64,000 nucleotides of DNA from Massilia timonae CCUG 45783 (GTDB lineage: Bacteria; Pseudomonadota; Gammaproteobacteria; Burkholderiales; Burkholderiaceae_D), in NCBI RefSeq assembly GCF_000315425.1, contig NZ_JH992923.1, positions 62,365-126,364 on the forward strand, given 5' to 3'. The notes under the pieces are model-generated. The model did not search any database. It was not told the origin of the DNA and saw only the letters and a list, made by a program, of their open reading frames with translations. The translations under genes were made by a program, and so were the position numbers. Positions 1-64,000 of this stretch are shown here, piece by piece. Position 1 is the first letter of the stretch. Every line of letters begins with the position of its first letter.

Positions 1-180
1 GGCCGACAACATACGCTCGGCCAGCATTTTTTTGAGCTGCCCGGCGAGGCCCGATTCGCCAAGGATCGACTCGGCGTCCTTGTTCTCAACCTGGGCCAGC
101 AACTGGTCGATCAGCTCAACGGGAAACGGGTACGCTGCTTTCTGTTTTTTGGGCTTCTTGGTGGTCATCACTTCGGTCAT
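1..180 (-). CDS. IS256-family (mutator-type) transposase, N-terminal 60 residues
   Basis: Sixty codons are visible, from an ATG at 180 running off the left edge. The N-terminus has a lysine-rich start, then FPVELIDQLLAQV, then SGLAGQLKKMLAERMLSA. This is the usual opening of IS256-family DDE transposases (compare xxLxDELKKALAERALxAEM). AAAGGA lies 7 bases upstream of the ATG as a ribosome binding site. The catalytic DDE residues are outside the window. It would catalyse transposition of the element that has cut the neighbouring gene. Confidence 0.8.
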   Translation of the reverse strand, partial: MTEVMTTKKPKKQKAAYPFPVELIDQLLAQVENKDAESILGESGLAGQLKKMLAERMLSA

Positions 181-240
181 GGAACAGTCCTTTCGGGATT
201 ATTTCATGACCCCGTTCCACACAGAAATTCTGACAGGCTC
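1..240 (-). mobile_element. End of an IS256-family insertion sequence (partial)
   Basis: The left edge of the window holds the 5' end of a transposase gene reading leftwards, plus its upstream terminal region. The outer end read inwards starts GAGCCTGTCAGAATTTCTG (240 down to 222), which looks like an IS256-type terminal inverted repeat. Immediately beyond 240 an open protein-coding frame begins, which belongs to a different gene and has no start codon of its own, so 240 is taken as the IS boundary. The other end and the target duplication lie outside the window. The exact IS cannot be named from this fragment. Confidence 0.75.
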
Positions 241-842
241 CAGCTGGCGTTCCGGTCACCAAGCCTGTAGTCAGCCCCGGTAGCTTTAACTCGTTTGCGA
301 TTCATCCCGAACTGGCCCAGGCATTTGACGACTTCCTCTCAGGTACCACGTTAGCGCCACGTCCAATGTACGAATGGCTCCAGCCATACCTTAACTGGCG
401 ATGGCAGGTGCGCGACCGCTTTCACACGACCAACCAAGTCAAGCGAGCAAATCAGGTCGATAAGGATATCCTGCTAACCTTTAACAAGAGTTTGATCAGC
501 GATGCTGCTGCGATGACGCGAAGCGGCGGGATGAGTATCAGCAAGCGAACGCTTGCAGTTTTTAAAGATGTGTTGTTCACGGGGGCCAGAAAGGATCTGG
601 TGACGACATCGTTTCTCGAGCCGGAGGCTCGATCAGTACTTGCTCTCGCCAAAAAATCCGCTCCGACACCGCCATCTTTTGCTGCATTCTTTGATAACTA
701 TGTCCATGATTCGCTGGCCGGCTTCAATTCGCCGAGCCTGGAAATGCCTGGTTACTGGCGTTATCGCCGAGTCTTCCTCGGTACCGACGATCACGTCATC
801 GCGGCTAATCAGGATGACGACACCGCACGCAGCGCCGCATGA
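241..842 (+). pseudogene. 3' remnant of a probable type VI lipase effector (Tle1/DUF2235-like), cut by the IS
   Basis: One frame is open from the IS boundary to the TGA at 840-842 (about 200 codons) with no start codon near its left end; the first ATG is internal, at 366. The upstream half (FNSFAIHPELAQAFDDFL, then YEWLQPYLNWRWQVRD) and the C-terminal YVHDS...GYWRYRRVFLG resemble the C-terminal part of DUF2235/Tle1-type phospholipases, in which the His of the HDS segment would complete a Ser-Asp-His triad. The PAAR gene 21 bases downstream supports a type VI secretion role. The nucleophile region is lost or lies beyond the IS, so the gene is probably inactive. A shortened product from 366 cannot be excluded. 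The family assignment is by eye only. Confidence 0.6.
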
Positions 843-863
843 CCCACACCAAATAGGTTCACT

Positions 864-1121
864 ATGAAAGATGAGAACGGACGAGGTGTCATCCGACTCG
901 GTGACAAGACCACGCATGGCGGCGAGGTGATCTCCGCAGTGAAGGACTTCACGGTACTCGGCAAGTGCGTTGCAGTAGAAGGCGACACTACCTTATGCCC
1001 CAAATGCAAAGGCCAGTTCCCGATTCAGCCCAGCGGCAGCACCCGCAAGCATCACGGCAAGCAGGTCGCATATGACCAGGACCTTACTGCGTGCGGCGCC
1101 AAGCTCATCTCTTCAATATGA
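864..1121 (+). CDS. PAAR-domain protein (type VI secretion spike tip)
   Basis: An 85-residue protein with the PAAR layout: RLGDKTTHGGEVISAV near the N-terminus, then VAVEGDTTLCPKCKGQFPI, then a His/Lys-rich loop and a C-terminal TACGAKLISS strand. PAAR proteins fold as a small cone that sharpens the VgrG spike, often with a metal held by His and Cys, and commonly load the effector encoded next to them. Here the adjacent effector candidate (241-842) is cut by an insertion sequence, so this may be an orphan spike protein. No extension domain is present. No vgrG or other secretion genes lie in the window. Confidence 0.85.
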   Translation: MKDENGRGVIRLGDKTTHGGEVISAVKDFTVLGKCVAVEGDTTLCPKCKGQFPIQPSGSTRKHHGKQVAYDQDLTACGAKLISSI

Positions 1122-1181
1122 CTCTCTCCGCCAATGTGTAACGCTCTTGAAAATGGCATGCAGGACAGGTTCATGCAAAAC

Positions 1182-1215
1182 AAAGGGCTGGAACCCTCCC
1201 GGATTCCAGCCCTTT
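1182..1215 (-). terminator. Rho-independent terminator, downstream of acnA (probably bidirectional)
   Basis: A perfect 12-bp inverted repeat, AAAGGGCTGGAA (1182-1193) and TTCCAGCCCTTT (1204-1215), with a 10-base loop. Read on the minus strand it is followed by TGTTTTG. It lies 39 bases beyond the acnA stop and also between acnA and the convergent PAAR gene. Confidence 0.8.
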
Positions 1216-1253
1216 TGCCATCCAGGCAGCCCGCCGCAGCGGGCCTTCCAGAA

Positions 1254-3962
<2,709 letters not shown>

Positions 3963-4046
3963 AATCTCTCCTTCAGTGGGAATATTGTTATTTCAACAGC
4001 AGCGTTCACGGAAATAACGGACCAGATATAACTTCGGGCGACAGAA

Positions 4047-4076
4047 CGGCGCGGAGATCCGGGAAAATCCGCGCCG
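4047..4076 (-). terminator. Hairpin downstream of the 4082-4627 gene
   Basis: A 9-bp perfect stem, CGGCGCGGA (4047-4055) with TCCGCGCCG (4068-4076). It lies just after the stop codon of the secreted-protein gene on the minus strand. The T-tract is poor (TTCTGT), so termination may be incomplete and read into acnA. Confidence 0.5.
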
Positions 4077-4081
4077 CACTT

Positions 4082-4627
4082 TCAAGTCTTGCTCGCCTCC
4101 GGTTCCGCGGTCGCCACGATCGCGGACTGTTCGGCGTTCTTGCATTCATTGGCCAACTGGCGGTTAAGCTTCGAATCGAGCAGGATGCCCTTGGACGGGA
4201 TACCGATCCAGATCAGGCCATAGTGCGGATTTTCAAAGCGCAACGCGCCGGTGGTGGTGCCGATGCGGGCCAGGCGGTGCAGGCGCTGCTTCCAGCGCAG
4301 CGCGATATGGCTGTCATCGGCGTCGTTGGTATAGATCGTGATCTTGTTGCCGAGTTCGCAAGCGTATTCGGTCACCTTGGTGTCGGTGATGTCCGGCTCG
4401 TCGACTTCGAGAGGATTGGCCGCCGCGGCGGCAGCCGCGGCAGCCGCTGCAGCCGCCGCCGCAGCCTGCGCCTTCTTCGACGGTTTCTTCTTGGCTTGCG
4501 CCTTCAGGACTTTCTCCGCTTTCGGATGCGTTTCCTTGGCGGCTGCAGCGCTTGCCGGCGCACACACGACGGCGGCCGCGAGCGCGACAGCGCAGGCGGC
4601 GACGAATTTGGGGAGAAGGGTGGACAT
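4082..4627 (-). CDS. Secreted protein with poly-alanine linker, possible MliC-like fold
   Basis: 181 residues from the ATG at 4627, which lies just past the stop of the upstream lyase gene (the two overlap by no codons). MSTLLPKFVAACAVALAAAVV...ASA is a clear signal peptide. A Lys-rich segment, a run of about 15 alanines and then a C-terminal domain of about 90 residues follow. That domain starts YACELGNKITIYTND and contains GLIWIGIPSKGILLDS. The spaced pattern of Y-x-C, a central glycine and a late lysine resembles the MliC family of periplasmic lysozyme inhibitors, but the match is weak. It is probably cotranscribed with the CitE-like gene and mdh. Its function is not established. Confidence 0.6.
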   Translation of the reverse strand: MSTLLPKFVAACAVALAAAVVCAPASAAAAKETHPKAEKVLKAQAKKKPSKKAQAAAAAAAAAAAAAAAANPLEVDEPDITDTKVTEYACELGNKITIYTNDADDSHIALRWKQRLHRLARIGTTTGALRFENPHYGLIWIGIPSKGILLDSKLNRQLANECKNAEQSAIVATAEPEASKT

Positions 4628-4635
4628 GGGTCGGA

Positions 4636-5625
4636 TTATTCGCTGTCGGGGAGGTTGACGATTGCCGCAGCGGCTTCCGGCAGCGCGAGGCCCGCCAGTT
4701 TGGCACGCTGCAACACCGACCAATAATATCGGTAGCTCGCACGGTCGTGCAAGCGGCCATGTTGAGCAATCGGTCCCCAGTCCGCCGCCATCGCCTCCGT
4801 CAGGATATTCGTCGCTTCATTCACCTCGGACAGGCGCGGCGTGAACGCCTTGAGGATCGGCTTGATCTGGTCCGGATGGATGCTCCACATCCGGGTAAAG
4901 CCGAATTCGGCGCCGGCGCGCTGGGCGTCGTTGGCGACAGTCGGGCTGTCCTTGATGTCGGTCGTGACGTTGTGCGACGCCACCTTGCCGTGGGCGTGGC
5001 AGGCCGCCACCATCTCGAGCTTGGCGCGCACCACCAGCGGGTGGGTGAACTGGCCCGGGGTGCGCATCGCGCTCGCGGGGATGGCTCCATAGTGGCTCGA
5101 CACAAAATCCATGATGCCGAACGACAGGCACTCGACCTGGGGCAGGGCGGCGATGTCGTAGGCTTCGCGCAGCGCGCCGTGGGTTTCGATCAGCACGTGC
5201 ACCGGCAGGTCTGGCCGGCCGGCGGCCTGGGCGTGCTGGTTGATCAGGTCGATCGCGCGCGTGACTTCCATCGCGCTTTCCACCTTCGGCAGCACCACGT
5301 AGGCGAGGCGCTTGGCCGCGCCGCCGACGATGAATTCGACGTCTTTCGCAAAATGGGGGCTGGCCGGCTCGTGCAGGCGCGCGCCGATGCGGCCGAAATG
5401 GTTGTCGTCGCTGTTGACGAGCTGCGCCACCAGGATGGCGTGTTCCAGTTCGCTGCCGGCGGTGGCGCCGTCTTCGCAGTCGAAGGTGATGTCGAACAGG
5501 GGGCCAAGCTCTTGTTGCAGGGCCATCGATTTGCGCATCAGCTTCTCGGAGCCGGCGTAGTGGTCGCAGGCGGGGAGAAGGAGTGGCTGGCGTTTGCCCT
5601 GGAATAAAACCTCGGAAGGGTGCAT
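4636..5625 (-). CDS. HpcH/HpaI aldolase / citrate lyase beta-like (CitE-like) protein
   Basis: 329 residues of the CitE/malyl-CoA lyase superfamily (TIM barrel, Mg-dependent C-C lyase acting on CoA thioesters). Visible motifs are FDITFDCEDGA (acidic Mg/CoA region), VVLPKVESAMEV (catalytic E in KVES), VLIETHGALREAY and FGFTRMWSIHPDQI. It follows mdh on the same strand, 85 bases away, so it lies in the malate dehydrogenase transcription unit. The substrate is not evident; a malyl-CoA, citramalyl-CoA or related thioester is likely. The other citrate lyase subunits are absent, so it is not a classical citrate lyase. Confidence 0.85.
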   Translation of the reverse strand: MHPSEVLFQGKRQPLLLPACDHYAGSEKLMRKSMALQQELGPLFDITFDCEDGATAGSELEHAILVAQLVNSDDNHFGRIGARLHEPASPHFAKDVEFIVGGAAKRLAYVVLPKVESAMEVTRAIDLINQHAQAAGRPDLPVHVLIETHGALREAYDIAALPQVECLSFGIMDFVSSHYGAIPASAMRTPGQFTHPLVVRAKLEMVAACHAHGKVASHNVTTDIKDSPTVANDAQRAGAEFGFTRMWSIHPDQIKPILKAFTPRLSEVNEATNILTEAMAADWGPIAQHGRLHDRASYRYYWSVLQRAKLAGLALPEAAAAIVNLPDSE

Positions 5626-5646
5626 ATCTCTCGCAACATGAAACGG

Positions 5647-5696
5647 CCGTGCCAGGTGAATGGCACGGCACGGTCGACGCGCGGCAAATGCCGCGC
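5647..5696 (-). repeat. Two tandem hairpins between mdh and the CitE-like gene
   Basis: The 85-base gap holds two perfect 8-bp stems in a row: CCGTGCCA/TGGCACGG (5647-5654 and 5661-5668, 6-base loop) and GCGCGGCA/TGCCGCGC (5679-5686 and 5689-5696, 2-base loop). Neither has a T-tract. They probably protect the mdh 3' end or lower read-through to the downstream gene. Confidence 0.6.
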
Positions 5697-5710
5697 GCCA
5701 TGATTCAAAC

Positions 5711-6700
5711 TCAGCCCAGCAGGTGAGCGACGCCGGCTTTCTCTTCTTCCAGCTCTTTCAGGGTCAGGTTGATGCGCTCTTGCGAGAACGCATCGATATC
5801 CACGCCCTGCACGATGGTGTATTCGCCATTCTCGGTGGTGACCGGGAAGCCGAACATGGTGCCTTCAGGGATGCCGTAGGAACCATCCGAAGGGATACCC
5901 ATGGTGGTCCACTTGCCGCCCGTGCCCAGCACCCAGTCGCGCACGTGGTCGATGGCGGCGTTGGCGGCCGACGCAGCCGACGACAGGCCGCGCGCTTCGA
6001 TGATGGCGGCGCCGCGCTTGCCGACGGTCGGCAGGAAGGTGTTGGCGTTCCATTCCTGGTCGTTGATCAGGTCCTTGATCGACTCGCCGCCGGCGGTGGC
6101 GAAGCGGTAGTCGGCGTACATGGTCGGCGAGTGGTTGCCCCAAACGACCATCTTCTCGATGTCCTTGACGGCCTTGCCGGTCTTGGCGGCCACTTGCGAC
6201 AGGGCGCGGTTGTGGTCCAGGCGCAGCATGGCGGTGAAGTTCTTGGCCGGCAGGTTCGGGGCCGATTTCATCGCGATGTAGGCGTTGGTGTTGGCCGGGT
6301 TGCCGACCACCAGCACTTTGACGTTGCGCGAAGCGACGGCGTCCAGGGCTTTACCTTGCACGGTGAAGATCTGGGCGTTGGCTTCCAGCAGGTCCTTGCG
6401 CTCCATGCCCGGGCCGCGTGGGCGGGCGCCAACCAGCAGGGCGACGTCGGCGTCCTTGAAGGCGGTCATCGGGTCGGAGTGGGCGGTCATGCCTTCGAGC
6501 AGCGGGAATGCGCAGTCGTCGATTTCCATCATGACGCCCTTGAGCGCCTTCTGTGCCTTCTCGTTGTCGATCTCGAGCAGCTGAAGGATGACCGGCTGGT
6601 CCTTGCCCAGCATGTCGCCGTTGGCGATGCGGAACAGCAGGGAATAGCCGATCTGGCCGGCCGCGCCGGTGACGGCGACGCGCATTGGGGTTTTAGCCAT
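5711..6700 (-). CDS. mdh: Malate dehydrogenase
   Basis: 329 residues, the length of the cytosolic-type NAD malate dehydrogenases usual in Burkholderiales. The Rossmann loop TGAAGQIG lies at residues 11-18, [11 protein letters not shown] with the substrate arginines at 91-101, [10 protein letters not shown] at 131-140, the second substrate arginine in RLDHNRA near 160, and the catalytic His190 in [11 protein letters not shown]. It oxidises malate to oxaloacetate. The ATG at 6700 has TTGGAGA upstream. A minus-strand promoter (6904-6933) gives a leader of about 200 bases. Confidence 0.97.
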
Positions 6701-6903
6701 GATGAATCTCCAAAGTGGGAATGAAAACGGTTTGCGCCGAGGTCGACGCCGAGCATACGCCTGTCTGGTTACAAGTTACTTTCACTGCGGTTTGATGAAG
6801 CTGCAATGATACCAAAAGCGCACTTCAAGCCTTCAAGGTCGAATGACGGGTGTCGCGCGCGTACAATGATGTCAAGAGTGGCGCCGACTCCCGGTCGGCC
6901 ATG

Positions 6904-6933
6904 AGTGTATTCCTCTGCCGTTTGGTCTGTCAA
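6904..6933 (-). promoter_or_regulatory. Candidate sigma-70 promoter for mdh
   Basis: On the minus strand a perfect -35 box TTGACA (6928-6933) is followed after 18 bases by TACACT (6904-6909). It points towards mdh. The 16-bp palindrome at 6946-6961 sits directly upstream of the -35 box. Confidence 0.5.
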
Positions 6934-6945
6934 TTCAATATCATA

Positions 6946-6961
6946 TGTCTTATATAAGACA
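6946..6961. promoter_or_regulatory. Perfect 16-bp palindrome, probable GntR operator
   Basis: TGTCTTATATAAGACA is its own reverse complement over all 16 bases. It lies in the 320-base divergent region between mdh and gntR-sdh, 60 bases before gntR. Palindromes of the form GTCTTATA...TATAAGAC are typical targets of GntR-family (FadR/HutC type) repressors, and I infer autoregulation by the adjacent gene and possible control of mdh and sdh. The rest of the divergent region shows no gene. Confidence 0.65.
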
Positions 6962-7020
6962 CATATCTAAAGACCTCTAATACTGGACGGTCATGCTCTT
7001 TTGTGGTGAAATCGCGGTCT

Positions 7021-7785
7021 ATGAATTCCGCCCCGTCCAATCCGGCCGTTGATCCTGTCAGCAGTGGCTCGCCGTCGTTCCGGCCCCTGTACCAGCAGAT
7101 CAAGGCACTGATCACCCAGAGCCTGCAGGCCGGTGAATGGAAACCTGGCGAACTCATGCCGAGCGAAGTCGAGCTGGCGGCCCGTTTCAAGGTCAGCCAG
7201 GGCACCGTGCGCAAGGCAATCGACGAACTGGCCGCCGAGAACCTCGTGGTGCGGCGCCAGGGCAAGGGCACCTTCGTTGCCAGCCACGCCGAAGAGCGCG
7301 CCCATTTCCGCTTCCTGCGACTGATGCCCGATGAAGGCGTCCCCCATCATCCCGAGAACCGCTTCCTCGAGGTCAAGCGCATCCGTGCGCCGGCCGAGGT
7401 CGCGCGCCTGCTCGAGCTCAAGTCGGGCGACGCCGTGGTCTACATCAAGCGCGTGCAGTCGTTCGACGGCCAGCCGACCATCCTGGAAGAGCTGTGGCTG
7501 CCGGGCCAGCTGTTCAAGGGCCTGAGCGCGGAGCGGCTGCAGGAATACAAGGGGCCGATGTACGGCCTGTTCGAGACGGAATTCGGCACGCGCATGATCC
7601 GCGCGACCGAAAAGATCCGGGCGGTGTCGGCCGACGCGGCCACGGCCGAGCACCTGAAGGTGGCGCCCGGCACGCCGCTGCTGTTGGGCGAGCGGGTGTC
7701 GTTCACCTACGGCGACAAGGCGGTCGAGCTGCGCCGCGAGCTGTACTCGACCGCGAAACACCATTATTTGAACGAGTTGTCGTAA
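7021..7785 (+). CDS. GntR-family (HutC/UTRA) transcriptional regulator of the TCA block
   Basis: 254 residues from the ATG at 7021 (a GTG at 7003 in the same frame would add six residues; neither has a good ribosome binding site). The N-terminal winged helix is plain: FRPLYQQIKALIT, GELMPSEVELAARFKVSQGTVRKAIDEL, NLVVRRQGKGTFVASH. The C-terminal part is a UTRA effector domain, ending GERVSFTYGDKAVELRRELYST. It lies directly upstream of sdhCDAB in the same orientation and next to a perfect palindrome, so it probably senses a metabolite and represses sdh and itself. The effector is unknown. Confidence 0.9.
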   Translation: MNSAPSNPAVDPVSSGSPSFRPLYQQIKALITQSLQAGEWKPGELMPSEVELAARFKVSQGTVRKAIDELAAENLVVRRQGKGTFVASHAEERAHFRFLRLMPDEGVPHHPENRFLEVKRIRAPAEVARLLELKSGDAVVYIKRVQSFDGQPTILEELWLPGQLFKGLSAERLQEYKGPMYGLFETEFGTRMIRATEKIRAVSADAATAEHLKVAPGTPLLLGERVSFTYGDKAVELRRELYSTAKHHYLNELS

Positions 7786-7795
7786 GGAGAATAAA

Positions 7796-7832
7796 ACAGA
7801 AAATAGACGAGTAAATATTCTCTGTTTTCTGT
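7796..7832 (+). terminator. Hairpin after gntR
   Basis: ACAGAAAA (7796-7803) pairs with TTTTCTGT (7825-7832), with GAG/CTC (7809-7811 and 7820-7822) pairing inside around an AT-only loop; CTTTTC follows. It lies 11 bases beyond the gntR stop, so it may separate gntR from sdh. The rest of the 269-base gntR-sdhC gap presumably carries the sdh promoter; no convincing boxes were picked out. Confidence 0.4.
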
Positions 7833-8054
7833 CTTTTCAAATAATTCGGAAAATAGCAAGCGGAATAAAACTCCCCTCTGCGGCGATCGCGTGAATGCGA
7901 TTAAAATATATTGGTTTTGGGTACGCGACGGACATGACCCGGTTCGCCGCTCGCTGTCCCGCTGGCTTGGTCCCACTTTCCCGGACCGGGCCTTGAAATC
8001 GGCAAGAATGCAGGGTTCATACAAAAATTTGTCATAAATGGGAGGTGTACCATC

Positions 8055-8480
8055 ATGTCGGAAGCCGTGAGAGAAGCAAGCAAGAAAGGGCGGCCGGTGT
8101 ATCGCAACGTCGGAATCGGCGATATCACGACGAAATATCGCATGCCGCCATCGGCGATCGTGTCGATCCTGCACCGCGTCAGCGGCGCCGGGCTGTTCCT
8201 GCTGCTGCCGTTCCTGCTGTATTTGTTCCAGCAGAGCCTGCTGTCGGAATCGTCGTTCGGCTACTTCGCCGGCATCGTCTCGCACCCGCTGGTCAAGATC
8301 ATCCTGCTGGGCCTGTCCTGGGCTTACCTGCACCACTTCACCGCCGGCATCCGCCACCTGTTCATGGACAATCACTTTGCCCTGGACAAGGACGCCGCCC
8401 AGAAGACCGCGCGCTGGGTGCTGATCATCAGCCTGCTGCTGACCGCCCTGGTCGGCCTGAAACTGTTCGGAGTGTTCTAA
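8055..8480 (+). CDS. sdhC: Succinate dehydrogenase cytochrome b556 subunit
   Basis: 141 residues with three membrane segments (about 50-70, 85-105 and 118-140). SAIVSILHRVSGAGLF is the conserved start of helix 1, and LHHFTAGIRHLFMD carries the haem-ligand His and the quinone-site region. It anchors the SdhAB dimer and helps pass electrons to ubiquinone. The ATG at 8055 has GGGAGG seven bases upstream. It is the first gene of sdhCDAB, with three bases to sdhD. Confidence 0.95.
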   Translation: MSEAVREASKKGRPVYRNVGIGDITTKYRMPPSAIVSILHRVSGAGLFLLLPFLLYLFQQSLLSESSFGYFAGIVSHPLVKIILLGLSWAYLHHFTAGIRHLFMDNHFALDKDAAQKTARWVLIISLLLTALVGLKLFGVF

Positions 8481-8483
8481 ACC

Positions 8484-8852
8484 ATGGCAAGCAAGAATAA
8501 TATCGGCCAGCGTCGCCTCGTCGTCGGCGCCCATTATGGCTTCCGCGACTGGCTGGCCCAGCGCGTCACCGCGATCCTCATGGCGGTCTACACCGTCGTC
8601 CTGCTGGCCATGTTCCTGTCCGGCCAGAATTTCACGTATGAAGGTTGGGCCGGCCTGTTCGCGAAACAGTGGTTCAAGCTGCTGTCGATGGTCACCTTCC
8701 TGGGCCTGTACTACCACGCCTGGGTCGGCATCCGCGATATCTGGATGGACTACGTCAAGAACGTCGGCCTGCGCCTGACGCTGCAATTCATCACCATCTT
8801 CTGGCTGGTGGGCTGCGTCGCCTATACCGTGCAAATTCTCTGGAGTGTGTAA
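8484..8852 (+). CDS. sdhD: Succinate dehydrogenase membrane anchor subunit
   Basis: 122 residues with three predicted helices. [19 protein letters not shown] precedes helix 1, and [18 protein letters not shown] in the second half carries the conserved His and the Asp-Tyr pair of the haem/ubiquinone site. It forms the membrane anchor with SdhC. The stop at 8850-8852 is two bases before the GTG start of sdhA, which implies coupled translation. Confidence 0.95.
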
Positions 8853-8854
8853 TC

Positions 8855-10633
8855 GTGGCAGCAATCAAAACTGCAATTCCTACCCGTCGTTTTGACGCGG
8901 TCATCGTTGGCGCCGGTGGTTCCGGCATGCGCGCCTCGCTGCAACTGGCCGAAGCCGGCCTGAACGTCGCGGTCCTGTCGAAAGTCTTCCCGACCCGCTC
9001 GCACACCGTCGCGGCGCAGGGCGGGATCGGCGCCTCGCTGGGCAATATGAGCGAGGACGACTGGTACTGGCACATGTTCGACACCGTCAAGGGTGGCGAC
9101 TACCTGGGCGACCAGGATGCGATCGAATTCATGTGCCGCGAAGCCCCGAAGGTCGTGTACGAGCTCGAACACTTCGGCATGCCGTTCGACCGCAACCCCG
9201 ACGGCACCATCTACCAGCGTCCGTTCGGCGGCCACACCGCCAACTTCGGCGAGAAGCCGGTCCAGCGCGCCTGCGCCGCGGCCGACCGTACCGGCCACGC
9301 GCTGCTGCACACCCTGTACCAGCGTAATGTCCGCGCCCGCACCCACTTCTTCGTCGAGTGGATGGCCCTCGACCTGATCCGCGACGCCGAAGGCGACGTG
9401 GTCGGCGTGATGGCCCTGGAAATGGAAACCGGCGACGTGATGATCCTGGAAGCGAAGACCACCATCTTCGCCACCGGCGGCGCAGGCCGCATCTTTGCCG
9501 CCTCGACCAACGCCTTCATCAACACCGGCGACGGCATGGGCATGGCGGCGCGCGCCGGCCTGCCGCTGCAAGACATGGAGTTCTGGCAGTTCCACCCAAC
9601 CGGTGTCTCGGGCGCCGGCGTCCTGATCACCGAAGGCGTGCGCGGCGAGGGCGGTATCCTGATCAACTCGAACGGCGAACGCTTCATGGAGCGCTATGCG
9701 CCGACCCTGAAGGACCTGGCGCCGCGCGACTTCGTGTCGCGTTCGATGGACCAGGAGATCAAGGAAGGCCGCGGCTGCGGCCCGAATAAAGACCACGTGC
9801 TGCTCGACCTGCGCCACATCGGCAAGGACACCATCGAGAAGCGCCTGCCTTCGATCCTGGAGATCGGCCACAAGTTCGCCAACGTCGACGCGACCAAGGA
9901 ACCGATTCCCGTCGTCCCGACCATCCACTACCAGATGGGCGGCATCCCGACCAATATCCACGGTCAAGTCGTCGCGCCTGACGGTACTGGCGGCCAGAAG
10001 ATCGTCAATGGCCTGTACGCGATCGGCGAATGCGCCTGCGTCTCGGTCCACGGCGCGAACCGCCTGGGCACCAACTCGCTGCTCGACCTGGTGGTCTTCG
10101 GCCGCGCGGCCGGCAACCACGTGGTGGCCTCGAACCTGAAACAGAAGGCGAACAAGCCACTGCCTGCGGACGCCGCCGACTTCGCGCTGGCGCGCCTGAA
10201 CAAGCTCGAGACCTCGACCGGTGGCGAGAAGGTGCAGCACGTCGCCAACGACATCCGCGCCACGATGCAGAAATACTGCGGCGTGTTCCGTACCCAGGAA
10301 CTGCTGGATACGGGCGTGAAGGAAATCATGAAGCTCGACGAGCGCCGCAAGCACGTGTCGTTCCAGGACAAGTCGAAGGTGTTCAACACCGCCCGCGTGG
10401 AAGCGCTGGAGCTGGACAACCTGATCGAGACCGCCAAGGCGACCATCGTGTCGGCAGCGGCCCGTCCGGAATCGCGCGGCGCCCACGCCCACAGCGACTA
10501 CCCGAACCGCGACGACGCGAACTGGATGAAGCACACCCTGTTCTTCTCGGAAGGCAACCGCCTCGAGTACAAGCCGGTGGTGCAAAAACCGCTGACCGTC
10601 GACACCTTCAAGCCGAAGGCCCGTACTTTCTAA
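8855..10633 (+). CDS. sdhA: Succinate dehydrogenase flavoprotein subunit
   Basis: 592 residues from a GTG at 8855 (GGAG of sdhD's end serves as ribosome binding site). The dinucleotide fold is [16 protein letters not shown] (14-29). The covalent FAD attaches to His50 in [28 protein letters not shown] and [22 protein letters not shown] are active-site and FAD segments. It oxidises succinate to fumarate and passes electrons to SdhB. The length matches bacterial SdhA. Confidence 0.97.
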
Positions 10634-10684
10634 TATTGACTGGGCCGGGGCATCGCGCACCGGCCCGATACAACAGGTAATCAA

Positions 10685-11395
10685 ATGGCACGCACCGTCC
10701 AACTGAAAATCTACCGCTACGATCCGGACAAGGATTCGAAGCCATACATGCAAGACGTGACCGTCGAGCTGAAAGACACCGACAAGATGCTGCTGGACGT
10801 CCTGCAGCGCATCAAGTCGGACGTCGACGATTCGCTGGCCCTGCGCCGCTCCTGCCGCGAAGGCGTGTGCGGTTCGGACGCGATGAACATCAACGGCAAG
10901 AACGGCCTGGCCTGCACCACCAACCTGAACGAGCTGACCCAGCCGATCGTGCTGCGTCCTCTGCCGGGCCTGCCGGTGGTGCGCGACCTGATCGTCGACA
11001 TGACCAACTTCTTCAAGCAGTACCACTCGGTCAAGCCGTACCTGATCAACGACTCGATCAAGCCCGAGAAAGAGCGCCTGCAGTCGCCGGAAGAGCGCGA
11101 AGAGCTCGACGGCCTGTACGAATGCATCCTGTGCGCCTGCTGCTCGACCTCGTGCCCGTCGTTCTGGTGGAACCCGGACAAGTTCGTCGGCCCGGCCGGC
11201 CTGCTGCAGGCCTACCGCTTCATCGCCGACTCGCGCGACGAAGCGACCAACGACCGCCTGGACAACCTGGAAGACCCGTACCGCCTGTTCCGCTGCCACT
11301 CGATCATGAACTGCACGGACGTGTGCCCGAAGGGCCTGAATCCGAACAAGGCGATCGGCAAGATCAAGGAACTGCTGGTTCGTCGCGCCATTTAA
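10685..11395 (+). CDS. sdhB: Succinate dehydrogenase iron-sulfur subunit
   Basis: 236 residues. The [2Fe-2S] cluster is bound by SCREGVCGSDAM and the later GLACTTNL; the [4Fe-4S] and [3Fe-4S] clusters by CILCACCSTSCPSFWW and CHSIMNCTDVCPKGLNP. It links the flavin in SdhA to the quinone site. The ATG at 10685 has ACAGGTAAT upstream. The 51-base gap to sdhA and the hairpins after the stop suggest it ends the core sdh transcript, although sdhE and gltA follow in the same direction. Confidence 0.97.
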   Translation: MARTVQLKIYRYDPDKDSKPYMQDVTVELKDTDKMLLDVLQRIKSDVDDSLALRRSCREGVCGSDAMNINGKNGLACTTNLNELTQPIVLRPLPGLPVVRDLIVDMTNFFKQYHSVKPYLINDSIKPEKERLQSPEEREELDGLYECILCACCSTSCPSFWWNPDKFVGPAGLLQAYRFIADSRDEATNDRLDNLEDPYRLFRCHSIMNCTDVCPKGLNPNKAIGKIKELLVRRAI

Positions 11396-11405
11396 TTGGT
11401 GTCAT

Positions 11406-11532
11406 GCATGCGGCGGCCGGTTTGGCGCCGCATGCGGTGTGCAGACGTGCGTTGACCGATGTGGTATTTCACCGCAGGTTGAACGCGTGGACGGCAAGCC
11501 GTCCACCCCACGGGTTGGCGGGTCCTTCCGCC
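11406..11532 (+). repeat. Three tandem hairpins between sdhB and sdhE
   Basis: Three inverted repeats follow the sdhB stop: GCATGCGGCG/CGCCGCATGC (11406-11415, 11426-11435), GTGGACGGC/GCCGTCCAC (11487-11495, 11498-11506) and GGCGG/CCGCC (11517-11521, 11528-11532). None has a T-tract, so they look like 3'-end stabilisers or a Rho-dependent region rather than classical terminators. A further hairpin CTGCCG/CGGCAG (11607-11623) lies just before sdhE. Confidence 0.55.
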
Positions 11533-11659
11533 GACGCGCTCAACGAACGTGTGCACACCCCGCCTCGGCACCAAATATGCCGAAGCAATACAGTAAAAGT
11601 ACCGTACTGCCGAATCGCGGCAGCCGGAGTATGATGTCGAACCAACAACGGACTCTAGT

Positions 11660-11938
11660 GTGAAACCTAGTGCAAACGCGCATCAATCCGATCCCGCCAA
11701 CCGTGCCCGCCTGCGTTGGCGCGCACGCCGGGGATTGCTCGAGAACGATCTGATTCTCACGCGCTTCCTCGATGCGCACGAAGAAGAACTGACCGACGAA
11801 GAGGTCGATGCGCTGACCCGTCTGCTCGATCTGGCGGACAACCCGTTGATGGACCTGCTGCTGGGACGCTCCGAGCCTTCCGGCGAAGTCGACCTGCCGC
11901 ATGTGCGTGCCTTGCTGGCGCGGTTGCGGCAAGCGTAA
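11660..11938 (+). CDS. sdhE: FAD assembly factor SdhE (YgfY/SDH5 family)
   Basis: 92 residues, GTG start at 11660. The helical-bundle protein carries the family motif [11 protein letters not shown] (RGxxE), which contacts SdhA and promotes covalent flavin attachment; [23 protein letters not shown] is the conserved second half. Its place directly after sdhCDAB and before gltA is the usual one in betaproteobacteria. The 264-base gap to sdhB suggests an own promoter; GTATGAT just upstream is a possible -10 box. Confidence 0.93.
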
Positions 11939-12033
11939 GCGAAATTGGGCATCCGGTCTGTCTCGCGGGCTGGTCGCGGCGCCCTCCGGTTTCGTTTTAT
12001 TTTGTAGACCCACTCCCACAAGAAGGAAGTGCC

Positions 12034-13335
12034 ATGAACATCTCTGATACCAAAGCCACCCTGTCGTTCTCGGACGGCAGCCCGTCGGTCGACATGCCAA
12101 TCTACAAGGGCACGATCGGCCCGGACGTCATCGACATCCGCAAGCTGTACGGCCAGACCGGCAAGTTCACGTACGACCCTGGCTTCATGTCGACCGCTTC
12201 GTGCAACTCGAGCATCACCTACATCGACGGTGACAAGGGCGAACTGCTGTACCGCGGCTACCCGATCGAGCAACTGGCCGTCAACTGCGACTTCCTGGAG
12301 ACCTGCTACCTGCTGCTGAACGGCGAACTGCCGAACGCCAAGCAGAAAGAAGAGTTCAGCGACACCGTGACCAAGCACACGATGATCCACGAGCAGATGA
12401 ACTTCTTCTTCCGTGGCTTCCGTCGCGACGCGCACCCGATGGCGGTGCTGGTCGGCACGGTCGGCGCGCTGGCTTCGTTCTATCACGACTCGCTGGACAT
12501 CAACGACGCCAAGCAGCGCGAGATCTCGGCGATCCGCCTGATCGCCAAGCTGCCGACGCTGGCGGCCATGGCCTACAAATACTCGATCGGCCAGCCGTTC
12601 ATGTACCCGCGCAACGACCTGTCGTACAGCGCCAACTTCATGTACATGATGTTCGCCAACCCGTGCGAAGAGTACAAGGTCAACGACGTGCTGGTGCGCG
12701 CCCTGGACCGCATCCTGATCCTGCACGCGGACCACGAGCAGAACGCATCGACCTCGACCGTCCGCCTGGCCGGTTCGTCGGGCGCCAACCCGTTCGCCTG
12801 TATCGCAGCCGGCATCGCCTGCCTGTGGGGCCCGGCGCACGGCGGCGCGAACGAAGCTGCGCTGAACATGCTGAAGGAAATCGGCTCGGTCGAGAACATC
12901 CCGGCCTTCATCGAGAAGGTCAAGGACAAGAACTCGGGCGTGAAGCTGATGGGCTTCGGTCACCGCGTGTACAAGAACTTCGACCCGCGCGCCAAGCTGA
13001 TGCGCGAAACCTGCCACGAAGTGCTGAACGAGCTGGGCCTGCAGGACGACCCGCTGTTCAAGCTCGCGATGGAACTGGAAAAGATCGCCCTGAACGACGA
13101 ATACTTCGTGTCGCGCAAGCTGTACCCGAACGTCGACTTCTACTCGGGCATCGTGCAATCGGCCCTGGGCATCCCGACCTCGATGTTCACCGGCATCTTC
13201 GCCATGGCCCGCACCATCGGCTGGATCGCCCAGTGGAACGAAATGATCGCCGATCCGGAACAGAAGATCGGCCGTCCACGTCAGCTGTTCGTCGGTTCGC
13301 CGGTGCGCGACGTGCCAGCGATCGACAAGCGTTGA
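12034..13335 (+). CDS. gltA: Citrate synthase (type I/II, hexameric)
   Basis: 433 residues. [18 protein letters not shown] contains the catalytic His, [13 protein letters not shown] the second active-site His and CoA-site residues, and [12 protein letters not shown] the oxaloacetate-binding His. [22 protein letters not shown] is typical of gram-negative hexameric, NADH-sensitive citrate synthases. It joins oxaloacetate and acetyl-CoA. The ATG at 12034 has AGAAGGAAG upstream. A strong terminator follows at 13355, which closes the sdh-gltA block. Confidence 0.97.
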
Positions 13336-13354
13336 TTCGACGCGCTGTCACTGG

Positions 13355-13381
13355 AAAAGCGGGCTTCGGTCCGCTTTTTTT
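13355..13381 (+). terminator. Rho-independent terminator after gltA
   Basis: AAAAGCGG (13355-13362) pairs with CCGCTTTT (13371-13378) around GCTTCGGT and runs into a T7 tract. It lies 20 bases after the gltA stop and also faces the convergent gene at 13412. Confidence 0.88.
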
Positions 13382-13411
13382 GTGCCCGTCGCACCAGCAG
13401 GCAGTGGCCGA

Positions 13412-13843
13412 TCATTCGTCCGTCATCGGGAAGGCTTTCGCCTGGCATCGAGGACAATACAGGTAGAGCGTCCGGCCGTCGCTCAGCTTGAGCGAACCGG
13501 CGCGATACCGCTGGATTGCCCAGGTACCCGTGAGGCCATTATTGAAGGTTATCTCGCCGCTCGCATGGCAGGGGGACCAGTCGAGCATGTGCAGGTAATC
13601 GTGTTCGGTGACGTGGGACGCTTTATCGATGTAGGCACGGATTTCATGATAACTGAGCTTGAAATCGGCGCACTGGTCCGCCGGTTCGCCTGATGCGGGG
13701 GATGTCGTGCCACTGTTTCGGATCGTGATCGTGCTGATCGGGGAGAGATGCGTGTTGCCCATATTTGGTTCAGTCCCTACACCATCGACCGTAGCCGGGG
13801 GCGCGCCTGCTGCGAGGGCAAGGAGCAATGGAGCAATTACCAT
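13412..13843 (-). CDS. Hypothetical secreted protein with C-terminal CxxC
   Basis: 143 residues. MVIAPLLLALAAGAPPA is a short signal-like segment. The mature part has CADFKLSYHEIRAYIDKA, HDYLHMLDWSPCHASGEI, RYRAGSLKLSDGRTLYLYCPRC and ends AFPMTDE. Four cysteines, two of them in a CPRC motif, suggest a disulfide or a metal. I do not recognise the family. It stands alone, convergent with gltA, and the gap upstream (13844-14075) holds no supported gene. Confidence 0.6.
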   Translation of the reverse strand: MVIAPLLLALAAGAPPATVDGVGTEPNMGNTHLSPISTITIRNSGTTSPASGEPADQCADFKLSYHEIRAYIDKASHVTEHDYLHMLDWSPCHASGEITFNNGLTGTWAIQRYRAGSLKLSDGRTLYLYCPRCQAKAFPMTDE

Positions 13844-14075
13844 AACGCGCTTCTCGCTTCAGTCGGGTTTTTGCGGGAGACGACCGGGTGTCGGAATATC
13901 TCAGTCGTCGGTATTGCAGAACTCCGCGTTCGATCAGAGGCGCTGCCACCGGACACGCGCATTGACAATGTAGCCGTCCCTGTTCACATGAAGCATAAGC
14001 CCCCTCATTTGAAAGGTTACTTTGACGACAGGAAGCATGGAACAACTGTGCTGGTGAGGTCTTGCGGCTAAACAG

Positions 14076-14882
14076 TTAATTCACAACGTCCCATGCCAGC
14101 AAGCGACGCTGGTAAACGCTTGGCGTACACCCGAACGCTTCCCGGAACACGGCAATGAAAGCGCTGGCCGTGGAATAGCCCAGGTCGAGCGCGACCGTTC
14201 CCACCGGCTCGCCTGCCGCCAGCATCTCGAGCGCGCGCATCAGCCGTGCGCGCTGGCGCCAGGCAGTGAACGTAAAACCCGTCTCCATGACGAAACGCCG
14301 GCTCAGCGTACGGCTGCTGAGCGCCCCCCAGGTCGCCCAGGCATCGAGATCGCGCTTCGATGCCGGATCGTCGACCAGTGCGCTGGCGATGCGCTGCAGG
14401 CGCGCATCCTGCGGCATCGGCAAGCCAAGCGGTTCCGGCGGCAGGTCGCGGATCTCGTCCATGATGACGCCGGCGATGCGCTCCTGCGCCGGCGTCAGCG
14501 CCCGGTGGCGCTCCAGCGGCCAACTGGCGGCGCGCATCACGGCTTCACGCAGCAGGTTCGAAATGCGGATGGTGCAGGCGGACGAGGGCAGGTCGGCGCA
14601 TGAACTCTCGGCCACGTAAGCGCCCCAGCCCTCGAAGGGGCCGTGCGAGCGCGCCGAATGCACGTGGTGCGGAGGCAGCCAGACGGCGTGCACCGACGGC
14701 ACTACCCAGACGGCGTCGGCCACGCCGATCGTCAGCAGGCCGCGCATCGAGGCGAACAGTTGGCCGCGCGCGTGGGAGTGCGGTTCCGATTGGCGCATGC
14801 TGTCGTCGCGCCCGGCGGCGACGATGACGGACGGCCCATCGGCCCAGTTGACCAATCCATGGTCGACGACGAAGTTACTCAT
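14076..14882 (-). CDS. AraC-family transcriptional regulator with cupin sensor
   Basis: 268 residues from the ATG at 14882. The N-terminal half looks like a cupin sensor (SEPHSHARGQLF, then VVPSVHAVWLPPHHVHSARSHG). The C-terminal part is a double HTH: WATWGALSSRTLSRRFVMETGFTF and then EPVGTVALDLGYSTASAFIAVFREAFGCTPSVYQRRL. It diverges from the PNPOx-like gene at 14988, 105 bases away, so that gene is the likeliest target. The inducer is unknown. Confidence 0.88.
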   Translation of the reverse strand: MSNFVVDHGLVNWADGPSVIVAAGRDDSMRQSEPHSHARGQLFASMRGLLTIGVADAVWVVPSVHAVWLPPHHVHSARSHGPFEGWGAYVAESSCADLPSSACTIRISNLLREAVMRAASWPLERHRALTPAQERIAGVIMDEIRDLPPEPLGLPMPQDARLQRIASALVDDPASKRDLDAWATWGALSSRTLSRRFVMETGFTFTAWRQRARLMRALEMLAAGEPVGTVALDLGYSTASAFIAVFREAFGCTPSVYQRRLLAWDVVN

Positions 14883-14987
14883 GCTGAGATTGTGGCGCCA
14901 TTTCGTTATTCGATGGCGTGGTTGCTGTACAGCCGCCATCGATCCCGATGCTACCCTGCTTCCATCATGACTACAAGGAACAAACCC

Positions 14988-15620
14988 ATGTCCACGATGG
15001 AGGCATTCCCGGCCGTTCCGGGCGGCGTCGATCTCGACGCCCTGTACGCGGCGCCCGCCGAGCGGATCCAGAAGGCCGTGCTCGACCGCCTGGTCGACGT
15101 GCACGAGCAGTACCTGCAGGTCGCCACCTTCTTTTGCCTGGCGACGGCCAGCGGCAACGGTCTCGACGCCTCACCGCGTGGCGGTCCGCCCGGTTTCGTG
15201 CGCGTGCTCGATCCGCACACCGTCGCCTTCGCCGACTGGCCCGGCAATAATCGCATCGAGTCGATGCGCAACCTGGCGCAGGACGAACGCATCGGCATGC
15301 TGTTTCTGTTCCCTGGCCTGGACGTGTTCTTGCGCATCAACGGCATCGCGCGTGTCAGCGCCTGGCCCGACTTGCTGGCGACCCTGAGCGAGAACGGCAA
15401 GATGCCGAAAAGCGCGACCGTGGTGCGCCTGAACGAAGTGCTGTTCCATTGCGGGAAGGCGGGCAATCGGGCGAGGCTGTGGGAGCCGGAAAGCCGGCTG
15501 GAGCGCGGCGCGGTGCCCACGCCCGGCCAGGTCCTGGCCCGGCTCACCGGCATCTCGCAGGAAGAAGGCGCCCAGCTCGACACGCACTATGCGCACGCAG
15601 TGCGTCACGACCTGTATTAG
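14988..15620 (+). CDS. Pyridoxamine 5'-phosphate oxidase-family protein
   Basis: 210 residues from the ATG at 14988, chosen over the ATG at 14967 because AAGGA sits 8 bases before it. The split-barrel FMN domain is visible: FFCLATASGNGLDASPRGGPPGFV, then VAFADWPGNNRIESMRNLAQDERIGMLFLFPG, then LRINGIARVS. ATVVRLNEVLFHCGKAGNRARLW is the usual C-terminal part of this stand-alone flavin-binding family. It is not the vitamin B6 enzyme PdxH. The role is unknown. The divergent AraC gene is a likely regulator. Confidence 0.82.
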   Translation: MSTMEAFPAVPGGVDLDALYAAPAERIQKAVLDRLVDVHEQYLQVATFFCLATASGNGLDASPRGGPPGFVRVLDPHTVAFADWPGNNRIESMRNLAQDERIGMLFLFPGLDVFLRINGIARVSAWPDLLATLSENGKMPKSATVVRLNEVLFHCGKAGNRARLWEPESRLERGAVPTPGQVLARLTGISQEEGAQLDTHYAHAVRHDLY

Positions 15621-15685
15621 GCGGCCGTCGACACTTGAAAAAGTGGTAATCTCGCCTTCGTCTACATATTTGCCGAAGGAAAGAT

Positions 15686-16360
15686 ATGCGTCTCATGCGT
15701 TTTGCCCCGCATTTTGTCCTGACTGCGGCCGCACTGGCGGCTGGCGTCGCCAACGCGTCGCCGCTCGAGCCGCGCAACGGCGCCGAATTCACCACCCTGG
15801 CCGCGCCGCAGGCAACCCAGGCCGTCGGCAAGAAGGTCGAGGTGATCGAGTTCTTCGCCTACCACTGCGGCGCCTGCAACGCATTCGAGCCGACCCTCGT
15901 CAACTGGGCGAAGAAGCAGGGCGACAATATCGTCATGCGCCGCATTCCGCTACCGTTCCAGGGCCCGCTCGACCCGGAAGCGCGCCTGTTCCTGACGCTG
16001 GAAGCGATGGGCAAGCTCGACGAATACCATCACCGCGTGTTTCGCGCCGTGCACGTCGAGCGCAAGCGCCTGATGAAGGACGACGACATCATCGCCTGGG
16101 CCGCAGCGAACGGCCTGGACAAGGCGAAATTCATGGAAGCCTGGAATTCGTTCGGCGTGCAGACCAGGCTCAAGCGCCTGTCGCAGATCGCCAATGCCTA
16201 CAAGGTGAGCGGCACGCCGACGGTGGTCATCGATGGCAGGTACGTCGTGTCGCCGGATGCGGTGCGCCAGGCCAACAAGATCCAGGACGTGGGCCAGCTG
16301 ATGACGGCCACCGGCCAGGTGCTCGACGCCCTCGTGAGCAAGGCCGCTGCCACCAAGTAA
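15686..16360 (+). CDS. dsbA: Periplasmic thiol:disulfide interchange protein DsbA, CGAC active site
   Basis: 224 residues. A signal peptide (about residues 1-24, ending GVANA) is followed by a thioredoxin fold with an inserted helical domain. The redox motif is C61-G-A-C64 in EFFAYHCGACNAFEP, where DsbA of E. coli has CPHC. The cis-proline loop is SGTPTVVIDG near residue 180. It should oxidise cysteines of exported proteins and be reoxidised by DsbB. The GA dipeptide would be expected to change the redox potential. AAGGAAAG precedes the ATG. It is encoded alone. Confidence 0.9.
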   Translation: MRLMRFAPHFVLTAAALAAGVANASPLEPRNGAEFTTLAAPQATQAVGKKVEVIEFFAYHCGACNAFEPTLVNWAKKQGDNIVMRRIPLPFQGPLDPEARLFLTLEAMGKLDEYHHRVFRAVHVERKRLMKDDDIIAWAAANGLDKAKFMEAWNSFGVQTRLKRLSQIANAYKVSGTPTVVIDGRYVVSPDAVRQANKIQDVGQLMTATGQVLDALVSKAAATK

Positions 16361-16383
16361 TCAAGCGATCGTCCAGCCGCCGG

Positions 16384-16411
16384 TTGACTGGACGACAAAG
16401 CGGGCTATACT
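16384..16411 (+). promoter_or_regulatory. Sigma-70 promoter for the rnk leader
   Basis: TTGACT (16384-16389), a 16-base spacer and TATACT (16406-16411). The -35 region lies inside an inverted repeat GTCCAG...CTGGAC that also sits just after dsbA. Transcription would start near 16418, about 275 bases before rnk. Confidence 0.65.
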
Positions 16412-16436
16412 GCGTTAATCGCCTTCGCCGCCCGCC

Positions 16437-16571
16437 ATGAACCAAGCACGCCTGTCACAATTTGCCGCCGCATCGCTCCTGAGCGCAGGTGGCGTGTGCA
16501 CGTGCGTGGCATCGCGCCGAGCGGCGCACCTTTCCAGCCTCGACCTCGCCCGGCTTTCCCGGGCTCGGTGA
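16437..16571 (+). CDS. Candidate 44-residue leader ORF upstream of rnk
   Basis: An ATG at 16437, about 20 bases after the inferred transcription start, opens a 44-codon frame ending in TGA at 16569-16571. The peptide begins MNQARLSQFAAASLL and has VCTCVASRR in the middle, then an Arg/Leu-rich tail. There is no strong ribosome binding site (GCCCGCC only). It is followed at once by a GC hairpin and 120 bases later by rnk. It may be a leader peptide that couples translation to rnk expression, with the Cys-Thr-Cys as a possible sensing point. It may equally be chance. Confidence 0.3.
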   Translation: MNQARLSQFAAASLLSAGGVCTCVASRRAAHLSSLDLARLSRAR

Positions 16572-16579
16572 GGAAACAC

Positions 16580-16597
16580 GGCAGGCCAGCGCCTGCC
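16580..16597 (+). promoter_or_regulatory. GC hairpin in the rnk leader
   Basis: GGCAGGC (16580-16586) pairs with GCCTGCC (16591-16597) around CAGC, nine bases after the leader-ORF stop. There is no T-tract. Apart from this, the promoter and the small ORF, the 333-base dsbA-rnk gap shows nothing else. Confidence 0.4.
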
Positions 16598-16693
16598 CAT
16601 CCTCCCGGGCCGCCTCCATTCACTGAAGCGCCGCATCGACCATGCTGCGCCGTCATCAATCTCGACCTTATCCGGTCATTTTGTGGAGTACAC

Positions 16694-17101
16694 ATGAAAC
16701 CATCCATCGTCGTATCCTGGCTCGACCTCGAGCGTCTCGAACGCATCCTCGACCGCCTTCCCGCCGCGCAAGCCAATGCGCGCGACGCCCTGTTGAGTGA
16801 GCTCGAGCGTGCTGAAATGGTCGAACCATGGGACATGCCGCCCGACGTCGTCACCATGAATTCGCGCGTGCGCTTCCGCTTCGCGGGCTCGGACGAAGAC
16901 GTGACCATGACCCTGAGCTACCCCAAGGACATGAAGGACAGCGGCGAGCAGCTCTCCGTGCTGACGCCGGTCGGCACCGCCTTGCTGGGCCTGCGCGTCG
17001 GCGCCAGCATCACCTGGCAACGCCCGGGCGGCGGCACCTTCGAAGCCACCGTGCTCGACATCGACTACCAGCCGGAACGGGCAGGTGAGCTGCACCGATA
17101 G
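16694..17101 (+). CDS. rnk: Nucleoside diphosphate kinase regulator Rnk (GreA/GreB C-terminal-like)
   Basis: 135 residues from the ATG at 16694 (GGAG 9 bases upstream). An N-terminal helical part, SWLDLERLERILDRLP...ARDALLSELERAE, precedes the FKBP-like C-terminal domain: VVTMNSRVRFRF, VTMTLSYPKDM, LSVLTPVGTALLGLRVGASITWQRPGG. Rnk binds RNA polymerase and its domain is shared with GreA/GreB; the name comes from its effect on Ndk levels. The long leader is unusual for such a small gene. Confidence 0.9.
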   Translation: MKPSIVVSWLDLERLERILDRLPAAQANARDALLSELERAEMVEPWDMPPDVVTMNSRVRFRFAGSDEDVTMTLSYPKDMKDSGEQLSVLTPVGTALLGLRVGASITWQRPGGGTFEATVLDIDYQPERAGELHR

Positions 17102-17177
17102 CAGGGTGGGAGCGTGGTTCGATACATTTCCATGTGTACAATAACCGCGCTCAACAACTCCAACGAAGGGACATTCC

Positions 17178-17669
17178 GTGAAACGCTTCCTGACCGCCTG
17201 CTTCCTGTGCCTGGGCTTGATTGGCGCTGCCAACGCCGCCACCGATGCCGAACTGACGAAGCAGGTCAACGCCTTCGTCGACGGATGGCACGACGACGCG
17301 GCCAATACGCGGATGGCCTATTTCGACAAGATCGCCAAGGACGGTGTCTACATCGGCACCGACCGCAGCGAGCTGTGGACGCGCGACGAATTCAAGGCCT
17401 GGTCGAAGAAGTATTTCGACGCCAAATCGGCCTGGACTTTCAAGGCGACCCGCCGTAACGTCTACGCTTCCGCCGACAAGTCGCTGATCTGGTTCGACGA
17501 ATTGCTCGACACCAAGAACATGGGCCATGCGATGGCCAGCGGCGTAATCCGCAAGACGGCGAAGGGGTTCGAGATCGTCCATTACCAGCTCTCGCTGGCG
17601 GTGCCGAACGAGGTGATCGACCAGGTCACCGGCATCATCGCCGAGCACGAAAAGAAGGCCAAGAAGTAA
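17178..17669 (+). CDS. Secreted SnoaL/NTF2-like protein
   Basis: 163 residues, GTG start at 17178 with GAAGGGA upstream. A signal peptide (MKRFLTACFLCLGLIGAANA) precedes an NTF2-like fold: ELTKQVNAFVDGWHDDAANT, YFDKIAKDGVYIGTDRSELWTRDEFKAW, then WTFKATRRNVYASADKSLIWFDELL, and a last strand GFEIVHYQLSLAVPNE. This is the DUF4440/SnoaL-like group of small exported proteins with no assigned reaction. It ends 4 bases before gluQ and may be cotranscribed with it. Confidence 0.8.
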   Translation: MKRFLTACFLCLGLIGAANAATDAELTKQVNAFVDGWHDDAANTRMAYFDKIAKDGVYIGTDRSELWTRDEFKAWSKKYFDAKSAWTFKATRRNVYASADKSLIWFDELLDTKNMGHAMASGVIRKTAKGFEIVHYQLSLAVPNEVIDQVTGIIAEHEKKAKK

Positions 17670-17673
17670 GCCA

Positions 17674-18609
17674 GTGAGCCAACCGTATATCGGCCGTTTC
17701 GCCCCATCGCCCTCCGGCCCGCTGCACGCTGGCTCGCTGGTGGCGGCGCTGGCCAGCTACCTCGACGCGCGCTGGCACCAGGGCGCCTGGCTGGTGCGCA
17801 TCGAAGACATCGACGAAGGCCGCAGCGTGCCTGGCGCGGCCGAGGGCATCCTGGCGCTGCTCGATGCGCTGGGCATGCATGCCGACGGCGAGATCGTCTG
17901 GCAGAGCCGGCGCAAGGACCTGTACCAGGCGGCGGCGGACCGCATCCGGCAAGACACCTATCCCTGCGGCTGCAACCGGCGCGAGATCGCCGATTCGCGC
18001 CTGGGCTTCGCGCCCGACGGCGCGGCGATCTATGCCGGCACCTGCCGCCACGGCCTCGGGCCGGGCCGCACCATGCGCAGCCTGCGCGTGCGCGTGCCCG
18101 AGGCCGGCGCGGACGAAATCACCTTCATCGACCGTTTCGCGGGCCAGGTCACCCAGCACCTGGCGCACGACTCGGGCGACTTCCTGCTAAAACGCGCCGA
18201 CGGCTTCTGGGCCTATCAACTGGCGGTGGTGGTGGACGATGCGGAACAAGGCGTGACCGACGTCGTGCGCGGCGCCGACCTGCTCGATTCCACGCCGCGC
18301 CAGATCTACCTGCAGCGCCTGCTGGGCGTGCCGACGCCGCGCTACCTGCACGTGCCGGTGGTGCGCAACGAAAACGGTGAGAAATTGTCTAAGCAGACTG
18401 GTGCGCTGGCGGTGACGGCGGGGGATGAAGCCGCCGCCGTCGCCGCGCTGGTGCAGGCGGCGCGATTCCTCGACCTGGACCTCGACTTCGCGCTGGCGCC
18501 CCCGCGCTCGCGCCAGGCCTTCTGGCAGGTGGCGATTCCCGCCTGGGGCCGCCTGCTGGCGCGCCGCGCCGCCGCGGCAATTACTTCGCCAGGCGCGGCC
18601 GGGGAGTAA
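17674..18609 (+). CDS. gluQ: Glutamyl-queuosine tRNA(Asp) synthetase
   Basis: 311 residues, GTG start at 17674. This truncated GluRS paralogue attaches glutamate to queuosine at position 34 of tRNA(Asp). GRFAPSPSGPLHAGSLVAAL is the HIGH-type motif, RIEDIDEGR the glutamate pocket, CGCNRREI...GTCRHG the zinc-binding cysteines, and EKLSKQTGA the KMSKS-type loop. The anticodon-binding domain of GluRS is absent, as expected. Its 3' end overlaps the convergent PEP-CTERM gene by 29 bases. Confidence 0.93.
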   Translation: MSQPYIGRFAPSPSGPLHAGSLVAALASYLDARWHQGAWLVRIEDIDEGRSVPGAAEGILALLDALGMHADGEIVWQSRRKDLYQAAADRIRQDTYPCGCNRREIADSRLGFAPDGAAIYAGTCRHGLGPGRTMRSLRVRVPEAGADEITFIDRFAGQVTQHLAHDSGDFLLKRADGFWAYQLAVVVDDAEQGVTDVVRGADLLDSTPRQIYLQRLLGVPTPRYLHVPVVRNENGEKLSKQTGALAVTAGDEAAAVAALVQAARFLDLDLDFALAPPRSRQAFWQVAIPAWGRLLARRAAAAITSPGAAGE

Positions 18610-19183
18610 AACGGCGCTGCGCCAGCAGCGCCAGCATACCGAGTCCCAGCCCCATCATCGCCCAGGTGGCCGGTTCCGGAATCGGGGCCGCCACCGCGAA
18701 GCCGCGGATTTCGCCGCCTGGATAAGCGGTGCTGTGGATGTTGACGTAGGCCTGGTTGCCGTTGAACGCATTGATGAGCGCGCCGCTGGCCAGCTGCGGC
18801 GTGCCGCCGTTGGCCGCCAGGAAGTCCGGATCGTAGACGGCCGGGTCGCCCAGGTCGAAGGCGGCCGAATACATGCCGGCAGTGACCTGCAAGGGGAAGT
18901 CCAGGAAGGGAATCGCCACCGGCGCGACGCCGCGGAAGGCATCCACCGTGCAGCAATGGATGTGGGCGCTGATGGTCGGGCTGGACAGGTCGCGGAACGG
19001 CACCTCGGCGCGCAGGGTGAGGTCGTCGATCTCGAAGGCCGCGACGCTCGACCCGGGCGAACCGTTGGGAATGTCTTCGGCGGGGCCGCTGGCAACCGCG
19101 CGGTAGTAGACCGGCGCGGCCTGGCTGGTGGCGGCGACCAGGGTCGACGCGGCCAGCGCGAATACGGTGAGGGCTCGTTTCAT
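18581..19183 (-). CDS. CHRD-domain protein with PEP-CTERM sorting signal
   Basis: 200 residues from the ATG at 19183 (AGGAGGT ribosome binding site). A signal peptide (to about residue 22, ATSQA) is followed by a CHRD-type domain: VAAFEIDDLTLRAEVPF, SAHIHCCTVD, and NAFNGNQAYVNIHSTAYPGGEIRGF. The C-terminus has IPEPATWAMMGLGLGMLALL and an Arg-rich tail, the PEP-CTERM signal recognised by exosortase. The protein should be exported, anchored and processed, probably into the extracellular matrix. No exosortase gene lies in the window. Confidence 0.9.
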   Translation of the reverse strand: MKRALTVFALAASTLVAATSQAAPVYYRAVASGPAEDIPNGSPGSSVAAFEIDDLTLRAEVPFRDLSSPTISAHIHCCTVDAFRGVAPVAIPFLDFPLQVTAGMYSAAFDLGDPAVYDPDFLAANGGTPQLASGALINAFNGNQAYVNIHSTAYPGGEIRGFAVAAPIPEPATWAMMGLGLGMLALLAQRRFTPRPRLAK

Positions 19184-19349
19184 GGTAGACCTCCTGATCA
19201 GGAAAGAAACCAATCGCGCCGCCGGATTGGCGGCGGTGCCCAAAAAATTAGCACAGGAAGAGTAGCCCGCCCACACCGTACGGGTGGTCAAAGGCTGCTG
19301 AGAAATCTCGGCAGTTGAGACAAGAGCGGCGCGGCAAATCGCCGCCCGT

Positions 19350-19814
19350 TCACTGGGGATTGCGCATGATGCTGATCCGGCCGTCGGCTTCGAGGAAGGC
19401 GCATTTCATCTCGGGCCGCGGGCAATCGGCCTCGCGCAAAGCTTCCTCGATATCGCTTTGCGACAGGCGGCAGCCTTTCATCACGTTCTCGAAGAATACC
19501 CCATCGCGTCCGATCAGCACCGGGCTGCCTTCGATCAGCCGTTCGATCTTCTTGCTGCGCGAGGTGAGGAAGGCGAACAGCACGGTCAGGGCCACCAGCG
19601 TGGCTGCGATGATCAGGCCGCCGAACAGCGAATCGTCGCCGCCCGTCAGCGAGTTCGAGACTGCCTCGGACAGCAGCATCACGACCAGCAGGTCGAAGGG
19701 CGTGAATTGGCCGACCGTGCGCCGGCCGGACAGGCGCATCATCAGGAGCAGCGCGCAGTAGACGATCGCGCCGCGCGCGACTAGTTCCCACCAATCAAGA
19801 TCGAGCTCGAACAT
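19350..19814 (-). CDS. YetF/DUF421-family membrane protein
   Basis: 154 residues from the ATG at 19814 (GGAGG upstream). ELVARGAIVYCALLLMMRLSGRRTVGQFTPFDLLVVMLLSEAVSN and LIIAATLVALTVLFAFLTSRS give two to three membrane helices. The C-terminal cytoplasmic part, ERLIEGSPVLIGRDGVFFENVMKGCRLSQSDIEEALRE, is the DUF421 signature. The family is widespread and poorly characterised; links to spore germination and envelope stress have been suggested in Bacillus. It diverges from the LysR gene across 147 bases. Confidence 0.85.
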   Translation of the reverse strand: MFELDLDWWELVARGAIVYCALLLMMRLSGRRTVGQFTPFDLLVVMLLSEAVSNSLTGGDDSLFGGLIIAATLVALTVLFAFLTSRSKKIERLIEGSPVLIGRDGVFFENVMKGCRLSQSDIEEALREADCPRPEMKCAFLEADGRISIMRNPQ

Positions 19815-19961
19815 ATGGCCTCCGCAAGCATGAGTCTGTTCAGTCAATTGTAAGCACTTTGCTAACAATTTTCTGGTCAAGCGTGCGCGTCTCTCCGGCC
19901 AGCGGTTCTTGCTAAGGTATGATGTTCCTTTCAGTCAGCTCCGGCGCGCACTGTTTCGCCC

Positions 19962-20897
19962 ATGGACTTCCGTCAGATTCATTATTTCATTTCCCTGTAC
20001 GAGGAAGGCACGGTCACCCGCGCGGCGCACCGTCTTCACATCGTTCAGCCGGCGTTGAGCATGCAGATCGGCCGGCTCGAAGAGCATCTCGGCCAGAAGC
20101 TGTTCGAGCGCACCAAGCATGGCATGGTGCCCACCGACGCGGCGCGCCAGATGTACCGCCTGTTCCTGCCGATCATGCGCGACTTCTCGAATGCCGAGGC
20201 GCAGATGCTGAGCAGCGAAGGAGAGATCCGCGGGCACGTCAATATCGGCCTGATCGCCTCCATCACGCAAGGCGTGCTGGTCGAGACGCTCGGCGCGTTT
20301 TCACGCCAGTATCCCGGGGTCGACGTGTCGGTCAGCGACGGCTACACCAGCGTGCTGGCGGACCGGGTCGCGGAAGGACGCCTCGATGCCGCGATCGTCA
20401 ACAAGCCGCGTCGTCCGCTGGCGCTCGACGTCGAACACATCATCGATGAAGAAATGGTGCTGATCGTCGGCCACAGATTCGAAGGCAGCCTCGCGCCCAG
20501 CATGACGCTGCGCCAGATGGCGGGGATCGGGCTCGACCTGGTGCTGCCCACCCGCGGCCACGGCCTGCGGGCGAATATCGACAGCTTTTTCGAGAGCGAG
20601 AACATCGAGCTGGCGCCCAAGTTCGAGATCGATTCGCTGGTCGCGACGATCAAGCTGGTGGAGCAAACCCGGATGGCGACCATCGTGCCGCGCGTGGCGG
20701 TGCACCGGCAACTGTATGACGGCAGCCTGCGCGCCCACGGCATCGTGTCGCCGCGCCTGGTGCGGCGCGTGGTGAGCGTGTCGAATCCACGGCGGCCGCT
20801 CAGTCCGGCCACGAAACTGTTCATTTCGATGCTGGCGGCGAACCTGCGCCTGCGCGCCCCGGGCGCCGCCACCGAGACGCCCGAAGCCGCGGACTAG
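19962..20897 (+). CDS. LysR-family regulator, probable regulator of the hmf-type cluster
   Basis: 311 residues. The N-terminal winged HTH is MDFRQIHYFISLYEEGTVTRAAHRLHIVQPALSMQIGRLEEHLGQKLFER, and the rest is a periplasmic-binding-like effector domain (GHVNIGLIAS, then RVAEGRLDAAIVNKPR). It lies at the 3' end of the catabolic cluster, convergent with the porin gene (13 bases between the stops). The known hmf clusters of Cupriavidus and Pseudomonas use a LysR regulator, so control of that cluster by a furoate-pathway intermediate is the best guess. Confidence 0.85.
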   Translation: MDFRQIHYFISLYEEGTVTRAAHRLHIVQPALSMQIGRLEEHLGQKLFERTKHGMVPTDAARQMYRLFLPIMRDFSNAEAQMLSSEGEIRGHVNIGLIASITQGVLVETLGAFSRQYPGVDVSVSDGYTSVLADRVAEGRLDAAIVNKPRRPLALDVEHIIDEEMVLIVGHRFEGSLAPSMTLRQMAGIGLDLVLPTRGHGLRANIDSFFESENIELAPKFEIDSLVATIKLVEQTRMATIVPRVAVHRQLYDGSLRAHGIVSPRLVRRVVSVSNPRRPLSPATKLFISMLAANLRLRAPGAATETPEAAD

Positions 20898-20909
20898 CCG
20901 ACGCCTTGC

Positions 20910-22010
20910 TCAGAAGTGGTGACGCAGGCCCATCATGACGCCGTTCTGCGCCATGCCGACGCCTACCGTGCCGCCCGCATCCAGGGGGACCGCCGAGGCG
21001 CCGTCGTTGTCCATGCGGCCTGCCGCGGCGTAGACGTGGCTGCGCTTGGACAAGGAATAGGTCAGCCGCGCCACCAGCATCGTCACGTCGGACGGCGAAT
21101 CCTTGAGGTCGCGCCTGGCCCACTGGGCGTCGAGCGTGAACGGTCCCATGGGGTGGCTTGCGCCGACGTACCACAGGTTCGACTGCGCCTGGCCGGTCGC
21201 GGCCTCGGTGTCGCGGTGGATGACGCCGGCGCCGAGGCGGGTCGGTCCCAGCATCAGGTAACCGTTCAGGGTGGTGCGCACATCGGTATGCGCGCTGCTG
21301 GTCAAGCCGAAGGCGGCGCCGTCGTTGCCATGCAGTTTGTCGTACGAGCCGATCACGCCCCATCGCTTGGTTTCCCAGCCCACCAGGGCCGTGTACTGGC
21401 GGCAGGCCTTCGCGTCGCCCGCCACTTCACCGGCGCAGTTCGTGGCGGCCGGCCCGCCGGCGCTGGAGGCGTCGCGTCCGACACTCCAGGTGGCGCCCAC
21501 CACGAGGCTGCCAAAGTTGCCCATGTAGCCGATCGCATTGTCCGAGCGCGCGTTCGGCAGGTAGCCGTCGATGCTGCTGATCGCGAACAGGTTCGGCCCC
21601 ATCACGTCGGTCTTGATGGTCGCGATATACGTCATGTTCACCTGGCGCCCGACCGTCAGCGTGCCCCAGTCGCCTTTCAGGCCGACATGGGCGGCGCGGC
21701 CGAACAGGCGGTTGCCCTGGCCGAGCGCGCCGCTGTCCATGGCGATGCCGCTTTCCAGCACGAAGAACGCCTCTAGGGCCCCGCCCAGGTCTTCGGCGCC
21801 GCGAAACCCGATGCGCGACGGGAAGGAGCCGGTCAGCGACGGCACCTTGGTGATCGAGTCGCCCTCGGCGTCGGCATTGGTGGTGTGGACCACGCCGCTG
21901 TCGACGATGCCGTAGATCTGGACCGAGGATTGCGCGCTGGCGCTGGACGCGGCGCTGGACGTGGCAATGCCGCAGGCGAGCGCGAGCGCGCCTCTGGTGA
22001 GGTGGTTCAT
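20910..22010 (-). CDS. Gram-negative porin (betaproteobacterial general porin type)
   Basis: 366 residues. The signal peptide runs to about residue 27 (SSASA-Q), followed by SSVQIYGIVDSGVVHTTNADA, the usual first strand of Burkholderiales porins. SRIGFRGAEDLGGALEAFFVLESG and GRAAHVGLKGDWGTLTVGRQ are conserved strands. It ends in Phe (GLRHHF), the outer-membrane sorting residue. As the last gene of the minus-strand cluster it probably admits the cluster's substrate. Confidence 0.92.
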   Translation of the reverse strand: MNHLTRGALALACGIATSSAASSASAQSSVQIYGIVDSGVVHTTNADAEGDSITKVPSLTGSFPSRIGFRGAEDLGGALEAFFVLESGIAMDSGALGQGNRLFGRAAHVGLKGDWGTLTVGRQVNMTYIATIKTDVMGPNLFAISSIDGYLPNARSDNAIGYMGNFGSLVVGATWSVGRDASSAGGPAATNCAGEVAGDAKACRQYTALVGWETKRWGVIGSYDKLHGNDGAAFGLTSSAHTDVRTTLNGYLMLGPTRLGAGVIHRDTEAATGQAQSNLWYVGASHPMGPFTLDAQWARRDLKDSPSDVTMLVARLTYSLSKRSHVYAAAGRMDNDGASAVPLDAGGTVGVGMAQNGVMMGLRHHF

Positions 22011-22048
22011 GGTGTCTCCAGTCGTTGTAGTTTTTTACGGGGCGCTGA

Positions 22049-23500
22049 TCAGAGCAGGCCCGCGTCGCGGAAGATGTGCTTGGTCTCCAGGAAGTCCGCC
22101 AGTCCCTCGTAGCCATGCAGGCGGCCGATGCCGCTGCGCCGGTATCCTCCGGTTTCGGCTTCCGCGAACAGGCGGTTGTGGTCGTTGATCCAGACCGTGC
22201 CGTTGCGCAGCGCGCGGGCCAGGCGCATTCCGCGGTCGCCGTCGGCGGTCCAGACGCTGGCCGACAGGCCGAACACCGTGTCGTTGGCGCGCGCCACGGC
22301 TTGCCGTTCGTCCTCGAAGCGTTCCAGCACCACGAACGGGCCGAAGATCTCTTCCTGCGTGAAGAAGGCCGAGGCGTCGGCATGCGCCACCAGCGTCGGC
22401 GTCATGAAATGCCCGCCCGGCGGCGCGCCGTCGGGCCGGCCGCCGCGCAGTACGACCTCGTCGCACAGGTCGAGCGCGCGCGCCACGTCGGCCGACACGC
22501 GCAGGTAGGCGTCGGCGTCGATCAGCGGTCCCATGCCGGCGCCCGGGGTGGTTCCCGGCGCGACCACGATCGCCGCCAGCGCGCCCTTGAGCGCTTCCTT
22601 CATGGCGTCGTAGCAGGCCGCATGCACCAGCACGCGCCGGGCTGCGGTGCACTGCTGGCCCGAGATGATCGTCGCCGCCGTGGCCAAGCGCCGCGCGACC
22701 GCGGCGACGTCGGCATCGGGAAACACCAGGCAGCTCGACTTGCCGCCGAGTTCCAGCGACAGCTTTTTCATGGTCGGCGCGGCCGCGGCCATGATGCGCT
22801 GGCCGGTCAGGTTCGAGCCGGTGAAGCTCAGCACGTCCACGTCGGCCGACGTGGTCAGTTCCTGGGCGGCCTCGCTGCCCTGTTCCAGCACCAGGTTCAG
22901 CACGCCGCGCGGCAGGGTCTCGACGGCGGCCAGTTCGCGCAGGACGGCGGCGCTGATCTGCGCGCTCTGGTGCGCGGGCTTGACCACGACCGTGCAGCCG
23001 GCCGCCAGCGCCGGCGCCAGCGACCGGATCAGCAGCACGACCGGCGCGTTCCACGGGATGATCAGGCCCGCCACGCCGGCCGCTTCGCGCAGCGTCGCCG
23101 AATAGGCGCCCGGCTCGACTTCCATGAAATGGCCGGGAATGTGGCGCGCGAGGCCCGCGTAGTAACGGATCTCCGAGATCGCCGCCGCCATCTCGCCGTG
23201 CGCCTGGGGCAGCACCTTGCCGTTTTCCCAGGTGAGCAGGGAGGCCAGCCCGGTGCACCGCTCCAGGCGGTCGGCCCACTGCAGCAGCACCATCTGGCGC
23301 CGGCGCGCGTCGTGGGCCCAGTGCGACTCGTCGAAGGCCCGGCGCGCGCTGGCGATGGCGCGCCGGGCGTCTTCCCCGGCGCTGGCGGCGAAGCGGCCGA
23401 TGGCGGCGCCGCTGGACGGATCGTGGCTGGCGCCGGTGGCGCCAGAAGCCGCCTCCTGCCACCCGCCATCGATATAGTTCTGTGCGTGCAGATCGCTCAT
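22049..23500 (-). CDS. NAD(P)-dependent aldehyde dehydrogenase
   Basis: 483 residues from the ATG at 23500. The catalytic Cys284 lies in GQQCTAARR and the general base Glu250 in LELGGK. IIPWNAPVV, FTGSNLTGQRI and EEIFGPFVV are the standard cofactor and structural motifs. In the context of a furan-degradation cluster, oxidation of furfural or 5-hydroxymethylfurfural, or of an aldehyde intermediate, to the acid is plausible. The gap to the preceding gene (23515) is 14 bases, so it is in the same transcript. Confidence 0.92.
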   Translation of the reverse strand: MSDLHAQNYIDGGWQEAASGATGASHDPSSGAAIGRFAASAGEDARRAIASARRAFDESHWAHDARRRQMVLLQWADRLERCTGLASLLTWENGKVLPQAHGEMAAAISEIRYYAGLARHIPGHFMEVEPGAYSATLREAAGVAGLIIPWNAPVVLLIRSLAPALAAGCTVVVKPAHQSAQISAAVLRELAAVETLPRGVLNLVLEQGSEAAQELTTSADVDVLSFTGSNLTGQRIMAAAAPTMKKLSLELGGKSSCLVFPDADVAAVARRLATAATIISGQQCTAARRVLVHAACYDAMKEALKGALAAIVVAPGTTPGAGMGPLIDADAYLRVSADVARALDLCDEVVLRGGRPDGAPPGGHFMTPTLVAHADASAFFTQEEIFGPFVVLERFEDERQAVARANDTVFGLSASVWTADGDRGMRLARALRNGTVWINDHNRLFAEAETGGYRRSGIGRLHGYEGLADFLETKHIFRDAGLL

Positions 23501-23514
23501 GTCGGCGCTCTCCC

Positions 23515-24321
23515 TCAGGAGCCGTCGAAGACCGGGGGACGCTTGGCGTGGAACGCCTCGACGCCCTCGCGGAAATCGTTCGAGGAACGCAGGCGGCTGT
23601 AGCAGTGGCCTTCCAGCTCGATGGCGATCGACAGCGGCGAATCCTCGGTGTCGTTCAGCAGCTTCTTGGCGGTGCGCTGGGCGATCGGCGAGAATGCGCG
23701 CAGTTCGTCGACCAGGCGGTCGGTGGCCGCTTCCAGTTCGGCGTCCGGCACGCACTCGGTGGCCACGCCCCAGTCGTAGGCCTGCTGGCCGGGGATGCGG
23801 CGCGAGCGCATCACGATGTCCTTGGTGCGGGTGATGCCGACCATCTTCTGCAGGCGCGCCGAACCGCCCGAGCCGGGAATCTGGCCCAGCTTCTGTTCCG
23901 GCAGCGCATAGAAGGTGGTGTCGGTGACCAGGCGGAAGTCGCAGGCCAGCGAGATCTCGAAGCCGACGCCGAAGCAGAAGCCGCGGTTGGCGGCGATCAC
24001 CGGCTTGCTGCAGCGGGTCGGGGCGGCGACGTTCCAGGCCAGCTTCGACACATGCTCGGGGCTGGCCTCCAGGAAGCCGCGGATGTCGCCGCCGCTCGAG
24101 AAGTGCTGGCCGTCGGCGCGCAGCACGATCACGCGCACGCGCTCGTCGGCGTCGAGCGACTCGAACACCAGGCGCAGCTGCTCGCGCTGGGTCATCGAGA
24201 TGATGTTGAACGGGCCGTTCGACAGGACGATGTCGGCGCGCTGGCGCGCGGCGTCGATCTCGACCCGGAAGCCTTCGAGATTGGCCAGCAGGCTGTGGGC
24301 GGGGTGGTTCAGTTGGGTCAT
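23515..24321 (-). CDS. hmfE: Enoyl-CoA hydratase/isomerase-family protein, candidate HmfE
   Basis: 268 residues of the crotonase superfamily. The oxyanion-hole segments are LRADGQHFSSGGDIRGFL and NRGFCFGVGFEISLACDFRL; EQKLGQIPGSGGSARLQKMVG follows and carries the position of the hydratase Glu164 region. In the furoate pathway HmfE is the crotonase-family protein assigned to the last step, turning the ring-opened or lactone CoA thioester into 2-oxoglutarate and CoA. The symbol rests on cluster context, since the family alone does not specify the reaction. Confidence 0.8.
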   Translation of the reverse strand: MTQLNHPAHSLLANLEGFRVEIDAARQRADIVLSNGPFNIISMTQREQLRLVFESLDADERVRVIVLRADGQHFSSGGDIRGFLEASPEHVSKLAWNVAAPTRCSKPVIAANRGFCFGVGFEISLACDFRLVTDTTFYALPEQKLGQIPGSGGSARLQKMVGITRTKDIVMRSRRIPGQQAYDWGVATECVPDAELEAATDRLVDELRAFSPIAQRTAKKLLNDTEDSPLSIAIELEGHCYSRLRSSNDFREGVEAFHAKRPPVFDGS

Positions 24322-24352
24322 GCGGTTCTCCTGGTGTGATCGGTTTGTATGG

Positions 24353-24967
24353 TCAAGAATTGTCGGTTCGTTCGGCGCCTCCGGCGCCGGCCCTGCCCAT
24401 GCCTTCCCAGCGCTTCACGAGGCCCTGGTGGGGCAGGTCGAACAGGTCGAGCAGGCGCCCGACGGTATGGTCGACCAGCTCGTCGAGCGAGGCTGGCCGG
24501 GTATAGAATGCCGGCACCGGCGGGAACACGATGCCGCCCATTTCGGTCACGGCCGTCATGTTGCGCAGGTGCGCGAGATTGAGCGGCGTCTCGCGCGCCA
24601 CCAGCACCAGCTTGCGGCGCTCCTTCAGCACCACGTCGGCGGCGCGCGTGACCAGGTTGTCGGCCAGGCCGTGGGCGATGCCGGCCAGCGTCTTCATCGA
24701 GCACGGCGCCACCACCATGCCGGCCGAGCGGAACGAGCCGCTGGCGATGGTGGCGCCGATGTCCTTCACGTTGTGCACCACGTCGGCCAGCGCCTCGATA
24801 TCGGCGCGGCGCAGGTCGAGCTCCTGCTGCGCGGTCATCACGCCGGATGCCGACATCACCAGGTGGGTCTCGGCGACGCCGGACGCGCGCAGATGCTGCA
24901 GCAGGCGCACGCCGTACACCGCGCCGCTGGCGCCGGTGATCGCGACGATCAGTCGCGGTCGATTCAT
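24353..24967 (-). CDS. hmfG: UbiX-type flavin prenyltransferase, candidate HmfG
   Basis: 204 residues from the ATG at 24967, overlapping the UbiD stop by ATGA. LIVAITGASGAVYGVRLLQHL is the FMN-binding start; SGSFRSAGMVVAPCSMKTLAGIAHG and LVARETPLNLAHLRNMTAV are the conserved UbiX segments. It makes prenylated FMN from dimethylallyl phosphate and FMN for the UbiD partner encoded just before it. In the furan pathway the pair decarboxylates 2,5-furandicarboxylate. Confidence 0.92.
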   Translation of the reverse strand: MNRPRLIVAITGASGAVYGVRLLQHLRASGVAETHLVMSASGVMTAQQELDLRRADIEALADVVHNVKDIGATIASGSFRSAGMVVAPCSMKTLAGIAHGLADNLVTRAADVVLKERRKLVLVARETPLNLAHLRNMTAVTEMGGIVFPPVPAFYTRPASLDELVDHTVGRLLDLFDLPHQGLVKRWEGMGRAGAGGAERTDNS

Positions 24968-26433
24968 GCGCGCACCGCCGCGTCGTTCCAGTCGATCGTG
25001 GCGCCGCGCACGATTTCGCGGTCGAGATCGATCTCGCGCTCGCCGGGAATGCTGACCTTGGTGAAGACGTGGCCGTGGTAGGCCACCGGCTTGGTCGCGT
25101 CCAGCCCCATCTTGGCGCTGATCCCCTGCAGGTGCGGCGGCGCGGCTTCGCCGTCCTGCATCTGGCCGACCGTGGTCGAGGGATCGAGCGCCGAACCCTG
25201 GGCGCCGGCGATGACGATCAGGTCGCGGTCGGCCTGGAAGCGCGTGGCCACCGCCCATTCGACCTGCTGCGGGTCGTGCACGTCGACGTCCTCGTCGACG
25301 ATGGTGACCTGCTTGATGTCGTAATGGGCGCCGAAGGCGCCGAGGATCACGTTGCGCGGCTCGCCCTCGCGCTGCTTGCGGAACTTGACGAACAGGTGGT
25401 AGCGGCCGACGCCGCCGACCGACAGGTGCACGTCCAGCACGTTCGGGAAGCTGCGTTGCAGGTGCGCCAGCATGGTCGCCTCGCGCGGGATGGAGCCGAG
25501 CAGCAGGTGTTCCATCTCGGCCGGCACGATGGTGTGGAAGATCGGCTGGCGGCGATGGGTCACCGCGTCGACCGCGATCACTTCGCGGTTCTCGCGCGCG
25601 CTGTAGTATTTCGGGAATTCGCCGAACGGGCCTTCGGGCTCGCGCACATTCGGCAGCAGCTTGCCCTCGACGACGATCTCGGCGCCGGCCGGCACGCGGA
25701 TCTCGCTGGTGCGGCACTTGACGACCGGCAGCGGCGCGCCATGCAGGGCGCCGGCGATCTCCAGTTCGTCGAAATCGATCGGCGTGATGGCCTGCGAGGC
25801 GAGCAGGGTGAGCGGATCGGCGCCGATGACCACCGCCACGTCCAGCGCCTGGCCCTGTTCCTCGGCCGCCTTGTAGAACGCCAGCAGGTGGCGCGGCAGC
25901 ATCAGGATCGCCATGCGGTCGGGGCCGTGCACCTGGATGCGGTTGATCGAGACGTTCTGCACGCCGGTGACGGGATTGCGGGCGATCACCAGGCCGGCGG
26001 TGATGTAAGGGCCGTTGTCATGTTCGCTGTGGGTCGGGATCGGCAGCAGCGCATGCAGGTCGCCGGCCATCGCGCCACCGAACTCGTGCACCACCTGCTG
26101 GCACGGCGCATCGGCGGCGTCGACCTCGCGCCACGGCAGCGGATGGTCGACCGCGCGGCGGAACGCGCCGAGCAGGCCGGCCTGTTCGACACCCATGGCC
26201 TCGGCGATCCAGGCGCGGCGCGCCACGAACCCGGACACGACGGGGATGTCATGGCCGTCGGGACGCGGGAAGAAGGCAGCCTGCCTGCCGTCGAGGCGCT
26301 TGGCGATCGCCGCCAGCGTGTGCTTGAGCGGCACGCCTTCGCGGATCACGGCCAGGCGGCCGGTCGCTTCGAGGTGGGCCAGCCAATGGCGCAGGTCGCG
26401 CGCCTTGTGGTTCGGGAGCTCGGCGTTGTTCAT
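24964..26433 (-). CDS. hmfF: UbiD-family prenyl-FMN decarboxylase, candidate HmfF (FDCA decarboxylase)
   Basis: 489 residues from the ATG at 26433, overlapping the ligase stop by ATGA. VSINRIQVHGPDRMAI carries the arginine region at the prFMN site, REPEGPFGEFPKYYS the catalytic Glu region, and HTIVPAEMEHLLLGSIPREA and ALDPSTTVGQMQDG are conserved in the family. HmfF converts furan-2,5-dicarboxylate to 2-furoate. UbiD paralogues for other aromatic acids exist, so the substrate is inferred from the full gene set around it. Confidence 0.88.
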   Translation of the reverse strand: MNNAELPNHKARDLRHWLAHLEATGRLAVIREGVPLKHTLAAIAKRLDGRQAAFFPRPDGHDIPVVSGFVARRAWIAEAMGVEQAGLLGAFRRAVDHPLPWREVDAADAPCQQVVHEFGGAMAGDLHALLPIPTHSEHDNGPYITAGLVIARNPVTGVQNVSINRIQVHGPDRMAILMLPRHLLAFYKAAEEQGQALDVAVVIGADPLTLLASQAITPIDFDELEIAGALHGAPLPVVKCRTSEIRVPAGAEIVVEGKLLPNVREPEGPFGEFPKYYSARENREVIAVDAVTHRRQPIFHTIVPAEMEHLLLGSIPREATMLAHLQRSFPNVLDVHLSVGGVGRYHLFVKFRKQREGEPRNVILGAFGAHYDIKQVTIVDEDVDVHDPQQVEWAVATRFQADRDLIVIAGAQGSALDPSTTVGQMQDGEAAPPHLQGISAKMGLDATKPVAYHGHVFTKVSIPGEREIDLDREIVRGATIDWNDAAVRA

Positions 26434-27989
26434 TGTTTGGTGTCTCCATGTGCGTTGGCGCCCGGCGCCGCCATCGATTCGTATTCGCCGGCGACCAGCT
26501 TGCGGCGCAGGATCTTGCCGACCGGTGATTTCGGGATGTCGCGCACGAACACGTATTCGCGCGGGCGCTTGAAGTTGAGCAGGTCGGAATTGCGGCAGTA
26601 CTCGTTCAATGCTTCGGCGCTGACTTCGCCATGCGCCTTGACGAAGGCCACCACCTTCTGGCCCCAGCGCTCGTCGCGCAGGCCCGCCACGGCGACTTCG
26701 TCGACCGATGGATGCAGCGACAGCACCGACTCGATGTCGACCGGCGAGATGTTCTCGCCGCCGCTGATGATCATGTCGTCCATGCGGCCGGTGACGAACA
26801 GGTCGCCGTCGGCGTCGAGGTAGCCGGTGTCGCCGGTGAAGTACCAGCCCGCACGGATCGACTTGGCGTCGGCGTCGGGCCGGTTCCAATAGCCGTCGAA
26901 GGATTCGTCGCCCTGGAGGTCGCAGATGATCTGGCCCTCTTCGCCGGGCGCCGCCAGGCGGTCCGGTCCCTCGGCGCTGAGCGGCACCACGCGCAGGCGC
27001 GTGTTGATGCCGGCGCGCCCGGCGCTGCCGGCCTTGCGGGTGGCGTCCTGGTCGATCGCGAAGGTGTACACCTCGGACGAGCCGTAGTGGTTGACGAACA
27101 GCTCGGGCCTGAAGGTCTCGGTCAGGCGCTTGAGCAGCCCGTCCGGCATCGGCGCGCCGGCGAAGCCCAGCTTGGTCACCGACGAGATGTCCGCGCCATG
27201 CTTCTCGCGCCAGGCCAGCATGTCGTGGTACAGCGTCGGCACCAGGTACAGGTTGCTGACGCGTTCCTGCTCGATCGAACGGAACGCGGCGGCGCAGTCG
27301 AATTTGGGAACGCACACGAAGCGGCCGTCGACCAGCGCCATCGCCAGCAGCGAACGCACGCCCATCGTGTGATAGAGCGGCATGACGCCGAGCGTGCACT
27401 CGCCGCGCCGGTACATGTTCTGCGCCACATGGCCGAGCGCGGCGGCGCGTTCGGCGCGGTGACGGCGCGGCACGCCCTTGGGCTTGCCGGTCGTGCCCGA
27501 GGTGTACAGCATCAGCGATATGTCGTCGCTGCCGGCCTGCAGGATCGGCGCGGCGGGCGCCTGGGCCAGCAGGTCGTCGAAGGCCAGCGTGCCGCCTTCG
27601 GCGCCGCCGACGGCGATGCGCGGCAGTGCGCTGGCCGACAGGCTGTCCGCCACCGCCGGCGCGCTGACGGGTTCGAACGCGACCGCCTTCGCGCCCGAAT
27701 CGACGGCGCAGTACTCGACCTCGTCGGGCTTGGCGCGCCAGTTGAGCGGCGTGGCGATCACGCCCAGGAACTGGCAGGCCCAGTGCAGCGTCGCCATCTC
27801 GATGCGGTTCTGCAGCACCAGCAGCAGGTGGTCGCCGCGCCGCAGGCCGAGCGCCGACAGGCCGTGGGCGACGCGCTGTATCCGGTCATGCCATTCGGCG
27901 TAGGTGAGACGCTGCGCGCCGTCGACGACCGCCAGCGCGTGGGGGCTGCGTTCGACGCTTTGCAGGAATGTGCGTCCAAGATCGAGCAC
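26430..27989 (-). CDS. hmfD: AMP-forming CoA ligase, candidate 2-furoyl-CoA synthetase HmfD
   Basis: 519 residues. The P-loop-like motif LMLYTSGTTGKPKGVPRRHR lies near residue 170, YGSSEVYTF near 300, GWYFTGDTGYLDADG near 400, and the C-terminal lysine in PKSPVGKILRRKL. It makes an acyl-adenylate and then the CoA thioester. Placed between the molybdenum dehydrogenase genes and the UbiD/UbiX pair, it fits the step that activates 2-furoate. Benzoate-type ligases look similar. Confidence 0.87.
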   Translation of the reverse strand: MLDLGRTFLQSVERSPHALAVVDGAQRLTYAEWHDRIQRVAHGLSALGLRRGDHLLLVLQNRIEMATLHWACQFLGVIATPLNWRAKPDEVEYCAVDSGAKAVAFEPVSAPAVADSLSASALPRIAVGGAEGGTLAFDDLLAQAPAAPILQAGSDDISLMLYTSGTTGKPKGVPRRHRAERAAALGHVAQNMYRRGECTLGVMPLYHTMGVRSLLAMALVDGRFVCVPKFDCAAAFRSIEQERVSNLYLVPTLYHDMLAWREKHGADISSVTKLGFAGAPMPDGLLKRLTETFRPELFVNHYGSSEVYTFAIDQDATRKAGSAGRAGINTRLRVVPLSAEGPDRLAAPGEEGQIICDLQGDESFDGYWNRPDADAKSIRAGWYFTGDTGYLDADGDLFVTGRMDDMIISGGENISPVDIESVLSLHPSVDEVAVAGLRDERWGQKVVAFVKAHGEVSAEALNEYCRNSDLLNFKRPREYVFVRDIPKSPVGKILRRKLVAGEYESMAAPGANAHGDTKQ

Positions 27990-28028
27990 GATGTTCTCCT
28001 TGTCGTTGTTGTGATAGGGGTGTCGGCG

Positions 28029-28622
28029 TCAGGCGTCGACCAGGCGCGCCTGCTCGGCCGCGCCGATGGCGGCGTGGCCCGGCTCATCCGGCCGGGCGCC
28101 GGGCGCGCGCGGCTTGCCCAGCCGGTCGGCGGCGGTCTCCAGCACGGCGCGCACGATATTCGTGTAGCCGGTGCAGCGGCACAGGTGGCCCGACAGCATC
28201 GCGCGCACCTCGTCCTCGCTCGGATCGGGATTGCGGCGCAGGTAGTCGCTGCACGACATCATGATCCCGGCGGTGCAGAAGCCGCACTGCAGCGCATGAT
28301 TGCGGCGGAACGCTTCCTGCAGGTCCGATAGCCCGTCTTCGCCCGCGGCCTTGCGCGCGCGGTCGAGGCCTTCCACCGTGTCGACGCTGCAGCCCTCGGC
28401 CTGCACCGCCAGCGTCATGCACGAACGACCGGCGACGCCGTCGACGGTGACCGTGCAGGCCCCGCAGACGCCGTGCTCGCAGCCGACGTGGGTGCCGGTG
28501 GCGCCCAGTTCCTGGCGCAGGAAGTCCGACAGCAGGGTGCGCGGCTCGCAGGTGCCGCTGCGCGGCTGGCCGTTGAGCACCAGCGCGATGCGCACGACGT
28601 CGTTCTTGCGGTAGGTCTTCAT
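28029..28622 (-). CDS. hmfC: [2Fe-2S] subunit of a xanthine-dehydrogenase-family enzyme, candidate HmfC
   Basis: 197 residues from the ATG at 28622. Two [2Fe-2S] centres are visible: CEHGVCGACTVTVDGVAGRSC and then CGFCTAGIMM...HLCRCTGYTNI. It is the electron-transfer subunit of the three-subunit molybdenum hydroxylase encoded by 28029-32457. In the furan pathway this enzyme hydroxylates 2-furoyl-CoA at C5. The start overlaps the FAD-subunit stop by ATGA. Confidence 0.9.
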   Translation of the reverse strand: MKTYRKNDVVRIALVLNGQPRSGTCEPRTLLSDFLRQELGATGTHVGCEHGVCGACTVTVDGVAGRSCMTLAVQAEGCSVDTVEGLDRARKAAGEDGLSDLQEAFRRNHALQCGFCTAGIMMSCSDYLRRNPDPSEDEVRAMLSGHLCRCTGYTNIVRAVLETAADRLGKPRAPGARPDEPGHAAIGAAEQARLVDA

Positions 28623-29437
28623 GTGGATGCTCTCCGGATCGCGGTGGCGCCGAGGTGGCGCACCAGTTGACGCCTGAACTTGGCCGAGGCGTGATGGTCG
28701 TCCTTCGCCTCCAGTTCCCAGGCGAAGTCGTTGATGGCGTGTTCGAGGTCGGCGCCGGCCAGCCGCGGCCAGGTCTTCACGCGCGGGCGGTCGGACACGC
28801 CGCCGACCGCCAGCCGGATGCCGTCGGGGCCGACCACCGCCGCCACCGCGCACACGGCGAAGTCGCCGTGGCGGCTAGAAAATTCCTCGAACGCGTAGCG
28901 TTCGCCGGCACGCGCGAGCGGGTAGCGCGCTTCCTCCACCAGTTCGTCGGCGGCGCGCGCCGTCATCAGCATGCCCTGGAAGAAATCGGCGGCGGCGACG
29001 ACGCGCCGCCCGCGCCGGCTGCGCAGCGCCACCTCGCCCTGCAGGGCCAGCAGCGCCAGCGGCAGCTCGGCGCTCGGATCGGCATGCGCGATCGAGCCGC
29101 ACACGGTGCCGCGGTTGCGGATCTGGAAGTGCGAGATGTGCGGGAATGCCTGCGCCAGCAGCGGCACCTCGGTGGCCAGTTGCGCGCGCCACTCGACCGC
29201 GCCCTGGGTGGTCGCGGCGCCGATCGCGAGATGGGTGGCGCCGGCGCGCACATAGTTCAGGTCGGGGACCCGCGAGATGTCGATCAGCATGCCCGGCTGG
29301 GCCAGGCGCAGGTTCAGCACCGCCATCAGTGACTGGCCGCCGGCCAGGATGCGGGCCTCGTCGCCGGCCTCGGCCAGCAGCGCCACCGCTTCGTCGGCGC
29401 TGTCGGGCCGTGCGTAGTCGAATGCTTGTGGTTTCAT
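28619..29437 (-). CDS. hmfB: FAD-binding subunit of the molybdenum hydroxylase, candidate HmfB
   Basis: 272 residues from the ATG at 29437, overlapping the large-subunit stop by ATGA. ARILAGGQSLMAVLNLRLAQ and NRGTVCGSIAHADPSAELP are the two FAD-binding motifs of the CoxM/XDH medium subunit; LAVGGVSDRPRV is in the C-terminal domain. It passes electrons from the iron-sulfur subunit to an acceptor. Confidence 0.9.
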   Translation of the reverse strand: MKPQAFDYARPDSADEAVALLAEAGDEARILAGGQSLMAVLNLRLAQPGMLIDISRVPDLNYVRAGATHLAIGAATTQGAVEWRAQLATEVPLLAQAFPHISHFQIRNRGTVCGSIAHADPSAELPLALLALQGEVALRSRRGRRVVAAADFFQGMLMTARAADELVEEARYPLARAGERYAFEEFSSRHGDFAVCAVAAVVGPDGIRLAVGGVSDRPRVKTWPRLAGADLEHAINDFAWELEAKDDHHASAKFRRQLVRHLGATAIRRAST

Positions 29438-32400
29438 CGTGTTACTCCAAACAGGGCCAGCAGGCGCCGCCACAGGCCGCGCCCTTGATCGGCGCTCGCC
29501 TGCGGCAGTGCGCCCTGGCCGCCGGCTTCGCGGCCGAGCTGTTCGAACAGCTGGCCGAGGACGATCTTCGCCGCGCCTTCGAGCATGCGACTGCCCACCG
29601 CCGCGACCTTGCCGGACACTTCGGCCGAATAGTCGTAGCGCAGCAGGGTGCCGCCGTCGGCGGGTTCGAGCGTCACCAGGCCGCTGCCGCTGGCGCTGCC
29701 GACCGCCGACAGGCCGGAGCCGGCCAGGCGCAGGCTGCGCGGCGGGTCGAGTTCGGACAGCGCCACTTCGGCCGCGTAGCGCGCCTTGATCATGCCCACG
29801 CCGACGCTGACATCGGCGCGGTAGCGGTGTTCGCCGGCCGGTTCCAGCGCGTTGCAGCCGGGGATGACCTTGGCCAGCGCGACCGGGTCGAGCAAGACCC
29901 GGAACACGGCCTCCGGCGGCGCCGCCAGCACCACTTCGCCGCGCGCGGACAGCGCCTTGCCGCCCTTGCCGCCTGCGGCAGGCGCGGGCGCCGGCATCGC
30001 CTGGCGCACCGCCGCGGATGGCGGCGGTTCGTCGGCGCCGATCAGCGCCATGACTTTCGACGGCGTCAGCGGGAGCACGATATCGGCCACGCCGAGCGCG
30101 TCGGCGACGGCATTGCCGATGCAGGGCGGGGTGCTCATATTGTTGCCTTCGCCGAGGCCTTTCGCGCCCAGCGGCGTGAACGGCGACGGCGTCTCGAGGT
30201 GGATGATGTGCGGCTCGGGCACCTCGCAGGTGGTCGGCACCAGGTAGTCGGCGAAGGTGCCGGACTGGAAGCTGCCGTCTTCGCCGTAGCGGAATTCTTC
30301 CATCAGCGCCGCCCCCAGCCCTTGGGCGAAGGCGCCGCGAATCTGGCCGTCGGCCAGCGCCGGATTCAGGATCTTGCCGGCGTCGTGGGTGGTGACGTAT
30401 TTGTCGATCGTGACGCGGCCGGTGTGGCGGTCGATCTCGACCCCGCACACGTCGAAGGCGAAGCCATACGCGGCCGAGGTGTTGACGCGGTCGTCGTCGT
30501 CGGGCGCGCCCAACTGCGGCGCGCTCCAGAACGCGGTTTCGCGCAGGCCCAGCCCGACGCCCTCGGGCAGCAGCGCCGGCGCCCAGTGCGGGCTGGCGGC
30601 CATGCGCGGGAAGGGCAGGGCGCGCGCCGGGTCGTCCTTGACGTGCACGGCGCCGCCGGCGAACACGATGTCGGCGGCGTCGGCGCCCAGCTGCGGCGCG
30701 GCGATGGCGGCCAGCTTGTCGCGGATGCGCATGGCCGCCAGGTGCACGGTGCCGGCCACCGCGCCGGCGAAGCGGCTCGAATAATTGCCGGCGGCGACCG
30801 ACCAGGCATCCTTCTGGGTGTCGAATTCGACGTTCACCGCGACCTGGTCGGGATCCACGCCCAGCACGTCGGCCACCACCTGGGCGCACACCGTGCGGTG
30901 GCCCTGGCCGGCCGGCGCCGAGGCGATCGTCACGTTGACGCCGCCCAGCGGATCGATGGCCACGGTGGCCGAGGCGATCGCGCCGTTCTTCGGCCCCACC
31001 TTGGCGCGCGTTTCCTTCGGCAGCACGGTGGTGATGTAGCCCATGTTCGAGATCGACGGCTCGATGATGGCGGCGAAGCCGATGCCGTACAGCCTGCCCT
31101 CGGCGCGCGCCCGTTCGCGTTTCGCGTACAGCGCGGCCAAGCCGCCTTCGCCGGCGACCAGCTCCAGCGCCCGCTGGTAGTTGCCCGAGTCGATCAGGGC
31201 GCCGGCTGCGGCCTGGTAGGGGAAGGCGTCGGCCGGGATGAAGTTGCGGCGGTACAGGTCGACCGGGTCGATGCCCAGTTCGACCGAGATGCGCTGCATC
31301 AGGCGTTCCAGCGCGAAGTACACCTGCGGGCCGCCGAAGCCGCGCACCAGGCCGGCGGGCGTCTTGTTGGTCAGCACCACGCGGTTGCGCACCGCCAGGT
31401 TCGGGATCGCATAGGCGCCGGTCAGGCAACCGTGCATGCGGTAGAAGGTCGCCGGCTCCGGCGCGCGCAGGTAGCCGCCGACGTCGTCGAACTGGTCGTA
31501 GTCGAGCGCCGTGATGCGCCCGTCGGCCTCGACCGCGGCGCGGATGGTGGACTGGCGGCTGGTGGCCGAGGTCAGGCCGCCCAGGTGCTCGAGGCGGTCT
31601 TCGACCCATTTCACCGGCGCCCCGGCCTTGCGCGACGCCAGGCACATCAGCACCGCATACTGGAACACCGCGTGCTTGACGCCGAAGCTGCCGCCCGAAT
31701 CGCGGAAGGTGCGATGGCGCAGCTTGTGGCCCGGCACCCGCAGCGCCAGCGCCATCACCGTGTGCAGCGAGAACGGACCCATGAAGTTCGAGGCGACGTC
31801 ATAGCCTTCCTCGGGCGACAGGTAGTCGGCGACCACCACCGCGCACTCGATCGGGGTGCACGAGTTGCGGGGGTAGCGCACGCTCAGTTCGACCGTGTGC
31901 GCGGCGCGGGCGAACGCCGCTTCCGGGTCGCCATAGCGGAAACTGCGGTCGCTCGCGACATTGCTGCCGACGCCATCGTGCAGCACCGGCGCGTCCGGCG
32001 CGATGGCGGCGTCGATTGAGGTGACCGGATCGAGCCGGGTATAGTCGACCACCAGCAGGTCGGCCGCATCCTCGGCCAGGTAGCGGGTGTCGGCGACGAC
32101 CACCGCGACCGGCTCGCCGGCATAGCGCACCCGTTCGCGCGCCAGCGCCCACATTTCCATCGACGCCTTGACGCCGACGACGAACGGTTTCGACCAGTCG
32201 GCCAGGTCGTCCCCGGTCAGCACCGCGCGCACGCCCGGCGCCTGCTCGGCCCGGGTGCTGTCGATGCCGTTGATGAGGGCGTGGGCGTGCGGCGCCCGGA
32301 CGATCGCCGCGTGCAGCGTGCCGGGCTTGACGCCGACGTCGTCGCCGAACTGGCCGCGGCCGGTCAGCAGCGACACGTCTTCGATGCGTTGCAGCGAACG

Positions 32401-32457
32401 CCCGACGAAGGGCGCCGGCGCTTGCCGCTCGAGGGAACGAGGGCTCGTGGTGTGCAT
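29434..32457 (-). CDS. hmfA: Molybdopterin large subunit fused to a C-terminal CoxG (SRPBCC) domain, candidate HmfA
   Basis: 1007 residues. Residues 1-820 form the usual aldehyde-oxidase/XDH large subunit (FVGRSLQRIEDVSLLTGRG, RYPRNSCTPIECAVVVADY, DSGGSFGVKHAVFQYAV, AGLVRGFGGPQVYFALE, APAGQGHRTV, GAKGLGEGNN with the active-site Glu). From about 833 to 980 a CoxG-like domain follows (GEVVLAAPPEAVFRVLLDPVALAKVIPGC, then YSAEVSGKVAAVGSRML), which is usually a separate protein that helps cofactor insertion. The CO-dehydrogenase AYxCSFR loop is absent, so it is not a CO dehydrogenase. I infer 2-furoyl-CoA hydroxylation from the cluster. Confidence 0.87.
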   Translation of the reverse strand: MHTTSPRSLERQAPAPFVGRSLQRIEDVSLLTGRGQFGDDVGVKPGTLHAAIVRAPHAHALINGIDSTRAEQAPGVRAVLTGDDLADWSKPFVVGVKASMEMWALARERVRYAGEPVAVVVADTRYLAEDAADLLVVDYTRLDPVTSIDAAIAPDAPVLHDGVGSNVASDRSFRYGDPEAAFARAAHTVELSVRYPRNSCTPIECAVVVADYLSPEEGYDVASNFMGPFSLHTVMALALRVPGHKLRHRTFRDSGGSFGVKHAVFQYAVLMCLASRKAGAPVKWVEDRLEHLGGLTSATSRQSTIRAAVEADGRITALDYDQFDDVGGYLRAPEPATFYRMHGCLTGAYAIPNLAVRNRVVLTNKTPAGLVRGFGGPQVYFALERLMQRISVELGIDPVDLYRRNFIPADAFPYQAAAGALIDSGNYQRALELVAGEGGLAALYAKRERARAEGRLYGIGFAAIIEPSISNMGYITTVLPKETRAKVGPKNGAIASATVAIDPLGGVNVTIASAPAGQGHRTVCAQVVADVLGVDPDQVAVNVEFDTQKDAWSVAAGNYSSRFAGAVAGTVHLAAMRIRDKLAAIAAPQLGADAADIVFAGGAVHVKDDPARALPFPRMAASPHWAPALLPEGVGLGLRETAFWSAPQLGAPDDDDRVNTSAAYGFAFDVCGVEIDRHTGRVTIDKYVTTHDAGKILNPALADGQIRGAFAQGLGAALMEEFRYGEDGSFQSGTFADYLVPTTCEVPEPHIIHLETPSPFTPLGAKGLGEGNNMSTPPCIGNAVADALGVADIVLPLTPSKVMALIGADEPPPSAAVRQAMPAPAPAAGGKGGKALSARGEVVLAAPPEAVFRVLLDPVALAKVIPGCNALEPAGEHRYRADVSVGVGMIKARYAAEVALSELDPPRSLRLAGSGLSAVGSASGSGLVTLEPADGGTLLRYDYSAEVSGKVAAVGSRMLEGAAKIVLGQLFEQLGREAGGQGALPQASADQGRGLWRRLLALFGVTR

Positions 32458-32461
32458 GCTG

Positions 32462-33817
32462 TCAGGCTCCAGGGGCGGCAGGTTCGTCGAGCTTGCCGAT
32501 GGTTTCGGGAACGATCAGGGCGCCGATCAGGAAGATCACGCTGATACCCGCAAGGAACAGCGCCAGCGACATCGGCACGTCGGACGGCATGGGCGAGGCC
32601 AGCGACACGAAGGTCGGCAGCACGCCGCCGATGGCGAAGCCGATATTCCAAGACAGGCCGGTGCCGGTGGCGCGGATCTCGGTCGGGAAGCGTTCGTTCA
32701 GGAAGATCAGGATCGGCGCATAGCCCATGCTGCCGAGCATGCTGAACACGATGACGTAGACGGCCAGCGTGAAGGTGTCGGTCACGCCAGGCATCAGCAG
32801 CGCGATGGCGGGCAACATGATCAGGCGCAGCACGCCGACCCACACGAAGGTCTTCTTGCGGCCGATGAAGGTACTGATGTGGCCAGTAGCGATCGACGCG
32901 ATGATGACGCCGACGCTGGCCAGCATCAGGATGAAGCCGGCGGTCTCGGAAGGCGTGCCGTTGACCACTTTCAGGAAAGTCGGCAGGAAGCCCGAGGTCA
33001 GGTAGTAGCCGGCGCCGCCGCCCAGGGTCAGCAGCAGGTTGACCAGCAGGACGTTACGGTACTTGCCGGTGAACAGGGTGCGGATCGGGTTGGCGGTCGG
33101 CGCGGCGGTGGCCTTGTTGCGCGCCTTTTCCGCCTGCAGCTTCTTGAACATCGGCGACTCTTCGAGCTTGCCGAAGATGGTGATGCCGAGCACCGCGCTG
33201 ATGATGCCGGTGAAGAACATCCAGCGCCAGCCCCACTCGTCGAACTGCTCGCCCGGGAAGATCGAGGACAGGACCCAGAACGTGAACGACGCGAACAGGG
33301 CGCCCAGGCCGGCGCCGCCGCCGCCGATCAGGCCCGAAACCGCCCCGCGCCAGCGCGGCGACACCGATTCGGTGCCGATGGTGTGGGTCGATGCGACCAC
33401 GCCGCCCACGAAGACGCCCTGGACCAGGCGCAGGATGATGAACAGCACCGGCGCCATGACGCCGATGCTGGCCACCGTCGGCAGCAGGCCGAAGGCGGCG
33501 GTGGAGACGCCGACGCCGATCATCGAGGCGATCATGGCGGCCTTGCGGCCCTTGCGGTCGGCGTAGGAGCCGAACAGCGCCGAGCCGAGCGGGCGCATCA
33601 GCAGGGTGACGCCGAACGAGGCGTACACCGCCGCCAGCGACAGCATCGCGTGCTCGGAAGGAAAGAACAGGCGGCCGATGATCGGCGCCACGTACAGCAG
33701 GATGAACAGGTCGTACAGGTCGAGCGACCAGCCGACGCACGAGGCCACCACGGCCCTGAACGTGTTGCGGTCGTTCTCCTTTGCGGTCATTACAGTATCG
33801 GATGATGCCAGCGCCAT
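32462..33817 (-). CDS. MFS transporter (aromatic acid/metabolite:H+ symporter type)
   Basis: 451 residues, 12 predicted helices. GWSLDLYDLFILLYVAPIIG with an acidic residue in helix 1, GSALFGSYADRKGRKAAM between helices 2 and 3, LRLVQGVFVGGV in helix 4 and FLNERFPTEIRATGTGLSWN in the second half are typical of the sugar/aromatic-acid MFS branch. It ends four bases before the dehydrogenase large-subunit start, so it is within the catabolic operon and probably imports furan carboxylic acids. Confidence 0.88.
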   Translation of the reverse strand: MALASSDTVMTAKENDRNTFRAVVASCVGWSLDLYDLFILLYVAPIIGRLFFPSEHAMLSLAAVYASFGVTLLMRPLGSALFGSYADRKGRKAAMIASMIGVGVSTAAFGLLPTVASIGVMAPVLFIILRLVQGVFVGGVVASTHTIGTESVSPRWRGAVSGLIGGGGAGLGALFASFTFWVLSSIFPGEQFDEWGWRWMFFTGIISAVLGITIFGKLEESPMFKKLQAEKARNKATAAPTANPIRTLFTGKYRNVLLVNLLLTLGGGAGYYLTSGFLPTFLKVVNGTPSETAGFILMLASVGVIIASIATGHISTFIGRKKTFVWVGVLRLIMLPAIALLMPGVTDTFTLAVYVIVFSMLGSMGYAPILIFLNERFPTEIRATGTGLSWNIGFAIGGVLPTFVSLASPMPSDVPMSLALFLAGISVIFLIGALIVPETIGKLDEPAAPGA

Positions 33818-33906
33818 GGTTGTCTCCTGTTGAATGGTTATGGTCCCGGCGCCTCGGGGCGCCGTGGTGGTGGTCTCGACTGCGTGCGTGCCGTCTGCTG
33901 CGGGCC

Positions 33907-35649
33907 TCAGTAAGCCTCCGCCAGGGCCGGTTCGCGCGGCACGTCGCCGTTGCGGCCGCGTGCGCGAATGGCGTCGGCGATTTTCTCGGCCATCATGATC
34001 GTGGGGATATTGGTGTTCGCCGAAGGCAGGCTCGGCATCAGTGAAGCGTCGACCACGCGCAGGCCGGCCACGTCGTGCACGCGGCCTTCGGCATCGGTCA
34101 CCGCGGCCGGGTCGTCGACGGCGCCCATGCGGCAGGTGCCGCTGGCATGCCAGACGCCGAACACCGCCTTGCGGATGAAGGCATGCAGCGCCCCGTCGTC
34201 GGCCAGCAGCGCGCCCATGCGCTGGCCGCCGGTCACGAAACGCTCGATGATCCAGCGCCGCAGCGGCGCCGGAGTGTCGAGCGCCAGTCCCAGCGCCTTC
34301 GTCAGCAGCGCGTTGGCCGGCGTCACGCGGCTCAGCGCCTTGACGCGCGGCGAGAACGAGGCCGGGAAGAAGTCGCCGGCATGGTGGTGCAGCTCGCTGC
34401 CCATGACAACCGCGGCCAGTTTGCGCACCCCGATCGCCATGCGCAGCAGGTCGCGTTCGTCGCTCAGCAGGTTGAGGTCGATCTCGGGCGGCGCGAGCGG
34501 ATCGGGCGAGGCGATGCGCACCTGGCCGCGCGAGAACGGCCGGTTACACCACAGGAAGAACAGGCCGAGGCGGTTGCCGAGCGCATGCCAGGCGGCGCGG
34601 GTCGAGCTCGACATATACATGTCGGACGCGTCGCAGCCGGCCAGCCCGGAGGAGAAGCGCGCCGCCGTCATGCTGGCGCGGCGGCGCGCCAGCGGCATGC
34701 GGAATTCGGGCGCCAGGAAATGGCAGAAGGTGAGCGAAGGGTGGTCTTGCAGGTTGCGGCCGACGCCGGGTCGGTTGGCCACGACCGCGATGCCGAGCCG
34801 GCCGAGGGCGGCGGCGTCGCCGATGCCGGCGTGCAGCAGCAGGGCGGGCGACTGCAACGCTCCCGCGCACAGAATCACCTCGCGCGCGTCGATATGTAAT
34901 GGATGCCCGGCGCCGTCGCGCGCCTGCACGCCACATGCCGTGCGGCCGGCCATGACGACGCGCTCGACCCTCAGGCCCGCATGGATGCGCAGGTTCGGCC
35001 GCGCCCGCGTCGCCGCGTCCAGGTAGCCGGCGGCGCTCGATACGCGGCGGTCGTCGATGTTCGAGAACGCCGCCGGAAACATCCCATCGCGAAAGTCGGC
35101 GTTCTGGTCGTCCATGTAGGCGAGGCCGTTGGCTTGCATGCCGCCGGCGAACGCGTGGCAGAAGCGCGGCCAGTCGGCGCGGGCGATGCGGCGGATCGGA
35201 ATCGGACCGCGGTCGCCGTGCAGCGGCGAGGCGCCGAAATCGAGATCGCGTTCGAGCTTGCGGAAGTAAGGCAGCACCTCGTTCCAGCTCCAGCCCGCGG
35301 CGCCCTGGCTGGCCCAGCCGTCGTAGTCGCGCGGCAGGCCGCGGTTGGCCGCCTGGACATTGATGCTGGAGCCGCCGCCCATCACGCGGCCCTGCTCATA
35401 GGTCTTTAGCGGCGAGGTCGGGGTGGCGCGCGCCTTGAGGTCCGGCCAGATGAAGCGGTCGCCGCAGAACAGCGGCATCGGGTAGCTGTCGAGGATCTCG
35501 GCCGGCTCGGCGCCTGGTGGGGTGTCGCTGCCGGCCTCGATCAGCGCGACCCGCACGGCGGGGTCTTCGGACAGGCGGTTGGCCAGCACGCAACCGGCAG
35601 AGCCGCCGCCGACGATCAGGTAATCATAGTTTTCACTTGCCTTGCTCAC
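33907..35649 (-). CDS. hmfH: GMC-family FAD oxidoreductase, candidate HMF/furfural oxidase HmfH
   Basis: 580 residues from a GTG at 35649, chosen because AAGGAG lies 6 bases before it; an ATG 24 bases upstream has no ribosome binding site. YLIVGGGSAGCVLANRLSED binds FAD; GRVMGGGSSINVQAANRGLP and GALQSPALLLHAGIG are the GMC signatures; the catalytic His is in VWHASGTCRMG. HmfH of Cupriavidus oxidises 5-hydroxymethylfurfural and its acid to furandicarboxylate. Choline-dehydrogenase-like enzymes are close relatives, and the assignment relies on the cluster. Confidence 0.85.
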   Translation of the reverse strand: MSKASENYDYLIVGGGSAGCVLANRLSEDPAVRVALIEAGSDTPPGAEPAEILDSYPMPLFCGDRFIWPDLKARATPTSPLKTYEQGRVMGGGSSINVQAANRGLPRDYDGWASQGAAGWSWNEVLPYFRKLERDLDFGASPLHGDRGPIPIRRIARADWPRFCHAFAGGMQANGLAYMDDQNADFRDGMFPAAFSNIDDRRVSSAAGYLDAATRARPNLRIHAGLRVERVVMAGRTACGVQARDGAGHPLHIDAREVILCAGALQSPALLLHAGIGDAAALGRLGIAVVANRPGVGRNLQDHPSLTFCHFLAPEFRMPLARRRASMTAARFSSGLAGCDASDMYMSSSTRAAWHALGNRLGLFFLWCNRPFSRGQVRIASPDPLAPPEIDLNLLSDERDLLRMAIGVRKLAAVVMGSELHHHAGDFFPASFSPRVKALSRVTPANALLTKALGLALDTPAPLRRWIIERFVTGGQRMGALLADDGALHAFIRKAVFGVWHASGTCRMGAVDDPAAVTDAEGRVHDVAGLRVVDASLMPSLPSANTNIPTIMMAEKIADAIRARGRNGDVPREPALAEAY

Positions 35650-35768
35650 ACATGTCTCCTTGCCGTGCAACATCGCCGGTGTTCGTCGTGTTGCTACTTG
35701 TATGCAAGAAGATTAACGTGGAATCTTTATCTATTCTAATAATGTTTAATGATCCGTAATATCAAACT
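35650..35768 (-). promoter_or_regulatory. AT-rich gap upstream of hmfH, probable cluster promoter region
   Basis: This 119-base gap is far richer in A and T than its surroundings. It holds CTTGTATGCAAG (an imperfect palindrome) and TGAT-N7-ATCA (35750-35764), a spacing like LysR-type T-N11-A sites. All genes from hmfH to the porin run from here with gaps of 90 bases or less, so the main promoter is likely inside. No single -35/-10 pair stands out. Confidence 0.4.
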
Positions 35769-36608
35769 TTATGATAGTTCCGTGTTCAAGTTCTCGGTCG
35801 TGCCGGCGCCGAAAATGAATTGGCCGCCGGCAGCAATGACCTCTGCGCTGCGCTCGCGGTGGGGGGAATGCCCGCAGCCGGGCAAGACCAGCAGGCGCGT
35901 ATCCGGAACGAGGCGCGCGATCGTGTAGACCTGATCGAGCGTGCCGTAGGGGTCGTCCTCGCCCTGGATCGCCATCAGCGGGGCCGTGATCGCCGCCACG
36001 TCCGCACGGATGTCCCAGTCGCGGAAGGCGGGGTCGAGCCAGATGTCGTTCCACCCGCGGAACGCCGCATCGACGTCGGCATGGTAGGGCGCCAGCCGCG
36101 CGCGCAGCGAACCGTCGCGGTAGGCGTCGCGCGCCGCCGCGATGGCTTGCAGCGCGCAATCCTCGACGTACAGATGGGGCGCGGCGACGATCAGCCCGCT
36201 CAGCTCGGCGCTGTGGCGCGCCGCGTACAGCAGGGCGATCGAGGCGCCGTCGCTGTGGCCGAAGAGCCAGGGTTTCACGATGCCCAGTTGGGCAAGCAGC
36301 GCGGGCAGGACTTCATGCGCCTGCTGGTGCAAATAGTCCGGCGTCAGGGCGGCGGTGCGGGCGCTCGAGCGGCCGTAGCCGAAGCGCGAGAACACGAGTC
36401 CGCGCAACCCGTGTGCGCGGCAAAATTCATCGGGAAAGTTCTTCCAGTGTGAGACGGATCCGAGACCTTCGTGCAGGAACACGACGGTCGGGGCCGGCGA
36501 CGCGGGGGCGCCGACCCACTGCGCTTCCAGCTGGATGCGCTGATCGCGCCAGCGAAGGTCGACGAAGAACGGTTGATGGTCTGGCATGGGCTGTGTCATG
36601 GTGAACAT
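35769..36608 (-). CDS. Alpha/beta hydrolase
   Basis: 279 residues. VVFLHEGLGSVSHWKNFPDEFC carries the oxyanion region (HEGLGS), VFSRFGYGRSS follows, the nucleophile elbow is LFGHSDGASIAL, the acid is in QGEDDPYGT, and the catalytic His is in LPGCGHSPHRE. No signal peptide. It precedes hmfH on the same strand and might act on a lactone or thioester of the pathway. That is a guess, since the fold does not fix the substrate. The gap to hmfH (119 bases) allows separate transcription. Confidence 0.82.
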   Translation of the reverse strand: MFTMTQPMPDHQPFFVDLRWRDQRIQLEAQWVGAPASPAPTVVFLHEGLGSVSHWKNFPDEFCRAHGLRGLVFSRFGYGRSSARTAALTPDYLHQQAHEVLPALLAQLGIVKPWLFGHSDGASIALLYAARHSAELSGLIVAAPHLYVEDCALQAIAAARDAYRDGSLRARLAPYHADVDAAFRGWNDIWLDPAFRDWDIRADVAAITAPLMAIQGEDDPYGTLDQVYTIARLVPDTRLLVLPGCGHSPHRERSAEVIAAGGQFIFGAGTTENLNTELS

Positions 36609-36646
36609 GCTACCGCAAGCACGACATCGCCTGCGCCAGGCGCCGT

Positions 36647-37084
36647 TCAGTCGTCGAGGCGATAGCTGCGCAACTGAAACACCATCCTGCCGTCTTCGCG
36701 TTCGCAGACGCCGGCCATCGTTTCACCGGGGCGCAGCGTCATGCTCAGCCTGCTGCCATCGTTCTTGTCGGCACAGGCCTCGTGCATGGCGTCGGGGATC
36801 GCGGGGAGGATGAGTGCGGCCGGCGCTACGGGTGCGATCGGTGCGACTGGCGGCAGAGGCACGCTGCGCACGGCCTGCAGGCGTGCAAGCTCGGTCGATA
36901 TCCGGGCGCGCCGCTCCGCGGCGGGAATGAACATCCAGTCGCCGCGCCGCCCATACTGGCGCGCGAGGGACGCCGACAACTCGTCCAGGCGGTCGAGTTC
37001 GATGGCTTGCGCATAGTCGCCGAAGTGCTGCATGACGTTTTGCCGCAGCAACAGAACACCCGCTGCTATCAAAGACGTGAGCAA
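36647..37084 (-). CDS. Short membrane-anchored protein resembling the N-terminus of a BaeS-type sensor kinase; possible gene remnant
   Basis: The frame is open for 145 codons from a TTG at 37084; a TGA lies two codons before it and the first ATG is 17 codons in, past most of the hydrophobic stretch. The start (LTSLIAAGVLLLRQNVMQHF, then DYAQAIELDRLDELSASLARQYGRRGDWMFI) has the helix-plus-periplasmic pattern of BaeS/RstB-like kinases. After a Pro/Ala linker it ends with ACADKNDG...MAGVCEREDGRMVFQLRSYRLDD instead of HAMP and kinase domains. It is either a small envelope protein or a decayed gene. Confidence 0.45.
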   Translation of the reverse strand: MLTSLIAAGVLLLRQNVMQHFGDYAQAIELDRLDELSASLARQYGRRGDWMFIPAAERRARISTELARLQAVRSVPLPPVAPIAPVAPAALILPAIPDAMHEACADKNDGSRLSMTLRPGETMAGVCEREDGRMVFQLRSYRLDD

Positions 37085-37739
37085 ATGTGCTCAGCGTCTT
37101 CTTCCTGCCCCGAACCGTCCTGCTGACCGCATTCGTACCTGACAGGCGTTACTTTCCCGCCTCCCACCGGCAACATGCCGGTGGCAGTATCTGACGTCGC
37201 CGCCAGATTCGCCACGGGTAGCGCCGATCGTGCCGCACAGGCACCGGTGGCGAGCCGCATCTCATTTGTATAGTGCAGTAGGCAAGTATGGCGTCCCATC
37301 TACGTCCCCATTTGCTGCGCTTGGTTTTCGCGCCATAGATGAGCACTCTGATAGTGATCCGCTTTGCCAGCTTACGTATCATCAGACCTCAAAACCGCGA
37401 CTAGAGTTCCGCTCCCGCCACTGTCAGAATGTCCAGCAGGACGGCGCCGAACAAAGATATCCGATGCCAATGTTCATGTGTTGGCGTGGAAATTCGAGCC
37501 GACTAAAGTAGCCAATTCATGCTGTTCAAGTTCTATTTTCATAATTATTCTTCTATAAATTGATCGATCCATAATAGATTTTTCTTTCAGGATGACGGCC
37601 AATGCCGGTAGTCCGGCAAGGCCCGGTCCTACAAGCCGACTGCCGTATTTTGGTGTTCAGACCGATATTGGAGGCCTACCATGAGGTCCTTCGAGTCAGC
37701 TTACTGCTGGCATTTTCTTCATCATGTAAGGAGGCAATC
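37085..37739. other. 655-base stretch with no supported gene
   Basis: Short frames occur on both strands but none has codon use, a ribosome binding site or a family pattern that supports it. The part from about 37500 to 37590 is unusually AT-rich for this genome. A frame starting at 37681 has GGAGG upstream but overlaps the KGG gene in another phase. The right end must carry the KGG promoter. Confidence 0.6.
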
Positions 37740-38123
37740 ATGGCAAACAAGTCGCAAAACAACAACCCGCAAGGTAACAACCAGTTCACCAAGCAAGGTA
37801 GCCAGCAGAGCGGCAACCAGGGTAATCAGGGCAACCAGGGCGGCAGCGGCAACCAGGGTTTCGCATCGATGGATCCACAGCGCCAGCGTGAAATCGCCAG
37901 CGAAGGCGGCCGCGCGGCGCACGCATCGGGCAATGCGCACGAGTTCAATTCGCAGGAAGCACGCGAGGCCGGTTCGATGAGCCACAAGAACGATGGCAAC
38001 AAGCAGAGCGGCAATCAGGGTGGCGCCAACCAGGGCAGCAACCAGCAGAGCGGCCAACGCGGCGGCTCGTCCGAGCAGCATGCCCAGGCCGGCCGTCAAA
38101 GCCACAAGAACGACAACCGCTGA
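37740..38123 (+). CDS. KGG-family (Con-10-like) stress protein
   Basis: 127 residues, start ATG 37740 with AAGGAGG 6 bases upstream. Very rich in Gln, Asn, Gly and Ser, with two copies of the general stress-protein repeat: GFASMDPQRQREIASEGGRAAHASG with a following FNSQEAREAGSMSHKND, and near the end SSEQHAQAGRQSHKND. The protein is hydrophilic and probably disordered, like YciG and GsiB. Such genes are usually induced in stationary phase or by stress, but no sigma-S box was identified. A hairpin terminator follows. Confidence 0.88.
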   Translation: MANKSQNNNPQGNNQFTKQGSQQSGNQGNQGNQGGSGNQGFASMDPQRQREIASEGGRAAHASGNAHEFNSQEAREAGSMSHKNDGNKQSGNQGGANQGSNQQSGQRGGSSEQHAQAGRQSHKNDNR

Positions 38124-38150
38124 CCGCCTTGAGGCGCCAGCTTGATCGAT

Positions 38151-38169
38151 CCGCCGGCATTGCCGGCGG
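38151..38169. terminator. Hairpin terminator between the KGG gene and the flavoreductase gene
   Basis: CCGCCGGC (38151-38158) and GCCGGCGG (38162-38169) form a perfect 8-bp stem with loop ATT, followed on the plus strand by TTCTGTTTG. It lies between two convergent genes and could serve both. Confidence 0.7.
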
Positions 38170-38182
38170 TTCTGTTTGACGT

Positions 38183-39526
38183 CTAGTAGACGTCGCGCCG
38201 GTAGCGGCCATCCGCTGCCATGGCGTCGACCGTATCGAGTCCGAGCGCCGACACGAGCGCATCGTGCACGCCGCCGGCCATGCCTTGCAGGCTGCCGCAG
38301 ACATAGACCGCCGCGCCATCCGCGACCCAGCGGCGCAGTTCTTCCTGGTGCGCATCCACCAGGTGCTGCACGTAGCGCGCCTTGCCCTCGTCGCGTGAAA
38401 ACGCCAGGTCGAGCCGCGCCAGCATGCCGCCATCGCGCCATGCTTCCAGTTCCTCCCGGAACAGGAAATCGTGGGCCGCATTGCGTTCGCCGAACAGCAG
38501 CCAGTTGCGGTGCATGCCGGCATCGATGCGGGCCTTGAGCAGCGACCGCAATCCTGCCAGGCCACTGCCGTTGCCGATCGCAATCAGGGGCCGCCCCGCA
38601 TTCGTGCCCAGCCGGAAGCGCGCATGGGCGCGCACGCGGAGGCGAATCGTGTCGTCCTGGTCCGCGCACACGCACAGCCAGCCGGATGCCGCGCCCGGCG
38701 TGCCGTCCGCGCGCGTCTGCAGACGTACCAGCAGTTCGAGCCGGCCTTCGCCCGGCACCGACGCGATCGAATATTCGCGCGGATGGCTCGGGTCGAGCGG
38801 CGCGCTGACCTGGGCCAGGTCGCCGGCTTCCCAGGCGGGCAGCGCGCCGGCGCGCGGCGCCAAGGAGATACGGTACAGCGGCGCCCCGGCGCTGCCGGGA
38901 TTGAGGTGGATGCGGCTGGCGATGCGCCATTCGCCGTAGGCGGGCGCTTCCCAGTCAGGCGCATCGCTGGTGCCGGCCAGGTGGCTCAGGTGGTGCTGCC
39001 ATGCGGCCAGCGCCGCGGGCGCGCCGCGGTCGACGTCGATCCGGTCGAACAGCGCCGTAGCGCCGCGCTCGCGCAGCCAGGCATCCAGCGCGCGGCCGAA
39101 GCCGCAGTAATGGGAATACGTTGCATCGCCCAGCGCCAGCACGCCGTAGTGCAGGTGCGACAGCTCTAGCGCCTGGCCCATCGTGTGGCCGGCGAAGCGC
39201 GCGGCCGTGTCGGGCGCATCGCCTTCGCCGTAGGTGCTGCAGATGAACAGCACGCGCGAGGCGGCCGCCAGCTGGGCGCCGTCCAGCGTCGACATGCAGA
39301 CGGCGCGTGCGTCGAGGCCGCCCAAGGCCAGGGTGGCGGCGGTGCGTTCGGCCAGGAATTCGGCGCTGCCGGTCTGGCTGGCGTGGACCACGAGCCAGTC
39401 GGCCGCGCCGCCGGCAGCCCGGGTGCGCACCAGACGGCTGCGCCAGATGCCGAGGCACATCGCCAGATAGACGCAGGACAGCGCGAGCGCGCCGCCCAAG
39501 CGCAGAGGGTCGATCGTCAACATCAT
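38183..39526 (-). CDS. Membrane-anchored flavodoxin/FNR-type reductase (sulfite reductase flavoprotein-like)
   Basis: 447 residues from the ATG at 39526, overlapping the ApbE stop by ATGA. One N-terminal helix (GGALALSCVYLAMCLGIW) precedes a flavodoxin domain (VVHASQTGSAEFLAERTA, FICSTYGEGDAPDTA, LGDATYSHYCGFGRALD) and an FNR domain (REYSIASVPGEG, IAIGNGSGLAGLRSLL, YVCGSLQGMAGGVHDALV). It should take electrons from NAD(P)H through FAD and FMN and pass them into the membrane. It is the last gene of a Fur-box operon with PepSY, DUF2271, DUF4198 and ApbE genes. Confidence 0.9.
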   Translation of the reverse strand: MMLTIDPLRLGGALALSCVYLAMCLGIWRSRLVRTRAAGGAADWLVVHASQTGSAEFLAERTAATLALGGLDARAVCMSTLDGAQLAAASRVLFICSTYGEGDAPDTAARFAGHTMGQALELSHLHYGVLALGDATYSHYCGFGRALDAWLRERGATALFDRIDVDRGAPAALAAWQHHLSHLAGTSDAPDWEAPAYGEWRIASRIHLNPGSAGAPLYRISLAPRAGALPAWEAGDLAQVSAPLDPSHPREYSIASVPGEGRLELLVRLQTRADGTPGAASGWLCVCADQDDTIRLRVRAHARFRLGTNAGRPLIAIGNGSGLAGLRSLLKARIDAGMHRNWLLFGERNAAHDFLFREELEAWRDGGMLARLDLAFSRDEGKARYVQHLVDAHQEELRRWVADGAAVYVCGSLQGMAGGVHDALVSALGLDTVDAMAADGRYRRDVY

Positions 39527-40542
39527 TGCAGCAGGGCGCGCCAGTCGCTGGACGTGGTTTCGAGCAGGCCGCCCGGTGCGCGCACCAGGAAGCGCGCCGC
39601 GATGCCGCGCGCCTCGGCGAAGGCCAGGCCGTCTTGCGGGCCCAGCACGGTGAGCGCGGTGGACAGCGCATCGGCCGCCATGCAGGTTGGCGCCAGCACC
39701 GTCACCGACGCGACGCCGTCCACAACCGGATAGCCGCTGCGCGGATCGAGGGTGTGCGCGGCGCGCCGGGCGCCGTGTTGAAAGTAGCGGCGGTAGTCGC
39801 CCGAGGTGGCGATCGCCAGGCCATGCAGGGCGACCACGGCCTGGGTGGCGCCAGCGTCGGCATTGTCCGCATCCGGAACCCCTTCGATCTCCACCCACCA
39901 CGGTTCGCCATTGGCCTTGGCGCCGGCGCCGCGCAGCTCGCCGCCGGCTTCGACCACATAGTGGCGCACGCTGCGCTGTTCGAGGCAGCGCGCCATGCAG
40001 TCGACCGCATAGCCTTTGGCGACGGAAGAGAAATCGAGGAGGGCGCCGCCCGGCTGCAGCAGGCGGCGCGTGGCGCGGTCCAGCAGCGGTTGACTGGCGC
40101 CGCGCTGCGCCAGCGCGGCCCCGATCGCTGCCGCATCCGGTGCGTAGAAGCCGGCCTGGTCGTAGCGCCGGGTGGCGCCGAAGCCCCACAGGTTCACCAG
40201 CTGGCCGCCGGCCGGGTCGTAGGCGCCGCCGCTGTCTTCATGCACCCGCAGCGCGTAATCGGCGACGTCGAAGAAGTGCGGCGGCAGCGCATGCCAGCTG
40301 CCGGCCGGGGCCTGGTTGTAGCGCGACAGCAGGGAATCGGGCTCCCAGTGACTCATCTGCGCGACGATCTCATCCAGTTCACGCTGCAGGGCAAGCGTCA
40401 AGGCAGCGCCGTCGGCGCCGGGCGGCAGCATCAGCCGCGCCGACCAGCCGGTGCCCATCGCCGTGCCCGAGGTCGTGTACAGGGTGCTGCCGCCGGGCGG
40501 CAGCGCCATGTCGACTTCCAGCGGAACGAGAACGTCGCGCAT
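39523..40542 (-). CDS. apbE: FAD:protein FMN transferase (ApbE)
   Basis: 339 residues. GTAMGTGWSARLMLPP opens the ApbE domain, LLSRYNQAPAG and GGAYDPAGGQLVNLWGFG are conserved, ALLDFSSVAKGYAVD is the FAD/Mg region, and GVASVTVLAPTCMAADALSTAL is the C-terminal core. ApbE attaches FMN covalently to a threonine in DGxxSGAT-type motifs. Just such a motif is present in the DUF2271 protein of the same operon, which is the likely target. No export signal is evident at the N-terminus, which is unusual for a periplasmic ApbE. Confidence 0.92.
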   Translation of the reverse strand: MRDVLVPLEVDMALPPGGSTLYTTSGTAMGTGWSARLMLPPGADGAALTLALQRELDEIVAQMSHWEPDSLLSRYNQAPAGSWHALPPHFFDVADYALRVHEDSGGAYDPAGGQLVNLWGFGATRRYDQAGFYAPDAAAIGAALAQRGASQPLLDRATRRLLQPGGALLDFSSVAKGYAVDCMARCLEQRSVRHYVVEAGGELRGAGAKANGEPWWVEIEGVPDADNADAGATQAVVALHGLAIATSGDYRRYFQHGARRAAHTLDPRSGYPVVDGVASVTVLAPTCMAADALSTALTVLGPQDGLAFAEARGIAARFLVRAPGGLLETTSSDWRALLQ

Positions 40543-40547
40543 CCGGA

Positions 40548-41363
40548 TTACTGCGGCAGGACTTCGAGCGTGGCCGCGTAGCTGTAGCGCTTGGCGCCCG
40601 GCTGCGGTTTTCCTTCGCCGAACGGGAAGCCGGCGCTGAGCCAGTACATATTCGCCGCCGGCACGGTGAACGACGCTTCGCCCTTGGCGTCGGTCGTCAA
40701 GCGCTGCTCGCCGGAGGAACCGCGGTACTTGACGGTGCCCTGCACGATGCTGAACGGCAGGTTGGCGACCGGCTTGCCGTCGAGGTGGAAACGCACGCGG
40801 ATCGGCTCGCCGACGCGCAGGTCGGACGGATTGGTCAGCGGGATCATTTCCAGGCCTTCGCCGGTCGGCTTGAGGGCGGTGTCGCTGAGCTTGTTGGCCG
40901 AGACGAAGGTCTCGTTGCGCGAGTGGACGGCAGTCGTTTGCACATCAACGGCGCCGGCGGGAATCGCGACCGCCGGGCTGCCGGCGGCGCCGCGGAAGCG
41001 CTTGGTCTCGCCGCCCAGCTTGTAGCTGCCCATCACGTTGTTGTTGACGATCGACAGGCGATAGGTGCCGTCCTTCGGCAGGCGCAGGTCGAGCGTGCTG
41101 CGGTACTTGCCGACCACGGCGCCTTCGGCCTTGGCTTGCACGCCGTCCGGATCGGTGATCACCAGGTTGTCCAGGCGCAGCGGGTGGTGGTTGAACTCGA
41201 ACACCTCGTTCGAGATCGCGGCATCGATCGTGACCCAGGCTTCCTTCGAATCGACCATGGCGGTATTCGGCAGGATCCAGGCGCGGTGGGCCTGGGCGGT
41301 CAGCGAGGCGCCGGCGAGCATCAGGCCGACGATGGCGGCTTTGTAGAATGTGTTCTGTTGCAT
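40548..41363 (-). CDS. DUF4198 periplasmic protein
   Basis: 271 residues from the ATG at 41363. A signal peptide (to about residue 25, TAQA) is followed by HRAWILPNTAMVDSKEAWVTIDAAISNEVFEFNHHPL, the His-rich start of DUF4198 (the group that includes NikK-like and TonB-coupled metal proteins). Two beta-sandwich domains follow (YRLSIVNNN, VRVFHLDGKPVANLPFSIVQG-type strands, then GEASFTVPAANMYWLSAGFP). It is probably a metal- or heme-related periplasmic partner of the flavin chain. Confidence 0.85.
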   Translation of the reverse strand: MQQNTFYKAAIVGLMLAGASLTAQAHRAWILPNTAMVDSKEAWVTIDAAISNEVFEFNHHPLRLDNLVITDPDGVQAKAEGAVVGKYRSTLDLRLPKDGTYRLSIVNNNVMGSYKLGGETKRFRGAAGSPAVAIPAGAVDVQTTAVHSRNETFVSANKLSDTALKPTGEGLEMIPLTNPSDLRVGEPIRVRFHLDGKPVANLPFSIVQGTVKYRGSSGEQRLTTDAKGEASFTVPAANMYWLSAGFPFGEGKPQPGAKRYSYAATLEVLPQ

Positions 41364-41388
41364 GGGGTTCTCCTGATGGTGGTTGTCG

Positions 41389-41901
41389 TTATTGGATCTG
41401 GAGCGACACGGCGCCCAGTTCGTCCTTGCCGGCCGCGTTCGCCGCCAGCTTGCCCTTGCCGGCCCAGGTGAACGGCACCTTGACCACTTCGCGTCCGCCC
41501 GCCTCGCGCGCCGCTTCCACCACCAGCTTGTATTCACCGGGCGGCAGCTTGTCGATGCCATACCTGGCGCCGGCGAACTTCATGGTGTGGGTGCCGGGCG
41601 CGCGGGTGGCGCCGCTGACGCCGTCGATCGGCAGGGCGGCGTCGCGCCCCGCCTTGCGCCACCAGGTGCGCAAGTCCTTGACCCATTTCTCGCCGCCCTT
41701 GTCCTTCATCTTGACGTCGTACAGCACGGCCAGGTTGGAGGCGATGCCCTGGTCGGCATTCTCGATCCAGATCGCCACATAGGGCTTGTGATACTCGGCC
41801 ACGTTCAGCTGCGGCACGTCGAACTTGACGGATAGGTCGGCGCCCATGGCCCAGCCGGACGCGAGCGGGAGGGTGAGGGCGAGCGAATGGGACAGTTTCA
41901 T
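41389..41901 (-). CDS. DUF2271 periplasmic protein with ApbE flavinylation motif
   Basis: 170 residues. A signal peptide (to about residue 20, GWAMG-A) is followed by PYVAIWIENADQG, the DUF2271 start. D93-G-V-S-G-A-T99 matches the D[GA]xx[ST]GAT motif at which ApbE attaches FMN, so Thr99 is the predicted FMN site. The rest (YGIDKLPPGEYKLVVEAAREAGGREVVKVPF) is beta-rich. It should be the periplasmic electron carrier between the PepSY membrane protein and the final acceptor, likely Fe(III). Confidence 0.87.
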   Translation of the reverse strand: MKLSHSLALTLPLASGWAMGADLSVKFDVPQLNVAEYHKPYVAIWIENADQGIASNLAVLYDVKMKDKGGEKWVKDLRTWWRKAGRDAALPIDGVSGATRAPGTHTMKFAGARYGIDKLPPGEYKLVVEAAREAGGREVVKVPFTWAGKGKLAANAAGKDELGAVSLQIQ

Positions 41902-41926
41902 TCTTGGTCTTCTCTCGGTAGGTGGA

Positions 41927-42637
41927 TCAGTGGACGAACAGGAGGGCCAGCACGATCGGCAGCACGATGCCGAAACCGACCACCGGCCAGGTCGACGGCC
42001 GCTTGGCCGCGTGATACTTCAGGATCAGGAAACCGGTAATGCAGAACACCACGCAGGCCACGGCGAAGAGGTCGATGAACCAGCTCCAGACCACGCCCGT
42101 GTTGCGGCCCTTGTGCATGTCGTTGAGCCACGAGATCCAGCCGCGGTCGGTCTTTTCGAACTCGGCGCTGCCGTCGACCGCGATGCGCAGCCAGGCGTCG
42201 CCGCCGGGACGGGGCAGGGCGACATACGCGTCTTCCTCGCTCCACTCGGCGCGCTTGCCGCGCACGTCGACCGGGAAGGCGCCATTGGTCCAGTCCGCGA
42301 TCTCGCTCGGCAGCGGCACTTCGGCGTCGACGTGGTCTTCGGCAAAGGCCTGCAGCTGGACGCGCAGCGGCTCGGGCAGCGTCGCCTTCAGGCGCGTGAC
42401 GACGGGCTTGGCCTCGATCAGCGTGGCGTTGTTCAGCGTCAGCCCGGTAAAACTGAACAGCAGCATGGCCATCAGGCAGATGGCCGAACTGATCCAATGC
42501 CATTGATGCAACTGCTTGAGCCACATAGCGCGGCGAGCGCCGGGCAGGGCGGTCCCAGCCGCGGCGGCGGCAGGCGCGGGCTCGGCCTTGATGGCCGGCT
42601 CGGCTTTATTCTTGAGAGGAGTTGCGGAAGAAGGCAT
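41927..42637 (-). CDS. PepSY-associated transmembrane protein, first gene of the Fur-box operon
   Basis: 236 residues. A Pro/Ala-rich N-terminus precedes helix 1 (QLHQWHWISSAICLMAMLLFS), a periplasmic PepSY region (LPEPLRVQLQAFAEDHVD, then DAWLRIAVDGSAEFEKTDRGWISWLNDMHKGRN), helix 2 (VVWSWFIDLFAVACVVFCITGF) and helix 3 at the C-terminus. Conserved His residues next to the helices could hold haem or help electron transfer. The start codon is four bases from a perfect Fur box, so iron repression is expected. Confidence 0.88.
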   Translation of the reverse strand: MPSSATPLKNKAEPAIKAEPAPAAAAAGTALPGARRAMWLKQLHQWHWISSAICLMAMLLFSFTGLTLNNATLIEAKPVVTRLKATLPEPLRVQLQAFAEDHVDAEVPLPSEIADWTNGAFPVDVRGKRAEWSEEDAYVALPRPGGDAWLRIAVDGSAEFEKTDRGWISWLNDMHKGRNTGVVWSWFIDLFAVACVVFCITGFLILKYHAAKRPSTWPVVGFGIVLPIVLALLFVH

Positions 42638-42640
42638 CTT

Positions 42641-42663
42641 TAAATGATAACGATTATCATTTA
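42641..42663. promoter_or_regulatory. Fur box
   Basis: A 23-base palindrome: TAAATGATAA, then CGA, then TTATCATTTA, with both 10-base arms matching perfectly. It conforms to the Fur consensus of GATAAT hexamers. It ends 4 bases before the ATG of the PepSY gene, so Fur-Fe(II) would block the operon 38183-42637. The odhA gene on the other side begins 297 bases away and is less likely to be affected. Confidence 0.92.
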
Positions 42664-42897
42664 CATGGTCAACTCAGCAATGAGCGCAATGCGGGATTCG
42701 TTCCAAAAGTGCGACTCAGAAATACACATTTTGTAATAAATAATTTCTTGGAAGGGAGTCTGCCCTGGCCGAGATCATGCGTTACAATAATGTGCGCAAA
42801 TTGGCAGGATTTTGCACACGTATTTTTTAGTACCGAACAGTCCTTCCCCCACAACTTGATGTCTTGAAGTGCAATCCGCTAACCGGTCAGGCCGTGT

Positions 42898-42933
42898 CGC
42901 GGAAGGTTTTAAACAACCCGCCCAAACCTCGCG
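42898..42933 (+). promoter_or_regulatory. Stem-loop in the sucA 5' leader, candidate sucA RNA motif
   Basis: CGCG-GA-AGGTTT (42898-42909) pairs with AAACCT-CGCG (42924-42933), leaving a GA bulge and a 14-base loop. It ends 11 bases before the ribosome binding site AAAGGTGAG. A conserved leader RNA named sucA is known from Burkholderiales upstream of sucA, and this position and shape fit it; I could not check the covariance model. The rest of the 296-base gap from the Fur box shows no gene. Confidence 0.5.
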
Positions 42934-42959
42934 AAGCGCGAAAAGAAAGGTGAGCAAGA

Positions 42960-45815
42960 ATGATGCAACAATATAACGCCAACTCCTACCTGTTCGGCGG
43001 CAATGCCCCGTACGTGGAAGAGTTGTACGAGGCCTATCTGGATAATCCGACCTCGGTGCCCGAAAACTGGCGCGCCTACTTCGACCAGATGCAACACGTG
43101 CCGGCAGTCGACGGCTCGAACCGCCCCGATGTGGTGCATTCCTCGGTGGTGGCCTCGTTCGCGGAACGCGCCAAGCAGGGCCCGATCCGTACCGTCGTCG
43201 CTTCGGCCGACTCCGAACTGGGCCGCAAACGCGTCGCCGTCACCCAGATCACCGCCGCCTACCGCTACCTCGGTTCGCGCTGGGCCAACCTGGACCCGCT
43301 GCAGCGCCAGGAACGCCCACCCCTCCCAGAGCTCGACCCCGCCTTCTACGGCTTCACCGAAGCCGACCTCGACACCGTTTTCAATATCAGCAACACCTAT
43401 TTTGGCCAGGAAACCGCGCCGCTGCGCGACATCCTGAACATGTTGCGTGATACGTACACCCGTTCGATCGGCGCCGAGTTCATGTACATCAGCGATCCGA
43501 CCGAAAAGCGCTGGCTGCAAGAGCGTCTGGAATCGATCCGCTCGACCCCGACTTTCAGCGGCGAGAAGAAAAAGCACATCCTCGAGCGCCTGACCGCGGC
43601 CGAAGGCCTGGAACGCTACCTGCACACCAAGTACGTCGGCGCCAAGCGCTTCTCGCTGGAAGGCGGCGAATCGTTCATCGCCTCGATCGACGAAGTGATC
43701 CAGCGCGCCGGTGAAAAAGGCATCCAGGAAATCGTGATCGGCATGGCCCACCGCGGCCGCCTGAACGTCCTGGTCAACACCCTGGGCAAGAGCCCGGCCG
43801 ACCTGTTCGAAGAATTCGAAGGCAAGCACGCCGACGACCTGCCGGCAGGCGACGTGAAATACCACCAGGGCTTCTCGAGCGATATCTCGACCCCGGGCGG
43901 CCCGGTCCACCTGTCGCTGGCGTTCAACCCATCCCACCTCGAGATCGTCAACCCGGTCGTCGAAGGCTCGGTCAAGGCGCGCATGATGCGTCGCGGCGAC
44001 AAGAAGGGCAAGGAAGTGCTGCCAATTCTGGTGCACGGCGATGCCGCGTTCGCCGGCCAGGGCGTGGTCATGGAAACCCTGAACCTGGCGCAGACCCGCG
44101 GCTATGGCACCGGCGGCACCGTCCACATCGTCATCAACAACCAGATCGGCTTCACCACCTCGGATCCACGCGACGCGCGCTCGACCCTGTACTGCTCGGA
44201 CGTCGTCAAGATGATCGAAGCGCCGGTGCTGCACGTGAATGCCGACGATCCTGAAGCCGTCGTGCTGGCCAGCCAGATCGCCCTCGACTACCGCGCCGAG
44301 TTCGGCAAGGACGTCGTGGTCGACATCATCTGCTACCGCAAGCTGGGCCACAACGAGCAGGACACCCCGGCGCTGACCCAGCCGCTGATGTACAAGAAGA
44401 TCGCCAAGCACCCGGGCACCCGCAAGCTGTACGCCGAGAAGCTGGCCGCGCAAGGCACCATCGAAGCCGACGGCGGCGACAAGCTGGTGGCCGCCTACCG
44501 CGACGCCATGGATGCAGGCAAGCACACGGTCGATCCGGTGCTGACCAACTTCAAGGGCAAGTACGCCGTCGACTGGGCGCCGTTCCTGAACAAGAAGTGG
44601 ACCGATGCCGCCGACACCGCGGTGCCGGTCACCGAACTGAAGCGCCTGGCCGAACGCATCACCAAGGTTCCGGAGGGTTTCAAACCACACTCGCTGGTTG
44701 AAAAAGTGCTGGCCGACCGCGCCGCCATGGGCCGCGGCGAAGTGAACCTCGACTGGGGCATGGGCGAGCACCTGGCCTTCGCCTCGCTGCTGTCGTCGGG
44801 CTATGCGATCCGCCTGTCGGGCCAGGACGCCGGCCGCGGCACCTTCGTGCACCGCCACGCCGTGCTGCACGACCAGAACCGCGAGCGCTGGGACCAGGGC
44901 ATCTACCTGCCGCTGGCCAATATCTCCGACAACCAGGCCGACTTCACCGTGATCGACTCGGTGCTGTCCGAAGAGGCGGTGCTGGGCTTCGAATACGGCT
45001 TCTCGACCGCCGAACCGAACACCCTGACCATCTGGGAAGCCCAGTTCGGCGACTTCGTCAACGGCGCGCAAGTCGTCATCGACCAGTTCATCGCCTCGGG
45101 CGAAGTGAAGTGGGGCCGCGCCTCGGGCCTGGTCATGATGCTGCCGCACGGCTACGAAGGCCAGGGTCCGGAGCACTCGTCGGCCCGTATCGAGCGCTTC
45201 CTGCAACTGTGCGCCGACAACAATATGCAAGTGGTGCAGCCGACCACGGCCGCCCAGATCTTCCACCTGCTGCGCCGCCAGATGGTGCGCCAGTTCAGGA
45301 AGCCGCTGGTGATCTTCACGCCGAAGTCGCTGCTGCGTAACAAGGATGCCGGCTCGCCGCTGACCGACCTGACCAAGGGCGGTTTCCAGACCGTCATCGG
45401 CGAATGCGACGACAAGATCGACGCAGGCAAGGTCAAGCGCGTGATCGTGTGCTCGGGCAAGGTTTATTACGACCTGGTCAACGCACGCAAGACGCGTAAC
45501 AGCGCCGACACCGCGATCATCCGTATCGAGCAGATGTATCCGTTCCCGCACAAGTCGTTCGCCGCCGAACTCAAGAAGTTCCCGAACGCGACCGAAGTGG
45601 TGTGGGCGCAGGACGAGCCGCAGAACCAGGGTCCATGGTTCCAGATCCAGCACAACATCTTCGAAGGCATGGAAGATGGCCAGCGCCTGGCCTACGCCGG
45701 TCGCGCCGCGTCGGCATCGCCGGCCGTGGGTTATGCGGACAAGCACATCGCCCAGCAAAAAGAACTGCTGGAGACCGCGTTCTCGAAACTCAAGGGTTTC
45801 ATCCTGACCAAGTAA
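42960..45815 (+). CDS. sucA: 2-Oxoglutarate dehydrogenase E1 component
   Basis: 951 residues; two ATGs lie in tandem at 42960 and 42963. The E2-binding start is NSYLFGGNAPYVEELYEAYLDNP. GMAHRGRLNVLVNTLGK, GDAAFAGQGVV, INNQIGFTTSDPRDARST and HVNADDPEAV bind thiamine diphosphate and substrate, and LPHGYEGQGPEHSSARIERFLQ is in the C-terminal half. It decarboxylates 2-oxoglutarate and reductively succinylates the lipoyl group of SucB. The gene set sucA-sucB-lpdA is complete here. Confidence 0.97.
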   Translation: MMQQYNANSYLFGGNAPYVEELYEAYLDNPTSVPENWRAYFDQMQHVPAVDGSNRPDVVHSSVVASFAERAKQGPIRTVVASADSELGRKRVAVTQITAAYRYLGSRWANLDPLQRQERPPLPELDPAFYGFTEADLDTVFNISNTYFGQETAPLRDILNMLRDTYTRSIGAEFMYISDPTEKRWLQERLESIRSTPTFSGEKKKHILERLTAAEGLERYLHTKYVGAKRFSLEGGESFIASIDEVIQRAGEKGIQEIVIGMAHRGRLNVLVNTLGKSPADLFEEFEGKHADDLPAGDVKYHQGFSSDISTPGGPVHLSLAFNPSHLEIVNPVVEGSVKARMMRRGDKKGKEVLPILVHGDAAFAGQGVVMETLNLAQTRGYGTGGTVHIVINNQIGFTTSDPRDARSTLYCSDVVKMIEAPVLHVNADDPEAVVLASQIALDYRAEFGKDVVVDIICYRKLGHNEQDTPALTQPLMYKKIAKHPGTRKLYAEKLAAQGTIEADGGDKLVAAYRDAMDAGKHTVDPVLTNFKGKYAVDWAPFLNKKWTDAADTAVPVTELKRLAERITKVPEGFKPHSLVEKVLADRAAMGRGEVNLDWGMGEHLAFASLLSSGYAIRLSGQDAGRGTFVHRHAVLHDQNRERWDQGIYLPLANISDNQADFTVIDSVLSEEAVLGFEYGFSTAEPNTLTIWEAQFGDFVNGAQVVIDQFIASGEVKWGRASGLVMMLPHGYEGQGPEHSSARIERFLQLCADNNMQVVQPTTAAQIFHLLRRQMVRQFRKPLVIFTPKSLLRNKDAGSPLTDLTKGGFQTVIGECDDKIDAGKVKRVIVCSGKVYYDLVNARKTRNSADTAIIRIEQMYPFPHKSFAAELKKFPNATEVVWAQDEPQNQGPWFQIQHNIFEGMEDGQRLAYAGRAASASPAVGYADKHIAQQKELLETAFSKLKGFILTK

Positions 45816-45841
45816 TCACGGCCGGGTAAGTAAAACCACGC

Positions 45842-45864
45842 CCCCCGCGTCCCGTGCGCGGGGG
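45842..45864 (+). repeat. Hairpin between sucA and sucB
   Basis: CCCCCGCG (45842-45849) pairs with CGCGGGGG (45857-45864), loop TCCCGTG. It has no T-tract; it lies in the 83-base gap and may set the ratio of E1 to E2 mRNA by blocking decay. Confidence 0.55.
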
Positions 45865-45898
45865 CACTTGCAAAGAATAATTACTGGAGTTTTAAAAA

Positions 45899-47161
45899 AT
45901 GGCACAAATCGAAGTCAAGGTACCTGTTCTGTCGGAATCCGTTGCTGAAGCAACCCTGCTGTCGTGGCACAAGAAAGTCGGCGAGTCCGTGTCGCGCGAC
46001 GAAAACATGATCGACATCGAGACCGACAAGGTGGTCCTGGAACTGCCGGCGCCGAGCGCCGGCGTGATCGTGCAACTGCTGAAAGCCGACGGCGATACCG
46101 TCGTCGCCAACGAAGTCATCGCGATCATCGATACCGAAGCATCGGCGCAGACCAGCCCGATCTCCGTCAAGGCCGTTCCATCGGCAGCGCCGAACGCCCC
46201 GATCGCTGCGCCGGCCGCCGCGCCAGCCGCTGATCAGTCGAAAGCCGGCGTCGCCATGCCGGCCGCCGCCAAGATCCTGGCCGACAACAATATGAGCGCT
46301 TCGAACGTCGAAGGCTCGGGCCGCGATGGCCGCGTGACCAAGGGCGATGCCCTGGCCGCCGTCGCCGGCAAGCCAGCCGCCGCACCTGCCGCTGCACCGG
46401 CCGCCGCGCCGAAGGCAGCCCTGCAGCAAGTCGCTGCTCCTGCACCAGCCAACCTGGGCGACCGTCCGGAAGAGCGCGTGCCGATGAGCCGCCTGCGCGC
46501 CCGTATCGCCGAGCGCCTGCTGCAATCGCAGTCGACCAACGCCATCCTGACCACCTTCAACGAAGTGAACATGGCTCCGGTCATGGAACTGCGTAACAAG
46601 TACAAGGACAAGTTCGAGAAAGAACACGGCGTCAAGCTGGGCTTCATGTCCTTCTTCGTCAAGGCCGCCGTCGCCGCGCTGAAGAAGTACCCGATCCTGA
46701 ACGCCTCGGTCGACGGCAACGACATCATCTACCACGGCTACTTCGACATCGGCATCGCCGTCGGTTCGCCACGTGGCCTGGTGGTGCCGATCCTGCGCAA
46801 CGCCGACCAGATGTCGATCGCCGAAATCGAGAAGAAGATCGGTGAGTTCGGCCAGAAAGCCAAGGACGGCAAGCTGACCCTGGACGACCTGTCGGGCGGC
46901 ACCTTCTCGATCTCGAACGGCGGCGTGTTCGGCTCGATGCTGTCGACCCCGATCATCAACCCACCGCAGTCGGCGATCCTGGGCGTGCACGCGACCAAGG
47001 ACCGCGCCGTCGTCGAGAACGGCCAGATCGTCATCCGTCCGATGAACTACCTGGCAATGTCGTACGACCACCGCATCATCGACGGCCGCGAAGCCGTGCT
47101 GGGCCTGGTCGCGATGAAGGACGCGCTGGAAGATCCGGCCCGCCTGCTGCTGGACCTGTAA
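45899..47161 (+). CDS. sucB: Dihydrolipoyllysine succinyltransferase (2-oxoglutarate dehydrogenase E2)
   Basis: 420 residues. One lipoyl domain (1-77) with Lys44 in [11 protein letters not shown], an Ala/Pro linker, the peripheral subunit-binding domain around 115-155 ([30 protein letters not shown]), a second Ala-rich linker, and the acyltransferase core with catalytic His/Asp in [32 protein letters not shown] opens the core. TGGAGTTT precedes the ATG. It transfers succinyl groups to CoA. Confidence 0.97.
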
Positions 47162-47221
47162 TTCTCGTCACGTGCCGGCGCCGCCATGGCGGCGCCGGCT
47201 TGCTGTTTGCCGGAGAACGCC

Positions 47222-47575
47222 ATGTTGTCAGACGAAATCAAGCGGCTGCACGAGTTGCACCAGGCCGGCGCGCTGTCGGATGCCGAGTTCGAGCAGGCCA
47301 AGGCGCGCATCCTGTCGGGTGCGTCGACCGTGAGCCTCAATAAGGAACCGCCGGCCACCGAGCGGATCTCCTTCGACCAGCACCGCGACGACCTGCTGAG
47401 CGGCCTGCGCCGCTCGCGGCTCGACCGCTGGCTGGGCGGCGTGTGCGGCGGCCTGGCGCGCACCTACGGTCTCGAATCGTGGGTCTGGCGCCTGATCTTC
47501 GTGCTGTTCGTCCTGACGTTCGGCTTCGGCATCCTGATATACCTGCTGCTGTGGGTATTCATTCCGGAAGAATAA
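47222..47575 (+). CDS. SHOCT-PspC membrane protein within the odh operon
   Basis: 117 residues from the ATG at 47222 (CGGAGA upstream); an ATG 36 bases earlier lacks a ribosome binding site. The N-terminal SHOCT motif is LSDEIKRLHELHQAGALSDAEFEQAKARIL, the C-terminal PspC domain is RLDRWLGGVCGGLARTYGLESWVWRLIFVLF with a final hydrophobic helix (FGILIYLLLWVFIPEE). PspC-type proteins sense envelope stress. It lies between sucB and lpdA, 15 bases before lpdA, so it interrupts an otherwise purely metabolic operon. Confidence 0.88.
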   Translation: MLSDEIKRLHELHQAGALSDAEFEQAKARILSGASTVSLNKEPPATERISFDQHRDDLLSGLRRSRLDRWLGGVCGGLARTYGLESWVWRLIFVLFVLTFGFGILIYLLLWVFIPEE

Positions 47576-47590
47576 AAAGGAATCAAAGTA

Positions 47591-49027
<1,437 letters not shown>

Positions 49028-49080
49028 GCAAACAGGAGCATTCGTCGGCACCGTGGACGCGGCGCCGGCGAACGGTATCC

Positions 49081-49114
49081 CGTAATGTGGGCGGGTTTCC
49101 CCGCCCACATTACG
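49081..49114 (+). terminator. Long perfect hairpin after lpdA
   Basis: CGTAATGTGGGCGGG (49081-49095) and CCCGCCCACATTACG (49100-49114) form a 15-bp perfect stem with a TTTC loop, followed by TTTAC. It should terminate the odh transcript. It ends only 17 bases before the zapE start, so it could also shape the zapE leader. Confidence 0.82.
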
Positions 49115-49131
49115 TTTACAGCGGTAAGAAT

Positions 49132-50229
49132 ATGAATGTCCAAGAGTATTACCAGCACGCGCTGAACGAGCGCGGCTTCAAGTCAGACCCGGCGCAACAG
49201 ATGGCGGTGGACCGCCTGCAACAGGCGTACGACGACTGGGTCCACTACAAGGCCCAGCGGTCGTCCGCTTTCAAGCGCCTGATCAACCGGCCCGACGTGC
49301 CCAGGGGCGTGTACATGTGGGGCGGAGTGGGGCGCGGCAAATCCTTCCTGATGGATTCGTTCTACCTGGTGGTGCCGGTGGTGCGCAAGACGCGCCTGCA
49401 TTTCCACGAGTTCATGCGCGCCGTGCACGGCCAGCTGGATGAGCTGAAAGGCGTGGCCGATCCGCTCGACGAAGTGGCCAAGCGCATCGCCAAGAAATAT
49501 CGCCTGATCTGCTTCGACGAATTCCACGTTTCGGACATCGCCGACGCGATGATCCTGTACAACCTGCTCAAGGCCCTGTTCGACAACGGCGTGAGCTTCG
49601 TGATGACTTCCAATTACGAGCCGTCGACCCTGTATCCGGACGGCCTGCACCGCGACCGCATGCTGCCCACCATCGCGCTGCTGCAGGAAAAACTCGACGT
49701 CCTGAACGTCGACGCCGGCAATGACTACCGCAAGCGCGCACTGGAGCAGGTGGAGGCCTATTACATGCCGCTCGACGCGGCGTCGGACAAGGCGCTGCGC
49801 GACGCCTATGCCAGGGTGGCCGACACCGCCGACGAAGCGCCGGTGGTGACCATCGAAAAGCGCGAGATCCGCGCGCTGCGCCGCGCCGGCGGCGTGATCT
49901 GGTTCGATTTCGCCACCCTGTGCGGCGGCCCGCGCTCGCAGAACGACTACCTGGAACTGGCCAGCCAGTTCCACACCGTGATCCTGTCCGGCATCCCGGC
50001 GATGTCGGCCGCCCAGTCGTCCGAGGCGCGCCGCTTCACCTGGCTGATCGACGTGTTCTACGACCACAAGGTCAAGCTGATCATGTCGGCCGCAGTCGAA
50101 CCGGAAGAGCTGTACACCAAGGGCCAGCTGGCGAACGAATTCCACCGGACCGTATCGCGTATCATCGAGATGCAGTCGCGCGAGTACCTGCTGGCCGAAC
50201 GGCGCGGCGCGGCCGACGCCATTGCATGA
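49132..50229 (+). CDS. zapE: Cell-division ATPase ZapE (AFG1-like)
   Basis: 365 residues from the ATG at 49132. Walker A is GGVGRGKS (64-71) in YMWGGVGRGKSFLMD; Walker B is LICFDEFHVSDIADAMIL; VMTSNYEPSTLYPDGLHRDRMLP is the sensor region; the C-terminal half has VIWFDFATLCGGPRSQNDYLELA and RRFTWLIDVFYDHKVKLI. ZapE associates with the Z-ring late in division. The length is normal. Its stop overlaps an ATG frame that leads to the lipoprotein gene. Confidence 0.94.
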   Translation: MNVQEYYQHALNERGFKSDPAQQMAVDRLQQAYDDWVHYKAQRSSAFKRLINRPDVPRGVYMWGGVGRGKSFLMDSFYLVVPVVRKTRLHFHEFMRAVHGQLDELKGVADPLDEVAKRIAKKYRLICFDEFHVSDIADAMILYNLLKALFDNGVSFVMTSNYEPSTLYPDGLHRDRMLPTIALLQEKLDVLNVDAGNDYRKRALEQVEAYYMPLDAASDKALRDAYARVADTADEAPVVTIEKREIRALRRAGGVIWFDFATLCGGPRSQNDYLELASQFHTVILSGIPAMSAAQSSEARRFTWLIDVFYDHKVKLIMSAAVEPEELYTKGQLANEFHRTVSRIIEMQSREYLLAERRGAADAIA

Positions 50230-50243
50230 TCGAAAGGAACACC

Positions 50244-50933
50244 ATGACAAGACAACCGATGCTGCGCGCTACCGCAGCCGCCGCATTTACCCTGTTACTG
50301 GCGGCTTGCTCGAGCACCGAGCTGGCGCAGCAGGAGGCGCCGCCGGCGCCCACCACGTCGCCCGAACAGGCCGAACAGCGCCTGGCCGCGGTCGCGGCCG
50401 AGCGCGCCGCGATCGAGGCCCGTTTTGCCGAGCGCGAAGTGGTTTGCTACGACAAATTCTTCGTCAACCGCTGCCTGGATGAAGCCCGCGAAGTGCGGCG
50501 CGCGGCCCTGGTGACGCAGCGCGCGATCGAGATCGAGGCCTCGCACTATCTGCGTCGCCTCAAGGTCGAGGAGCGCGACAAGGCGATCGCCGCAGCCGAT
50601 GCCGCCTATGCGCAAGAAGAAGCCAGGCTGGCCGCCGATCCGGCGCCGGCGAAGGACTCGGCCGCCGCCGCGCTGCCGCCGCCACGCACCAAGCCGGGCG
50701 AGTCGCGCGTGGTGCGCAACCAGCAGCGGGCCCAGGAAAATGCGGCGAACGCCGAGAAGGAAGCCGCGGAGCGCGCGGCCAATGTCGCGGCCTATGAAGA
50801 GCGCCGTCGCAAGTCGGAAGAACGCCAGAAAGAAGTGGCGCGCCGCGTGGCCGAGCGCGAAGCCAAGGCGGCCCAGCGCGCGGCCGAGGAAGCGAAGCGG
50901 GCGAACGGCAATCAGCCGGCGCCAACGAACTAG
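50244..50933 (+). CDS. Lipoprotein with long coiled coil
   Basis: 229 residues from the ATG at 50244 (AAAGGA 6 bases before); an ATG at 50226 overlapping the zapE stop is in the same frame. The lipobox is LLAA-C22. The mature part has CYDKFFVNRCLDEAREVRRAAL (two Cys), then a long Ala/Glu/Lys/Arg-rich coiled coil (about 90-225) with a break at DPAPAKDSAAAALPPPRTKPGE. I do not recognise a characterised family. It is probably cotranscribed with zapE and overlaps the convergent phosphatase gene by four bases. Confidence 0.78.
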   Translation: MTRQPMLRATAAAAFTLLLAACSSTELAQQEAPPAPTTSPEQAEQRLAAVAAERAAIEARFAEREVVCYDKFFVNRCLDEAREVRRAALVTQRAIEIEASHYLRRLKVEERDKAIAAADAAYAQEEARLAADPAPAKDSAAAALPPPRTKPGESRVVRNQQRAQENAANAEKEAAERAANVAAYEERRRKSEERQKEVARRVAEREAKAAQRAAEEAKRANGNQPAPTN

Positions 50934-51715
50934 CGCTGACCGGCGAACGACCCGTCCTGGGCCGGCTTGACCAGCTTCACGATGGCCATGGTGCAATTGC
51001 CGCCTTTGCCTTGCGAGCGCTCGGTGGCTTTGTTGATGAGCATTTCGGAGGCCTGGCGCGGCGTCGTCCTGGCGGTCACGGCCGCCAGCTCGGCGTCGGT
51101 GAAGAAATGCCACAGGCCGTCCGAGCACAGCAGGAAGCTGTCGCCCGCGGCCAGCCCGGTATGGCTGCCGGTCGTGACGAAGGGTTCCTTGCGGCTGTTT
51201 CCCAATACATTGAGCAAAAGCTTGGAGCGGCGGTGATTGCGCGCCGCCTCCGGCGGCAGGCGGTCGCTGGCGACCAGGTGCTCGACATAGGCGGCGTCGC
51301 CCGTGCGCACCGCGCACTTGCCGTGCTCGAAGCGGTAGAGGCGCGAATCGCCCACGTGGGCCCAGACCGCCTCGCCGTGCGGGCTGATCACCAGGCCGAC
51401 GAAGCTGGCGTGAATCTCGGCCTGCGTGGCCACGGCATTCATCTTGATCACCGTGTGGGTCTCGCTGATCATCTCGTGCAGCAGCTGGGCCAGGCGCTCG
51501 ATGCCGGGACGGTCGCCGGGCTTGAATTCGTCGAAGACCTGGCGCGCCGTGTGCAGCACCTGGTCGGCCCCGGCCGGACTGGCGACCCCGTCCGACAGCA
51601 CCGCCAGCACGTAGCCTGGGGCGCGGGCGCCGGTGAACAGGGCGGCGCGGTCGTTCTGCTGGGGGCGGTTCCCGATGTGTTGCGCGGTGCCCGCTTCGAT
51701 CTTGTAAGAAGTCAT
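50930..51715 (-). CDS. PP2C-family serine/threonine phosphatase
   Basis: 261 residues. NRPQQNDRAALF, LAVLSDGVASPAGADQV, WAHVGDSRLYRFEHG, VLGNSRKEPFV and FLLCSDGLWHFFTDAEL are the metal-binding PP2C motifs in order. The usual DGMGG is DGVAS here, but both metal aspartates (SDG and SDGLW) are present. No sensor domain or membrane helix, so it is a soluble phosphatase. No Ser/Thr kinase gene lies nearby. Confidence 0.9.
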   Translation of the reverse strand: MTSYKIEAGTAQHIGNRPQQNDRAALFTGARAPGYVLAVLSDGVASPAGADQVLHTARQVFDEFKPGDRPGIERLAQLLHEMISETHTVIKMNAVATQAEIHASFVGLVISPHGEAVWAHVGDSRLYRFEHGKCAVRTGDAAYVEHLVASDRLPPEAARNHRRSKLLLNVLGNSRKEPFVTTGSHTGLAAGDSFLLCSDGLWHFFTDAELAAVTARTTPRQASEMLINKATERSQGKGGNCTMAIVKLVKPAQDGSFAGQR

Positions 51716-51812
51716 AAATCCGTGTTTTCCAGGACGCTAACGCCAATCTTTGTTGGCGGCAACCTCCGCCTCGATTAAACTATGCACTGAGAAGCCACCA
51801 GCTTGCAAGTTA

Positions 51813-51830
51813 ATCTTGTAGCAACAAGAT
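51813..51830. promoter_or_regulatory. Inverted repeat between the PP2C and YdcH-like genes
   Basis: ATCTTGT (51813-51819), AGCA, ACAAGAT (51824-51830) in an AT-rich part of the divergent 181-base region, followed by GCATAAT on the plus strand. It could be an operator; no regulator is adjacent. Confidence 0.35.
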
Positions 51831-51896
51831 AGCATAATCCGGAGCGCCCGCCCTGGCCGGCGCTTTTCGCCATTCTTTCCCGTAACTGCATCCAAC

Positions 51897-52097
51897 ATGA
51901 CTGACGTACAGGACATCCAGCGCCGTATTATCGAACTCGATGTGGAGCACCGCGACCTCGACGCCGTCATCTCCCTGTTGACGGCGGACGGTCATGCCGA
52001 CCAGTTACAACTGCGCCGCCTCAAGAAGCGTAAACTGCAGCTCAAAGATCATATTACGCTGCTGAAGATGCAGCTGGTACCCGATATCCCGGCCTGA
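51897..52097 (+). CDS. YdcH/DUF465-family small protein
   Basis: 66 residues. The charged helical hairpin DIQRRIIELDVEHRDLDAVISLL and LQLRRLKKRKLQLKDHITLLKMQL is the DUF465 (YdcH) pattern. Function unknown; the family is found widely in proteobacteria as short helical proteins. It precedes the helicase gene by 31 bases and could share its transcript. Confidence 0.88.
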   Translation: MTDVQDIQRRIIELDVEHRDLDAVISLLTADGHADQLQLRRLKKRKLQLKDHITLLKMQLVPDIPA

Positions 52098-52128
52098 TTC
52101 ATTCCCAGGCCCAACGAAACCACGTATT

Positions 52129-54177
52129 TTGACCGACCAACTTTCTGCTTCTCCGGATGCGGTAGAGACTATTGCTCCCGCAACACTGGAATCCCAGGCT
52201 CCCGCCGGCAAGTACGACGCCGACGTCGATCGCCTGTTCGGCGCCGGCGGCCCGCTCGCACCCGCCGTCGGCACGTTCAAGCCGCGCCAGTCGCAGACCG
52301 AGATGGCCAAGGCCGTGGCCCAGGCCATCGCCGACCAGCAAGTGCTCATGGCCGAGGCCGGCACGGGCACGGGCAAGACCTTCGCCTACCTGGTGCCGGC
52401 GCTGCTGTGGGGCGGCAAGACCATCGTCTCGACCGGCACCAAGAACTTGCAAGATCAATTGTTCTTGCGCGATATCCCTACCGTGCGCGCCGCCTTGCGC
52501 GCGCCGGTCTCGGTCGCCCTGCTCAAGGGCCGCTCGAACTACGTCTGCCATTTCCATCTCGAGCGCACCCTGCAGAACGGACGCCTGACCTCGCGCGACG
52601 ATGTCGGCCACCTGCGCGAGATCTCGCGCTTCATCAAGATGACGAGCTCGGGTGACAAGGCCGAGCTGGCCAAGGTGCCCGAGACCGCCACCGTCTGGAA
52701 CCTGGTCACCTCCACGCGCGACACCTGCATGGGCGCCGAATGCCAGTACTACCAGGATTGCTTCGTGATGAAGGCGCGCAGGGAAGCGCAGCAGGCCGAT
52801 GTCGTGGTGGTCAACCACCACCTGTTCTTCGCCGACGTGGCGCTGAAGGATACCGGCGTGGCCGAGCTGCTGCCGTCGGCCAATACCATCATCTTCGACG
52901 AGGCGCACCAGCTGCCCGACGTCGCGACCCTGTTCTTCGGCCAGTCGGTCTCGACCTCGCAAGTGCTGGAACTGTGCCGCGACGTGCTGGCCGAAGGCCT
53001 GGCCCATGCGCGCGGCGGCCCGGACTGGGCCAAGGTGGTGACCGTGGTCGAGAAGGCCGCGCGCGACCTGCGCCTGTCCTTCGGCGACGGCAACTTGCGC
53101 CTGTCGCTGCCGCAGATCATGCCGACCTCCCAGTTCTTCCCGGCACTTGAAAAGCTCAAAGAAGAAATCGCCGGCATGATCACGGTGCTGGAGGAAAATT
53201 CCGCGCGCGCCGAAACCATCGAAGCCTGCCGCGTGCGTGCGCACGAGCTGGCCGCCGCCTTCGAGGCCTGGAAGCCGGACCACAAGGCGCCGGCCAACGA
53301 GCAGGCGGTGCTGTGGGCCGAGGCTTTCTCGTCTTCGCTGCAACTGCACAAGACGCCGCTGTCGATCGCGCCGATCTTCGCCAGCCAGCGCGAAGGCACG
53401 CCGCGCAGCTGGATCTTCACCTCGGCCACGCTGGCGGTGAAGAACGACTTCAAGCATTTCTCAGACCAGCTGGGACTGACCGGCGAGCCGGCCAAGACCT
53501 GGCCCAGCCCGTTCGACTACCAGAACCAGGGCATCCTGTACGTGCCGACCGGCCTGCCCGAGCCGCAGGCGGCCGTGTACACCGACGCGGTGGTCGATGC
53601 CGCCTTGCCGGTGATCGAGGCCGCCGGCGGCCGCACCTTCTTCCTGTGCACGACGATCCGCGCCGTCAACAAGGTGGCCGAGCGCCTGCGCGCCGAGTTC
53701 GCCGAACGCGGCTGGGATTTCCCGCTGTTCGTGCAGGGCGAGCGCGGCCGTACCGAACTGCTCGATTCCTTCCGCAATGCGGGCAATGCGGTGCTGGTCG
53801 GCAGCCAGAGCTTCTGGGAAGGCGTCGACGTGCGCGGCGATGCGCTGTCGCTGGTGATCATCGACAAGCTGCCGTTCGCGCCGCCCGACGATCCGGTGCT
53901 GGCCGCGCGCATCGAGGTGATGGAAAAGCAGGGCATGAACGGCTTCATGCACCACCAGCTGCCCGAGGCGATCATCACCCTGAAGCAGGGCGCCGGACGC
54001 CTGATCCGCGACGTCGACGACCGCGGCGTGCTGATGATCTGCGATCCGCGCATCATCACCAAGCCGTATGGTCGCCGCATCTGGCAGAGCCTGCCGTCGT
54101 TCAAGCGCACCCGGGTGCAGGAAGAGGTGATCCAGTTCTTCCGGCCGGTCGAAGAGGCGGACGAGAGCGCGGCCTGA
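52129..54177 (+). CDS. YoaA/DinG-type ATP-dependent DNA helicase
   Basis: 682 residues from a TTG at 52129; no ATG lies before residue 59, so the rare start is needed. Walker A is GTGTGKT (78-84), Walker B IIFDEAH, and the C-terminal helicase motifs include VLVGSQSFWEGVDVRGD and ITLKQGAGRLIRD. Cysteines in NYVCHFHLE and DTCMGAECQYYQDCFV are the expected [4Fe-4S] cluster of XPD-like helicases. It unwinds DNA 5'-3', with roles in repair. It lacks a nuclease domain, so YoaA is the closer relative. Confidence 0.92.
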   Translation: MTDQLSASPDAVETIAPATLESQAPAGKYDADVDRLFGAGGPLAPAVGTFKPRQSQTEMAKAVAQAIADQQVLMAEAGTGTGKTFAYLVPALLWGGKTIVSTGTKNLQDQLFLRDIPTVRAALRAPVSVALLKGRSNYVCHFHLERTLQNGRLTSRDDVGHLREISRFIKMTSSGDKAELAKVPETATVWNLVTSTRDTCMGAECQYYQDCFVMKARREAQQADVVVVNHHLFFADVALKDTGVAELLPSANTIIFDEAHQLPDVATLFFGQSVSTSQVLELCRDVLAEGLAHARGGPDWAKVVTVVEKAARDLRLSFGDGNLRLSLPQIMPTSQFFPALEKLKEEIAGMITVLEENSARAETIEACRVRAHELAAAFEAWKPDHKAPANEQAVLWAEAFSSSLQLHKTPLSIAPIFASQREGTPRSWIFTSATLAVKNDFKHFSDQLGLTGEPAKTWPSPFDYQNQGILYVPTGLPEPQAAVYTDAVVDAALPVIEAAGGRTFFLCTTIRAVNKVAERLRAEFAERGWDFPLFVQGERGRTELLDSFRNAGNAVLVGSQSFWEGVDVRGDALSLVIIDKLPFAPPDDPVLAARIEVMEKQGMNGFMHHQLPEAIITLKQGAGRLIRDVDDRGVLMICDPRIITKPYGRRIWQSLPSFKRTRVQEEVIQFFRPVEEADESAA

Positions 54178-54194
54178 GCGCGGCCTGAGCGGCG

Positions 54195-55169
54195 TCAGGG
54201 CACGATGATCACCTTGCCGATGACCTTGCGCGCCGCCATGTCGTTCAAGGCCTGCGCGGTGTCGGCCAGCGCATAGCGCCGCGACACCAGCGGCCGCAGT
54301 TTCCCTTGCGCGATCCAGCCGGTGATGCGCGCCATCGCCGCCAGGTGCGCATCCTGCTCCTTGCGCGTGAAGTCGCCCCAGAACACGCCCACCACCGACG
54401 CCCCTTTCAGCAGCATCAGGTTCCACGGCAGGCGCGGGATCTCGCCGGCCGCGAAGCCCACCACCAGGTGGCGTCCGCGCCAGGCGATCGAGCGCAGCGC
54501 CGGTTCGCTGTACTTGCCGCCGACCGGATCGTAGATGACGTCCGGGCCGCGGCCATCGGTGGCGGCGCGCAGCGCTTCGCGCAAGTCCGCGGTTTCATAA
54601 TTGATCAGCACGTCGGCGCCGTGCACCTTGCACGCCGCCAGCTTCTCGTCGCTGGACGCGGCCGCGATCACGCGCGCGCCGAGGGCCTTGCCGATCTCGA
54701 TCGCCGCCAGGCCCACGCCGCCGGCCGCGCCCAGCACCAGCATCGTTTCGCCCGGCTGCAAGGCAGCGCGGTCGGCGACCGCGTGGTACGAGGTGCCGTA
54801 GGTGAGCGTGATCGCGGCGGCGACATCGAAGTCCATGTCGTCCGGCATCGGGAGGAAGGCGCTGCCCGGGGCCACGGCCTGCTCGGCGAAGGCGCCGGTG
54901 CGGGTGAAACCGATCACGCGCTGGCCGGGGACGAAGCCGCGGACGTCGGCCCCGACGGCGCGCACCACGCCCGCGAACTCGTTGCCCGGCGTGAAGGGAA
55001 GGGGAGGACGCACCTGGTATTTGCCCTGGACCGTCAGCACGTCGGGGAAGTTGACGCCGGCCGCCTTCACGTCCACCACGACGTCGCCCGGGCCGGCGAC
55101 CGGTTCCGGCAAGTCTTCCAGCACCAGGCTGTCTGGTGGTCCCCAAGCGGTGCAGCGTACGGCTTTCAT
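54195..55169 (-). CDS. Quinone oxidoreductase (zinc-independent MDR family)
   Basis: 324 residues. The N-terminal GroES-like domain has VKAAGVNFPDVLTVQGKYQ and PFTPGNEFAGVVRAVG; the NADPH-binding Rossmann domain has MLVLGAAGGVGLAAIEIGKALGA (AAGGVG). DVIYDPVGGKYSE is near residue 220. The zinc ligands of alcohol dehydrogenases are absent, which points to the quinone reductase / NADPH:quinone branch. Convergent with the helicase gene. Substrate unknown. Confidence 0.9.
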   Translation of the reverse strand: MKAVRCTAWGPPDSLVLEDLPEPVAGPGDVVVDVKAAGVNFPDVLTVQGKYQVRPPLPFTPGNEFAGVVRAVGADVRGFVPGQRVIGFTRTGAFAEQAVAPGSAFLPMPDDMDFDVAAAITLTYGTSYHAVADRAALQPGETMLVLGAAGGVGLAAIEIGKALGARVIAAASSDEKLAACKVHGADVLINYETADLREALRAATDGRGPDVIYDPVGGKYSEPALRSIAWRGRHLVVGFAAGEIPRLPWNLMLLKGASVVGVFWGDFTRKEQDAHLAAMARITGWIAQGKLRPLVSRRYALADTAQALNDMAARKVIGKVIIVP

Positions 55170-55346
55170 TGCTTCCTCACAGTTTTATTGGCGGGGTTAT
55201 TGGCGGGGCGAATTATGCCTTAAGAAAGAGAGCGAATCTTCGTCCGCAAGGCCCGTGTCTGCTTGTCCGCCCGCAAAGCCGGCAGGGGTCCGCGCGCTAG
55301 AGTCTTGGGATGCGGGCGCCACGCGCGCCGGGACCAGAGGACAAGC

Positions 55347-55955
55347 ATGGCAATTCGTTACGGTTGTTTCTTCAGTTATGCCCACGGCCGACACGCGCTG
55401 ATGCAGCGCTTCAAGTCGGCCCTGGCCGACGCCCTGCGCTGCTATCTCGAACCCTACTTCGACAACGAAGACGAACTGTTTGTCGATACCGAGCAGTTGG
55501 GCGGCGGCGACGATCTCGACCGCAAGATCGCACGCGCCATGTGCGAGAGCGTCTGCATGATCCTCATCTACACGCCCAAGTACGAGGCCCACGCCTATAC
55601 GCGGCGCGAGTACGAGGCCATGCGCCTGATCGAGGCCGAGCGCGGCAAGTGGTACACGCTGCCGAGCCGCCTGATCATCCCGGTCGTCATGACGCGCCAC
55701 CCCGAATCCCTGCCGCCCCAGATCAGCGACGCGCGCTTCTATGTCGACTTCTCGCACTACACGATGGCCACGCCCGATCTGATGTCGAATCCAGACTTCT
55801 TGCCGGACATTGACAAGATGGTCAAGCGGATTGCAGCCCATTATGCATGTCAAAAAAAGCATACGCCGCTCGACCACGACTGCAACCAATTCGTGCTTCC
55901 CGCTGTCCCACCCGAATGGCGCGATGTTCCAGAACTGACGTTTCCAAAAGAATGA
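55347..55955 (+). CDS. TIR-domain protein, first gene of a candidate two-gene system
   Basis: 202 residues from the ATG at 55347 (AGAGGA 6 bases before). The whole protein is a TIR-like fold: box 1 GCFFSYAHG (6-14), the BB-loop region FVDTEQLGGGDDLDRKIARAM, the third strand ESVCMILIYTPKYE, and YTRREYEAM, where Glu88 takes the place of the catalytic Glu of NADase TIR domains. LIIPVVMTRHPESLP and FYVDFSHYTM follow. No signal peptide or extra domain. The next gene begins 8 bases after the stop, so the two are cotranscribed. TIR proteins of this short kind partner FxsC/KGGVGR-type proteins in actinobacteria. NADase or signalling activity is an inference. Confidence 0.82.
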   Translation: MAIRYGCFFSYAHGRHALMQRFKSALADALRCYLEPYFDNEDELFVDTEQLGGGDDLDRKIARAMCESVCMILIYTPKYEAHAYTRREYEAMRLIEAERGKWYTLPSRLIIPVVMTRHPESLPPQISDARFYVDFSHYTMATPDLMSNPDFLPDIDKMVKRIAAHYACQKKHTPLDHDCNQFVLPAVPPEWRDVPELTFPKE

Positions 55956-55963
55956 GGAGCCAT

Positions 55964-58477
55964 ATGGACCAACAAGGTATCTCGCTCCAGCCGCTGGCCA
56001 CGCCAGGCGCGGTGACGAGCTTCTATGCCTACGAGGGCGGCGCGGCGCGCAATGCCGTGCTCGCGGCGCTGGCGCTGCAGCTGGCGGGTGGGGACGCCGA
56101 GGCGCCGGTGCTGGTGATCGACTGGGATCTCGAGGCGCCGGCACTGCATCGCCATTTCGCAGTGCCGGCCGATGAACCGTATGCCGACCTGCCTGTTTCC
56201 CTGCATGGCGCCGGGCCGGCGCCCGCGCACCCGGCGGCGCCTGCGGGCGCGCATGCCACCGACGCCGGCGACGCGGCCCGGCCCGGGCTGCTCGAATTCC
56301 TCGAGGCTTGCCGCGCCCGGCTGCGCAACACCGCCGGCCGCGGCGAGGAGCTGGCCGACCGCGTGATCGACGGCGTCGGCTGGCAGGCCTATCTCGAGCG
56401 CGCCGACGGCCGCCGTCCGCTCTACCTGCTGCGCGCCGGACGCTTCGACGGCAGCTATGCCGAACGCGCCGGCCGGCTCGACTACCCAGCCCTGTTCGAC
56501 GCCTGCCCGGCGCTGTTCCGCCGCTTCGCGGCGCGCCTGGCGCAGCATTTCGGCCACGTGCTGGTCGCCACCGCCGCCGGGCGCTCGGCCGCCGTCAGCG
56601 TGTGCTCGACCCTGGTGCCCGACCGCCTGGTGGGCCTGTTCACGCCGGCGCCGGGCAGCATCGAAGGCATCGAAGGCATGCTGCGGCGCGCCATCGATTA
56701 CCGCTGCACCCACGAAGAAGAACAGCGTCCGCTGCTGCTCTACCCGCTGGCCTGCACGGCCGACGGCGCGCGCAGCGACCCGCATGCGCGCTGGCGGCGC
56801 GGCGATGCGCGCCATGGCCCGGGTTACCAGCCGCGCATCGAGGCGCTGCTGCGCGCCAGCTATGGCTGGTCGCGCGTCAACCTCGACAGCTGGTTCGACG
56901 AGACCCAGCTGGCGCTGGCCGACGCCTTGTCCACCGCCGGCCCGGGCGGCGACCGCCGTGCGCTGGCGCGCCATGCCGCGCTGCTGGCCGAATGGCTGGC
57001 GCCGGGCCGCTTCCCCTGGCAGTCGCTGACCGAAGTGCGCCTGCGCGCGGCGGTCGCGCAGGCCCGCCGCCAGGCCGGCGGCGACGACATCGGCTCACCG
57101 TCGCTGGCCGATCACCTCGGCCGCTTGGGCGAGCTGTGCCGCCGTGAGCGGCGCCGCGACGAAGCCCGCGCCTGCCTCGAAGAAAGCCTGGCCGTGCGCG
57201 AACGCCTGCTTGGCGACGACCATGCGGCCACGCGCCAGGCCCGCGTCGCGCTGGCCGCGCTCCTGCTCGACAGCGGCGTCGTGCAAGAGGCGCGCCGCCA
57301 CTACGACCTGCTGGTCCAGGCCTGCGCGCGCACGGCCGGTCCTGATGCGCCCGAGACGCTGGCGGCGCGCTCGCAGCTGGCGCGGGCGCTGGCCGCGCTG
57401 GGCGAGGGCGAGCGCGCGCTGGCGCTGCACGAGCAGGTGGTGTCCACCTGCGAACGCGCGCTCGGCGCCGAACACCTGGTCACGCTCGACTGCCTCGAAG
57501 ACCTGGCGCATAGCCTGGTGCAGCAGCGCGAATTCGAACGCGCCCGCATCGTGGTCGAACGGGTGCTCGACGCCCGTCGCCGGCGCCAGGGCAGCGAGCA
57601 TGCCGACACCCTGCGTTGCGGCCAGCGGCTGGCGCTGCTGCTGGGCGAGACGGGCGAACTGGGCAACGCGCGGCGCATGCTCGAATCGGTGTTGCGGGCC
57701 CATGAACGTCACGACGGCCTGGACGCCGCCGGCACACTGTCGGCGCGCGAGGCGCTGGCCGAGATCCTGGCGGCGCAGGGCGACCTGGCGGCGGTGCGCA
57801 GCATCCAGGAATCGTTGGCGCGCACGCGCGAGCGGCACCTGGGAGCCGGCCATCCCGAAACGCTCAATATGCAGCTGCGGCTGGCCTCCACCCTGGGCCA
57901 GCAGGGCGAGGCCGAAGCCGCGCGCCGCCTGCGCGAACAGGTGGCCGAGCTGCGCCAGCACTTGCGCGAGGTCGAAGGCGCGCCGCCGTCCGGCGGCGCC
58001 CTGGACGATGCCGTGCAGGTGCAGCTGACACACCAGATGCGGGACCAGATGCGGGCGCACAGCGGGGCATCCGGCTCCAGCCTGTCGCCGGGCGGCGTGG
58101 CGCCCGGCCTGTCATCGTCGCCGCCTGCGGCGGACGGCGTTGCAGCGCACGGACAGCATGAACTTGCGGCGCCGCGCGAGCATGCCGAAACCAGTCATGC
58201 GGCCGACAACCTGGGCCACAAGCTTACCGAGTTGCAGAACCTGATCGACAGCCGCAGTCCTGAAGAAGCCAGGGCGCTGGCCGACAGCCTGCGCACCTCG
58301 GTGCTCAGGCCCAGCGCCGCCCATCCGCTGCGCCGGCGCGGCGCCGCCATGATCAAGCAGGTCTATCTGCAAGAGGGCGACAAGGATGCGCTGTTGTCCT
58401 TCACCCAGGACGAAGTGTCGCTGCTCGAAGGGGCCTTGATCGAGGCGGCGCGCGACAATCCGATGGCGATGCGCTGA
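55964..58477 (+). CDS. KGGVGR-type ATPase with lost catalytic motifs fused to TPRs (TIR partner)
   Basis: 837 residues, start ATG 55964 (GAGGAG 6 bases before). Residues 15-260 match the deviant-Walker ParA/MinD-like group with FYxYKGGVGRTMAL, but the loop reads FYAYEGGAARNAVL (20-33): Lys is Glu24, Gly is Ala28 and Thr is Asn30. Walker B VLVIDWDLEAPALHRHF (49-65) is kept. The later DSRTG motif reads ATAAGRS (202-208), while FTPAPGSIEGI is normal. About six kinesin-light-chain-like TPRs fill 381-662, then a Pro/Ser/Ala linker and a helical C-terminal domain (740-837). It looks like a nucleotide-binding fold that no longer hydrolyses ATP, acting as scaffold or sensor for the TIR protein. Confidence 0.78.
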   Translation: MDQQGISLQPLATPGAVTSFYAYEGGAARNAVLAALALQLAGGDAEAPVLVIDWDLEAPALHRHFAVPADEPYADLPVSLHGAGPAPAHPAAPAGAHATDAGDAARPGLLEFLEACRARLRNTAGRGEELADRVIDGVGWQAYLERADGRRPLYLLRAGRFDGSYAERAGRLDYPALFDACPALFRRFAARLAQHFGHVLVATAAGRSAAVSVCSTLVPDRLVGLFTPAPGSIEGIEGMLRRAIDYRCTHEEEQRPLLLYPLACTADGARSDPHARWRRGDARHGPGYQPRIEALLRASYGWSRVNLDSWFDETQLALADALSTAGPGGDRRALARHAALLAEWLAPGRFPWQSLTEVRLRAAVAQARRQAGGDDIGSPSLADHLGRLGELCRRERRRDEARACLEESLAVRERLLGDDHAATRQARVALAALLLDSGVVQEARRHYDLLVQACARTAGPDAPETLAARSQLARALAALGEGERALALHEQVVSTCERALGAEHLVTLDCLEDLAHSLVQQREFERARIVVERVLDARRRRQGSEHADTLRCGQRLALLLGETGELGNARRMLESVLRAHERHDGLDAAGTLSAREALAEILAAQGDLAAVRSIQESLARTRERHLGAGHPETLNMQLRLASTLGQQGEAEAARRLREQVAELRQHLREVEGAPPSGGALDDAVQVQLTHQMRDQMRAHSGASGSSLSPGGVAPGLSSSPPAADGVAAHGQHELAAPREHAETSHAADNLGHKLTELQNLIDSRSPEEARALADSLRTSVLRPSAAHPLRRRGAAMIKQVYLQEGDKDALLSFTQDEVSLLEGALIEAARDNPMAMR

Positions 58478-58538
58478 CAGCGCGGGGCGGGCGCTGCGCC
58501 AGCCTCGACCCCCGGCATGGTCCGGGCAAGTGCTTGCG

Positions 58539-58594
58539 CCGGCGCCCGTATGCCGGCGCTCGTATGCCGGTGCCCGTATGCCGGCGCCCGTATG
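58539..58594. repeat. Four tandem copies of a 14-bp unit
   Basis: CCGGCGCCCGTATG is repeated four times (58539, 58553, 58567 and 58581), with single changes in copies 2 and 3. The array lies 61 bases after the stop of the TPR gene. It is not in a supported gene. Confidence 0.85.
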
Positions 58595-58647
58595 CCCGGA
58601 TCGCCGGGCGCCGAGCCGCCGACCGGCCCCGCTTGCCCGCAGACCAT

Positions 58648-58727
58648 CAGTCCGCCAGTCCGCCAGTCCGCCAGTCCACCAGTCCACCAGTCCACCAGTC
58701 CACCAGTCCACCAGTCCACCAGTCCAA
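58648..58727. repeat. Ten tandem copies of an 8-bp unit
   Basis: CAGTCCGC three times (58648-58671), CAGTCCAC six times (58672-58719) and a final CAGTCCAA (58720-58727). The two forms are grouped, not mixed, which suggests recent expansion by slippage. Units of 8 bp in direct contact without spacers are unlike CRISPR. Not in a supported gene. Confidence 0.88.
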
Positions 58728-59102
58728 CGGGCCGCCGTCCCGCCGAGCCCTTGCCGCGCCAACTTGTCGACTTGCCAGCCCGGATTCACCGGCCCTGGCT
58801 CGACGGCATCGAACCGACATCCATTGCGCGGCGCCAGTCCACAGCAGCCTGGCCGGCTTCGCATCGCGCTGCGCCGACTTGCCATCGCTACCGCGCCACC
58901 CCCGAATTAACTGCGCGACAAGCAACTTGACAGGACGGCATTGCGTGGTTATCGCCGGGCTTGTCAGCCTGTCCAGTAAACTGTCGCATGGCCGCCGCAC
59001 TGTTATCAGACGGTTCATCGGCCGTCCCGGATTGTGAAATCCAGGCGTGAATTTCTGCTGCCGGGCGTCGATACAGGCGTTGCTTCGGGTAAAATCTCCG
59101 CC
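58728..59102. other. 375-base gap between the repeat array and surE
   Basis: No gene is supported here on either strand. It must carry the surE promoter. No clear box, RNA or attachment site was recognised. Confidence 0.6.
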
Positions 59103-59852
59103 ATGCGAATCTTGATCAGTAACGATGACGGTTATCTGGCGCCTGGGCTGCAGGCGCTGGCGGACGCGCTCGCGCCGATCGCCGACATCGTCGTCGTCGC
59201 ACCCGACAGCAATCGCTCGGGCGCCTCGAATTCGCTGACCCTGGACCGGCCGCTGTCGGTCTACAAATCGGCCAACGGCTTCTATTTCACGAATGGCACG
59301 CCGACTGACTGCGTGCACATCGCCCTGACCGGCATGTCCGATGCGCCGCCTGACCTGGTGGTTTCCGGCATCAATAATGGCCAGAATATGGGCGACGACA
59401 CCCTGTACTCCGGCACCGTCGCCGCCGCCACCGAAGCCTTCCTGTTCGGTCTGCCGGCGATCGCCTTCTCGCAGGTGCACGGTGGCTGGGCCCACGTCGA
59501 TTCGGCCGCCCGCGTCGCGCGCGACATCGTCGAGCGTTTCGCCGCCGGCGGTTTCGACATGCTGCCCAAGCCTTTCCTGCTGAACGTGAACATCCCGAAC
59601 CTGCCGTACGAGGAGATTGGCCCGCTGACCCCGACCCGCCTCGGACGCCGCCACCAGGCCGAGCCCGTGATCCGCGCGCAGGATCCGCGCGGCCGCGAGA
59701 TCTTCTGGATCGGCGCTCCCGGCGCCTGCCGCGACGCCGGCGAGGGCACCGACTTCCACGCGACCGCGCAGGGCCGCGTGTCGATCACGCCGCTGCAGAT
59801 CGACCTGACCCACAAGACCCAGCTGGCCCTGCTGGCGGGAGGGTTGGCATGA
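59103..59852 (+). CDS. surE: 5'/3'-nucleotidase SurE
   Basis: 249 residues. The metal-binding start [23 protein letters not shown] is unmistakable; [21 protein letters not shown] and [26 protein letters not shown] complete the active site. SurE removes phosphate from nucleoside monophosphates and supports stationary-phase survival. Its stop overlaps the pcm start by ATGA; surE-pcm-nlpD-rpoS is the common order in proteobacteria. Confidence 0.96.
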
Positions 59853-60715
59853 AGGATGCGCGACCGAATTTTCCGCTGCCGCTGTCGTCGGTGACGAGCG
59901 GCGTGCGCAAGCCCGGCACGCCGGCGCCGGTGCAGACGCCGCAGACCGCCACCCGCAACGCCACCACCTATACCGGCGCCAGGACGCCGCCGTCCCCGAG
60001 CCCGGCGCCACGCACGCCAGGCTATGTGCAGGCGGCCAGCAGCGCGCCGGCCGCCCAGCGTTCCGACCTGGCGGCCACCGAGGCGGTGCGCCGCGCGATG
60101 GTGGGCCGCGTCGCGCGCCAGGGCGTGCGCGATCCGCAGGTCCTGATGGCGATGGAAACCGTGCCGCGCCACCTGTTCATCGAGCCGGCGATGTCCGGCC
60201 AGGCGTATGTCGACGCCTCGCTGCCGATCGGCCATAACCAGACGATTTCCCAGCCCTATATCGTCGCCCGCATGATCGAAGCAATGCGCGAAGCGATGCG
60301 TCCCGGCGCCACGCTGGGGAAAGTGCTCGAGATCGGCACCGGCTGCGGCTACCAGGCCGCGGTCCTGTCCTTCGTCGCGAAAGAGGTGTATTCGATCGAG
60401 CGCATCAAGCCCTTGCACGAGCTCGCAAAGACCAATCTGCGGCCGCTGCGGATATCGAACCTGCGTTTGCAGTATGGGGATGGTATGCTAGGCTTGCCGC
60501 AGGTCGCGCCTTTCGATGGCATCATCCTCGCCGCCGCCGGGCTCGAGGTGCCGCGGGCCCTGCTCGAGCAGCTGGCCATCGGCGCGCATCTCGTGGCGCC
60601 GGTCGGCGCCCAGGTGCAGCACCTGCACCGTATTACCCGCACCGGCAAATCCGAGTGGACCAGCGAAACGCTGGAAGCGTGCCACTTCGTGCCGCTGCGC
60701 CCAGGCACCATCTGA
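59849..60715 (+). CDS. pcm: Protein-L-isoaspartate O-methyltransferase with N-terminal extension
   Basis: 288 residues, about 75 more than E. coli Pcm. The first 75 residues are Pro/Ala/Thr-rich and probably disordered. The catalytic part follows: [38 protein letters not shown], then SAM-binding [17 protein letters not shown]. It methylates isoaspartyl residues for repair of aged proteins. The ATGA overlap with surE fixes the start at 59849, so the extension is likely to be made. Confidence 0.94.
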
Positions 60716-60764
60716 AAACCCAACAGGGGCCGCCAGGCCCGCCGTACGCCGATAAGACAATAGA

Positions 60765-61631
60765 ATGCCAATGACACAAGCACCGCGTTTAGCCCTCCTG
60801 ACGATCCTCATCGGCCTCGTGGCCGGTTGTTCCACCACCACCCGCCAGGCGCCGGTCGTCGAGCGCCCCGTCACCGCCGCGCCAAGCCGGCCAGCGCCCG
60901 CGCGCGTGGAAGAAGCGCCGAAACAGGACGAGCGCGGCATGTACACCGTGCGCAAGGGCGACACCCTGCTGCGCATCGCGCTCGACTTCGGCCAGAACTA
61001 CCGCGATCTGGTGACCTGGAACAACCTGGCCAATCCGGACGACATCAAGGTCGGCCAGGTATTGCGCGTGACCCAGCCGGAAGGCGAGCGCAGCGCCAAT
61101 GTGCAGACCCAGCCGGTGCCGATGCCGCCGTCGGCCAGCGTGCCGCGCAAGACCGAGCCGCGCGCCGACAAGACCCCTTACAGCGAAGGCAAGGTGGCCA
61201 CCGCCACGCCGCCGGCCACCACCGCGCCGGCCACGCCTGCCGCCCCGGCCGCCAGCGACGAAGCGCGCCTGAGCTGGATGTGGCCTTCGGAAGGCCGCGT
61301 CATCGCCACTTTCGACGATGGCCGCAACAAGGGCATCGACATCGCCGGCAAGATGGGCCAGCCGGTGGTCGCCGCCGGCTCGGGCAAGGTAATGTATGCT
61401 GGCAGCGGCATCCGCGGTTATGGTAATCTCGTCATCGTCAAGCACAGCAACAGCCTGTTGTCCGCCTATGCCCACAACCGCAAGATCGTGGTCAAGGAGG
61501 GCGATAACGTGAGCCGTGGCCAGGTGATCGCCGAGATGGGCGACTCCGACGCCGACGCGGTCAAGTTGCACTTCGAGATTCGTCAGCAGGGCAAGCCGGT
61601 CGACCCGACGAGGTTCTTGCCCGTTCGTTAG
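60765..61631 (+). CDS. nlpD: Lipoprotein NlpD (LysM, degenerate M23 domain)
   Basis: 288 residues. The lipobox is GLVAG-C22. A LysM domain ([29 protein letters not shown], about 60-105) binds peptidoglycan; after a Pro/Ala linker the LytM domain follows ([54 protein letters not shown]). Asn stands where the M23 zinc His before GIDI is expected, so it is an amidase activator, not a peptidase, as in E. coli NlpD. rpoS follows after 7 bases. Confidence 0.94.
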
Positions 61632-61638
61632 GAACGGT

Positions 61639-62679
61639 ATGACGCAGCCGCCGCACCCGCTGGACCAGGAGGATACGGACGAGTTTCCGGATGAGCCGGA
61701 AAGCGGGCGCGCGCATGCCGACGGCGATCTCGACCATGTCGACCGCGTCGACGGCGCGGGCGGCGCGGCGGGCGAAGAGGCGCTGGCGCGCCACGCCAGC
61801 ATCGACACGGTCGACGAGCTGGGCAAGGTCTTGCAGGCCGAGCTCGCGACCGACACCACCCAGCACTACCTGAACCAGATCGGCGCCAGGCCGCTCCTGA
61901 CGGCCGTCGAAGAAGTCCACTTCGCCACCCTGGCCAAGTCCGGCGACTTCGGCGCGCGCCAGAAGATGATCGAGCATAACCTGCGCCTGGTCGTCTCGAT
62001 CGCCAAGCACTACATCAACCGCGGCGTGGTCCTGCTCGACCTGATCGAGGAGGGCAATATCGGCCTGATGCGCGCCATCGACAAGTTCGAGCCCGAACGC
62101 GGCTTTCGCTTTTCGACCTATGCCACCTGGTGGATCCGCCAGAGCATCGAGCGCGCCATCATGAACCAGGCCCGCACCGTGCGCCTGCCGGTGCACATGG
62201 TGCGCGAGCTCAACGGCGTGCTGCGCGCCAAATACCATCTCGAAGCCCAGAAGCACGACGGCAAGGAAGCCTCGAGCGAGGACATCGCCAGCCTGGTCGG
62301 CCGCCCGGTCGAGGAAGTGCAAGACATATTGACCCTGTCCGAGCACGCGACCTCGCTCGATGCGCCGCTCGACAACGATCCGCAATCGAGCCTGATGGAC
62401 ATGTTGCCCGACGACGGCGAAGGCAGCCCCGACGCCCACGCCGAGCAGCAGGAGGTGGCGCTGCTGGTGCGCGACTGGCTGACCCGGCTGCCGGACAAGC
62501 AGCGCCTGGTCGTCACCCGCCGTTTCGGCCTCGACAACGACGATCCGGCCACCCTGGAAACCCTGGCCGAAGAGATGGGCGTGACGCGCGAGCGGGTGCG
62601 CCAGATCCAGCAGGAAGCGCTGGTCAAGCTCAAGCGCGCGATGGCGGCGCGCGGCGTGGTGCGCGATTCATTGTTGTAA
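61639..62679 (+). CDS. rpoS: RNA polymerase sigma factor RpoS
   Basis: 346 residues. An acidic N-terminal region is followed by region 1.2 ([24 protein letters not shown]), region 2 ([58 protein letters not shown], written in parts: the -10 reading helix is [10 protein letters not shown]), region 3 and region 4 ([22 protein letters not shown]). The Asp-rich N-terminus is longer than in E. coli. It directs stationary-phase and general-stress transcription. A terminator follows. Confidence 0.96.
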
Positions 62680-62732
62680 CGGCAACCCTACCAGGTAGCG
62701 CCCACTTCGATTCCTTGCTATCATGCCCGCCG

Positions 62733-62750
62733 GGCCGTTTCGGCCATTTT
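62733..62750 (+). terminator. Rho-independent terminator after rpoS
   Basis: GGCCG (62733-62737), TTT, CGGCC (62741-62745), then ATTTTTCTTTT. It lies 54 bases after the rpoS stop and 77 before the rlmD start. Confidence 0.8.
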
Positions 62751-62826
62751 TCTTTTATGCGCGGCCTTTGAAGCATGCGCCGCCGGCCGGGGCCGGCTCC
62801 TGCCTTCACTCCACTTTCTCATCACC

Positions 62827-64000
62827 ATGCAAGAAATCTTCATCGACATCAAATCCCTCGACATGGACGGGCGCGGCGTTGGCCACCTCGAAAACGAGGA
62901 CGGCTCGCCAGGCAAGGTGATCTTCGTCGAAGGCGCGCTGCCGGGCGAGCGCGTCAGCTTCGAGACGACGCGCAAGAAAAAGAACTGGGAAGCAGGCCGC
63001 ATGGTCACCCTGCAGCGCGCCTCGTCGATGCGGGTCGAGCCGAAATGCCAGCATTTCGGCTACTGCGGCGGCTGCTCGATGCAGCACCTGGAGCCGAGCG
63101 CGCAGGTGGCGATGAAGGGCCGCGTGCTGGAAGACAACCTGTGGCACCTCGGTAAAGTGAAGGCCGAGATGATCATGCGCCCGATGTATGGCCCGACCTG
63201 GGATTACCGCTATCGCGCGCGCCTGTCGGTGCGCCACGTGGCGAAGAAGGGTGGGGTCCTGGTAGGCTTCCACGAGCGCGCCTCGTCCTATGTGGCCGAC
63301 ATCACCACTTGCGAGATCCTGCCGGACCACGTCGCGCGCCTGCTGGTGCCGCTGCGCGAGCTGGTCGGCGCCCTGTCGATCTACAACCAGATGCCGCAGA
63401 TCGAGGTGGCGATCGGCGAAGAGACCACGGTGCTGGTGCTGCGCATCATGGCGCCGCTCACGCCGGCCGACGAGGTGCTGGTCAAGGCCTTCGCCGACAA
63501 ATGGGAGATCCAGTGGTGGCTGCAGCCGAAGGGCCCGGACACCGCCTATCCGTTCTACCCATTGGGCAAGAAGCTGTATTACACGCTGCCCGAGTTCGGC
63601 ATCCGCATGCCGTTCAAGCCGACCGACTTCACCCAGGTGAACCATCACATCAACCGCGTGCTGGTGTCGAAGGCGCTGCGCCTGCTCGAAGTGCAGCAGG
63701 ACGACCGCGTGGCCGACCTGTTCTGCGGCCTGGGCAACTTCACCCTGCCGCTGGCGACCCAGGCGCGCGAGGTGGTCGGCATCGAAGGCAGCACGGCCCT
63801 CACCACGCGCGCGCTGGACAATGCGAAGGCGAACGGCCTGGCGGAGAAGACCTCGTTCTCGACCCGCAACCTGTTCGAAGTCACCAAGGACGACCTGGTC
63901 GCGCTGGGCAAATTCGATCGCATGCTGATCGACCCGCCGCGCGACGGCGCCATGGCGCTGGCGCTTGCGTTGGCCGAACTGCGCGAGACCCACGAACACC
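62827..64000 (+). CDS. rlmD: 23S rRNA (uracil-5)-methyltransferase RlmD/RumA, C-terminus beyond window
   Basis: 391 codons are visible from the ATG at 62827. An N-terminal TRAM-like domain (IDIKSLDMDGRGVGHLE) precedes the [4Fe-4S] cysteines in PKCQHFGYCGGCSMQHLE and TTCEIL, and the SAM-binding methyltransferase domain (VADLFCGLGNFTLPLA, RMLIDPPRDGA). The catalytic Cys lies beyond the right edge. It methylates U1939-type uracil in 23S rRNA. RlmC or TrmA relatives cannot be strictly excluded, but the Fe-S cysteines favour RlmD. Confidence 0.9.
   Translation, partial: MQEIFIDIKSLDMDGRGVGHLENEDGSPGKVIFVEGALPGERVSFETTRKKKNWEAGRMVTLQRASSMRVEPKCQHFGYCGGCSMQHLEPSAQVAMKGRVLEDNLWHLGKVKAEMIMRPMYGPTWDYRYRARLSVRHVAKKGGVLVGFHERASSYVADITTCEILPDHVARLLVPLRELVGALSIYNQMPQIEVAIGEETTVLVLRIMAPLTPADEVLVKAFADKWEIQWWLQPKGPDTAYPFYPLGKKLYYTLPEFGIRMPFKPTDFTQVNHHINRVLVSKALRLLEVQQDDRVADLFCGLGNFTLPLATQAREVVGIEGSTALTTRALDNAKANGLAEKTSFSTRNLFEVTKDDLVALGKFDRMLIDPPRDGAMALALALAELRETHEH

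Follow-up and report, generated by a model that had tools for sequence, protein, structure and literature searches.

A TIR gene and a putative pseudo-ATPase gene form a conserved chromosomal two-gene unit in Massilia-type bacteria

Bacterial TIR enzymes are mostly treated as mobile defence effectors of patchy occurrence, and immunity is where enzymes of this kind are best known. The window analysed here, a stretch of 64,000 nucleotides from Massilia timonae CCUG 45783, holds a TIR gene directly followed by a gene for an ATPase-like protein with degenerate motifs, which raises the question what such a partner does beside a TIR protein. The two genes are a real pair, a small unit of conserved neighbours in Massilia-type bacteria. 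Both lie, like all features given below, on the forward strand: the TIR gene (P0001, 202 aa) at 55347..55955 and the partner gene (P0002, 837 aa) at 55964..58477, 8 bp apart as described in the initial annotation. Each ATG is preceded by a purine-rich sequence resembling a ribosome binding site, AGAGGA at 55336..55341 and GAGGAG at 55954..55959, the latter overlapping the TIR stop codon. Upstream, the loci share a ATTATGCC element that probably goes with the divergent oxidoreductase gene. The window is close to Massilia arenae.

The TIR fold of the first product is backed by both a Pfam profile and a structure model. The protein matched PF13676 (TIR_2) with 42.8 bits (8.9e-11; gathering cut-off 28), and the best PDB matches of its AlphaFold model (pLDDT 88.8) were TIR domains, in agreement with the fold originally proposed. 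The glutamate singled out as candidate catalytic residue is indeed residue 88 (codon at 55608..55610); it stands at the expected catalytic place, is invariant in 75/75 relatives and pairs, in profile alignments, with glutamates of TcpB and of the flax L6 TIR domain, which we take to be the catalytic ones of these proteins. The product of gene 1 is probably an NAD-cleaving TIR enzyme.

The gene order dinG–TIR–partner–surE–pcm–nlpD–rpoS marks a single chromosomal site in almost every locus examined, with surE downstream in 63/63 and dinG upstream in 70/71 loci. Co-occurrence among relatives, which the initial annotation had suggested surveying, proved to be strong: the partner adjoins the TIR gene in each of the 78 named loci, out of 80, with enough sequence around it, and the TIR gene is present in 55 of 58 loci of the genus. 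Of the remaining three, two are contig-end pieces and the third is a remnant. The spacing of 8 bp recurs in 39/55. Between dinG and surE, both genes are absent in four genus genomes, and a fifth lacks the TIR gene and most of the partner gene; the pair is mostly kept or lost as one. Dependence of the TIR protein on its partner is not absolute, because a single genome, L127, has an apparently intact TIR gene and no partner. Its C-terminal tail (residues 173-202 in the window, 55863..55952) is changed at 14/29 places compared to 25/172 in the body, a contrast that comes from this one partner-less genome and a boundary picked after inspection, and that makes the tail a candidate docking element. 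The whole L127 protein is not clearly faster-evolving, with 83.9% identity to L124 compared to 81.9% and 79.6% for the partner-bearing L125 and L126; the tail alone stands out.

Searches at higher rank returned few relatives. Among 300 genomes of the order, the TIR protein gave four matches (1e-15), all in its own genus (1/134 genera), in a sample thin enough that four other genera with known matches gave none in it. Among 369 genomes of the class, the partner gave six matches (1e-30), of which only the one in its own genome covered the whole model and the other five covered the TPR part. In flanks of up to about 1.5 kb around nine KGGVGR proteins over the cut-off (8/229 class genomes), reading the start of each frame by eye revealed no TIR-like neighbour.

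Known defence effectors include TIR NADases, and the pair could be an anti-phage abortive-infection unit in which the partner senses infection and frees the TIR NADase, whereupon the cell dies. Weak PADLOC matches of the TIR protein to Aga_TIR-PNTD1-PNTD2 (2.9e-4), PDC-S66 (0.0014) and ThsB (0.046) and of the partner to PDC-M28B (3.2e-5) point in this direction, as does a KGGTGRS protein on a cyanobacterial plasmid that carries EAD10 and NPHP3_N-type domains. However, the pair occupies a single chromosomal place in nearly all loci, tblastn with the TIR protein of the relative L124 gave no match in 72,556 plasmid records, and the TIR protein is slow for an arms-race gene: its median identity to the window (78.0%) comes near that of SurE (81.9%) and of rpoS (81.0%), although the same cannot be said of the partner (47.4%). 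The dN/dS of the TIR gene was 0.05-0.11 in 10 window-clade pairs. We consider abortive infection rather improbable. A mobile defence island cassette, for which variable place, patchy spread and plasmid or phage copies would be expected, was rejected on account of the synteny with surE and dinG and the missing plasmid match for the L124 TIR protein.

The core-genome neighbours surE, pcm, nlpD and rpoS could also indicate a physiological signalling pair acting in stress, stationary phase or cell-cell communication, with the TIR protein as nucleotide-signal maker or adaptor. In PMC5080296, the core-genome TIR protein Jab_2c19720 of Janthinobacterium sp. HH01, a putative counterpart of the window TIR gene, appears in the list of quorum-sensing (jqsA) dependent genes with a log-fold change of -2.29. 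Co-regulation does not follow from neighbourhood alone, however; the JAI-1 motif (PMC5080296) was found within 350 bp upstream in just 3 of 101 loci, compared to 0.43% of random 350-bp stretches, and the four genus genomes without either gene also argue against such a role, which appears doubtful to us.

The partner (AlphaFold model pLDDT 84.8) begins with a degenerate KGGVGR-type MinD/ParA-like domain (residues about 17-245, 56012..56698), which matched AAA_KGGVGR (NF047398) over residues 17-242 with 2.7e-14 and 54 bits, under the cut-off of 90; two intact relatives reached 122.1 bits, and the degenerate proteins of G001 and G029 scored 92.5 and 92.3 bits in a genome search. There follow a kinesin-light-chain-like TPR array (residues about 361-690, 57044..58033; Pfam TPR_12, 4.9e-30, and TPR_10), with the TPRs of KLC1/KLC2 as best Foldseek matches, and a C-terminal region of four predicted helices (residues 739-831, 58178..58456). 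TPR proteins head the 50 Foldseek matches listed for the model, which include no confirming structure match for the N-terminal domain. Parts of the presumed scaffold seem to be dispensable, because the partner of one Massilia clade is devoid of TPRs (by alignment, and by Pfam on one member) and the C-terminal region (residues 736-837), matched in 60/98 relatives, has no match in the other 38 rows, some of which are ended by contig ends. The initial annotation had likened the pair to a split TIR-STAND immune or signalling unit. This architecture was rejected: a Pfam scan of the window partner up to an E-value of 1 revealed no NB-ARC, NACHT, AP-ATPase or STAND domain, and the TPR-less clade and the single chromosomal place also speak against it.

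The EGGAARN loop, the ATAAGRS motif and FTP..SIEG all read as originally reported, but the statement that Walker B is intact was wrong, because two ParA-type proteins encoded in this genome, when aligned with the partner, put the lost DSRTG motif itself at Walker B. The retained VLVIDWDLEAP, which had been taken for Walker B, contains the Walker A' (DxD) box (LVIDWDLEAP, residues 50-59, 56111..56140) with Asp53 and Asp55. Gone from the window partner are the Lys, Gly and Thr of Walker A (EGGAARN, residues 24-30, 56033..56053; Arg29 retained) and the Asp of Walker B (VLVATAAG, residues 199-206, 56558..56581; Ala at 202).

We compared these residues in 98 partner rows, 97 of which reach the Walker A loop. 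The loop is degenerate in 67/97, all of which lack the Lys. On the Massilia side, this Lys is gone in 63/63 rows reaching the loop, whereas on the Duganella side, next to the same TIR gene, KGGxGRT is retained together with the Walker B Asp in 30/34 rows; K-G-T-D at residues 24/28/30/202 occurs in 30 rows, every one Duganella-side. The co-occurrence with TIR genes holds also for the intact loops of these sister genera, whereas the initial annotation had named intact loops in close relatives combined with a lack of TIR co-occurrence as evidence against its reading. Asp202 is gone in 15/98 rows including that of the window: Asn30 occurs in 14 rows, and Ala202 in the same 14 and in L131, in the window's subclade. 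The change count of three may here be two, as L131, the N-terminus of which is absent, was counted with the rows that have no Asn at residue 30. Most degenerate forms still have Ser30 and Asp202. Since the motif losses recur in many genomes, a sequencing error, already discounted in the initial annotation, is very unlikely. Its two independent losses in one protein are real as losses, but they are not peculiar to one genome, and sequential decay fits them better than independence. The loss looks stepwise, with the intact form as the presumed ancestral one, as judged from intact distant relatives and not from a rooted tree.

Gene 2 might merely be decaying, as could be read from partner genes that are broken, split or cut short in several loci (L006/L131, L009, L038 and the G040 remnant) and from residues 1-72, which are under weaker constraint in the window clade than in six intact Duganella pairs. 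However, dN/dS of the degenerate ATPase parts was 0.09-0.47 in 10 window-clade pairs and 0.05-0.24 in two other degenerate clades, that of the C-terminal region in the window clade was 0.00-0.18, and most loci still have long open frames, which makes mere decay very unlikely. These ratios, together with the motif pattern, suggest that the partner is likely a pseudo-ATPase kept under purifying selection, as first proposed. A degenerate domain might still bind and sense a nucleotide or another phosphate ligand without hydrolysing it: Arg29 (97/97), Asp53 (98/98) and Asp55 (95/98) outlast the other motif residues, and Ser30 and Asp202 persist in most degenerate forms. Yet both expected Mg2+ ligands are gone in the window's subclade, and we regard such sensing as an unlikely explanation.

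With moderate confidence, we propose that the pair is a vertically inherited two-gene unit of Massilia and Duganella, in which a core-genome TIR effector is held by a scaffold turned pseudo-ATPase. The product of gene 2 would be a dedicated scaffold and restraint of the TIR enzyme, forming a complex with it until some trigger acts. Ancestrally, the MinD/ParA-like domain probably worked as an ATP-driven switch that timed the assembly of TIR proteins. Residues expected to be required for hydrolysis would have been lost along the Massilia stem (Lys24 to Glu/Asp; Gly28 mostly to Ala/Val), leaving at most nucleotide binding, and in the window's subclade the additional loss of the two expected Mg2+ residues (Thr/Ser30 and Asp202) would have resulted in a nucleotide-independent pseudo-ATPase. 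The TIR protein may dock on the partner via its conserved C-terminal tail, and the TPRs, where present, may add input. A bolder version, which we put forward only tentatively, is that the ATP-driven switch was replaced stepwise by a nucleotide-independent scaffold, perhaps with a pocket of Arg29 and DxD sensing another ligand such as a TIR product, in a core-genome TIR signalling unit the main role of which is not mobile anti-phage defence.

The TIR gene of this unit is a syntenic core gene, with a conservation near that of its housekeeping neighbours, and the partner exists at the same place with an intact, a half-decayed and a more fully decayed ATPase. The orthologous pairs of Duganella and Massilia form a natural series in which the contribution of a nucleotide switch to TIR control is directly testable, and which is useful for studying how such switches change.

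Among known systems, SPARTA TIR-APAZ, SARM1 and AbTir share the TIR fold and are among the best PDB matches of the TIR model; the window protein differs in being stand-alone, with 202 aa and a predicted activity. Thoeris ThsB shares the TIR domain, but the likeness to the PADLOC model ends at the match of 0.046 given above, and ThcB4 scored 17.7 bits against a cut-off of 220. FxSxx-COOH systems likewise combine a TIR-like protein (FxsC, NF040588) with a TPR protein (FxSxx_TPR, NF040586), and the pair could be a member of such a peptide-maturation system. Its scores remained under the cut-offs for both FxsC_Nterm (37.9/130 bits) and FxSxx_TPR (112/300 bits), the latter match being strongest in the TPR part. 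FxsB over the cut-off was found in 0/62 genus genomes (below it in 60/62, and likewise in 11/14 control genomes), and the peptide model in 0/62, although control genomes also gave none. Membership, which we hold to be extremely unlikely, was rejected on the sub-threshold scores and the lack of FxsB over the cut-off. According to the survey PMC7159879, inactive MinD/ParA-like domains have been noted for VMAP and for actinobacterial FxSxx-linked systems, in the latter within an AP-ATPase, a domain that the Pfam scan did not reveal in the window partner. PMC8195603 was set aside, its link to Massilia being no more than the species name Gemmata massiliana. With the KGGVGR AAA ATPases (NF047398), the partner shares domain homology over residues 17-242 and differs by its lost Walker A and Walker B residues. 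An intact relative of the partner matched 11 plasmid records, five of which were inspected. On plasmid pSchITTGS70c of Sinorhizobium chiapasense, a TIR reading frame, annotated as a shorter hypothetical protein, stands immediately before the KGGVGR protein WP_331375610, as in the window; this pair differs in being plasmid-borne, in its intact KGGVGRS and in that WP_331375610 itself has a TIR domain and no Pfam TPR. The surveyed inactive domains and this intact pair narrow the initial claim that a proteobacterial TIR gene paired with a dead KGGVGR ATPase is undescribed.

The initial annotation had described a TIR gene (55347-55955, forward strand, 202 aa) followed after 8 bp by a partner gene (55964-58477, forward strand, 837 aa) with an EGGAARN loop and a later ATAAGRS motif, and the locations, the gap and both sequences were confirmed. 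In the first protein, Pfam detected a TIR_2 domain (8.9e-11), and the structure predicted from 58 sequences (pLDDT 88.8) had the TIR domains of SPARTA, SARM1 and AbTir as its best PDB matches, so that a TIR fold is well predicted. Glu88, proposed earlier as the catalytic residue, was invariant in 75/75 relatives and aligned with Glu residues of TcpB and flax L6, which we take to be the catalytic ones; on these grounds it stays a candidate. In the partner, Pfam found TPRs and NCBIfam a KGGVGR domain at 2.7e-14, but with 54 bits versus a curated cut-off of 90; the assignment to the KGGVGR group thus holds for the presence of the domain and falls short of the score needed for membership. Kinesin-light-chain TPRs headed the 50 Foldseek matches listed for the partner model (pLDDT 84.8; low-confidence stretches at ~69-99 and 674-742), so that support for the N-terminal domain comes from sequence profiles alone. 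The genome contained a single partner match and a single TIR_2 match. For this pair, the NCBIfam models FxsC and FxSxx_TPR scored far under their cut-offs, and the PADLOC models gave weak matches and nothing stronger.

In MinD/ParA-like ATPases, Mg2+ is held by the Walker B Asp and by the Thr/Ser that follows the loop Lys/Arg, and the first Lys of the loop takes part in hydrolysis. In an alignment of the partner to two ParA-type proteins encoded in the same genome, its loop (residues 24-30) paired with their KGGVGK[TS], its VIDWDLEAP with their VDLDPQ/LDADIY, and their ILVDCPPA/LIVDMPPG with VLVDSRTG of intact relatives and VLVATAAG (199-206) of the window protein. According to this alignment, the box that is kept is Walker A' and the missing one is Walker B, which had previously been called intact. 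With Walker A degenerate and the Walker B Asp lost in the window, the proposal of a pseudo-ATPase comes out sharper, and the partner is probably one.

Among 98 aligned partner sequences, some of them identical to one another across genome sets, the loop read KGGxGRT in 30, was degenerate in 67 and was absent together with the N-terminus in one. All 30 intact sequences belonged to the Duganella side of the tree, and the loop was degenerate in 63/63 Massilia-side sequences reaching it and in four on the Duganella side. These four show separate losses of the P-loop Lys (REAASRT in L189, RDASSRT in L193, RNDGSRS in L122 and QDGCGRS in L120) and retain the Walker B Asp. By parsimony on a tree of the TIR protein and partner residues 1-360 minus the motif columns, built by a quick method without bootstrap, Lys24 changes three times and Asp202 twice, one of the latter changes depending on L184, a metagenome-bin sequence with a long branch. 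Fourteen sequences have both Asn30 and Ala202, and L131, the N-terminus of which is missing, has Ala202 as well; Arg29 (97/97), Asp53 (98/98) and Asp55 (95/98) are retained. A divergent member of the genus outside this set (L050) combines the loop EGGAARS with an Asp still at the Walker B place. Two intact relatives reached 122.1 bits with the KGGVGR model. Taken together, the motif losses look like decay in steps. Since the loop is also intact in a protein from a Sinorhizobium plasmid and in a second KGGVGR protein of a same-genus genome, the intact state appears to be ancestral, as the sequences suggest for a tree without outgroup rooting.

dN/dS ratios (NG86) in the window clade, from ten pairs among five genomes, were 0.05-0.11 for the TIR gene and, for the partner, 0.11-0.47 (residues 1-72), 0.09-0.28 (108-245), 0.10-0.43 (246-360), 0.20-0.35 (TPRs), 0.45-1.31 (linker 691-735) and 0.00-0.18 (C-terminal region). 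Partner residues 1-72 gave 0.08-0.18 and 0.07-0.17 in two other degenerate Massilia clades (six pairs each) and 0.03-0.09 in six intact Duganella pairs; a further intact pair (L123-L126) had 0.14 for this segment, 0.19 for TIR and 0.60 for the TPRs. By these values, in no set does the degenerate domain appear to evolve neutrally, and only in the window clade is its constraint clearly weaker than that of the intact domain.

Partner matches were found in 57/62 genomes of the genus. The TIR gene was present in 55/58 loci taken from them, with a gap of 8 bp in 39/55; two of the three loci lacking it start at contig ends (L055, L058), and the third (L056) is a remnant in genome G040, where TIR is gone and TPRs of the partner remain. 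In four of the five partner-negative genomes (G008, G009, G014, G039), dinG and surE flank an interval that contains neither gene; the fifth (G049) has a surE match interrupted by a contig end. In G288, from another genus, TIR is retained and the partner absent. At 1e-20, TIR matches occurred in 72/245 sampled family genomes and 5/44 genera. Outside the family, the pair had no match among 300 sampled genomes of the order searched with TIR, a thin sample since four of the five positive genera went undetected in it, and none among 369 sampled class genomes searched with the partner. A scan of named GTDB contigs yielded 143 stretches encoding a relative; among the best 80 of these, the records that carry a genus name are Massilia, Telluria, Duganella, Rugamonas, Pseudoduganella and, in one record, Herbaspirillum. 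In these 80, the partner directly follows TIR in 78/78 loci reaching far enough, surE lies downstream in 63/63 and dinG upstream in 70/71, the exception (L133) having no dinG match within reach. The survey for co-occurrence proposed in the initial annotation thus came out positive; the pair is real and conserved, and apparently vertically inherited. Median identities to the window over single-piece matches aligned over 80%, for which the locus sets differ between genes, were 78.0% for TIR (80 loci), 81.9% for surE (71), 82.6% for dinG (73), 81.0% for rpoS (43), 72.5% for the quinone oxidoreductase (57), 70.6% for pcm (67), 63.0% for nlpD (64) and 47.4% for the partner (26).

The partner-surE interval contains tandem repeats of 14-bp GCCGGCGCCCGTAT (58538-58596, 4.2 copies) and 8-bp CAGTCCAC (58640-58726, 10.9 copies). 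Upstream of TIR (55147-55346) lies a ATTATGCC element, and a AGTACGACCGTTTGATTTTT stretch is found there too in many relatives; these may serve the divergent quinone oxidoreductase gene as promoter and operator. Closer to the TIR start, many relatives also share a TAGAGT stretch.

One locus examined (L127) has TIR without a partner. Compared with the TIR protein of L124, its residues 173-201 differ at 14/29 positions and the remainder at 25/172 (Fisher p = 1.2e-4, for a tail boundary set after viewing the sequences and a contrast from one genome); in five partner-bearing relatives the tail differs at 0-6/29. This suggests the TIR tail as a candidate docking element. TPRs are absent in 7/18 aligned partner sequences of the genus, in one of which Pfam found none, and the C-terminal region is present in 60/98. 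What stays constant is the TIR protein together with the ATPase-like domain, degenerate or intact, and the region behind this domain.

A Sinorhizobium chiapasense plasmid (L229, 568-6199) carries a KGGVGRS-TIR fusion gene with a TIR reading frame directly ahead and a further large reading frame upstream with a weak, sub-threshold patatin match. On a Pseudanabaena plasmid (L231, 1396-6490), EAD10 and NPHP3_N-type domains are fused to a KGGTGRS domain, with a caspase-family gene nearby. In other genomes of the class (L220, L221, L222, L227), KGGVGR proteins over the cut-off overlap or directly adjoin a downstream reading frame that has its own P-loop-like start (GGRGVGKS, GMRGAGKS, GIRGAGKS), which is a recurrent pair different from the TIR-partner pair.

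The function of the pair is one we infer, and its earlier interpretation as a split TIR-STAND immune unit was not supported. In a largely open-access body of literature on TIR, KGGVGR, FxSxx and Massilia/Duganella, the pair was not recognisable among the matches listed, and the available parts of a paper describing effector-associated domains (PMC8195603) hold no mention of it. In Janthinobacterium sp. HH01, a core-genome TIR protein is listed among quorum-sensing-dependent genes with a JAI-1 motif (PMC5080296); it is a possible counterpart, and the motif stood upstream in only 3/101 of our loci. Inactive MinD/ParA-like domains have been reported (PMC7159879) from VMAP systems and from an AP-ATPase of actinobacterial FxSxx-linked systems.
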